This document shows, piece after piece, positions 1-33,772 of a DNA stretch of 33,772 bases. The stretch's first letter is position 1; each line of letters opens with the position of its first letter. Position numbers and translations under genes: made by a program. Source of the stretch: a bacterium (GTDB taxonomy: Bacteria > Armatimonadota > Chthonomonadetes > Chthonomonadales > CAJBBX01); the NCBI GenBank assembly GCA_009885735.1, contig VFKD01000268.1, positions 1 through 33,772 on the forward strand, given 5' to 3'. The notes under the pieces were generated by a model that had not been told where the DNA came from, made no database searches, and saw only the letters and a program-made list of their open reading frames with translations.

Positions 1-77
1 GCAAGAATGGCAATAATGGCAATGACTACTAACAACTCGATGAGCGTGAATCCAAGTCTACGTCCAGTCTGTTTCAT
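1..77 (-). CDS. Prepilin-type N-terminal cleavage/methylation protein (partial)
   Basis: Only the first 25 codons are in the window; the gene runs off the left edge. The translation starts MKQTGRRLGFTLIELLVVIA, a textbook type IV prepilin/pseudopilin leader: a short basic segment, a Gly-Phe cleavage site for prepilin peptidase, then the hydrophobic helix with Glu at +5 of the mature protein. The ATG at 77 is preceded by AAAGGAG about 7 nt upstream, which fixes the start. Proteins with this leader are assembled by type II secretion or type IV pilus machinery, or are the abundant DUF1559-type pseudopilins of planctomycete-like and Armatimonadota genomes. Nothing visible here decides which. Confidence 0.9.
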   Translation of the reverse strand, partial: MKQTGRRLGFTLIELLVVIAIIAIL

Positions 78-212
78 GACTCTTCTCCTTTGTCTGGATG
101 AATGACCGTGCTGCAGCGATGACAACATACAACTACCACGATAATGAAGCCGACGACGATCCAGCGGGCTACTTCTGCCGATATCGGCTGCCTCTGGAGC
201 AATAACGACACC

Positions 213-241
213 ACTATAACACGAGCATGCGAACAATGCAA
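213..241 (-). promoter_or_regulatory. Candidate extended -10 promoter for the prepilin gene
   Basis: Reading leftwards, TGTTATAGT is a near-perfect extended -10 (TGnTATAAT with one change). A weak -35-like TTGCAT sits 17 nt further upstream. It lies about 135 nt before the prepilin start, leaving a fairly long untranslated leader. This rests on sequence match only. Confidence 0.35.
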
Positions 242-720
242 GTGGATTATTGAGTGCGTGCGAAATGTTTCGGGGGGCATGACACTAGCTGGACGACAGC
301 ATATCGTGACGTCGCGACGTGGCAAGGAGCGGCGGACACCTGTGGAATGCAGTCTCTCGGCGCTCGGTTACAGCATCATCCACCAGGCACGGATTCGCTC
401 TCTCCTTTAGTGTGCATGAACGGTTGAGAGCAAAAACGGACGGTCAAGCGAGCCTCTTTGGCACCCTTGGCGAGCACGCCGGCGTCGCAATGGAAGGTAA
501 TTCTCTGGCTTCGGCCCTCTGCCAAAGCCGCAGGCCTATCAACTGCCACTACCGAAGCAGGGATCGAAAAATCAACTTTATTCTCAAATGGTTGACACCA
601 GATATTGATATCACAATGAGCGATGTTTGTCATAACTCGAGAGGTATAGCACCGATTGGTCTGCAGGCCGGGGCGTGTCAGTGGCACTGGTGGCTCAACT
701 CAATACGGTTGATGGGTGAG
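242..720. other. Intergenic stretch, no supported gene
   Basis: About 480 nt lie between the prepilin promoter region and the end of the Smr gene. Open frames exist on both strands, but none has a ribosome binding site with a recognisable protein, and their composition does not resemble the neighbours. I see no tRNA or rRNA. A short palindrome (CAGTGGCACTG, near 689) is present, but there is no convincing U-tract terminator for the long operon that ends at 721. Confidence 0.5.
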
Positions 721-1146
721 CTACTGTCGCTTCCGCCGCCGCAAGGCGTCGGCATGCTCTGAAGCAAGTCGACTAAACTCCTGCTCCATCGGGTCGTCGG
801 GAGCAGGAGTGTTTCTCGCAATGGGCGGTTCATGGGTCGGACGAACCGTGGAGGGACGGGGTCGAGCTGCAGGAGTCCGCTTTGGGGATGGTGGGAAACG
901 TGCGGCTCCCTGGGAGGCCGAAGGATGCAGGATGGTCGAGCCAGGGTTGCCTGGGTCGGGCGCCCACGTTACGCGAGCCTCATCACACCAGGATCGAAGC
1001 GCCTGCCCAAGCACCTCTCCCCGCCCATGAATGATGCGAACGCGTTGCGCACCTCGAAAGGCCGAGCCTGTCCATCTATAGTCGAGGTCGCGCCGCATCT
1101 CCACGGCCGTGAACCCGTGATAGTCCACCTCAATGCTTACCCGCAT
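721..1146 (-). CDS. Smr-domain protein with disordered Pro/Arg tail
   Basis: The 141-aa protein has an N-terminal Smr (small MutS-related) domain. It shows VDYHGF at residues 7-12 in place of the usual DLHG, RIIHGRGEVL at 37-46 (the HGxG signature), and a C-terminal piece ending in GSTIL. Smr domains are small nucleases or nucleic-acid binders found at the end of MutS2 or alone, and recent work links several to ribosome rescue. The domain ends near residue 75. The remaining 65 residues are Pro, Arg and Ala rich and look disordered. It starts 20 nt after the C-terminal carB half and is the last gene of the pyrimidine transcript. Its SD is weak, so translation may be coupled. A role in pyrimidine synthesis is not suggested. 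Confidence 0.75.
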   Translation of the reverse strand: MRVSIEVDYHGFTAVEMRRDLDYRWTGSAFRGAQRVRIIHGRGEVLGQALRSWCDEARVTWAPDPGNPGSTILHPSASQGAARFPPSPKRTPAARPRPSTVRPTHEPPIARNTPAPDDPMEQEFSRLASEHADALRRRKRQ

Positions 1147-1166
1147 GATGTACCAGAGGCTCGACG

Positions 1167-2750
1167 CTACCCGACTGCTGCCGGAGCGTCGCGGTACTCA
1201 TCTACGGTGCGACACGCGAATGCGGCGCCGGCGCCCCTAGCCCGAAGCGCCATGAGCAGCGCCTTCGCGGTGTCCAGCGAGGTGAGGCATGGCACTCCCA
1301 CCTCCACCGATGTCCGCCGAATCTGAAGCGCCTCACGCTCGGAGCGCTTGTCCGTTGAGACCGTGTTTACTAGGAGATCGACCTTGCGTGCGCGAACGAG
1401 ATCGAGCAGGTTCGGCGAGCCTTCGTGAATCTTCAGGACGGACTGGCAATCGATTCCGCGGCTGCGCAGAAACGCAGAGGTGCCCGAGGTAGCATAGACC
1501 GAATAGCCAATCTCTGCGAATCCTCGCACCACTGCAACCGCCTCTTCCTTGTCCTGCTCCGCGATTGTGGCGATCATCGTGCCCATTAGGGGTACGTCTA
1601 CGCCGCTGGCCACCATGGCCTTGTAGAGCGCCCGACTATAGTCTGTGTCCATTCCCATGATCTCGCCGGTAGACTTCATCTCCGGGCCCAGAACAACATC
1701 TACGCCTGTGAGCTTTGGAAAGCTGAATACCGGCGCCTTCACCGCAATGAGATTGCGGCTTGGGTAGAGGCCGGACGAATAGCCCTGCTCGCGCAAGGAG
1801 CGACCAATCATTATCTCTGTGGCTACCTTCACCATGGGAATGCCGGTGATCTTCGAGAGGTAGGGAACCGTGCGGCTGGCGCGCGGGTTTACTTCGAGAA
1901 CCTGCGCAACCTCATTCTCAACCACATATTGGATGTTCATGAGCCCTCGAACCTCTAGTCGGAGCGCCAGTGCTGTGGCAGTTTCGACTATCTGATCGAT
2001 CACAGACTGAGAGAGCGACTGCGGAGGGTAGACCGCCATCGAGTCTCCAGAGTGGACGCCCGCTCGCTCGATATGCTCCATGATGCCCGGCAGAAGACAG
2101 TCCACTCCGTCGCAAATGACATCGACCTCCACCTCCTTGCCGAGCACATACTTGTCCACCAGAATGGGGGCTCGCGGCGACACGTCCACGGCGTATCGCA
2201 TATACGTTCCCAACTCATCTGGATTGAAGACAATCTCCATGGCTCGCCCGCCCAGGACGTATGATGGCCGCACCAGCACCGGGTAGCCAACCTCCTCGGC
2301 CACGCGGAGGGCGGCTTCGGCACTGGTTACGGCTCGTCCAGCGGGCTTTGGAATGCCAAGTTCCGTAAGCACCCGCTCAAAGCGGTCTCTGTCCTCCGCG
2401 AGGTCGATGGATTCGCAGCTTGAGCCCAGGATAGGAATTCCGGCATCGTGCAGGGGACGCGCCAGGTTGATGGCTGTCTGTCCGCCAAACTGCACGACCA
2501 CGCCCTTTGGCTGCTCTCGGTCCAGAATGTTGAGGACATCCTCGGAAGTCAGCGGCTCGAAATAGAGCCTGTCCGAAGTATCGAAGTCGGTACTGACAGT
2601 TTCTGGGTTATTGTTGATTATTACAGCCTGGTAACCCGCGTTTCGCAACGCCGTAACGCAGTGTACCGAGCAGTAATCGAATTCAATACCCTGACCAATT
2701 CGAATGGGGCCTGAACCCAAAACAACAATTGTTTCGCCAATATCCGGCAT
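1167..2750 (-). CDS. carB: Carbamoyl-phosphate synthase large chain, C-terminal half (split CarB)
   Basis: The 527-aa protein is the second half of CarB. It opens with [20 protein letters not shown], the start of the second carbamoyl-phosphate domain. It carries the ATP-grasp core ([14 protein letters not shown]; the metal-binding [15 protein letters not shown]) and ends with the MGS-like regulatory domain from about residue 385 ([27 protein letters not shown]). In bacteria with intact CarB this half phosphorylates carbamate to carbamoyl phosphate, and the MGS domain binds effectors such as UMP or ornithine. The ATG at 2750 follows AAAGGTTAATCA, a reasonable SD. Together with the N-terminal half (568 aa) it adds up to a full-length CarB of about 1,095 aa, so nothing is missing. 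The two halves are separated by a methyltransferase and a CADD gene. Split CarB is known from methanogens and Aquifex. Confidence 0.96.
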
Positions 2751-2785
2751 TGATTAACCTTTAAGAATGTGGGGTCGTCACTCCT

Positions 2786-2837
2786 GGGCTCGGCAAGCCC
2801 TGCACCCTACGCACGAACGTCTGGTATATGCGTAGGG
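2786..2837 (-). promoter_or_regulatory. Two hairpins in the leader of the carB C-terminal half
   Basis: The 118-nt gap upstream of this carB half contains two inverted repeats. One is a perfect 9-bp stem (CCCTACGCA at 2805-2813 pairing with 2829-2837, 15-nt loop). The other is a 5-bp GGGCT/AGCCC stem at 2786-2800. There is no U-tract, so a classic terminator is unlikely. They could be an mRNA-processing or stability element that sets the level of this half relative to the other. Confidence 0.45.
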
Positions 2838-2868
2838 CGTACGGCTCGCCGCACCCGGCAATCGGGCT

Positions 2869-3537
2869 CTAACAGGCGATCTCGTGGCGGCGGCATACGC
2901 CCGAGAGCATCTCCCACATCGCGTCAAGCGCGCGGTCTCCCGCTGCCGCGGCCTCGGCCTCGTTGGCGCCAACCGTATCGAGGATCATCGCGCGCTCTGC
3001 GGCAGCGTGCTCTTTGTCTGCCTCAATGTGAACCGTGAAGTACTTGTAGTCCTCAGCAATAGTCATCCCATAGTGCGCCTTGAGGCCGGATATCTTGGAC
3101 TCAGACACCGCAGGTATCTGGCTCTCGTATGAATAGAGCGCCGCCAGGCCGTCTGCAACCGAACAGTCTCGGCAAATCGAACGGAAAGTGGACACCAGGT
3201 TCTGGGTCTCGGGCCACGGCGCAGTGTCGTGAACCTGACCGTTCGTCAGCCCAAGACCCTCGGCGAAGCGCAGCCACAACTGCGGATGATTCGGCGCGCC
3301 AGCCTCCTCGTCCACGAGGTTCTGCAAAATCTGCTTGCGCACGCCCTGGTCGTCACAATGCGAATGAACTGCCGAGAGGTAGGTGGGGAATGCCGCCACA
3401 TGGTGATAGTACTGCGCGGCGTAATCTCTCAGCGCGTCAAGGCTGAGTTCGCCTCGGGTCCAAGCCTGGTAAAACGGATGCGTAAGAAGGTGCTTCGCGG
3501 CGACTTGCGCGTCCAACGTCTCGATAATACTGTTCAT
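2869..3537 (-). CDS. CADD-family diiron/Fe-Mn oxygenase, likely p-aminobenzoate synthase
   Basis: The 222-aa protein has the heme-oxygenase/TenA-like helical fold and matches the CADD folate-related family. From memory, Chlamydia CADD uses Glu81, His88, Glu142, His174, Asp178 and His181 as metal ligands, with Tyr27 and Lys152 as the sacrificed residues that become p-aminobenzoate. At a constant offset of -4, this protein has Glu77, His84, Glu138, His170, Asp174, His177, Tyr23 and Lys148. Motifs seen are NLVDEEAG, YSYESQIP and VHIEADKEH. The ATG at 3537 is chosen because AAAGGAGAG precedes it; an upstream start would add ten residues without an SD. The likely role is supplying p-aminobenzoate for folate in the cytosol, probably as a single-turnover 'suicide' enzyme. 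It sits between the two carB halves. Confidence 0.88.
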   Translation of the reverse strand: MNSIIETLDAQVAAKHLLTHPFYQAWTRGELSLDALRDYAAQYYHHVAAFPTYLSAVHSHCDDQGVRKQILQNLVDEEAGAPNHPQLWLRFAEGLGLTNGQVHDTAPWPETQNLVSTFRSICRDCSVADGLAALYSYESQIPAVSESKISGLKAHYGMTIAEDYKYFTVHIEADKEHAAAERAMILDTVGANEAEAAAAGDRALDAMWEMLSGVCRRHEIAC

Positions 3538-3600
3538 GACCAACTCTCCTTTCGAGCGTAAGTACAACGTGTTTGCATGATGGCTCTTGCCGTACCGTGT

Positions 3601-4416
3601 TCAGTGGGACTTTCGAGCGAAGACCTGCGTCATGCGGACCATTCCAATCACTATTTCCTCGTTTGCTGCAATCGCTCTTAGCGTGCCAAGAAGAGCGCTA
3701 AGCTCTTCGTCCGTTGTTAGACCGGCGGCAATGAGTGCCGATGCACACTCCTCAAGCGTCCAGTCCGGCAGATGCTTCTCGGGTCCTCGTGCATAGACCG
3801 GCTGAGACAGATGCATCGAAATTTCTTCAAATCCGGCTGCACGTACCAACCCATACAGTTCAGATCCAATCTGAAAGCGACGGCCCCGCTTCTCTCCAAG
3901 CTCTCGGTAGAGTTCGAAGGCTCTGTCAAACGCTTTCGAGGGTGGGCAAGCGAACGGTGTGCAAAAGTCGCCGTCCTCCACTGCTAATGTACCCCCAGGC
4001 TTCAAAAGCCGTCGCACCTCGTCCAGCGCCAGGTTCGGATGCCCCAAGTGCATCAGCACAAATCGTGCGTATACCAGGTCGAAGCTGTCCGCTTTCAGAC
4101 CGGTCGATTCCGCGCTCGCTACCCAGGTGTTGATGTTGCCTAACTCAGTAGCCTCAGCACGCCGTGCGGTCACCTCCACCTGCTCGGCGCTCACATCACA
4201 CGCGACGACGGAGCCCGATGGGCCCACCTGCTGAGCCATCCAGAGTGCCATGTTGCCCGATCCGCAGCCAACTTCCAGGACCCGCATTCCCGGTTGCAGG
4301 CCCGCACGCAGCAGAAACTCACGCGAATCGGGACCATGGACCTCGTTCAACACGGCTAGGCGCGCCTCGGCCGACGTGCCGGTTGCCAACACATAGTCGG
4401 CATTGGCGGCCGTCAC
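3601..4416 (-). CDS. Class I SAM-dependent methyltransferase
   Basis: The 271-aa Rossmann-fold methyltransferase has motif [13 protein letters not shown] at residues 46-57, an acidic residue after strand 2 (VVACDVS), and motif IV-V region [21 protein letters not shown] with a following [12 protein letters not shown]. These place it in the UbiE/Methyltransf_11-25 superfamily, which methylates small molecules. The substrate cannot be read from the sequence. Its ATG overlaps the stop of the N-terminal carB half by 4 nt (ATGA), so translation is probably coupled to it. CADD follows 63 nt later. Its place next to a p-aminobenzoate enzyme makes a cofactor or quinone-like substrate conceivable, but that is only neighbourhood inference. 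Confidence 0.85.
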
Positions 4417-6119
4417 GCGGCTTCCTCGTTGGTCCTAATCTGCTCGTCTTCTGAATCGTAGCACGAGTAGAAGTAAGGCGTCGCAGCTTCAAACTCCGCC
4501 GCGCAGGTGTCCACCATCTTGTAGGTAGGCAGAATTCCGAATGCCTTCCGCAGGCTGCGAACAAGTTTCTCCGTGAGGCCGGAGAGCTCTGCGATCTGCC
4601 GGTCCGCAAATCCGAGCCGCTTCGCATCCAGCAGCATGTCGGCTGCCGGCGAGTCTTTGTCGAGCGTGTCGGTGAGCGCGGCGATGTCGCGCCCATACAC
4701 CTTTAGTCGCGTCTCCATGGCCACCAGATTGTGAATCTTATGCAGAAACCACTTGTCCACGTTCGAGAGCGCGTGAATCTCCTCCACCATCATTCCGCGG
4801 CGCAGCGCCTCCGCGATGGCAAACAATCTCTCATCGTTCGGCACCTGTATCTTGTCTTCGAGTTGAACATCCGAGAGCGAGTTGACACCCTTCGCGGAGA
4901 GACCATGCGCCCCTATCTCAAGGCTGCGAATGGCCTTCATGAGCGCCGGTTCAAAGGCTCGGTCGATGGCCATCACCTCGCCGGTAGCCTTCATCTGCGT
5001 CGTGATGCGCCGGTCGGCGAGTGCGAACTTGTCGAACGGCCAGCGTGGAATCTTCACAACGCAATAGTCGAGTGCGGGCTCGAAGCACGCCAGCGTCTTC
5101 TTGGTGACGGCATTCTGTATCTCGTCCAGGCGGAGGCCAATAGCGATCTTTGAAGCGACACGTGCGATGGGGTAGCCGGTCGCTTTGGACGCAAGGGCGG
5201 ACGACCGCGAAACCCTTGGATTGACCTCGATAATGAAGTACTGGTAGCTGTGTGGGTCGAGTGCAAGTTGGACGTTGCAGCCGCCCTCTATCTCTAGGTT
5301 TCGAATAATTCTGAGAGAGGCGGTACGCAGCATCTGATACTCTTTGTCCGAGAGCGTCTGCGAGGGCGCCACCACAATTGAGTCCCCAGTGTGGACTCCC
5401 ATGGGGTCAAAATTCTCCATATTGCACACGGTGATGCAAGTGTCGTTTGCATCCCGCATCACTTCGTACTCAATCTCTTTCCAGCCGATGAGCGAGCGCT
5501 CGACCATTACCTGGTGTCTAGGGGAAAGGCTGAGGCCACGGGAGCCAATCTCCATTAGCTCCTCGGGATTGTGGGCTACCCCTCCGCCCGTACCTCCCAA
5601 GGTGTAGGCGGGCCGAACAATGAGGGGCCAAAGGCCCACATGGCAGACCTCGGCTAGGGCCTGCTCGGATTCGACGATCCAACTGTCCGGCACCGGCTCG
5701 CCGATGCGCCGCATGAGCGAGCGGAACTCCTCGCGATCCTCCGCCATGCGGATGGACCGAAGCTGGGTGCCAAGCAATCGCACGTTGTACCGCTCCAGCA
5801 CCCCCTCCTCGGCCAGCTTCGTCGCCAAGTTCAGTCCGGTCTGGCCTCCCAGCGTGGGCAGAAGGCCGTCGGGACGTTCAAGAGCAATCACACGCTCGGC
5901 AAACTCCACATTGAGCGGCTCGATGTAGACGCGATCCGCCGTCTCTACGTCGGTCATGATCGTGGCCGGATTCGAGTTGATGAGAACCACCGAGACGCCC
6001 TCTTCGCGCAGCGATGCGCATGCCTGCGTGCCGGCGTAGTCAAATTCAGCCGCCTGCCCGATGATGATCGGGCCGGAGCCGATTACAAGAACCTTTTTTA
6101 TGCTTGGGTCGCGTGGCAT
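4413..6119 (-). CDS. carB: Carbamoyl-phosphate synthase large chain, N-terminal half (split CarB)
   Basis: The 568-aa protein is the first half of CarB. It opens with [20 protein letters not shown] and carries the first ATP-grasp domain ([36 protein letters not shown]), which in whole CarB makes carboxyphosphate and uses ammonia tunnelled from CarA. The oligomerisation domain follows to the end. It stops just after [20 protein letters not shown], exactly where intact CarB enters its second synthetase domain. The break is thus at a natural domain border, not a frameshift inside a fold. It lies 37 nt after the M1 peptidase gene and overlaps the methyltransferase start by 4 nt. It should assemble with the C-terminal half (1167-2750) and CarA (11210-12295) into the holoenzyme that feeds PyrB and arginine synthesis. 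Confidence 0.97.
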
Positions 6120-6156
6120 GATCTTGAAGTGGTATCCCGTACAATGGCCGTCAAGC

Positions 6157-8673
6157 CTATTTTAGTTTGTCCAACGCTGTCTGAGCCGCGGTTTTTACCT
6201 TTGCGTCCTTTGTGGTCGCCACCAGGGACTGCAGGGCAGCCGTCGCTGCCTTGTCGCCGCGGAGCCCGAGAGCGGCTGCGGCAATCTGCACCACATTCAT
6301 ATCCTCGTCCATCAGGTAGGAGACAATGGTGGACGTCGCGACCGGCTTGTCCTTGAACGTTCGCCCAAGATGAGCAATCGCTGCATTTCGGACCGAAGGA
6401 TGCGTAGCCGCCGCGGAGTGCTTCAGCAGGAGCTCAAGCGCCTGGTCGTTGGTCGCCTGGGCCACCGCCTCAATTGCGGCAGTGAGTACCGTGTTTCGGC
6501 GGTCCGATATCGCGCAAGCCCGTGCAAACGTCGTAACAGAGGCGTTGGCGTTCAACTTGGAGAGCGAGTGCAGCGCGGCTCGAACAACGCTGAACTGCTC
6601 CTTGGAATTCACGAGGCTATCCAAAGCCAAGGTTGTCGCCGCATCCTGCGGCAGCAGTCCGAGGCTCCTCGCTGCCAAGGCGCGCAAGCCTTCATATGGG
6701 TGCTTCAGCGCCGCCAGTAGATCTGGTCGAATAGCCGCAGGCATTCTGCTTGAGGCGAAGTTCAGAATGTGTACTGGCGTATCGGGATTCTTGTCCGCTA
6801 GGGCTGCCCGAAGCACGGTGGTCACAGCGTCTGCGTCCTTCGACTTCGCCACTAGGGCGGTGAGTGCCGTCTGCCTGTCCAGGATGCAGGAAGCATTGGC
6901 TGCCACGGCGCGATTTGCCTCGGGAGTTCTGGTCGGAAGCTTGAATTCGGCCAGGAGGTCGTGGTCCGGGTCGAAGAGCACGGCATCAGGCGAAGCCGAA
7001 CAGGGAACTTTGAAGGTCTCGTTGACCTTGGATACCCTGAGAACATGCCGCCTACTGTTCGAACCTGTCAGCACATCCAGGGAGAGGTCTAGCTCGTAGA
7101 CCGGTGTTCCGTCAGTTGTTGATTGCTGCTGCTTCACGTCTACTGTAAGCATTCCAGAAGCGGCATCATGCGTCCACGAGACACCTAGCACAGGATGGCC
7201 GGGCCGATAGTACCATTGGTCGAAGAAGCCTTCTACGTCCACACCGGTCTCATCGGTGAGTGATCTGCAGAGATCGTGCGTGTCCACCACTCCGAATGCA
7301 TGCTTGGTGAGGTAGGCCCTCAGGCCGCGAAAAAAGGGCTCGTCGCCCAGCTTCCGGCGAAGCATGTGAAGCACTGCGGCAGCCTTGGGATACGAGTAGC
7401 TGTCGAACAGGTTGTCTGGATTGGCATAGAGCCGAGTAGCGATAGGCCGCCTATACTCCTTGGCGGCGGCAATTGATGCCTGCAGGCCGCCGTTACGCTC
7501 CAAGTCGAACGCATCGCGGCCGTCCCTGTGTTCGAAATAGAGCTGCTGGAAGTAGGTTGCAAACCCTTCGTTGAGCCAGATGTGCCCCCAGTCGCGGCAT
7601 GTGACAAGGTCGCCGAACCACTGATGTGCAAGCTCGTGGGAATTGAGCGACGACATGGCCCATTTGCCGTCTCGTGCCTCAACCAGAGAGCCCTCGCCAA
7701 GCGTGGTTGCGCTAATGTTCTCCATGCCGCCGCCAAAGTCAAACAGGGCGGTCTGAGCATACTTCGCATAGGGGTACTTAATGCCAAGGCGGTTTGAGAA
7801 GAAGTCGAGCATTCGCTTGGTGTCGCCAAACGATGTGGGAATCTCATTCCCGGCGCCCTTAGGCACGACGTAGAACAGGTCCACGTCTTTCCACTTGTCG
7901 CGAACCACGTCCATCTCGCCGCCGGCGAGGGAAAGCAGGTACGTGCTGTGAGGTTGTGCCATACGCCAATTGAAGGTCTTGGTCTTGGCAGTACGGTTCT
8001 CCTGGACCTTCGTCAGCTTGCCGTTGCCCACCACGAACCACGAACTGGGCGCTTCAACAGTTACCTCGGATGTGGTGCGGTCATTTGGATAATCGTAGAT
8101 TGGGACCCACTCCCGGTTGCCAACAGTCTCGCCCTGCGTATAGAAACCGGGATGCACCTCAGGACGAGAGCGGCTCGGCTCGATCCAGTGGAAGCCATAT
8201 AGGCCATTGAGTGCGGTCTTGCCTTCGCCCTTAGGCTTCACCTTGTAGGTTATTGCTACGTTTAGTTTCGCGCTTCTGGCTACAGGAGACTGTAGCTCTA
8301 TGCGAAGGCGATCCCCGTCGTGGCGAAAGGGTGAGGACAATCCAGACACGCTGCAAGCCGACACTTCCACCACCTCGGACGCATGCATCTCGATGCTCCG
8401 CAGGCCGTTGGAAAGTGGAGAAAGCGTGTGAGTGACAATGCCGGAGATGCTGCGATTCTCCCAGTCGAGCTTGATCTTGAGGTCGACGTGCTGCAGGTCA
8501 TAGGTCCGACTGGGTGCGTAAGTGACCTTGGCGGCAGGAGCTTGGAACGGGTTGTCCGGATTCTGGCCGGCGTACGCAGATACTACCCCTCCAATCGCGA
8601 GCAACCCTACGCCGATCCACGCGCAACACTTTACGCACGAACGAATTGAACCTACCCTGCACTGCTGCTTCAA
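6157..8673 (-). CDS. Exported M1 family aminopeptidase with C-terminal HEAT-like repeats
   Basis: The 838-aa zinc aminopeptidase begins with a signal peptide (hydrophobic core at about residues 18-34, cleavage near AYAG). The M1 substrate-recognition motif GGGMEN is at 314-319. The zinc site is HELAH at 346-350, with the third ligand Glu369 in LNEGFATYF. After the catalytic domain a beta-rich part (about 500-600) leads into helical repeats of about 30 residues ([21 protein letters not shown] and similar) that look like HEAT repeats; they may shape access to the active site. The enzyme should act outside the cytoplasmic membrane, trimming N-terminal residues from peptides. It overlaps the preceding glycosyltransferase gene by 4 nt and precedes carB-N by 37 nt, so it shares the pyrimidine transcript without an evident pathway link. 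Confidence 0.92.
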
Positions 8674-10457
8674 TTCCAGCTCCTCAAAGTCATGGACGCT
8701 CGCTCGTCCTCAACCGGATAGATACCCACGGTCCACCGCAGGACGTCCAGCTTCATCAATCGCCGCTCTGGAGAGACGAGCTTGGGATAGTGCTCTGTCC
8801 AGAACTTCTCTTTCCATCGGTCATCCAGGATTGCGATGAACCTTGGCGCTATCCCTGCGGTTGTGGGGCTCTTATCGTTGCATAGTCCCGGAATCACGTT
8901 TACTGCTCGGAGCCTGTTGTCCAGGCAGAGCCCATTCGCCACATCGCCGATGATTGTGGCGCCTGCAGGCAGCGCGGCAGCGAGCCGCAATGAGGCTTCG
9001 TGCTGTGTGAACTTCATGTGAGTCGCCCAGTCGCCCAGCCAATAGGTATTGACCAAAACCCACCCGCCGACTAAGCAAGCGTACTTATTGATCTGAAATC
9101 GCCGCCTGCAGCAGACCTCCGGGAGGCTATACGCAGTTCGCCCAACCACTATTGCGACAATGGTCAACACGACGACGGTCCAGGTGGGACTGAGTGTGCC
9201 CTCGTGATGCACCAGCGCCGTGGCGCTGTGATAGCCCAGAAATCCTCCGAGAACTGCCCTCTTGAGCCTGTCGGCCTGCCTGGTGCTGTGTACCACGAAT
9301 GACCACCGGCCGAGGTCCGACAACACGATGGCGGCGACGGCATAGAGCGCCGGAAGAGTCGTGACATAGTACCTTGTGGGTGAATAGTTGACCAGTGCTA
9401 GCGCGGCCCAACCCACGCTCATCCAGAGGATGACAAACACCGTCGGCGCACCGGACGAGTGGCCTTTGTCCGCAGGTGATTCTGGACGGACCCTCAAAAC
9501 GCGAGTCCCCCATCCTATCGCGACGAGGGCCAGGCAGAAGAGTATGGGCGTATGCCGAAATAGGTACGGAGAGATGCCTCGGTAATCGCCGAACACGGCG
9601 CTTAGGAGGTTCTTGCCTAGCTTCCCAACGCTCTGCGGCAGCAGTTGGTGATTGAGATAGTAGCTGGACATTCTGCTCAGCTCGGCCTGGTGGGGCAGGG
9701 CCCACACGACGTAATAGACAGCCAGCGCGCCGGCAAGGCCCGCGCCGACCGCGGCGAGGTCCGCCTTTGCCTGAATCCTAGACACCTCGCCTCGCCGTAG
9801 ACTCCACCACAGTGCTGCGAAGGGCGCAGGAAAAAGGTAGACGTACAGCGAGCGAGTCACGAAGGCAAGTGCGATCAGAACCCCAGAGGCAGCCAGCAGG
9901 GCCCAACGCCTGCGTTTGTCGGTCGCTGCCGAGGCACATGCGAATGCCGCAAATGCACCTGTCGCCGCCGTGGCGGCCGGAGTGTCCATCAGCGCCATTC
10001 GGCTGAAGAGCAGCCCAATGTGGTCCAGCCCTGCGAAGAGGGCCGCAAGCGCCGCGGCTCGATGCCCGACGGCGGCTCGCACGCCAACGAAGAGAAACAC
10101 GACGGTTGCAAGTCCAAAAGCAACCGAGATAAGCCTTGCCGAGACCGCGCTTGGACCAAAGTTCAGAAACACCATCGTCTGAAGTGCGTGGAGCACCGGC
10201 GAGATGAGACTGTTGTTGAATTCGTCCTGCCTGGCCGCGCCGAAGAGTGCTATATTGCGAGCGTTGTGGATATAGAAGCCTTCATCCGTTAGTAGCCCGG
10301 CGCTCCAATCCAGCCGTAGATAGGCATCCGAGGTCAGTGCAACGAGCCGCAGGGCGGCCATTAGCGCTACCGCCCCTACAATCAAAACTACCGTCGCCGG
10401 AGTCCGCCGAATTGAACTGGGCTGTTCGGTGGCAATTGGCGTAATGCGTGCGTTCAT
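8670..10457 (-). CDS. GT39/ArnT-like membrane glycosyltransferase
   Basis: The 595-aa polytopic protein has about ten or more hydrophobic helices. The pattern is that of the dolichyl-phosphate-mannose protein mannosyltransferase/ArnT superfamily (GT-C fold). A first extracytoplasmic loop carries the acidic pair Asp58-Glu59 (LLTDEGFYIHNARNIALFG), and a second loop carries FSRMALMDTPAA with Asp158. The C-terminal ~150 residues are soluble and extracytoplasmic. Family members move a sugar from a polyprenyl-phosphate carrier onto lipid or protein outside the membrane; donor and acceptor are not evident here. It follows lepB by 69 nt and overlaps the M1 peptidase start by 4 nt (ATGA). Together with lepB and the exported peptidase it forms an envelope-related block inside the pyrimidine transcript. 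Confidence 0.8.
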   Translation of the reverse strand: MNARITPIATEQPSSIRRTPATVVLIVGAVALMAALRLVALTSDAYLRLDWSAGLLTDEGFYIHNARNIALFGAARQDEFNNSLISPVLHALQTMVFLNFGPSAVSARLISVAFGLATVVFLFVGVRAAVGHRAAALAALFAGLDHIGLLFSRMALMDTPAATAATGAFAAFACASAATDKRRRWALLAASGVLIALAFVTRSLYVYLFPAPFAALWWSLRRGEVSRIQAKADLAAVGAGLAGALAVYYVVWALPHQAELSRMSSYYLNHQLLPQSVGKLGKNLLSAVFGDYRGISPYLFRHTPILFCLALVAIGWGTRVLRVRPESPADKGHSSGAPTVFVILWMSVGWAALALVNYSPTRYYVTTLPALYAVAAIVLSDLGRWSFVVHSTRQADRLKRAVLGGFLGYHSATALVHHEGTLSPTWTVVVLTIVAIVVGRTAYSLPEVCCRRRFQINKYACLVGGWVLVNTYWLGDWATHMKFTQHEASLRLAAALPAGATIIGDVANGLCLDNRLRAVNVIPGLCNDKSPTTAGIAPRFIAILDDRWKEKFWTEHYPKLVSPERRLMKLDVLRWTVGIYPVEDERASMTLRSWN

Positions 10458-10526
10458 GAACGCATGGCTCCGAAGTGCCCAACTTTGACGTGGCGCACTC
10501 TCGTGCGTCTACCCGCCACCCGGTCT

Positions 10527-11204
10527 TTACTCACCTTGATTTTCTGGCCCCGCATCCCGTAGTGGTTTGTTGAAGAGCACGCGCACGCACCTACCCACGA
10601 CATTCTTGCGCGGCAGCGGGCCCCATTCGCGACTGTCCTGGCTTTCGGGCGAGTTGTCTCCAACCACGAAAAGTTCGTCCGCCTTCAGAGTAAAAGCCAA
10701 GTCTACGGCATACCCACTGCTGTCCCCGTCATTCACGAGCGTCTGCCAATAACTAGGCAGCGGAATTGGCTTATCGTTAATGGAGATTCCCTCCTCTGTG
10801 ATGAGGAGCGTCTCTCCGGGCAAGCCAAGAACACGCTTAATCAACAGATCTGGAGCGAGGGACGATCGGGGCTTGGCGGTCTGGTCCGGATCTATTTCGC
10901 TCGAGGGATCTATAAAGACGACGATGTCGCCACGCTCAGGAGTTCTCCCCATCGGGTAGGCGATCCACGCCTTGAGTGTAAGAATATGGTCGCCCTCTTT
11001 GAGGGTTGGATACATGGAGCGTGACGGGATATAGTTGGTGGTGTAGGTGTAGACCGCCGCCGTCAGGAATAGCATGATCGGCAGCAGTACTTTCAGTCGC
11101 TTGTTGCGGCGGCGGTTCCATTCCACCTTCTGAGCTGCGCGAGCCAATGCCTTCTCGTCTGCGGGGTCGGATGGCTGGTCGAGGGCTGAAAGCAGTATCG
11201 ACAT
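10527..11204 (-). CDS. lepB: Signal peptidase I
   Basis: The 225-aa protein has one N-terminal transmembrane helix (residues 39-55) after a basic cytoplasmic segment, and an extracytoplasmic catalytic domain. The Ser nucleophile is Ser63 in PSRSMYPTL and the general base is Lys123 in LLIKRVLGLPGE. The family's box E-like VVGDNSPESQDSREWGPLP is present. It removes Sec and Tat signal peptides, so it would process the exported M1 peptidase, the WD40 protein and the Met/Gly-rich protein in this window. Its SD (AAGGGGA) overlaps the stop of carA, with a 5-nt gap between the genes, which ties its translation to pyrimidine gene expression. Confidence 0.96.
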   Translation of the reverse strand: MSILLSALDQPSDPADEKALARAAQKVEWNRRRNKRLKVLLPIMLFLTAAVYTYTTNYIPSRSMYPTLKEGDHILTLKAWIAYPMGRTPERGDIVVFIDPSSEIDPDQTAKPRSSLAPDLLIKRVLGLPGETLLITEEGISINDKPIPLPSYWQTLVNDGDSSGYAVDLAFTLKADELFVVGDNSPESQDSREWGPLPRKNVVGRCVRVLFNKPLRDAGPENQGE

Positions 11205-11209
11205 AGGTA

Positions 11210-12295
11210 TTATCCCCTTCGGCTGCGCAGGAGATCGGCAAACTCGCGAAAGTAGTAGGCGCTGTCGGACGGTCCCGGCGAGGCCTCGGGATGGTACTGG
11301 ATCGAGAACACGGGAAGCTCCCGGTGCCGCAGGCCCTCTACTGTCCCGTCGTTGAGGTTGATGTGCCCAACTTCCATTCCGCCCGAGAGGGTGGCAGGGT
11401 CCAGCGCATATCCGTGGTTCTGGGACGTGATATAGACTCGGTCAGTCGAGAGATCCCGAACTGGATGATTGCTGCCCCTGTGTCCGAAGCGAAGCTTGAA
11501 CGTGCGAGCGCCGAATGCGGCACCCAGCAGTTGGTTGCCAAGGCAGACGCCCATGATGGGGACTGAGTGGGCGAGCTTTTTCACATTCTGCACCAGGTGC
11601 CCAAGCATCGCGGGGTCGCCTGGTCCAGGTGAGAGCATGACTCCGTCGGGCTTGCGCTCGAGCATCTCCTCGGCAGAGGTGGCGCAAGGATAGACCGTCG
11701 CGCGGCAGCCCACTGCTGCCAAGCTCCGCATGATGTTGAACTTCACGCCGCAGTCGAGCAAAGCCACCTCGAATTCGGGATCGCCCTCGTACGGCCAGAC
11801 GTAAGGCACCGGCGTCGAGACCTGGCTCACGTAGTCCGTACCGTCATATCCGGGCCGCGCCCTGAGCGCATCAAGCGCCTCGGCAGCAGAGTCCTCGGTG
11901 GTTATCACGCCCATCATCACGCCGTGTACCCGCAGCTTGCGCGTGAGAGCCCGCGTATCGATTTCGCGAATTCCGACCACGCCTTTGTCGCGAAGAAAGT
12001 CGTGAAGCCCGCCGGTACAGCGCCAATTACTGGGTACGTCCTCGACCGTTCGAACGATGAAGCCCTCGACCTGTACTCGGCGGGATTCGAAGTCGTCTGC
12101 ATTCACACCATAGTTGCCGATGAGCGGATAGGTGAGCGTGACGAGCTGGCCCGCATACGATGGATCGGTGAGGATCTCCTGATAGCCGGTCATACCCGTA
12201 TTGAAAACCACTTCGCCAAACGCTCGACCAGACGCTCCCAGAGACCTGCCCTCGAACAGCGTGCCGTCTTCTAATGCAAGTATTGCGGTGCTCAT
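11210..12295 (-). CDS. carA: Carbamoyl-phosphate synthase small chain
   Basis: The 361-aa glutamine amidotransferase subunit is of normal family length. The N-terminal CPSase_sm_chain domain (GTLFEGRSLGASG, NTGMTGYQEILTDPSY) is followed by a class I GATase domain with Cys251 in GVCLGNQLLGA, His335 and Glu337 in QYHPEASPG, and the oxyanion segment LSPGPGDP at 222-229. It hydrolyses glutamine and passes ammonia to CarB. Here its partner is made as two separate polypeptides from genes 5 and 9 kb downstream, so three chains must assemble. It starts 9 nt after the amidohydrolase stop with a poor SD, suggesting reinitiation, and ends 5 nt before lepB. Confidence 0.97.
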   Translation of the reverse strand: MSTAILALEDGTLFEGRSLGASGRAFGEVVFNTGMTGYQEILTDPSYAGQLVTLTYPLIGNYGVNADDFESRRVQVEGFIVRTVEDVPSNWRCTGGLHDFLRDKGVVGIREIDTRALTRKLRVHGVMMGVITTEDSAAEALDALRARPGYDGTDYVSQVSTPVPYVWPYEGDPEFEVALLDCGVKFNIMRSLAAVGCRATVYPCATSAEEMLERKPDGVMLSPGPGDPAMLGHLVQNVKKLAHSVPIMGVCLGNQLLGAAFGARTFKLRFGHRGSNHPVRDLSTDRVYITSQNHGYALDPATLSGGMEVGHINLNDGTVEGLRHRELPVFSIQYHPEASPGPSDSAYYFREFADLLRSRRG

Positions 12296-12304
12296 ACTGT
12301 GGGA

Positions 12305-13936
12305 TTAACCTGCCACTGCGTCTGCGCCATGAACCCACTCGCCGCCGGACATAGTTGCGAGCACACGCGCGCCCTCAAGGTGATCAATCGTCCAATCCTC
12401 TCCCGCTGAATCCACAATGCAAATGTCTGCCCTCATTCCAAGCGTCAGGCTGCCTACCTCCATCTCGTCAAAGCTGCTGTAGGCCGCCCAGTGGGTGTAG
12501 TTCTGAAGTCCATCAAACGCACTGATGCGCTCGTCGGGACCCAGAACGGCGCCCGACCGCGTGGTGCGCAGGCATGCGGCGCGAATTCCGTCAAGCGGAG
12601 CACCCGGCACGATGGGGCAATCCGAGCTGAACGGCACACCCACTCTGAGGCTCTGGAGCGTCGCCGTTGGGTTGATTCCGCTCGCGCGTTCGTGGCCGAG
12701 TCCGAGCACATAGGCGTCGCCCAACCTGCTGAGAAACTCCGGCTGTACGACTGGAACGATGCGTTCGTAGGCGATTCTGCGCAGCAGATCTTGCGGCAGC
12801 ACCATCGCGTGTTCTATCCGGTGCCGACGATCGGCGCACTCGCTCCCTTCCTGCGCAAGGTCGTAGGCATCCAACACGGCCTCAATGGCCGCGTCGCCTA
12901 TTGCGTGAACTGCAACCTGCCATCCCAATAGGTGTGCCGCACCGATGTATTCCTGCAGCTCCTGCTCGTGATAGAGGAGCATACCCATGCCGCTTCCGTC
13001 CACATAGGGCTCGCGCAGTGCTGCGGTCCGCACAGTCAGCGCACCGTCCGCGAACAGCTTCATCGCGCCAAGGCGTACTCCAGAGGGTTTACCTCCGGCA
13101 TTCTCCACAGCCTCGCGCATCTCCGCCCGAACGGGCAGATCCTCGGGACCGCCGAAGCAGGGCGCGTGGGGAAACAGCGTCGTTCGGATGGCGCCACCGC
13201 ATGCCGCAACTGCGCCATACGCCGCTATCTCATCCGCGAGCGAGTAGCAGCCCGTGTTCATGTCCGACGCCGACGTGATGCCATTAGCCGCCAATCGTGC
13301 GTGTGCCGCACGGATGGCCGCCGCCATCTCCGCTCGTGTGGGAGCAGGCAGCGCGCTCGACATCAGTCCCATGGCGTTTTCGAGGAGTAGGCCGACCGGC
13401 TCTCCATCCGAGTCTCGCACGATCTCGCCGCCTGGAGGGTCCTCTGTCGAGGAATCAATGCCTGCTAGCCTAAGTGCCGCACTGTTTGCCACCGCCGCAT
13501 GCTTGCTGGTCTGCACCACGTAGACTGGCTCGTTTGGATAGGCAGCGTCCAGGTCGTGGCACGTCGGATGCCAAGCGCCGGGAAAGGTGTTCTGGTCGTA
13601 ACGGCTGCCGCGAATCCAAAGCGCATCTGGATTCTCGGCGCGCCACTTCCGAAGGGCCACGACCATCGTCTCAACGCTCGTCACTCCCGCATCCGGCGAG
13701 AGATCGGCGGTGCGCAGGTCCAATCCGTAAGGAAGAATGTGCATGTGGCAGTCGTTGAATCCCGGCAGCAGCCACTGGCCGTTCAGCTTGTGCGTTACGG
13801 ACCCAGGGGCGCTCGGAGCCTCGGCCCGAGGTCCGGAGTAGGCAATGCGACCATCGCGCACCAGCACGCACGAATCCCGCAATGTCTCGCCCCGACACGT
13901 GAGCGTGCGCACGCCTGTGATGAACCTATCTGCCAC
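12305..13936 (-). CDS. YtcJ-like metal-dependent amidohydrolase
   Basis: The 543-aa amidohydrolase is of the Amidohydro_3/YtcJ group. Near residue 70, LLPGFNDCHMHI carries the His-x-His metal pair of the TIM-barrel superfamily. Later metal or catalytic segments include VAVHAIGDAAIE, RHRIEHAM and FSSDCPIVPGAPL, where the last Asp is the usual catalytic residue. These enzymes hydrolyse amide or imide bonds; the YtcJ group often has no assigned substrate. I place the start at the GTG at 13936, 2 nt after the previous stop, because a longer frame (25 more residues) runs through the end of the upstream gene and lacks similarity. It sits between the pyrimidine genes pyrC and carA, so a pyrimidine-related cyclic amide is possible but unproven. 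Confidence 0.85.
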   Translation of the reverse strand: MADRFITGVRTLTCRGETLRDSCVLVRDGRIAYSGPRAEAPSAPGSVTHKLNGQWLLPGFNDCHMHILPYGLDLRTADLSPDAGVTSVETMVVALRKWRAENPDALWIRGSRYDQNTFPGAWHPTCHDLDAAYPNEPVYVVQTSKHAAVANSAALRLAGIDSSTEDPPGGEIVRDSDGEPVGLLLENAMGLMSSALPAPTRAEMAAAIRAAHARLAANGITSASDMNTGCYSLADEIAAYGAVAACGGAIRTTLFPHAPCFGGPEDLPVRAEMREAVENAGGKPSGVRLGAMKLFADGALTVRTAALREPYVDGSGMGMLLYHEQELQEYIGAAHLLGWQVAVHAIGDAAIEAVLDAYDLAQEGSECADRRHRIEHAMVLPQDLLRRIAYERIVPVVQPEFLSRLGDAYVLGLGHERASGINPTATLQSLRVGVPFSSDCPIVPGAPLDGIRAACLRTTRSGAVLGPDERISAFDGLQNYTHWAAYSSFDEMEVGSLTLGMRADICIVDSAGEDWTIDHLEGARVLATMSGGEWVHGADAVAG

Positions 13937-13938
13937 GG

Positions 13939-14601
13939 TTAACTGCCCAGCTCGCTGTCGGCGTGTTTGGCCAGCACCCAGTGGTGGACACTGGGGTACG
14001 AGTTGGACCATGCTGGTGATGACGGGCCAGAACCCTTGTGAACGACATACACCGTTGGCTCACGGCTCTTCACCACCACCGGACTACCATCGGAATCTCG
14101 GCCAATCTCCCAGAACTGCTCGGTTTCCAGAGTGGGATCGACGCTAAATTCAAGAGTGTCTCGTCCAGGCCAATAAAACTGCGAAATCAGGGTGACGTCC
14201 AACCGTGAAGAGCCCGTGGGGGATTCGATGGACGAGTAATGCTCGAGTATCTGCCTTACGGAAGGATGAATGCGCACGAAAGGTCTGATGGCCTCTGCCG
14301 TGCGTTCACCGAGATGCCAAGAGTTCGGCTGTGCCAGCACAACGGTTGCCTGGTGGTTCGCTTCATCTTCTGCCATTGCAAGTATCTCGCGCAGCCTCTC
14401 GCCGCGAGCCTTCATTCGTTGGTCCAGGTCGTTCATGTCTGCTCTGCGGAGCTTAGGCTGGTCTACTCTGGACCTCGCTCCAATTCCGGTGAAGTCTGCA
14501 AGCATTCGGAGGAGGCCACGGAAGCCCCCGGCCTTACGCATCAGACGTGATCCAGCCACGGATGCCAGCAGCACGAGTATGAGCAGCACGAGAACTTTCA
14601 T
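13939..14601 (-). CDS. Hypothetical membrane-anchored protein
   Basis: I do not recognise this 220-aa protein. It starts with a hydrophobic helix (residues 2-17) followed by a basic stretch, so it is probably anchored with the rest in the cytoplasm or exported. Residues 55-80 are charged and helical. The C-terminal half is mixed alpha/beta with no familiar motif, containing VTLISQFYWPGRDTLEFSVD and TVYVVHKGS. It lies 40 nt after pyrC and is followed almost without a gap by the amidohydrolase, so it belongs to the same transcript. Its base composition is like its neighbours, giving no sign of recent transfer. A function cannot be assigned. Confidence 0.7.
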   Translation of the reverse strand: MKVLVLLILVLLASVAGSRLMRKAGGFRGLLRMLADFTGIGARSRVDQPKLRRADMNDLDQRMKARGERLREILAMAEDEANHQATVVLAQPNSWHLGERTAEAIRPFVRIHPSVRQILEHYSSIESPTGSSRLDVTLISQFYWPGRDTLEFSVDPTLETEQFWEIGRDSDGSPVVVKSREPTVYVVHKGSGPSSPAWSNSYPSVHHWVLAKHADSELGS

Positions 14602-14641
14602 CGCTCGATATCTCCCGCGTCAACAAGCCTCGTTTCCATGC

Positions 14642-15913
14642 TCAAACCTCAACCACCCTGCCACCTAACAATGTGAAGCAAGTCTTGCCGGTGACCGTCA
14701 TTCCATCAAACGGAGTGTTGCGCGACTTCGACCGGCCCTCTGCCGCCCTCGCGGTCCACTGGGCGGCAAGGTCGAATACGGCCACATCGGCCACGGCGCC
14801 CTCCGCAAGAGTTCCGCCAGGAATGCCGACGACCTGTGCGCCTGCAATCGTCATTTTACGGATGAGGTCCGGAAGTTCAAGCTTGCCAGGAAGGACCAGG
14901 GTGGTGTAGGACACCGCGAACGAGGTCTCCAGGCCCAGGATGCCGAACGGCGCTTGGTCGAACTCCCGCTCCTTCTCGTAGGGCGCATGCGGAGCGTGAT
15001 CCGTGGCAATAATGTCGATCGTCCCATCCACTAGTCCTTCAATGATGAGGCGGTTGTCTTCCGCGGTTCGTATGGGAGGGTTCATCTTCGCGTTGGTGTT
15101 GTATCCCTCGCAGGCGGAGTCGGTCAGCGCCCAGTAGTGCGGTGCGGTTTCTCCGGTCACTGGGATGCGCCGCATCTTTGCCTTGCGCAAGATGTCCACT
15201 GTACGTCCCGACGAGATGTGCAGCAGGTGCAGGCGGCAGCCGGTCAATTCGCTGAGCAGGACGTTCCGGGCCACCGCAATGTCCTCGGCAACCCTTGGGA
15301 TCCCCGGCAAGCCCATCATCGTGGCAGTCCTGCCCTCGTTCATCGCCCCGCCGCGCGTCAGGGCCTGATCCTCGTTGTGTGTCATCAGAGTCATGCCGAG
15401 CTGGGCGCAATACTCCATGCCTCTGCGCATCGTCTCGGCGTTCTGGATGGGGAAGGCGTCGTCCGAGATGGCGCAAGCGCCTGCTGCCTTCAGGTCCGCA
15501 ATCTCGCACAGTTGGTCACCCTGCATATTCCTTGTGAGCGCGCCAATGGGATAGACTCGTGCGCACCCGACCTCTGCGGCCCTCTCGATGATCTGCCGAA
15601 CCACGGCGGTGGAGTCGATGCTCGGGCTGGTATTCGGCATGCAGCAGACCGCTGTGAATCCTCCCGCAGCCGCCGCTCGCGTGCCGCTTTCGATGTCCTC
15701 CTTGTACTCGAACCCAGGTTCGCGCAGATGGACATGGATGTCGATGAGCCCTGGAGTCACCAGCAGCCCGGAGCAGTCGCGCACCTCATCGCCGTCGGCG
15801 GAGTGGGCCGCAACAACTCCTGCAATCTTGCCGTCCTCTATCACGAGGTCTCCAAAGCGATCAATGTTCTGGGACGGATCCAGAATTCGCGCATTCGCAA
15901 GCACAAGCCTCAT
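14642..15913 (-). CDS. pyrC: Dihydroorotase, class I
   Basis: The 423-aa zinc amidohydrolase cyclises N-carbamoyl-aspartate to dihydroorotate, the third step of UMP synthesis. DIHVHLREPGFEYKEDI carries the paired zinc-binding His and the substrate-binding Arg. AAGGFTAVCCMPNT, GETAPHYWALTD and ATDHAPHAPYEKE (catalytic Asp) are all present, as in the longer class I enzymes that often partner PyrB. The ATG at 15913 gives the usual MRLVLANARIL start, with AGGGAG about 11 nt upstream. A GTG at 15925 with GGAAGAG ahead of it is an alternative that adds four residues. It follows pyrB by about 30 nt. Confidence 0.96.
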   Translation of the reverse strand: MRLVLANARILDPSQNIDRFGDLVIEDGKIAGVVAAHSADGDEVRDCSGLLVTPGLIDIHVHLREPGFEYKEDIESGTRAAAAGGFTAVCCMPNTSPSIDSTAVVRQIIERAAEVGCARVYPIGALTRNMQGDQLCEIADLKAAGACAISDDAFPIQNAETMRRGMEYCAQLGMTLMTHNEDQALTRGGAMNEGRTATMMGLPGIPRVAEDIAVARNVLLSELTGCRLHLLHISSGRTVDILRKAKMRRIPVTGETAPHYWALTDSACEGYNTNAKMNPPIRTAEDNRLIIEGLVDGTIDIIATDHAPHAPYEKEREFDQAPFGILGLETSFAVSYTTLVLPGKLELPDLIRKMTIAGAQVVGIPGGTLAEGAVADVAVFDLAAQWTARAAEGRSKSRNTPFDGMTVTGKTCFTLLGGRVVEV

Positions 15914-15946
15914 TACGTGTACCACTCCCTGAACTCTTCCAGCGTC

Positions 15947-16924
15947 CTATTCACCGGAGCCGCCCATAAGAAGGTAGAGGCAGGCCATACGCACCGCCAC
16001 TCCGTTGGTTACCTGCTGTTCGACAGTCGAGCGAACTCCTCCCACGCCGTCGGCCACCTCGGCGGATATCTCCACGCCGCGGTTCATGGGGCCAGGATGC
16101 ATCACGAGCACATCCGGCTTGGCCCACCTTAGGGACGTATGCGTCACTCCCCACAATCGAGAGTATTCGCGCAGGCTGGGCAGCAAACCGCTCTCTTGTC
16201 GTTCCGTCTGAAGTCTCAGGACCATCACGACGTCCGCTCCGGTGAGTGCGCTCTCCAGGTCGTCGCAAACGGTGACCGGAAGCTGATGCGCCTCGGCAGG
16301 GAGCAGAGTTCTGGGTCCAGCCCATCGCACTGTTGCTCCAAGCCTCGAGAGGCACCAAGCGTTTGACCGCGCGACGCGGCTATGGGCCAAGTCGCCCACA
16401 ATCGCAACGGTGAGGTGCGCGAGATCAAACGGCTTGTCCGGCCGCAAGGCCACGGGATACGTGTCGTCCTCAGCTCCCACCACCTTGTGCTGCCAGATGG
16501 TGAGCGCGTCCAGCAGCGCCTGCGTGGGATGCTCGTGGCGGCCGTCCCCAGCGTTGATCACAGGCACCGAAGTGAATTGAGCCGCCAAATGGGCCGCGCC
16601 GGACGACGGGTGCCGGATCACGATGCAGTCGGCGGTTAGCGCCTCCAGGGTCTTCAAGGTGTCCTTTAGCGACTCGCCCTTGGACACAGAGGATTGCGCA
16701 ACGGCGATATTCACCGCGTCGGCGCTCATGTACTTTGCGGCCAGCTCAAATGAGGTTCGCGTGCGCGTGGAGGACTCATAGAAGAGCGTGATGACGCTGC
16801 GTCCGCGCAGAGTCGGCACCTTCTTTACGGGTCGCTTGAGTATCTCGTTGAAGCCCACAGCGGTCTGCAAGACCTGGTGAATCTGGTCGGTGTCTGTCTC
16901 GCGAATGCTCAGGAGGTCGCGCAT
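15947..16924 (-). CDS. pyrB: Aspartate carbamoyltransferase catalytic subunit
   Basis: The 325-aa enzyme joins carbamoyl phosphate and aspartate. The carbamoyl-phosphate site is [15 protein letters not shown] near residue 50. [13 protein letters not shown] (near 133) and the C-terminal [13 protein letters not shown] complete the family signature. Length matches the catalytic chain; no pyrI-like regulatory chain is seen in this window, in keeping with regulation by PyrR. The start overlaps the end of pyrR by 16 nt, so the two are translationally coupled. Carbamoyl phosphate comes from CarA plus the split CarB encoded further along the same transcript. Confidence 0.97.
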
Positions 16925-17484
16925 GGCTGCTCCTGACCGCTCGGTTCGGGCGGCTCCGCCAGAATGTAGACGGCGTCTTCCCCATCGATCTCCGCCAGCC
17001 TACAGTCCACGTACTGCCCACGGCTAGTGGCAACGTTCTTTCCCACATAGTCCGGGCGGATGGGCAGCTCGCGGTGGCCTCGGTCGAGAAGAACGGCAAG
17101 CTGAATGGCGGCAGGGCGACCCAGGTCGAACAGGGCGGTGATGGCTGCATTCGTGGTTCGGCCCGTGTAGATCACTTCATCCACCAGCACAATCCGCTTG
17201 CCGCTGAGGTCGAACGGCACCTCCGTACGGCCCACCGGAGGGCGGCGCTCGGGGTAGTCGTCGCGGTAGAGCGCGATATCGAGCCGCCCGGTGAGCGGAC
17301 GGATGCCTTCCACTCGCTCAATGAGGTCCGCTAGGCGATCAGCGATGGGTGCGCCGCGCCGCATTATGCCCACAAGCGCGAGGTTCTGCGCGCCCTTGTT
17401 CTTCTCCAGAATCTCGTGGGCAATGCGCGTGATGGCTCGTCGCATTTCGTCGGCATCCATCACCAGGCCGGTCTCGGCGCCCAT
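16909..17484 (-). CDS. pyrR: Bifunctional pyr operon attenuator / uracil phosphoribosyltransferase PyrR
   Basis: The 191-aa protein has the PRPP-binding signature [13 protein letters not shown] at about residues 98-110 and the PyrR-type segment [17 protein letters not shown] at 39-55. PyrR senses UMP/UTP and binds a hairpin in pyr leader RNA, releasing a downstream terminator; it also has weak uracil phosphoribosyltransferase activity. The gene is first in the operon, and its leader contains both the expected binding loop (17597-17609) and a terminator (17500-17527). The ATG at 17484 has GGAG 6 nt upstream, only a few bases past the terminator's U-run, so the terminator decides expression of the whole set. 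Confidence 0.96.
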
Positions 17485-17499
17485 GGCAGCTCCAGTTGC

Positions 17500-17527
17500 A
17501 AAAAACGCCCTCCCGAGAGCGGTGGGC
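17500..17527 (-). terminator. Intrinsic terminator of the pyr attenuator
   Basis: Reading leftwards, GCCC-A-CCG-CTCT-CGG-GA-GGGC forms a GC-rich hairpin (17507-17527), followed by G and six U (17505-17500). It lies in the 5' leader, 16 nt before the pyrR start codon, where a PyrR-controlled attenuator is expected. The competing antiterminator pairing was not resolved by eye. Confidence 0.8.
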
Positions 17528-17596
17528 TCGCGGCAAGGCGCAGGTGATCTCGTAAAGCAGGCCGATAGCTGTTCGAGAAGTCACTCGCCCCTTGTC

Positions 17597-17609
17597 GGCC
17601 TCACTGGGC
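17597..17609 (-). promoter_or_regulatory. PyrR-binding loop (anti-antiterminator)
   Basis: On the minus strand the leader reads GCC-CAGTGA-GGC: a 3-bp stem closing the hexaloop CAGUGA. This fits the CNGNGA loop of the PyrR-binding consensus known from Bacillus leaders. It lies about 80 nt upstream of the attenuator terminator and downstream of the promoter, the canonical order. A lower stem (CGCCC/GGGCG) can extend the hairpin across an internal bulge. Confidence 0.75.
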
Positions 17610-17649
17610 GCGCTCGTTAAAAGGGTCGAAAAGTTTAGTCGTCGCAGGG

Positions 17650-17679
17650 AGTGTACTGGACTGAGGGCGATGGAGTCAA
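17650..17679 (-). promoter_or_regulatory. Promoter of the pyr operon
   Basis: TTGACT (17679-17674) and TACACT (17655-17650) are separated by 18 nt, a good housekeeping sigma-factor pattern. Transcription would start near 17643 and read a leader of about 160 nt containing the PyrR loop and terminator. The -10 is identical to that of the aldo/keto reductase promoter at 29154-29183. Confidence 0.65.
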
Positions 17680-17733
17680 GGGGAATGGAGGGCGAGTTTC
17701 GGCGCTCTCATGGGAAGTGGGTGCAGGGCGGAA

Positions 17734-17778
17734 TAGGACTTATAGGACGAATGAGACCAATGCGTCCTATCTGTCCTA
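17734..17778. repeat. Inverted repeat with TAGGAC arms (possible terminator)
   Basis: A 16-nt arm (17734-17749) and its inverse (17763-17778) match at 14 of 16 positions around a 13-nt loop. Each arm contains two TAGGAC half-units. It lies between the end of motB and the pyr promoter, so it could end motAB transcription or be a dispersed structured repeat. There is no U-tract on the motB side. Confidence 0.6.
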
Positions 17779-17820
17779 TAGGTCGCAGCCGTCCCATTGG
17801 TTCATTGCGGCTCGTCGCCA

Positions 17821-18717
17821 TTAGTGTCCATTGCTGTGATGCGGCTGGTTCACCTCTGCCTCCATCGAATGTACGGGCGCTTTCGGCTGTTCTGCAAGCA
17901 GCTGCGCTTGCGCTCGCTCTGTATCGCTCATGCGGGCTTCGATCGACTTGTATTCTACTAGCAGGCTGATGCGCCGATTCGAGAAATGCAATGGGTCGCT
18001 CGGCTTACGCAGCTTGCTGTCTGCATATCCGGTTACGCGCTCGATCTGGTCCTGCCGGAGCACCCCCACCATTACGCGCCTTGCCGCCTGCGCTCGGTCG
18101 GTCGAGAGCTCCCAGTTTGAGTAGCCGGAATTCGTGGTTGAGAGCGGTCGAGCGTCGGTGTGCCCCTCCACCACCACGGTGTTCGGCAGCGTTGCGATAA
18201 TGCCGCCGATCTTTCTTATAACGGCCGTTGTTCGCGGCTTGATCTTGGCGGAGCCCAGGTCGAAGAAGAGACCCTCCTGCCCGTCGATAAGCTCAATGCG
18301 AAGGCCGTCGCGCACGATCTCGATCTGGATGAACTCCTCTATCTGCTTGAGCTCGGGCGTCTTTGCAACAGTCTCCTCGATGTTCTCCTTCACCTCTTTG
18401 AACTGGTTGCGCTCGGCAGTTTCACGCCGGAGCGCCGCTAGCGAGGGCAGAATCTGCATCTTGCCTGGAGGCTGTGGGCCTGTGTTGAGCGGAGACATTG
18501 AGCCGCCGGTGGATCGCATTGCTCCCACAGGGTCTTGGAAGTAAGAGGCAATCGCCTTCCGCTTGTCTTGGCTGAGGCCCAGAATCCACATGACCAGGAA
18601 GAAGGCCATCATGGCTGTGACAAAGTCGGCGTACGCGACCTTCCAGGAACCACCATGGTGGGCGGCGTGGCCTCCCTTCTTCTTGATGACAATGATGGGC
18701 CTTTCCTCGTTGAACAT
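17821..18717 (-). CDS. motB: Flagellar motor stator protein MotB
   Basis: The 298-aa protein starts with a short cytoplasmic tail and one transmembrane helix containing the proton-carrying Asp31 (WKVAYADFVTAMMAFFLVMW). It ends in an OmpA/MotB peptidoglycan-binding domain (SAKIKPRTTAVIRKIGGI, VVVEGHTDARPL, NWELSTDRAQAARRVM). A plug and linker lie between. With MotA it forms the stator that turns ion flow into flagellar torque, anchored to peptidoglycan. The gene follows motA by 15 nt. An acidic helix residue surrounded by Ala-Tyr suggests proton rather than sodium coupling, but this is not decisive. Confidence 0.95.
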   Translation of the reverse strand: MFNEERPIIVIKKKGGHAAHHGGSWKVAYADFVTAMMAFFLVMWILGLSQDKRKAIASYFQDPVGAMRSTGGSMSPLNTGPQPPGKMQILPSLAALRRETAERNQFKEVKENIEETVAKTPELKQIEEFIQIEIVRDGLRIELIDGQEGLFFDLGSAKIKPRTTAVIRKIGGIIATLPNTVVVEGHTDARPLSTTNSGYSNWELSTDRAQAARRVMVGVLRQDQIERVTGYADSKLRKPSDPLHFSNRRISLLVEYKSIEARMSDTERAQAQLLAEQPKAPVHSMEAEVNQPHHSNGH

Positions 18718-18732
18718 AACGTCTAGCGCTCC

Positions 18733-19584
18733 CTAGCCGCCCTTGAGGGCGACCTCCATTTCTGTAAAGCTGCACCGCCCGCCTGGATCAATGTTTCTGC
18801 GGGCAAACTCCACCGCAGTCATCGGTGCGTCTCCGCGGGCAAAGGCAAGCAGAGCGGCGCGTATGCAGGCCATATATTGAGCCTCGGAATCAAGGTGGCC
18901 CTTGAGCGCGGCAGCGATGGGCGCGAAGACTCCGTAGGCCAGCAAGATGCCGATGAAGGTGCCCACAAGGGCGGCGGCCACATGGTGGCCGATCTCCTCT
19001 GGGCTGCCGCCGATGGAACCCATTGTGATGACAACGCCAAGGACCGCAGCTACAATCCCGAAGCCCGGCATCGCGTCTCCGGTGGTCTGAATGACGTCCG
19101 ACACCTTCTCGGCCGCCTTGTGGTGCGTGTCCAGGTCTGTCTCCATCATCTCGGCTAGGTCGAACGGCTGTACGGTGCCCGTTATCACTACCTTGAGCGT
19201 GTCGCAGAGAAACTCCTGAGCGTGGTGGTTCGCGGCGAACGAGGGGTACTTCTTGAAGATATCGCTCTCGTGCGGCCTCTCGGCGTGGGCCTCGAGGGCC
19301 ACCATCCCTTCGCGGCGGGCGAGCATAAACAGTTCATAGAGCATTCGCAGCAGCTCGGTGTAGACGTTCTTGGTGAATTTGTTGCCTTTCATCACGCCCA
19401 AGATGCCCTTGATTATCTGTCCGATGATTGACGGTGGGTTTGCGATGAGAATTGAGCCGAGTCCCGCTCCGCCAATGACGATGAACTCCGATATCTGAAT
19501 GAGAACGCTAATCTGGCCGCCGGCCATGGTGAAGCCGACGATGATGCTTCCAAACACCACCGCGAGGCCGATAATGAGAAACAT
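18733..19584 (-). CDS. motA: Flagellar motor stator protein MotA
   Basis: The 283-aa protein has four predicted membrane helices and a large cytoplasmic loop between helices 2 and 3 (about residues 55-170) that carries the charged residues contacting the rotor (LARREGMVALEAH). The conserved PGFGIVAAVLGVVITMGSI is at helix 3, with the Pro that couples to the MotB aspartate, and helix 4 is VGTFIGILLAYGVFAPI. It starts at an ATG with GAAGGA upstream and is followed by motB. No other flagellar gene is in the window, so the stator operon is detached from the main flagellar cluster. Confidence 0.95.
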   Translation of the reverse strand: MFLIIGLAVVFGSIIVGFTMAGGQISVLIQISEFIVIGGAGLGSILIANPPSIIGQIIKGILGVMKGNKFTKNVYTELLRMLYELFMLARREGMVALEAHAERPHESDIFKKYPSFAANHHAQEFLCDTLKVVITGTVQPFDLAEMMETDLDTHHKAAEKVSDVIQTTGDAMPGFGIVAAVLGVVITMGSIGGSPEEIGHHVAAALVGTFIGILLAYGVFAPIAAALKGHLDSEAQYMACIRAALLAFARGDAPMTAVEFARRNIDPGGRCSFTEMEVALKGG

Positions 19585-19778
19585 AGTGCGATCCTTCGCC
19601 GGCGCGCCTGCCGCGGCGAACTGCCGAGCACGCGGTCACCCATCTGCTCTGGGTGTGCCTATCCGTAATGTTCGGCGCGGATGCGGTGGTTCTTGAGAGT
19701 GCAGTGGGAGGAATGGGGCAGCTCTGGGGCTAACTCTACCGGGCAATGTTGGCCGTAGGGCCCCTGGAGAGATACTAT

Positions 19779-20099
19779 ATGGCAAAGATCACCGTGGAGG
19801 GCGAGGAGCCCTTCGAGGTTGAAGCGGGAAAGAAGCTGGTGCTCGGCATCGAGGATGCCGGGATTGACATTCTGCACCGGTGCGGAGGGCAGATGCTTTG
19901 CACCACCTGCCGGGTAGAAGTTCTGGAGGGCGAAGTGCCCCCTATGTCGGACGAGGAGCGGGAGGGGCTCGAGGAGCCGGAGCTCATCGAGAAGTATCGC
20001 CTGTCGTGCCAGATCCGAGTGGCGGGTGACCTCACGGTTCGAGTAGCCAAGCGTTCCAGCGAGCAGGGAATCCCGCCGGGCCCACGGCCCGACGATTAG
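19779..20099 (+). CDS. 2Fe-2S ferredoxin
   Basis: The 106-aa ferredoxin has cluster ligands Cys35, Cys41, Cys44 and Cys77 (HRCGGQMLCTTCRVEV ... YRLSCQI). The spacing C-x5-C-x2-C is that of adrenodoxin/Isc-type vertebrate-like ferredoxins rather than the plant C-x4-C-x2-C. ATG 19779 is chosen over an upstream in-frame ATG because GGAGAG precedes it and the fold begins there. It would carry electrons to an unidentified partner. It diverges from motA, and uppP begins 1 nt after its stop. Confidence 0.9.
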   Translation: MAKITVEGEEPFEVEAGKKLVLGIEDAGIDILHRCGGQMLCTTCRVEVLEGEVPPMSDEEREGLEEPELIEKYRLSCQIRVAGDLTVRVAKRSSEQGIPPGPRPDD

Positions 20100-20100
20100 C

Positions 20101-20919
20101 TTGGGTGACCTTCAAGCCGCGATATTAGGCATTCTGCAGGGAGCCACCGAGTGGCTCCCTGTCAGCAGCACGGCCCACCTCCGCGTCTTTCCCGCGTTCT
20201 TCGGCTGGGACGATCCGGGAGCTGCCTTTACTGCGGTCACTCAGCTTGGCACTCTCCTCGCCGCGCTGGTCTATTTCCGGACCGACCTAGTCGCCGTGGC
20301 GACTCGCCGGCCCAACGGATCCGATTCCGACGAGGTGCCGGACCGAAGGCTCCTGCTTCCCGTGCTGCTTGGCACTGTGCCGATCGTCCTCGTCGGCAAG
20401 GCATTCGAGAAGCAGATCAAGGGCGACCTTCGTTCGCTCTACGTTGTCGCTGCTGCTCTCATTGGGTTCGCGTTGCTGCTCTGGATAGCCGAAAAGAAGG
20501 CGCGGGCGAACCGGGGAATCCGCACGATAACCGTGATGGACGGCCTTGCCGTTGGGCTCGGGCAGGCAATGGCGCTCATTCCTGGGGCATCGCGCTCCGG
20601 CACCACTATCACCGCCGGTCTGTTCCTCGGCCTCGAGCGCGCGGCAGCGGCGCGATTTTCGTTTCTCTTGAGCCTTCCCGCGGTGTTCCTCGCAGGAGTC
20701 AAGGAGCTGTTCGACGAGCGCCACGCCATTCTAGCTGCCGGGCAGGTCCGAGCTTATGTCATCGGCACGGCTCTTGCCTTCGTAGTTGGATGGCTCTCCA
20801 TCCATTGGCTCATGCAGTTCCTGAAGACGAGGCCGACCACGGTGTTCATCGTCTACCGAATCGGCCTAGGCTTAGTCATCTTTGCGATGCTTGCAGGCGG
20901 GAGCTTATCGCCGAGGTAA
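20101..20919 (+). CDS. uppP: Undecaprenyl-diphosphatase
   Basis: The 272-aa integral membrane phosphatase (BacA family) recycles undecaprenyl diphosphate to the monophosphate carrier for peptidoglycan and other envelope polymers. The family signatures QGATEWLPVSSTAHL near the N terminus and IPGASRSGTTI (near residue 160) are both present, with the expected series of hydrophobic helices. The start is a TTG placed 1 nt after the ferredoxin stop. No better start exists, since the Gln-Gly-x-x-Glu signature begins at residue 14. Translation therefore probably depends on termination of the ferredoxin. The GT39-like enzyme in this window may use the same lipid carrier. Confidence 0.95.
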   Translation: MGDLQAAILGILQGATEWLPVSSTAHLRVFPAFFGWDDPGAAFTAVTQLGTLLAALVYFRTDLVAVATRRPNGSDSDEVPDRRLLLPVLLGTVPIVLVGKAFEKQIKGDLRSLYVVAAALIGFALLLWIAEKKARANRGIRTITVMDGLAVGLGQAMALIPGASRSGTTITAGLFLGLERAAAARFSFLLSLPAVFLAGVKELFDERHAILAAGQVRAYVIGTALAFVVGWLSIHWLMQFLKTRPTTVFIVYRIGLGLVIFAMLAGGSLSPR

Positions 20920-20956
20920 GTGTGCGCGGACAAGAATAACCGCCACCGGTGACTAG

Positions 20957-21008
20957 AGACCGTTCGTCCTGAGCGCGGCACAGCCGTTTCGTGCCGCAGT
21001 CGAAGGAC
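20957..21008 (+). repeat. Structured repeat, unit 1
   Basis: The layout is left flank ending GTCCTGAGCG, stem CGGCAC, loop AGCCGTTTC, stem GTGCCG, then CAGTCGAAGGAC. It shares flanks and loop with units at 21027-21077 (inverted) and 32129-32180, while the stem bases differ by paired changes. It lies between the convergent genes uppP and the 300-aa membrane protein. Confidence 0.85.
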
Positions 21009-21026
21009 CCAAATTGCGGCGGACCA

Positions 21027-21077
21027 CCCTTCGACTGCTCGTCGGTAAGGCTGACGAGCGCTCAGGGCGAACGGTCT
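21027..21077 (-). repeat. Structured repeat, unit 2 (inverted)
   Basis: On the minus strand the flank AGACCGTTCGCCCTGAGCG is followed by stem CTCGTC, loop AGCCTTACC, stem GACGAG, then CAGTCGAAGGG. With unit 1 it forms a head-to-head pair separated by 18 nt; the outer 19-nt arms match at 18 positions. The pair could fold as one long structure or as two hairpins, like the paired REP (BIME) elements of enterobacteria. Confidence 0.85.
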
Positions 21078-21153
21078 GATGTTGTGCAGTGGGTGGCGCG
21101 ACTAGGTGTACGCCGAACCTGCACAGCCGAGAGTGCCACCAAACGATTTCGGT

Positions 21154-22056
21154 CTAGCCAATCCCCTTGAGATACTCGTTTATGCGCTTAAGGTGCTCCC
21201 GCTGCCTCTCCGGCGAGCAGCCCGCCCCGAACTTAACCTGCGACCCAGGCGCCGTCTCCACCACCAGAACCTTGTTCTTCGTCGCGGCGCCCTGCTGGCG
21301 CATCTGGGTCGATTGCTCCTGTCGAATACTAGCATTCGCGGCAAGGGTGTACTCCTTGACCCACGAGAACCCCAGCAGGCTGCGCCTGATCGAAAGGCTC
21401 CTCCCGTCAAGCTCGATCTCCTCCCGGCAAGCTGACGCAACTGCAGCGGCTCCCATCCCAATTCCCACCGCAAAGAAGAGGGCATAGAACCCCAGAAGCA
21501 GCAGCGCGAGCGGGCCGAACGCGCGCATCATGCCGCCTATCATGAAAATGGCGTGAACGGTGGTGAAGGAGAGCCACCCCACGCTGAAGAGCCCCATGAA
21601 GCCTGCTGCGGCGAGATTGCCGTTTGAGATGCGAAGCTCAAGCCTCTGTGGCCGAGGCTCGACGCCAACCGCCTCCTCGACCTCGTGCCGCGCTGCCACC
21701 TCGGCGAGGTCCTTGCGCAGAGAGGCGAGGTCCACCATACCCTCAGGGTCACCCGGCGAGAGCGAGGCCAGCCGTCGCTTTAGGCTGGTCTCGATCATAT
21801 CGAGCTGGACCTCGGCGCTCTCGAGTGTGGTGAGCAGTTCGCCGTCCTCAGTCTCGTGAGACGCGCGAAGAGAGGCCAGCCCCAACGCCACTCCGGGACG
21901 GAGCAGTTCCAGCGCCTCAAGCCTGCTGCGGCAATACTTCGCGGAGAGCGTGTCCATGCCGCGAACGAGCGGCGCAAACCGTGCAAGCCAGCGGTTCGCC
22001 TGGTCGCGATCCGCCTGCAGATCGTGTTCGCTATCGCGCTGGAGGCTGTGTTCCAT
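21154..22056 (-). CDS. Hypothetical two-helix membrane protein
   Basis: I do not recognise a named family for this 300-aa protein. Residues 1-130 are charged and helical and could form a coiled coil. Two hydrophobic segments follow at about 151-176 and 180-209. The last 85 residues form a small beta-rich domain (EEIELDGRSLSIRRSLLGFS, KNKVLVVETAPGSQVKFG) resembling PH-like or DUF-type modules placed after paired helices in many bacterial membrane proteins. The ATG at 22056 is preferred; a TTG 12 nt upstream is also possible. The gene converges with uppP and diverges from the cupin gene. Confidence 0.75.
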   Translation of the reverse strand: MEHSLQRDSEHDLQADRDQANRWLARFAPLVRGMDTLSAKYCRSRLEALELLRPGVALGLASLRASHETEDGELLTTLESAEVQLDMIETSLKRRLASLSPGDPEGMVDLASLRKDLAEVAARHEVEEAVGVEPRPQRLELRISNGNLAAAGFMGLFSVGWLSFTTVHAIFMIGGMMRAFGPLALLLLGFYALFFAVGIGMGAAAVASACREEIELDGRSLSIRRSLLGFSWVKEYTLAANASIRQEQSTQMRQQGAATKNKVLVVETAPGSQVKFGAGCSPERQREHLKRINEYLKGIG

Positions 22057-22262
22057 GGTCGATTCCAAGTTCTTCTTACCTGCTCGGGAGTCCTCGGTCG
22101 GACAGTGGGCTGTCGGACGTGCGGAAGGAGTACCTGTGCGCTTGGCAGAACCTCACGCTAGAAGCAGCGCACCGGGCTGAGACCACAATGAGCGGCGGGA
22201 CGGAAGGTTCTCAATACGCCTGATGCGCAGCGTCCAACCTAACCCAGAAAGAGAACTCCCAA

Positions 22263-22685
22263 TTGGCCAAGATAACCCAGCACGCAGGATACAAAGGCAG
22301 CGCGGAGGCGACCATCCCGAAGCCCGAGGTCGCGCCGGATCCCATGATCGTCACCGCGCAGGACGGTGTTCCCGTAGCCTATGCCGGCTGCCACGGCCTG
22401 GGCGTCCGCGTAGTTCACCCGGTGAATCCGAAGGCGCCGTCCACAAACTGCAGCCTGGTGCTCTTCTATGTGCCGCCGCATGTGGTGCTGGAGCCGAGCA
22501 GCCACGAGACGGAGGAGACCTACGTCATCCTTGAAGGCGCCGGAACGATGACCTTTGCCCGCTACAATCGAGAGGTGAAAAAAGGCGACTTCGTCTATCT
22601 GCCGCCGTGGTGCGTTCACGGCATCGAGAACACCGGGAACGAGTGCCTGGTGGTGCTTATCTGTACGTCCCCGCCAAATCCGTAG
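22263..22685 (+). CDS. Cupin-domain protein
   Basis: The 140-aa protein has a single cupin barrel. Motif 1 reads SSHETEETYVILEGAG (His81, Glu85) and motif 2 reads GDFVYLPPWCVHGIENTG (Pro114, His119, Asn123), so a metal site is likely. Residues 1-60 form an N-terminal extension. Small cupins of this type are isomerases, dioxygenases or sugar/ligand binders; nothing here fixes the reaction. The predicted start is TTG at 22263 with no strong SD, so the exact N terminus is uncertain. It stands alone, divergent from the membrane protein and convergent with ychF. Confidence 0.82.
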   Translation: MAKITQHAGYKGSAEATIPKPEVAPDPMIVTAQDGVPVAYAGCHGLGVRVVHPVNPKAPSTNCSLVLFYVPPHVVLEPSSHETEETYVILEGAGTMTFARYNREVKKGDFVYLPPWCVHGIENTGNECLVVLICTSPPNP

Positions 22686-22886
22686 GGCTCGGCGACTCTC
22701 CTTCGGTCGCATTAGTGCGGACTGGAATCGCAACTAAGAAGGCGGTTGCGGGAGCTGCAAGGTACGGTGCTTCGCTGCCGCCGACTCCATGCCGCAAGGA
22801 ACGGTGGCGGCAGGCTCGTGAGGTCCGGGCAGGAGCACTCGACATGCCGAGCAAAACAGGGTGTACACTCGTGATGCAGAGGCGCC

Positions 22887-23981
22887 CTACCCTTTTGAGT
22901 TGCGGATGTGCAGAATGTCGCCATCCTTCACCAGATACTCCTTGCCTTCGAGGCGCATCTTGCCTGCGGCCTTCGCCGCGTCCCACGAGCCGGCCCCCCG
23001 AAAGTCCTCGAAAGCCATCGTCTCGGCGCGAATAAACGTCCGAGCGATCTCTGTGTGGATCTTCTCGGCAGCCATCACCGCGGTCGAACCGTCGCGCACT
23101 GTCCACGCGCGCACCTCATCTTCGCCCACGGTGAAGAAGCTAATGTAGCCCAGAGCAGCATACGCTGCCCGGATAAGCCGGTCGCGCGCGGGCTCCGAGA
23201 CGCCCATTGCACCCAAAAACTCCCGCTCCTCGTCCGGCTCCATCTGAGCGCACTCCATTTCGAGCTTGGCGCAGAACTCTATGATCGGCACGCCGATCTC
23301 GGCTGCATACTCGCGCAGGCTCGCGCATAGCGGCGAGCCTTGCAGGTCGTTTTCTCCGACGTTCGCCGCGAGGATGACCTCCTTGGCAGTTACGAATGCA
23401 AAGCTCCGGACTGCGCGGTCCTCTTCCACTGAGAGCTCAAGGGTTCGAATTGGCTTCAGCTCATCAAGGTGCGCCTTCACTCGGTCCATCACCAGCCGCT
23501 CGGCGGATTCGGCGGGAGTGATTCGCTTAAGCACGCGCGCTTTCTCGAGCTTCTCGAGCCTGCCCTCCGCCACCACGAGGTCCGCAAGAAGCAACTCGGC
23601 AAGTACCCTTTCGGCGTCTCTACGTGGGTCAATTCCGCCATCCGGCGCCAACACCGATTCGCTCTCGAAAGCTCGAAGCACCAAGACGAGCGCATCCATG
23701 TTTCGGACGCCGGCGAAGAAGTCCGCGCCGAACTTCTCGCGGCTCTGAGATACATCAACTTTCGCGCCGCCGTCCGTCACTTCGAGCATCGCGGGAACCC
23801 GGCTCTTCGGCACGCATACGCGCACGGCAAAGTCGAATCGCTCATCCGGCACCGGCACGCTTCCAAGATGAATCTCATCGCGTCGCCCACCAAATGTGTT
23901 GACCGCCGCATCCGAGCGCGTGAGCGCGTTAAACAAAGTCGTCTTGCCGCTCTCCGGCAATCCCAATAGTCCAACCTTCAT
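22887..23981 (-). CDS. ychF: YchF/OLA1-like P-loop NTPase (divergent)
   Basis: The 364-aa Obg-family NTPase has the P-loop GLPESGKTT at residues 7-15, a central helical coiled-coil region, an AANVGEND segment at the NxxE position that gives YchF its ATP preference, and a C-terminal TGS domain (ISFFTVGEDEVRAWTVRDG to DGDILHIRNSKG). YchF associates with ribosomes and is linked to stress responses. The switch II region, usually DIAGLVKGA, is here EVTDGGAKVD, so the standard DxxG element is not recognisable. The overall architecture is nonetheless complete and length is normal. It ends the tatC-helicase transcript and has GGAG about 10 nt before its ATG. Confidence 0.88.
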   Translation of the reverse strand: MKVGLLGLPESGKTTLFNALTRSDAAVNTFGGRRDEIHLGSVPVPDERFDFAVRVCVPKSRVPAMLEVTDGGAKVDVSQSREKFGADFFAGVRNMDALVLVLRAFESESVLAPDGGIDPRRDAERVLAELLLADLVVAEGRLEKLEKARVLKRITPAESAERLVMDRVKAHLDELKPIRTLELSVEEDRAVRSFAFVTAKEVILAANVGENDLQGSPLCASLREYAAEIGVPIIEFCAKLEMECAQMEPDEEREFLGAMGVSEPARDRLIRAAYAALGYISFFTVGEDEVRAWTVRDGSTAVMAAEKIHTEIARTFIRAETMAFEDFRGAGSWDAAKAAGKMRLEGKEYLVKDGDILHIRNSKG

Positions 23982-24024
23982 ATCACATCAGCTCCAATCG
24001 AGTTATCACACACCGCGTGCGACC

Positions 24025-24213
24025 TTACCTGGGCGAGACGACAACCTCGGGCCTTTGGCGTGCCGCGTGACGCGCCCAGGGCGAGAACCACGCCACGTAG
24101 GCTGTCCCTGCTGTCAGCGCGACCAACAAAGCCGCGACGAGGCGAAACCGCATCCTGGCTCGTCGAATGTGAACAACGGTTAGCCGCTTCTTGCCCTTGT
24201 GCCTGTCACCCAT
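24025..24213 (-). CDS. Small single-helix membrane protein (hypothetical)
   Basis: This 62-aa frame starts 1 nt after the helicase stop and ends 43 nt before ychF. Its N terminus is basic (MGDRHKGKKRLTVVHIRRAR), followed by one hydrophobic helix (about 22-45) and a short basic tail. The topology rule (positive side inside) and tight operon spacing favour a real gene. The lack of a clear SD, the overlap with possible frames on the other strand and the absence of a known family count against it. Confidence 0.45.
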   Translation of the reverse strand: MGDRHKGKKRLTVVHIRRARMRFRLVAALLVALTAGTAYVAWFSPWARHAARQRPEVVVSPR

Positions 24214-24214
24214 T

Positions 24215-26509
24215 CTATGCTCGCACCGCCTCCTTGTCCGCCATCCTTCGCAGGTCTCTGAGCAGCCGTGCCGCTCCACGCTTGTCCAGCACCGCATTGC
24301 GTGATCCGCACTTGGGCGAATGAATGCAGCTCGGACAACCGTCGTCGCATCCGCACTCCTCGATGAGCTGCTGAGTCGTGAGCGCGAGCAGGTCGAGCGC
24401 CTCGTAAGCGCTCTCTGCAATTCCTACGCCTCCTGGGTAGGCGTCGTACATGAACACCGAGGGGCATCGGGTGTCTGGATGCATGGGCGAGCTCACGCCG
24501 CCCACATCCCATCGGTCACACATTGTCGCAAGCGGCATCATCGCAATGAGGGCGTGCTCGGCGGCATGAAGGCTGCCAGGGAGGCTGAAGCCATCGTCCG
24601 CGAGATGCTTGACTGAACGAGGACCTACCTCCAGCCAGAGGGAATGAGTCTCAAACACCTGCTCCGGAAGGTCCAGATCCGTCACCGACAGGACCTCGCT
24701 GCTTTGCGCGCGCTTCGTACGGAAGCCCACCACTCCGCTTCGAACAACCACCGTACCTAAACAGGCGCGCCCACCGGGCAGCTCCCTCGAGCGCAGAACC
24801 GACAGCACGTCCAGGGATGCAGACTCAAGCGGCTCGGTATAGTAGCCAAGATCTACCTTTCGCACCGTAGCCATCTTACCTATGTCATCAAGATGCTCGA
24901 CCCGATACGTTTCTCCCATGTGGAGGTAGATCGCCCCCGGATGGGCTTCGGAGTAGACCCTCGCGCCCTCAACGGTGCCGAGGCAGGGTCCATTTGCCCC
25001 GCCAAGAACCAGCGAGTAGATCTCTGACGATGCGCTGCGAAGATTCACGCTCGACGCCGGATAATCACCCCCAGGGCAGTACCACCGGTCGCCGCGCTTG
25101 TTCAGCGCGCCTGAGTCTGCCTGCGCATCCAGTAGGACTTCAATGTCCTCGCCAAAATAGACGGAATCTGCTGCGCTCACAGGGTGCTCGTGAGCGGCAC
25201 ACACCAGGTGCGACGAGCGTATTCTGGCATTGCCGGCATCTGCAGACGCCCGCTCACAGGGTCTGCCAAAGAAGTACTCCGGGTGCCGCATCAAGTATTG
25301 GTCGAGCGGATTGTCCATTCCCACCAACACCGAGAGCGACTCCTCGCGTCCCCTGCCGCTGCGCCCCGCCTGCTGCCATGCAGATGCGATTGTGCCGGGA
25401 TACCCTGTCAGCAGGCTTGCGTCTAGGCCGCCCACATCGATCCCCATCTCCAGTGCATTCGTAGAGGTTATACCCACCAGATCACCGTCAAAGAGCCGTC
25501 GTTCGATCTCTCGCCTCTGCTCGCGCGTGTAGCCGGCCCGATAGGCGCATACAGAGGCCGCTGAGTTATCCCCTCGTTTCGCCAAGGTCTCTCGCGCGGA
25601 TCGCAGCAGAAGCTCCGCGCTCTTGCGCGCCCGGGCGAAAGCGATTGTTCGCACACCGTTTGCCACGAGATCGGTAAAGAGCGCGTTCGCCTCGGAGTGC
25701 GCGCTGCGCCGTGCGCCGGATTCGAGCTGAGGAGGGTTCCAGAAAACGAACGTGCGAGGCCCACAGGGCGCGCCGTTTTCCGACACCACGGTTGCATCCT
25801 CACCCGTGAGGGCACGAAAGTGCTCTCGTGGATTTGCGATGGTGCCGGAGCAGGCGATGAACTGCGGCTTCGAGCCATAGGCCTTGCAGGTGCGCCGAAG
25901 GCGCCTCAGCACCTGTGCCACATGCGCCCCAAACACTCCTCGATAGGAGTGCAACTCGTCCACCACCACAAACCGAAGCTGCGTGAAGAACCTCGACCAC
26001 TCGGTGTGGTTCGGCAGGATGCCCAGATGGAGCATATCCGGATTCGAGAGCACGATGTGCGACGAGCGCCTCACCAAAGCTCGGTCCGGCCGGGGAGTGT
26101 CGCCGTCATACGATGCGAAGAGCACGCGAGGAAAGAGCCCGAGGTCATTAAGCTTTCCGAGTTGATCCTGCGCAAGCGCCTTCGTGGGAAACAGATAGAG
26201 AGCACGCGCGCTTGGGTTCGCAAGCACCGCCTCAACGACCGGCGCATTGTAACAGAGCGTCTTGCCACTCGCCGTGGCAGTCACTACAACGACATTAGCG
26301 CCGGACCTGACCCTTGTAATCGCCTCTGCCTGGTGCGTATAGAGCCGCTCGATCCCCGATGTCCCAAAGGCGGCCGCAAGGTCCTGTGATAGCGGCGGAT
26401 CGATGGACGAATAGGAGGCCGGTCGAGCGGGAATCTGCTCAACGTGTGCCACCTGGCCACGGTAATCCTCGGCGGACGTCCAGCTATCTACAAATGATCT
26501 CGCATTCAT
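24215..26509 (-). CDS. mrfA: MrfA/YprA-like DEAD-box helicase with Zn-binding DUF1998 domain
   Basis: The 764-aa SF2 helicase has Q-motif-like LYTHQAEA at 56-63, Walker A TATASGKT at 77-84, DELH at 183-186 followed by SYRGVFG, and motif VI WQQAGRSGRGREE. The C-terminal DUF1998 domain has the cysteine cluster Cys719, 721, 725, 728 and 734 (CGCDDGCPSC ... KCG). These features match MrfA (YprA) of Bacillus and the related Hrq1 helicases, 3'-5' DNA translocases that help remove mitomycin-type adducts or crosslinks. The partner exonuclease MrfB is not in the window. The ATG overlaps the tatC stop by 4 nt. Confidence 0.88.
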   Translation of the reverse strand: MNARSFVDSWTSAEDYRGQVAHVEQIPARPASYSSIDPPLSQDLAAAFGTSGIERLYTHQAEAITRVRSGANVVVVTATASGKTLCYNAPVVEAVLANPSARALYLFPTKALAQDQLGKLNDLGLFPRVLFASYDGDTPRPDRALVRRSSHIVLSNPDMLHLGILPNHTEWSRFFTQLRFVVVDELHSYRGVFGAHVAQVLRRLRRTCKAYGSKPQFIACSGTIANPREHFRALTGEDATVVSENGAPCGPRTFVFWNPPQLESGARRSAHSEANALFTDLVANGVRTIAFARARKSAELLLRSARETLAKRGDNSAASVCAYRAGYTREQRREIERRLFDGDLVGITSTNALEMGIDVGGLDASLLTGYPGTIASAWQQAGRSGRGREESLSVLVGMDNPLDQYLMRHPEYFFGRPCERASADAGNARIRSSHLVCAAHEHPVSAADSVYFGEDIEVLLDAQADSGALNKRGDRWYCPGGDYPASSVNLRSASSEIYSLVLGGANGPCLGTVEGARVYSEAHPGAIYLHMGETYRVEHLDDIGKMATVRKVDLGYYTEPLESASLDVLSVLRSRELPGGRACLGTVVVRSGVVGFRTKRAQSSEVLSVTDLDLPEQVFETHSLWLEVGPRSVKHLADDGFSLPGSLHAAEHALIAMMPLATMCDRWDVGGVSSPMHPDTRCPSVFMYDAYPGGVGIAESAYEALDLLALTTQQLIEECGCDDGCPSCIHSPKCGSRNAVLDKRGAARLLRDLRRMADKEAVRA

Positions 26510-27294
26510 CGAGTCCGCTGGGCGCGCTTCTTCTCGATAAACTGGACAAGGAAGATACTCCCCAGGTAGAGGATGAAGATGGGCACGACCATCATGAGCA
26601 TGGTCATGACATCGTTGGTTGGCGTCACCAGCATACCAACGAAGGCAATAGCTACAATGGCATGCCGCCAGTACTTCTTCATGGCGGCCGACTTGACAAT
26701 TCCTACGTGCGCGAGGAAGCCCAGCACAACCGGCAGCTCAAACATCAGGCCGAAGATACCCATGATTTTGAGCATAAACATCACGTACTTCTTTGGATCC
26801 TGCATCAAGACCGCGTTCGGGAAGTAGTCCACGAAGCCGATGAGCCACGTGATAGCAGATCTGGATACATAGTACGAGAGGGCAACGCCACACAAAAACA
26901 GCAGGAACGCAGCTGGAGCGACGAATCGTAGAGGCTTTCGCTCCTGCCGCGTCAGCGCCGGTGCGATAAAGCCCCACAGCTCTAGAGTGATGAACGGAAG
27001 TGTCAATATAAGACCCGCTACCACCGATATCTCGAGAACGACGAAGAACGGGTTAATGAAATCGATGAAGAGAAACTGCATCGGCTTGCCGGAGGCTTTG
27101 ATAGCCTGCTCCATTGGCCAGAACAGGAGGCGGTAGAGCGGCTTGAAGAAGTAGTAGCAGACAGTGGAGCCGGCCACGAGGTAGAGGATGATACGAATCA
27201 GCCTAGAACGCAGCTCGCCGAGATGCTCGGTAAGCTCCATCCTCTTGTCGTCCTCGGGCTGAGGGCGGGCGGTTCGTGGGGTTGCTACGGCCAT
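26506..27294 (-). CDS. tatC: Sec-independent protein translocase TatC
   Basis: The 262-aa protein has six membrane helices. The signature ELTEHLGELRSRLIR lies just before helix 1, with the Glu-Leu-Arg-x-Arg contact for twin-arginine signals. VVAGLILTLPFITLELWGFIAPAL follows in the helix 2 region, and the conserved FGLMFELPVVLGFLAHVGIV lies around helix 4. TatC is the receptor of the Tat pathway, which exports folded proteins; its partner TatA is encoded at the right edge, more than 6 kb away. The ATG at 27294 with AGGA upstream is chosen; a longer TTG start would lie inside the hairpin at 27338-27389. Confidence 0.95.
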   Translation of the reverse strand: MAVATPRTARPQPEDDKRMELTEHLGELRSRLIRIILYLVAGSTVCYYFFKPLYRLLFWPMEQAIKASGKPMQFLFIDFINPFFVVLEISVVAGLILTLPFITLELWGFIAPALTRQERKPLRFVAPAAFLLFLCGVALSYYVSRSAITWLIGFVDYFPNAVLMQDPKKYVMFMLKIMGIFGLMFELPVVLGFLAHVGIVKSAAMKKYWRHAIVAIAFVGMLVTPTNDVMTMLMMVVPIFILYLGSIFLVQFIEKKRAQRTR

Positions 27295-27337
27295 GGCTTG
27301 AGTTCCTGTGCCAGGAGTGGCTGTGGTCCTTACATGC

Positions 27338-27389
27338 AAAGAGAGGCGACCAGCACCGTATTATACCACGGCGCAGGTCACCTCTCTTT
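27338..27389 (-). promoter_or_regulatory. 52-nt hairpin with an extended -10 in its loop
   Basis: Arms of 22 nt (14 + mismatch + 7) pair completely apart from one U·U mismatch and two G-U wobbles, leaving an 8-nt loop GGTATAAT. On the minus strand this loop with the preceding base gives TGGTATAAT, a perfect extended -10. A promoter here would start tatC mRNA near 27352, with no good -35. As RNA the same sequence would be a strong hairpin between the upstream secreted-protein region and tatC, with only a short U-run. Either role, or both, is possible. Confidence 0.6.
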
Positions 27390-27416
27390 AGTTGTGTGCT
27401 GAGGCGCTAACCGCCG

Positions 27417-29054
27417 CTAGCGGCTGGCCGTCTTCGGAGCATTCGGCACAAGCTCAGTAACACTGGTGGCCTTGAGCGTAATGATATTGTTCACTCGAGC
27501 AGCACCCCCAGCCGGACCGCCGCCCATACGCGGAACACCGCCGCCCATCATTCCAGGCGCCCCACCAGGACCACCACCCATCATGCCGGCCATCGCCCGT
27601 GTCCTCGCGTTGCCGCCGGCGCCGGCGCCGCCGCGGCCCATCATCTGCATCATGCCCATTGCGCCCGCAGGAGGTCCGCTCGGGCCGCCTGCTCCGCCGC
27701 CCGCTGCGCCCCTGCCACGGCCCATCATCTGCATCATGCCCATTGCGCCGGCAGGAGGTCCGCTCGGGCCGCCTGCTCCGCCGCGCCCCATCATGCCGGG
27801 GGGCATGCCCATCATTCCGCCCATTCCGCCTTGCATTCCGCCACCCATATTGCCAGTCATTCCAGGTGCGCCGCCGCCGGACAGCGCGTTCACCCCGTTA
27901 GTCGTCTTGCCGGTAACCTCAATGGTTCGAGCAATCTTCACCAGCGTGCCGGATCGGTAGGCAATGAAGATATCGCGCGTGAACTTGATTGTCGGCTTCT
28001 CAACCACAATCGTGCCGAAGGTGATCGATGTAAGCTTGAGCGGAGAAGTCGAGCTATCGAAGGTCTGGGTGATCTTGGCGCTAGGATAGCCGCCCTCCCA
28101 CTCAATGCCCTCGAACTTGTTCGTCAGCACTACCTTGGGCTGGTCCTCTGGCGCGGTGCCCGGAATGTCCAGCGAAACCGGCTTGTCGCTCGGCCACGTA
28201 GCTCCCACCGTCAACGCCTGGTTCGGCAGAAGCGGCAGCTCCAGCGTCGTCTGAACTGGGATGCCAAGCTGAGCAAAGTCGTTGAACGTGGTCGACTTGT
28301 TCTGGTATGTCACAACGCCGCGGTCATCCACTTCCTGATATAGAGATGCAGGCAGTTGGTTCGCGGGATACTTGGTCTCGGTGCCGCCCTGGCGAACCGA
28401 GAGGTTCAGCATTTTGTTTCGCACAATCGCGCTGCCGTTGTCGTACAGGTCCTGAACCGAAAGTGAAAGATCGCTCTTCATGCCGAAGAGCTCGACTTCG
28501 CCGGAGCCCTGCATGCCTTGGGAGAGACCTGCCAGAATGGCGGCATCGCTGCGTCGGGCGTACTTTTGGTCTCGCCTATCCACATATTTGTAGCGCAGCT
28601 TAAGAGCCCCTGGGTCGCCAATAATCTTGTTGGCAACATTCACTCGCACCGAGCTTGTCTCGGCCGGCTTGCCGGTGCCGCCGGCAGGATAGAGCTCCAC
28701 CGCAATGGTGTGCGGTCCGTCCCCTGGAACGCTCTCTTTGCCGGAGAGGCCGGTCTTTATCTTGGCCTTGGTGTCCCAAACGTACTCAAAGAACGGGTTC
28801 GTATTCTTCTTGGGGTCCCGCTGAGCTGCACTGGGGCTCAAGGCAACCCGGAACTGCCCGTCGAGCGAGACGGCAACATAGGCACCCTCGGGGATGCTCG
28901 CTAGGGGCACCTTGACCACGACCTTCTCTCGAACGGTGGCGCCGTCCGGCGGATGTCGGATGGTAAAGGGTGCGGCATTCTGTGCGTGAGCGACCTCCGC
29001 AGACACCAGCATCGCCACACCGCCCGCCATGGACAGCATGTATCTAAGTTGCAT
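27417..29054 (-). CDS. Secreted protein with Met/Gly-rich repetitive tail
   Basis: The 545-aa protein starts at the ATG at 29054 (GGAGG about 10 nt upstream) with a signal peptide cleaved near AHAQ. Residues 25-125 form an immunoglobulin-like or Big-type domain (IRHPPDGATVREKV, FFEYVWDT). A beta-rich middle (about 130-400) has segments typical of lipoprotein-localisation-like folds. Residues about 405-525 are low complexity, rich in Gly, Met, Pro and Ala (MGGGMQGGMGGMMGMPPG). Two near-identical 28-residue repeats contain PSGPPAGAMGMMQMMGRG. The final 20 residues are ordinary sequence again. I know no function. Met-rich tails can bind copper or silver, but no such role is shown here. It has its own promoter. 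Confidence 0.85.
   Translation of the reverse strand: MQLRYMLSMAGGVAMLVSAEVAHAQNAAPFTIRHPPDGATVREKVVVKVPLASIPEGAYVAVSLDGQFRVALSPSAAQRDPKKNTNPFFEYVWDTKAKIKTGLSGKESVPGDGPHTIAVELYPAGGTGKPAETSSVRVNVANKIIGDPGALKLRYKYVDRRDQKYARRSDAAILAGLSQGMQGSGEVELFGMKSDLSLSVQDLYDNGSAIVRNKMLNLSVRQGGTETKYPANQLPASLYQEVDDRGVVTYQNKSTTFNDFAQLGIPVQTTLELPLLPNQALTVGATWPSDKPVSLDIPGTAPEDQPKVVLTNKFEGIEWEGGYPSAKITQTFDSSTSPLKLTSITFGTIVVEKPTIKFTRDIFIAYRSGTLVKIARTIEVTGKTTNGVNALSGGGAPGMTGNMGGGMQGGMGGMMGMPPGMMGRGGAGGPSGPPAGAMGMMQMMGRGRGAAGGGAGGPSGPPAGAMGMMQMMGRGGAGAGGNARTRAMAGMMGGGPGGAPGMMGGGVPRMGGGPAGGAARVNNIITLKATSVTELVPNAPKTASR
27634..27784 (-). repeat. Tandem coding repeat (84-nt period)
   Basis: A 67-nt block starting at 27634 recurs at 27718 with a single difference (27666 C, 27750 G). 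The period of 84 nt is exactly 28 codons, so the frame is kept. The near identity at nucleotide level points to recent duplication or ongoing repeat-number change inside the secreted protein's tail. Confidence 0.9.
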
Positions 29055-29095
29055 CGACAAGTCCCTCCTGGTTTGCCCAGCCCAAATCAAGCCCA

Positions 29096-29124
29096 AGTCT
29101 ATCACACCTGCGATTCGGAGTCAA
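29096..29124 (-). promoter_or_regulatory. Promoter of the Met/Gly-rich secreted protein
   Basis: Reading leftwards, TTGACT and TAGACT are separated by 17 nt, about 42 nt upstream of the ATG at 29054. It lies back to back with the promoter of the aldo/keto reductase operon; the two -35 boxes are about 30 nt apart. Confidence 0.65.
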
Positions 29125-29153
29125 CCTCCGGCGCACCGCCCGCGCAAGTTCCG

Positions 29154-29183
29154 TTGACAGGCCCTTTGGTGGTACTGTACACT
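29154..29183 (+). promoter_or_regulatory. Promoter of the aldo/keto reductase-WD40-hemQ operon
   Basis: A perfect TTGACA (29154-29159) and TACACT (29178-29183) are spaced 18 nt apart, about 48 nt before the start codon. The -10 is the same as in the pyr promoter at 17650-17679. Confidence 0.7.
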
Positions 29184-29231
29184 TTAGACGTCGGAAGATT
29201 CCCCTGGGTTACCCAGGTTTGGGGAGTGAAC

Positions 29232-30251
29232 TTGCACTATCGCTCGGTTGGTCGCAGTGGAATGCGCGTTTCAGAAGTTGGTTTCGGCGTGTGGACCGTC
29301 TCCACCACAATGTGGGGCATCTCGGACGATGCGTTCGCAATCGACCTCCTGCGCACAGCGCTCGACCACGGCATCACCTACTTTGATACCGCGGACGTCT
29401 ATGGCGACGGCAGAGGCGAGACCATGCTGCGCGATGCGTTCGCGGGTCGCCGAGACGAGATCGTGATCGGCACGAAGTTTGGCTACGACTTCATCAACCA
29501 TCCCGGCCCCCAGCCCGGCCAGCGCGAGAGGCCGCACGATTGGTCGCCTGACTTCCTTCGTAGAGCGTGTGAAGCCAGCCTATCGAGGCTTGGAACCGAC
29601 CACATTGACCTCTATCAATTGCATAACCCACGGATGGATGCGCTCCAGGCAGATGACCTTTGGAACACGCTTTATGAGCTGCGGTCAGAAGGCAAGATCC
29701 GCGAAATTGGAGCCGCCCTTGGTCCGGCCCTCAAGCCGGATCGCCAGGCGGAAGAGGGAATATATGCGGTGGAGCATCGGTATGCAATTCCCCAGATTAT
29801 CTACAACCTGGTTGAGCAGATGCTCGGGGAGGCTATCTTCCCCACTGCCCGGACGCACGATGTCGGAGTAATCTGCCGCGTGCCGCACGCATCCGGCCTG
29901 TTGGAAGGCAACTATACCGACAAAACAGAATTCGCACCAGGGGACCATCGAGCCCATCGCGTGCCAACCACCGAGGCGCGGAAGGCGTGGCTCCTGGACG
30001 GGCTCAAAAAGGTGGAGAGGCTAGACTTCCTAACGCAGGGAGGCGAGAGAACACTGGGTCAGGCGGCCCTGCAGTTTGTCCTCTATGAACCAAGCATGGC
30101 CTCGGCGCTGCCGAACATCTACGACAAGGATCAGCTGATCGAATTCGCGTCCGCCACGGAGACGCCGAGGCTTACCGACGACGAGTATGCGCAGGTTCAG
30201 CGCCTCTATGCTAGCAACTTCGGTCTGGACTCCCTCCAAGTCGTTGCGTAA
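29232..30251 (+). CDS. Aldo/keto reductase
   Basis: The 339-aa TIM-barrel oxidoreductase has the N-terminal RSGMRVSEVGFGVW, then DHGITYFDTADVYGDGRGE with the catalytic Asp and Tyr. VIGTKFGYD supplies the active-site Lys, and LGTDHIDLYQLHNPR supplies the active-site His. Family members reduce carbonyls with NADPH; the subfamily resembles the bacterial plant-potassium-channel-beta-like group. The start is TTG at 29232, with GGGGAG 5 nt before it; this aligns with the family's usual 'M-x-Y-R-x-L-G' beginning. A GTG 6 nt upstream is an alternative. It heads an operon with the WD40 protein and HemQ; whether it serves heme metabolism is unknown. Confidence 0.92.
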   Translation: MHYRSVGRSGMRVSEVGFGVWTVSTTMWGISDDAFAIDLLRTALDHGITYFDTADVYGDGRGETMLRDAFAGRRDEIVIGTKFGYDFINHPGPQPGQRERPHDWSPDFLRRACEASLSRLGTDHIDLYQLHNPRMDALQADDLWNTLYELRSEGKIREIGAALGPALKPDRQAEEGIYAVEHRYAIPQIIYNLVEQMLGEAIFPTARTHDVGVICRVPHASGLLEGNYTDKTEFAPGDHRAHRVPTTEARKAWLLDGLKKVERLDFLTQGGERTLGQAALQFVLYEPSMASALPNIYDKDQLIEFASATETPRLTDDEYAQVQRLYASNFGLDSLQVVA

Positions 30252-30258
30252 ACCTAGC

Positions 30259-31263
30259 ATGCATCAAGGCAACGGCGCCTTGACTTGCCACGTCTTACTC
30301 TGGGTGAGAAACTCCTTTATCATCCTCCTCGTTGCTGGGACCATCCTGCAGTGTGCTGCGGCGCAGTCCCAAGCGCCTGTCGAGCTTCCGCCGCTGGTTA
30401 CGGGCGGCGCCGACAAGTCATTCAGGGTGTGGGACAACTCGGGAAAGCAGCTCCTGAATGTCCTGGCGCACGACGGCGCGGTCACCTGTATCGCACTTTC
30501 CGCGGATGGCAAGCGCATCTACTCCGGCGGCGATGACCAAACAGTAAAGTTCTGGAACGCAGATGACGGCACCCTCGATAATAGCCTAGAGGCCCACGAA
30601 AAGGCGGTAACGTGTCTGGCACTTAGCCCAAACGGGCGAGTGCTGGCAAGCGGCGGCGCCGACAACCACGTCAAGCTCTGGAATGCGATGGCAGGTACGC
30701 TTCTCTTGGACATTCCAGCTCACTCTCAGGCGGTTCGCGCGCTAGCGTGGAGCCCGGACGGCAAGCTCCTTGCGTCCGGCGGCGCAGACCGACTCTTACG
30801 GGTGTTCAGGGCGGACGGTGGTCTTGCGGGAACCATCGTTGGGCATGACGAGGCCGTGACGCAGCTGCGATTCACTCCAGATAGCCAAGCTGTCCTAAGC
30901 GGCTCGTCCGACGGTCTCATCATGTTGTGGCGGCTGGCGGACCTCAGCCTCATCGCACGACATCGTGCGCACGACAAGTCTGTGTCCGGCATTGGAATCA
31001 CTCAAGATGCACGCATCGTAACCATCGGTGCGGACAGCAGAGTCCGAATCTACACCGTGGTATCTGGCGCTTTCAAGCTCACCGTCGAAAAGCTGATGGA
31101 CCGATCAGCCTTGTGCCTTGCACTCGCCAAGGATGGAACGATTGTCGCCACCGGCGGGGCGGACCGCACCCTGCGATACTGGCAAACGAAGGACCTACAG
31201 GTTCTCTTGAAAGTGAATGCACACGATTCTGCCGTTATCTCGATGTCTACGGGGTTTCCATAA
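30259..31263 (+). CDS. Exported seven-bladed WD40 protein
   Basis: The protein is about 334 aa. After a hydrophobic N-terminal helix (VRNSFIILLVAGTILQCAAAQ), probably a signal peptide, it consists almost entirely of seven WD40 repeats, such as VTGGADKSFRVWD, SGGDDQTVKFWNAD, ASGGADNHVKLWNA and ATGGADRTLRYWQT. Seven is the number needed to close a propeller. WD40 proteins are binding scaffolds. The ATG at 30259 lies 7 nt after the reductase stop but has a poor SD; the GTG at 30304 would give a tidier signal peptide and may be the true start. Its stop overlaps the hemQ start by 1 nt (TAATG). A role in heme synthesis or in presenting a partner is an open question. Confidence 0.88.
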   Translation: MHQGNGALTCHVLLWVRNSFIILLVAGTILQCAAAQSQAPVELPPLVTGGADKSFRVWDNSGKQLLNVLAHDGAVTCIALSADGKRIYSGGDDQTVKFWNADDGTLDNSLEAHEKAVTCLALSPNGRVLASGGADNHVKLWNAMAGTLLLDIPAHSQAVRALAWSPDGKLLASGGADRLLRVFRADGGLAGTIVGHDEAVTQLRFTPDSQAVLSGSSDGLIMLWRLADLSLIARHRAHDKSVSGIGITQDARIVTIGADSRVRIYTVVSGAFKLTVEKLMDRSALCLALAKDGTIVATGGADRTLRYWQTKDLQVLLKVNAHDSAVISMSTGFP

Positions 31264-32027
31264 TGGCAGAACCACCCGGCGTCCTCGACGGCTGGTTCGT
31301 TCTTCACGACTTTCGCACCATTTCATGGGATCGGATGAGCGGCATGACGCACAGCGACCGTTTGGCAGCGGCTGAACAGGCAACGAACCTGCAAACGATA
31401 CAGGAGCGGCCCGTAAACGGCGCAAGCGCTGCCTACTCCATCGTCGGACACAAGGCCGATCTGCTGTTCCTGCATGTCCGACCCACTCTTGATGAACTTC
31501 TGGAGTGCCAGACGAGCTTCTCGCGCACGGCTCTCGGGTCCCTTTGCACACGGCCATACTCCTACTTCTCGGTGACCGAGCTGTCGATGTATGAAGCATC
31601 GGCTCGAGGAGGCACAGACAACCTGGACGAACTCATGCAGCAGCCCTTCGTGCAACGGCGCCTCTACCCAGCTATTCCAGACGATAAGCCCTACATCTCG
31701 TTCTATCCCATGAACAAACGGCGCGGAGAAGCAGTGAACTGGTACACCGAGGAGATGGAAGAGCGCCGCAAGATGATGCGCGAGCACGGCGGTACAGGCA
31801 GGAAGTTCACCGACCGCGTCCAGCAAATGATCACCGGTTCGACGGGCCTAGACGATTGGGAGTGGGGCGTCACGCTGTGGGCTACCGAGCCGATCGCAAT
31901 CAAACAGCTCGTTTACACGATGCGGTGGGACGAGGTTACCGCAAAGTATGCGGAGTTCGGACCATTCTACACCGGCAAGCGAATTGCAGCGGAGGGATTT
32001 GCCGACCTGATCGGCGGAATTCGCTAG
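31263..32027 (+). CDS. hemQ: Coproheme decarboxylase HemQ (ChdC)
   Basis: The 254-aa protein is of the chlorite-dismutase-like family, heme-synthesis branch. SFYPMNKRRGEAVNWY carries Tyr148, matching the radical-forming Tyr145 of the Geobacillus enzyme. REHGGTGRKF carries His175, matching the proximal ligand His172. The signature ITGSTGLDDWEWGVTLWA and EFGPFYTGKR complete the family pattern. The Arg of true chlorite dismutases is absent. HemQ turns coproheme into heme b with H2O2, the last step of the coproporphyrin-dependent route of Gram-positive and allied bacteria. The ATG overlaps the WD40 stop. Confidence 0.95.
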   Translation: MAEPPGVLDGWFVLHDFRTISWDRMSGMTHSDRLAAAEQATNLQTIQERPVNGASAAYSIVGHKADLLFLHVRPTLDELLECQTSFSRTALGSLCTRPYSYFSVTELSMYEASARGGTDNLDELMQQPFVQRRLYPAIPDDKPYISFYPMNKRRGEAVNWYTEEMEERRKMMREHGGTGRKFTDRVQQMITGSTGLDDWEWGVTLWATEPIAIKQLVYTMRWDEVTAKYAEFGPFYTGKRIAAEGFADLIGGIR

Positions 32028-32128
32028 ATCACTTGTGTCCGAAAAGATATTGTAGTTGTGTCAAGTTTCGAGAACCGGTCCGGCTGATCAGGCTATCGCA
32101 ACAGCCCCGTCATTGTCACCCAGCGTGG

Positions 32129-32180
32129 ATTCCGCTCGTCCTGAGCGCGGCTCAGCCGTATCGAGCCGCAGTCGAAGGAC
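32129..32180 (+). repeat. Structured repeat, unit 3
   Basis: Flank CGTCCTGAGCG, stem CGGCTC, loop AGCCGTATC, stem GAGCCG, then CAGTCGAAGGAC. It aligns without gaps to units 1 and 2. It is alone here, without a clear inverted partner. It lies about 100 nt after hemQ, again in a gap between convergent genes. Confidence 0.85.
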
Positions 32181-32240
32181 CGTATCGCCGCGAAGCCGAA
32201 GGGTCCGGCAACAGCAGATCGGGTACGACTGGATGTTTCG

Positions 32241-32263
32241 TTCCCGCTAGCAACATGCGGGAA
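32241..32263. repeat. Perfect short hairpin TTCCCGC/GCGGGAA
   Basis: A 7-bp perfect stem with a 9-nt loop is followed by TGACG. Its arms resemble the CATTCCCGC...GCGGGAATG elements common between genes in many bacteria. It has no U-run. Confidence 0.6.
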
Positions 32264-32712
32264 TGACGCGCTTCCAAACGGCGAAAGCTCCGCTCCTAAT
32301 GAACAATCGGCCGGTACATGCACAACCCGCCGACACTTTGTGCGGTTTCCCGTCCGCAGGACGGTCGGCGGAACGCCCACAGAGGGGTCGTTCACGGCTC
32401 CTCCGCAGGCGCAACACTTTACGGTCCGAGCACTGAAGTACCCGGCTGGGCGGCCTGCGGCCAAGCGTCCTGCGGACGAAACGTCAACGACCAACGCATC
32501 CGCATGCCGATGCCGAGACCTGAGGACGACACTCAACTTGGCCGATCCGAGTTCATTCCGTGCGTAGTCGCTCGTATTGCGATACTTACTCAACATGACA
32601 AGACATGGCCGCATTTTTTGGAGCAGCTAGGTGACACGAGCCCGATGAACAACACACGCTGGAGTGTATTCGGGTTCGAGTTCACGTACAACTCGTCGGA
32701 CTGAGGCCGAGC
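32264..32712. other. Convergent intergenic region with decayed or repetitive sequence
   Basis: Open frames on both strands run through here but give no known protein. They cross repeated GTCC/GGAC-rich blocks, such as the hairpin CCGTCC-GCA-GGACGG near 32350 and a related block near 32470. Composition is heterogeneous. The best reading is non-coding or degraded sequence between hemQ and the minus-strand hypothetical gene. Confidence 0.5.
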
Positions 32713-33282
32713 CTATCTAGATTCCTTCGGGGGACGATTCTTGCGGTGCTTCTTCAGAAGCTTCTCGAGCAGAACGTATGCGTCGCGCTGAATATCGCAT
32801 CGCAGACTGTGTTTCGGACCGTAGACCTTCACCTCATGACATCCAAAGCAGATCAAGAAGCGGTAGGCTGCCCTACCCACGCTCATTTGTACGCAGTAGT
32901 CCGGATGAAATCCTCCACACCTCTTTTCACCGCTCCACTTTGCAAACGACGCCTCGGACCCAAGCAGGGACTTGAGCCTCTGCTGATCGTAGGCGGAGAG
33001 CTTTAGGTGGTCTCTGTAGAACGAGCATCCGTGGAGCGCCATGGTCCGCTTCTTGCGCTTCTCTAATTTGAGTTCCTTTGCCTCGAATGCGTGGTGTGGC
33101 AAACCTTCATACAAGATTAGTCTTCCGGCTGCGTGGATCGACGCAAACACCGCCTTGTTCGAAGCGAAATCCGTGTCCGCTTCGGTTCCCGTGGCGCTCT
33201 TCTTCTGGCCGGACCATCCAACAAGAAGGCTCGCTATGAGAAGCCACCAACTCGCCTGAAGAACCCTGAGAGTGGGAGCCAT
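32713..33282 (-). CDS. Hypothetical secreted Cys-rich protein
   Basis: I do not recognise this 189-aa protein by name. It starts with a hydrophobic export or anchor segment (residues 10-24). The remainder has six cysteines at 86, 122, 130, 145, 148 and 162. CGGFHPDYC (122-130) and LICFGCHEVKVYGP (143-155) are striking; the second contains one CxxCH, the c-type heme signature. Similar uncharacterised proteins are, from memory, found in planctomycete-like bacteria, where the segment is not always CxxCH, so metal or disulfide use is as likely as heme. The C terminus is basic. ATG 33282 has AGGGGA upstream. It lies downstream of secG behind a strong hairpin. Confidence 0.75.
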   Translation of the reverse strand: MAPTLRVLQASWWLLIASLLVGWSGQKKSATGTEADTDFASNKAVFASIHAAGRLILYEGLPHHAFEAKELKLEKRKKRTMALHGCSFYRDHLKLSAYDQQRLKSLLGSEASFAKWSGEKRCGGFHPDYCVQMSVGRAAYRFLICFGCHEVKVYGPKHSLRCDIQRDAYVLLEKLLKKHRKNRPPKESR

Positions 33283-33318
33283 CTGAGATTCCCCTCGAAC
33301 ACAAGTGAACTACACACA

Positions 33319-33350
33319 GAAACGGACGAGGCTCGCGCCCCGTCCGTTTC
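33319..33350 (-). terminator. Hairpin terminator after secG
   Basis: A 14-bp stem (one G-U pair) is closed by GCGA, a GNRA tetraloop, and is followed by UUUC. It begins 27 nt after the secG stop and ends before the next gene. The U-run is short, so it may act as a terminator or protect the 3' end of the tatA-secG mRNA. Confidence 0.7.
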
Positions 33351-33376
33351 AGAAAGGTACAGCAACAGCGGGACGA

Positions 33377-33616
33377 CTACCGATTCATCGTCACCGCTAC
33401 AACGATGCTGATGACGAAGAAGGCAACGGCGAACCTCGTGGTGAGGCCGGTCATGCGCTCGTCAAAGCCGGCCTTGCCCTTGAACGACGAGCTCACCTTG
33501 CCGCTGATTGCCGCGCCGAGGCCCTCATTCTTGGTCTGCTGAATTGCGATGATCAAGATGAGCAGGATCGCAATGGGAAGCTGTATGATGCTCGCAATGA
33601 TGTGAACCGTTTGCAA
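33377..33616 (-). CDS. secG: Preprotein translocase subunit SecG
   Basis: The 79-aa protein has two membrane helices (about residues 3-25 and 57-77) separated by a Gly/Ser-rich cytoplasmic loop with QQTKNEGLGAAISG, typical of SecG. It joins SecYE and eases SecA-driven export. The start is a TTG, read because GGAG lies 8 nt upstream and the first helix begins immediately after it. It follows tatA by 27 nt, so one transcript supplies parts of both export routes. Confidence 0.92.
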   Translation of the reverse strand: MQTVHIIASIIQLPIAILLILIIAIQQTKNEGLGAAISGKVSSSFKGKAGFDERMTGLTTRFAVAFFVISIVVAVTMNR

Positions 33617-33643
33617 TGTAGATTCTCCAGTGGCCTCCGAGGC

Positions 33644-33772
33644 CTATTCCTTGGTCTCGGTCTTGGCAGCCACGGGCTTCTTGTCATCAACGTCCTCGGA
33701 CATGCCCTTCTTGAACTCCTTGATGCCGGAACCCAGTCCCTTCATCATCTCCGGAATCTTGCTGCCGCCAAA
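33644..33772 (-). CDS. tatA: Sec-independent protein translocase TatA (partial, C-terminal part)
   Basis: The last 42 codons of a gene that enters from the right edge are present. The visible part begins with [20 protein letters not shown], the end of the hinge and the amphipathic helix of TatA/TatE, and continues with an acidic/basic tail ending KTETKE. TatA oligomers form the pore-like element recruited by TatC (26506-27294). The N-terminal membrane helix lies outside the window. Confidence 0.92.

What the first reader, a model, noticed from the sequence alone, without database searches (positions are those of the whole stretch)
1167..6119. CarB split at its domain boundary with two foreign genes between the halves
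The N-terminal half ends right after the oligomerisation domain and the C-terminal half starts at the second synthetase domain, each with its own start and stop. Their lengths (568 + 527 aa) sum to a normal CarB. A methyltransferase and a CADD gene lie between, so this is not a simple frameshift. Split CarB is known from methanogens and Aquifex; this arrangement looks independent.
Basis: partly seen in the sequence, partly recalled or inferred. Interest (0 to 1): 0.7.

Follow-up and report, generated by a model that had tools for sequence, protein, structure and literature searches.

The report
Split CarB with genes between halves
In this uncultured Armatimonadota bacterium the large subunit of carbamoyl-phosphate synthetase is made as two separate proteins; the split is old and common in the phylum, apparently happened several times and was reversed at least once, and the two genes lying between the halves are neighbours that moved in later.

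Summary
CarB-N (4413-6119, minus, 568 aa) and CarB-C (1167-2750, minus, 527 aa) align to E. coli CarB 1-552 and 560-1058. A methyltransferase (MT) and a CADD-family gene lie between them. The genome (97% complete) has no intact carB and one carA. The reading "foreign insertion into a split carB" is only partly right. The split is old: in 75 Armatimonadota genomes with a readable CarB of this type, 49 are split and 26 fused. In the window's order the intervening block is itself old: N-MT-c7-C in several genera, including cultured Chthonomonas calidirosea T49. MT was found only in this order and always beside a carB half. CADD was added in the window's lineage and one relative's. Elsewhere the halves are adjacent, kilobases apart or unlinked, yet both stay under strong purifying selection (dN/dS 0.03-0.15). 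Trees need four changes of state; a single origin of all splits is rejected (AU p = 0.0003). One fused CarB (G082) lies inside the split clade, implying re-fusion. Fused CarBs elsewhere keep a near-constant 25-residue junction; the fused sisters of the main split clade carry 29-96. Most likely this is a working three-chain CPS of the Aquifex type; activity is inferred.

The parts
4413..6119 (-). carB-N (CPS.A): preATP-grasp + ATP-grasp + oligomerisation domain, 568 aa, ends [22 protein letters not shown]
3601..4416 (-). class I SAM-dependent methyltransferase, 271 aa; GTG start overlaps the carB-N stop by 4 nt; order-specific, always beside a carB half
2869..3537 (-). CADD-family gene (closest solved structures are 4-aminobenzoate synthases), likely ATG start at 3537 with AGGAG
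2751..2868 (-). 118-nt intergenic stretch with a long hairpin (core 2805-2838) that is a copy of a dispersed palindromic repeat of this genome
1167..2750 (-). carB-C (CPS.B): second preATP-grasp + ATP-grasp + MGS allosteric domain, 527 aa
11210..12295 (-). carA, glutaminase subunit, the only copy found in the genome
14642..17484 (-). pyrC, pyrB, pyrR upstream in the same operon-like run

Best explanation
A functional three-chain carbamoyl-phosphate synthetase: CarA (glutaminase) + CarB-N (bicarbonate to carboxyphosphate to carbamate; oligomerisation domain) + CarB-C (carbamate to carbamoyl phosphate; allosteric domain). The halves are made separately and reassemble non-covalently so that the carbamate tunnel is kept. 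The split happened in an ancestor shared by several Armatimonadota families, at the point where the two halves of CarB join. Genes then accumulated in the gap: MT and c7 early in the order, CADD later in the lineage of the window and G123, with c7 lost in the window. Shown: separate frames, no intact carB, retained active-site motifs, purifying selection on both halves, co-inheritance of the halves, and their dispersal in relatives. Inferred: assembly, activity and tunnel integrity, by analogy with Aquifex aeolicus.
For: Domain content and alignment to E. coli CarB. In those alignments the motifs that hold the ATP-grasp catalytic residues are intact: AEDRxxF, VRPxYxLGG, WKE and VEVD, GVHTGDS and GVHSGDS, NVQ and [12 protein letters not shown] and EVNPRASRT (their roles are recalled from E. 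coli CPS). One carA and no other carB. dN/dS 0.03-0.15 for both halves in five pairs where it could be computed. N and C distances correlate at r = 0.82 in split rows and 0.78 in fused rows, and the order is one clade in both half-trees. Halves lie on different large contigs in G080 and about 850 kb apart in G117, so they must work in trans. Aquifex CPS.A + CPS.B + GLN form an active 171-kDa complex (PMC6022934).
Against: No expression or biochemical data for any Armatimonadota CPS. The MAG is in 741 contigs with about 3% missing, so a further CPS cannot be fully excluded. Some relatives, such as G089, carry an additional distant fused CarB.
Confidence: 0.9

Rival explanations
1. The split CarB is decaying or unnecessary: the organism salvages pyrimidines and arginine, or relies on another CPS, and the halves are relics.
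For: Some relatives (G089, G001, G068, G115) keep an additional, distantly related fused CarB. G114 has an in-frame TAG inside its carB-N.
Against: dN/dS 0.03-0.15 in both halves; near-universal retention of both halves in complete genomes of the order; no second CarB in the window's genome; carA, pyrB, pyrC and pyrR lie alongside.
Confidence: 0.04
2. The methyltransferase between the halves is a functional partner of this CPS (for example methylating a subunit, or tuning assembly), not a passenger. This could hold together with the best explanation.
For: MT is found only in this order (7 of 121 genomes in the phylum draw; 16 of 31 in the order). It sits directly beside carB-N in all but one of these (in G123 it is linked to carB-C), often with a 4-nt overlap.
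Against: Close relatives with the same split lack it (G096/G102/G122, G130/G131, G067, G120, G036). It diverges faster (41-51% identity) than the CarB halves (mostly 70-84%). Its fold is a generic class I methyltransferase. Operon neighbours are often functionally unrelated.
Confidence: 0.1
3. Assembly or binning artefact joining distant loci.
For: The source is a 741-contig MAG.
Against: Same halves and same intervening MT in independent genomes of several genera, including the finished C. calidirosea T49 genome.
Confidence: 0.01

Closest known systems
Aquifex aeolicus three-subunit CPS (CPS.A, CPS.B, GLN; Ahuja et al. 2001, as described in PMC6022934)
   Same: CarB encoded as two genes corresponding to CPS.A and CPS.B, with a separate glutaminase; from my own knowledge the Aquifex halves are about 557 and 537 aa, so the cut is near the same point
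   Different: Different phylum; within Armatimonadota the split arose from fused ancestors; here other genes lie between the halves inside a pyr operon-like run; activity has been shown only for Aquifex
Methanogen split CarB (CarB1/CarB2, e.g. Methanocaldococcus jannaschii; own knowledge)
   Same: CarB as two open reading frames
   Different: As I recall, M. jannaschii pieces are about 482 and 618 aa, so the cut lies elsewhere; an archaeal lineage; not compared here by sequence
Canonical two-subunit bacterial CPS (E. coli CarA/CarB, PDB 1bxr)
   Same: All domains and active-site motifs, alignable nearly end to end
   Different: One 1073-aa large chain there, two chains here

Membership tests
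Split (Aquifex-type) carbamoyl-phosphate synthetase large subunit | two separate ORFs that together cover the whole CarB | tested here: met
   E. coli 1-552 and 560-1058
Split (Aquifex-type) carbamoyl-phosphate synthetase large subunit | cut between oligomerisation domain and second synthetase unit | tested here: met
Split (Aquifex-type) carbamoyl-phosphate synthetase large subunit | no intact CarB in the genome | tested here: met
   (genome 97% complete)
Split (Aquifex-type) carbamoyl-phosphate synthetase large subunit | separate glutaminase gene (carA) | tested here: met
   one carA, window 11210-12295
Split (Aquifex-type) carbamoyl-phosphate synthetase large subunit | active-site motifs kept in both ATP-grasp units | tested here: met
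   alignments; residue roles recalled from E. coli
Split (Aquifex-type) carbamoyl-phosphate synthetase large subunit | the chains assemble into an active complex | not testable with these tools
   needs purified proteins
CADD family (4-aminobenzoate synthase) | family model above the curated cut-off | tested here: met
   TIGR04305 294.7 bits, cut-off 200; PDB 8va9, 9pj4, 1rcw at E about 1e-53
CADD family (4-aminobenzoate synthase) | replaces pabABC | tested here: inconclusive
   only a partial, sub-threshold pabB-model hit (148-aa frame on C368); pabA and pabC not searched
Class I SAM-dependent methyltransferase | fold and SAM-binding motif | tested here: met
   [10 protein letters not shown] motif; model pLDDT 92, best PDB match 3mgg, TM 0.75-0.82

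The most novel reading that the evidence does not exclude
Fission of CarB was reversible here. One split lay at the base of the clade that holds f7/f25/f28, the main split families and the long-linker fused families; the long-linker fused CarBs (f4, f8, f18, f19, f20, f34) are then re-fusions whose 29-96-residue linkers are read-through scars of the former intergenic region, as in the clearer case of G082 (28 residues). CarB in this phylum would have cycled between one chain and two.
Probability: 0.3. Interest if true: 0.65.

Novelty: new variant of a known kind. Interest (0 to 1): 0.5.

Why it matters
CarB is a textbook duplicated and fused enzyme with a long internal tunnel that hands over unstable carbamate. 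A phylum in which it was cut at the same point apparently more than once, whose halves range from adjacent to unlinked, and in which at least one lineage re-fused, is a natural experiment on how a channelled enzyme tolerates losing its covalent link. A cultured host (C. calidirosea T49) makes it testable. It also extends the reported operon dispersal of Armatimonadota genomes down to within a gene.

Tried and rejected
Frameshift or assembly error: rejected (separate starts and stops, recurrence in independent genomes). Intact carB elsewhere in the genome: none. MT as a horizontally acquired private insert: not supported, since it recurs at the carB locus through the order. All splits as one origin: rejected by the AU test, p = 0.0003; main clade plus f7/f25/f28 as one clade: p = 0.016; main split clade without fused G082: p = 0.0008. 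In the first FastTree the family f14 (it includes the genomes of loci L010, L027 and L035) grouped near the distant paralogues; without these it joined the main split clade, so the first placement was probably long-branch attraction. In the single-half trees the main clade is neither recovered nor rejected (p 0.24 and 0.43). G119 looks split only because its contigs end inside the gene. The f14 C-half looked truncated; it is complete, with an insertion of roughly 20-50 residues. A methyltransferase structure search gave only a generic fold. Rfam: no hits. Paper searches found no report of split carB in Armatimonadota; the text of the C. calidirosea and F. ginsengisoli genome papers does not mention carbamoyl. 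Many subscription papers are not held.

Full report
What is there. The window is contig C226 of a 5.0-Mb, 97% complete genome. Its nearest named relative in the genome collection is an uncultured Chthonomonas MAG (82% identity of CarB-N), so it belongs to the Armatimonadota. On the minus strand runs pyrR - pyrB - pyrC - (hypothetical) - amidohydrolase - carA - signal-peptidase-like gene - glycosyltransferase-like gene - M1 peptidase - carB-N - MT - CADD - carB-C - Smr. carB-N (568 aa) holds the first ATP-grasp unit and the oligomerisation domain; carB-C (527 aa) holds the second ATP-grasp unit and the MGS-like allosteric domain. They align to E. coli CarB 1-552 and 560-1058.

No intact copy. 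A CPSase_L_D2 search of the own genome gives four hits: the two halves and two other genes of shorter frame that match the halves only weakly, presumably biotin-carboxylase-type ATP-grasp enzymes. carA is single.

The split is old and common. In 121 Armatimonadota genomes, counting CarBs of the window's type with both halves readable, 49 are split and 26 fused. The outgroup CarBs fetched (Firmicutes, Chloroflexota, Bacteroidota and others) are single genes wherever the locus allowed a reading: 72 of 77; the other five frames are shorter, four of them still running from N into C, most plausibly cut by contig ends or sequence breaks. A second, distant CarB type (about 47-55% identity) is fused in all 17 rows.

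Stages of separation. Halves 70-100 bp apart (G096, G102, G122); MT between (G047, G089, G108, G124, G125); MT + c7 between (C. calidirosea T49 = G022, G007, G057, G126, G127, G129, G133); c7 only (G067, G130, G131); MT then CADD between (window); MT, c7-like gene and CADD before carB-C with carB-N on another contig (G123); about 5 kb between (G036); different contigs or 60-850 kb apart (G079, G080, G117 and others).. G022 is identified by its contig length of 3,437,861 bases, the published genome size of T49.

The inserted genes. MT homologues at E < 1e-15 occur in 16 of 31 genomes of the order; in 15 the gene sits directly downstream of carB-N (or, in the window, overlaps its stop) and in G123 it is linked to carB-C (G123 has one further weak hit). 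At E < 1e-30 none is found in the rest of the 121-genome phylum draw. Its model (pLDDT 92) is a generic class I methyltransferase closest to 3mgg. CADD occurs in 8 of 31 genomes of the order, at other loci in most, so it moved next to carB-C in the window/G123 lineage. Calling the two genes 'foreign' is therefore not supported.

The junction. From TPYYYSTYE to GSGPIRIGQ the outgroups and most fused Armatimonadota have 25 residues (24-27 where the anchor was found in full). The fused families closest to the main split clade (f4, f8, f18, f19, f20, f34) have 29-96. Split N-halves mostly stop 12-25 residues after the TPY anchor and C-halves probably start within about 8-25 residues before GSGPIRIG, so separate split lineages are cut at nearly the same point.

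Trees. On 62 concatenated CarBs the split/fused state needs four changes. The main split group (f1, f2, f3, f5, f6, f14, f15, f24) has support 93/96 and contains one fused member, G082, whose exclusion is rejected (AU p = 0.0008). G082 keeps pyrC-amidohydrolase-carA-signal peptidase-glycosyltransferase-carB-c9, while its relatives have N-(MT)-c7-C-c9, as expected if the intervening genes were deleted and the halves re-joined. A single clade of all split CarBs is rejected (p = 0.0003), and main + f7/f25/f28 is rejected more weakly (p = 0.016). Three splits plus one re-fusion, or two splits plus two re-fusions, fit equally by count; the odd linkers make the second attractive but linker growth before fission explains them too. 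The trees used LG+G4, the groups were named after seeing earlier trees, and the single-half trees do not resolve the main clade, so the number of events is less certain than the existence of more than one.

Function. Both halves are under strong purifying selection (dN/dS 0.03-0.15 in five pairs), their distances correlate as in fused enzymes (0.82 against 0.78) and the order is monophyletic in both half-trees. [quoted passage not shown] The simplest account is a three-chain CPS.

Context. The C. calidirosea genome, and with it that of F. ginsengisoli, was described as disorganised, with functionally related genes dispersed; F. ginsengisoli also has split rRNA operons. The CarB split fits that tendency. 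No paper in the held library was found to report split carB in this phylum; that is absence from this library and these searches only.

Noticed in passing
2751-2868 (core 2805-2838): Strong hairpin (-59.4 kcal/mol, z = -5.1) between CADD and carB-C; about 14 partial copies elsewhere in the genome at E < 1e-3, so a dispersed palindromic (REP/MITE-like) repeat.
   Followed up: partly
L188 (G082:C3:22000-38000): Fused CarB nested inside the split clade, with a 28-residue junction: a candidate natural re-fusion.
   Followed up: yes
L184 (G114 carB-N): In-frame TAG inside carB-N just before VIEVNPR, which cuts the N half into 297 and 271 codons; sequencing error, pseudogene or suppression not resolved.
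   Followed up: no
L195 (G005), L196 (G016), L197 (G001), L194 (G089): A second, distant fused CarB (about 47% identity), next to the main CarB in G005, G016 and G001; possibly pathway-specific CPS copies.
   Followed up: no
L227 (G107): Fused CarB whose N half is 69% but C half only 51% identical to the window; groups with the distant type in the concatenated tree, possibly a chimera.
   Followed up: no
L177-L187, L189 (cluster c7): Conserved ~330-aa protein of unknown function with apparent hydrophobic helices and a coiled-coil-like part (judged by eye), encoded directly before carB-C in family f2; a c7-like gene also in G123.
   Followed up: partly
L208 (G111 carB-N): carB-N frame of 800 codons with about 200 extra residues between the synthetase and oligomerisation parts.
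   Followed up: no
G000:C368:9925-10329: Only a partial, sub-threshold pabB-model hit in the genome; with CADD present this hints at non-canonical 4-aminobenzoate synthesis, but the hit may be a broken trpE or pabB.
   Followed up: partly

Follow-up and report, generated by a model that had tools for sequence, protein, structure and literature searches.

The closest described relatives of the gene analysed here are the Chlamydia protein CADD (CT610) and NePabS (NE1434) of Nitrosomonas europaea, a free-living ammonia oxidiser. A 2007 comparative-genomics study connected CT610 with folate metabolism genes (PMC1971073). NE1434 complements an E. coli pabABC deletion, the purified protein makes p-aminobenzoate (pABA) out of its own Tyr25 and Lys159, and Chloroflexi and Sphingomonas have been named as further environmental carriers (PMC11965152). 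The residues at positions 148 and 177 of NePabS are Phe, and the enzyme works with Fe/Fe; a double substitution by Tyr switches it to Mn/Fe (PMC11965152). According to a 2026 review, no member of the superfamily other than the C. trachomatis enzyme is known to use Fe/Mn (PMC13108848).

The window, the whole stretch of 33,772 nucleotides that was analysed (contig VFKD01000268.1 of assembly GCA_009885735.1, Armatimonadota, order Chthonomonadales), contains a gene that we assign to this family. The features of the gene are as follows.

2869–3537, minus strand, predicted CADD-family self-sacrificing pABA synthase of 222 amino acids, ATG at 3537 (TIGR04305, residue map, AlphaFold)
3545–3551, minus strand, Shine-Dalgarno-like AGGAGAG 5′ of the CADD ATG (read from the sequence)
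3469–3471, minus strand, Tyr23, predicted sacrificed Tyr (CADD Tyr27, NePabS Tyr25; alignment; PMC11965152)
3127–3129, minus strand, Tyr137, metal-preference residue (CADD Tyr141, NePabS Phe148; alignment; PMC11965152)
3094–3096, minus strand, Lys148, predicted amino donor (CADD Lys152, NePabS Lys159; alignment; PMC11965152)
3040–3042, minus strand, Tyr166, metal-preference residue (CADD Tyr170, NePabS Phe177; alignment; PMC11965152)

The profile TIGR04305 (‘CADD family putative folate metabolism protein’) matches the window protein with 294.7 bits (E = 3.5e-88), 95 bits above its curated cut-off of 200 bits; the match to the CADD family is far beyond chance. Alignment to Chlamydia CADD (CT610/1RCW) gives 89 identities over 189 columns (47%), and the nearest solved structures by sequence are all 4-aminobenzoate synthases (9PJ4, 8VA9 and CT610/1RCW). 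All key residues of CADD are found in the window protein at a single offset of −4, including the six metal ligands [three His and three carboxylates: E81 to E77, H88 to H84, E142 to E138, H174 to H170, D178 to D174 and H181 to H177], the sacrificed Tyr, the Lys and the essential Tyr43, which corresponds to Y39. In 34–35 homologues no variation is seen at Y23, Y39, Y43, H84, W88, E138, K148, H170, D174 or H177, and very little at E77. The AlphaFold model (pLDDT 97.5) has the heme-oxygenase-like fold and superposes on 1RCW and 8VA9 with an r.m.s.d. of 0.8 Å and a TM score of 0.94; neither the Tyr nor the Lys is misplaced in it. Family score, residues and predicted fold thus bear out the first-pass annotation, which had proposed a CADD-type enzyme from the six ligands and the sacrificed Tyr and Lys at one constant offset.

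The functional assignment is strong and the mechanism ordinary. By analogy with CADD and NePabS, the dimetal centre (E77, H84, E138, H170, D174, H177) would activate O2, and the oxidizing equivalent would pass to Y23 via the aromatic residues Y166/Y137 and Y43/W88. The side-chain of Y23 would be cut at the CA–CB bond, leaving Gly behind, with the carboxylate derived from O2 and the amine from K148; each protein molecule would yield one pABA, which FolP would then consume. The same annotation took the gene as a sign that this route is used more widely than by an intracellular pathogen. That part is not new, because complementation by NE1434 and its pABA formation are already published. What is new here is the place of CADD inside a pyrimidine operon, together with testable details of the family; the self-sacrificing route now reaches into a free-living phylum, where its replacement of PabBC shows a clear pattern.

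The window protein differs from NePabS at the two positions associated with metal preference, Tyr at both (the Mn/Fe-type pattern) as opposed to Phe at both with Fe/Fe. Since Y137 and Y166 are both Tyr, a preference for Mn/Fe is predicted. In our tree, built by a quick method with SH-aLRT values as the only support, the window protein groups with sequences of Armatimonadota, Acidobacteriota and Chlamydiota in a clade of 19 members (support 98), and Tyr/Tyr is found at the positions of CADD 141 and 170 in all 19; at the second of these positions Phe is found in the cyanobacterial and alphaproteobacterial sequences and in most of those from Chloroflexi. That free-living bacteria use Mn/Fe is thus a sequence-based prediction, drawn from one mutagenesis study. 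It bears on the published idea that iron restriction inside the host explains Mn/Fe use: Tyr/Tyr throughout a clade whose members mostly appear to be free-living is evidence against the view that the trait arose through host iron restriction, and the trait may instead predate intracellular life or be unrelated to it.

The first-pass annotation had proposed a check of the host genome for pabA, pabB and pabC. TrpE, TrpG and FolP are present. No PabB or PabC was found in the genome, a 5.0 Mb draft in 741 contigs that is 97% complete and in which the absence of a gene is never certain. The sole Chorismate_bind gene is a fragment at a contig end that shares its contig and strand with trpG; it is 60–75% identical to the single-copy TrpE-type genes of relatives and only about 38% identical to their PabBC, and was rejected as a PabB on this difference (75% vs 38%). 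The one class-IV aminotransferase passes the IlvE cut-offs.

Across the phylum nine of 291 genomes pass the TIGR04305 cut-off. A second chorismate-binding gene is found in none of these nine carriers; among the 20 listed genomes of their two families that have no CADD it is found in 12 (Fisher p = 0.003 counted by genome, p = 0.013 by genus; the genomes compared are related, so that all Fisher values given here overstate independence and are indicative only). The one second gene tested from this order matches PF00425 and PF01063 and is therefore a PabB–PabC fusion. Among the carriers, G041 (64% complete) has no chorismate-binding gene at all and G044 has one; the G044 genome (3.4 Mb) is assembled as one contig, so that an assembly gap does not account for its missing second gene. 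A second chorismate-binding gene is likewise missing from eight non-carriers in these two families. Uptake of pABA or another route must therefore also exist in the group, and the absence of PabB alone is no proof that CADD is used. Because PabB and PabC are missing from the host genome and CADD and PabB exclude each other across its relatives, CADD is most likely the pABA synthase of the cell.

A divergent CADD-like clade is present in 38 genomes from three other families of the phylum (L056–L076 and L046 in alignment A2). Its members lie under the TIGR04305 cut-off (115 bits for one of them) and have no other notable family match. The sacrificial Tyr (in HPFYxxW) and Lys (in SKxxGL) are invariant; the metal motifs are changed, with ExxH in place of E(x6)H and HxxD/NxxE in place of HxxxDxxH, so that the last His ligand becomes Glu. 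The model of L046 has the CADD fold at 2.9 Å, with the ligand-bearing helix broken at the HxxD/NxxE motif. A second gene of PabBC size accompanies the divergent gene in one of 38 carriers; in the same families, 41 of the 72 genomes that have no divergent gene contain one (Fisher p = 2e-9 counted by genome, again indicative). By genus the counts are 0 of 22 for divergent carriers and 13 of 20 for genera without the divergent gene. Five divergent carriers do contain a second chorismate-binding gene, but a shorter one. Pfam identifies no folate genes among the flanking genes tested. These data suggest that the clade is a second subfamily of pABA synthases with a changed metal site that replaces PabBC, and it offers a natural metal-site variant for studying the radical path to the sacrificial Tyr.

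A further set of genomes has neither a CADD nor a CADD-like match and contains only one chorismate-binding gene (G034, G035, G037, G038, G046, G047, G050, G083–G087, G089, G091, G096, G097 and G150–G157). In these mostly near-complete genomes no known pABA route is visible, pointing either to auxotrophy or to a further route.

The CADD gene belongs to a run of 13 genes on the minus strand, from pyrR (17484) to carB_C (1167), in which the largest gap is 118 bases. The run is listed below from its leader onwards.

17501–17627, minus strand, PyrR-binding-element-like leader RNA (RF00515, 25.9 bits, under the gathering score of 54)
16909–17484, minus strand, pyrR
15947–16924, minus strand, pyrB
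14642–15925, minus strand, pyrC, dihydroorotase
13939–14601, minus strand, hypothetical protein (no NCBIfam match)
12305–14011, minus strand, amidohydrolase-like protein (sequence reading; weak NCBIfam match below cut-off only)
11210–12295, minus strand, carA
10527–11204, minus strand, signal peptidase I
8670–10457, minus strand, PMT-type glycosyltransferase
6157–8673, minus strand, M1-family peptidase with HEAT repeats
4413–6119, minus strand, carB N-terminal half (carB_N)
3601–4416, minus strand, class I SAM methyltransferase (MTase), overlapping the end of the carB N-half by 4 bases
2869–3537, minus strand, CADD gene
1167–2750, minus strand, carB C-terminal half (carB_C; CPSase large subunit, ATP-grasp 2 and MGS domain)

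The leader ends in a terminator hairpin (17506–17521) followed by a T run. RF00515 matches of 25–51 bits are found in 22 of 25 relatives, many of them on the carB contig, kilobases upstream and on the same strand; as such matches recur upstream of carB, the PyrR-like element is probably real, and as those of the relatives also lie under the gathering score, this lineage may escape the Rfam model. The folding energy of the leader is not unusual (z = −1.18). A scan of the minus strand for promoters and terminators between the MTase, CADD and carB_C gave no site, which is weak evidence either way. CADD and carB probably share a transcript, as parts of a pyrimidine operon attenuated by PyrR. Literature searches returned nothing relevant, either on PyrR control of pABA or on the splitting of carB in Armatimonadetes.

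Two other accounts of the gene would take away its role in making pABA. The window protein could be some other oxidase with the heme-oxygenase-like fold, be it PqqC-like or a further member of the HDO superfamily, and catalyse a different reaction; the PqqC profile TIGR02111 does match it with 59.7 bits and the BesC profile with 52 bits, and its fold is common to PqqC, UndA and TenA. Both scores are however far under their cut-offs (240 and 500 bits), whereas that of TIGR04305 is clearly exceeded, and in the structure comparison CADD is the best match by eight orders of magnitude in E-value, with PqqC superposing at 2.0 Å. Given as well the invariant sacrificial Tyr and Lys and carriers that lack PabB, we reject an assignment to PqqC or another HDO, which we regard as very improbable. 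Alternatively, the gene could be a dispensable copy, decayed or acquired by transfer, in a strain that scavenges pABA or folate, as the relatives with neither CADD nor a second chorismate-binding gene might lead one to expect. The frame and active site are intact, though, the ribosome-binding site is good, FolP is present and the exclusion pattern against PabB holds, so that a dispensable copy is also quite improbable. In our judgement the gene very probably encodes a self-sacrificing dimetal CADD/PabS synthase that would supply the pABA for folate in place of PabB and PabC.

How CADD came to lie in the operon is a separate matter, since its position between the carB halves could be either a selected feature, recruited to pyrimidine/dTMP control, or that of an operon passenger. 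The same-strand run from pyrR to carB_C with its PyrR-like attenuator speaks for recruitment, as does a CADD gene near carB_C in three genera (G000, G031 and G010). The arrangements nevertheless differ: in G031 the order is trpE, MTase, a coiled-coil-like ORF, CADD, a reversed gene and then carB_C, with carB_N on another contig, and in G010 an aminotransferase lies between CADD and carB_C. No car or pyr homologue was found in the sequence flanking CADD in the other carriers examined, and no folate gene is linked to CADD in the stretches examined. Moreover, most genomes of the order have a two-gene carB (window 1167–6119; relatives L133–L148), and most relatives have other genes between the halves, namely a homologous MTase (which in several overlaps the end of the N-half) and/or a protein of about 330 residues. 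Insertion of CADD as the cause of the split was rejected, carB being split in most relatives that have no CADD. The description of CADD as embedded in the carB genes therefore stands as to its position, while the split itself is normal in this group. The proposed co-control of folate and pyrimidine supply likewise keeps the pyrR-headed run and the PyrR-like leader of the window in its favour and loses generality: because CADD lies elsewhere or differently in other carriers, co-control is possible in the window genome and is no conserved design. We consider selected recruitment unlikely. The wider proposition, that throughout Armatimonadota CADD-type enzymes are an ancient substitute for PabBC, including a divergent pABA-making subfamily, and that pABA came under PyrR/UMP control in the window lineage, is tentative and, taken as a whole, somewhat doubtful.

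Two further observations concern neighbouring genes. The genes of about 330 codons found between the carB halves in many relatives have no Pfam match (L137:2460-3425, L139:2635-3636, L141:2677-3708, L142:2665-3654, L144:2596-3621 and L148:3141-4121). CADD-type genes also occur near trpE, within a few kilobases for the canonical gene of G031 and directly beside it for the divergent gene of G107 (G107:C93:30691-32101; L107:2120-6978).

Compared with known systems, the window protein shares its fold and metal-binding scaffold with the PqqC/HDO superfamily (BesC, UndA), whose substrates are different and whose family cut-offs it does not reach. Homologues from other Armatimonadota and from Acidobacteriota (Chthonomonas calidirosea, Acidipila, Silvibacterium and KBS 96) are 51–67% identical to it and have the same residues, but among the genomes examined only the window genome has CADD directly between the carB halves. 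NePabS is alike in its free-living host, in needing no pab genes and in its sacrificial Tyr and Lys (PMC11965152). Chlamydia trachomatis CADD (CT610; PDB 1RCW, 8VA9) is 42–47% identical, and its six ligands, Tyr27, Tyr43, Lys152, Tyr141 and Tyr170 are all matched in the window protein; the chlamydial gene however lies in a folate cluster, whereas the window gene lies in the pyr operon of a free-living host.
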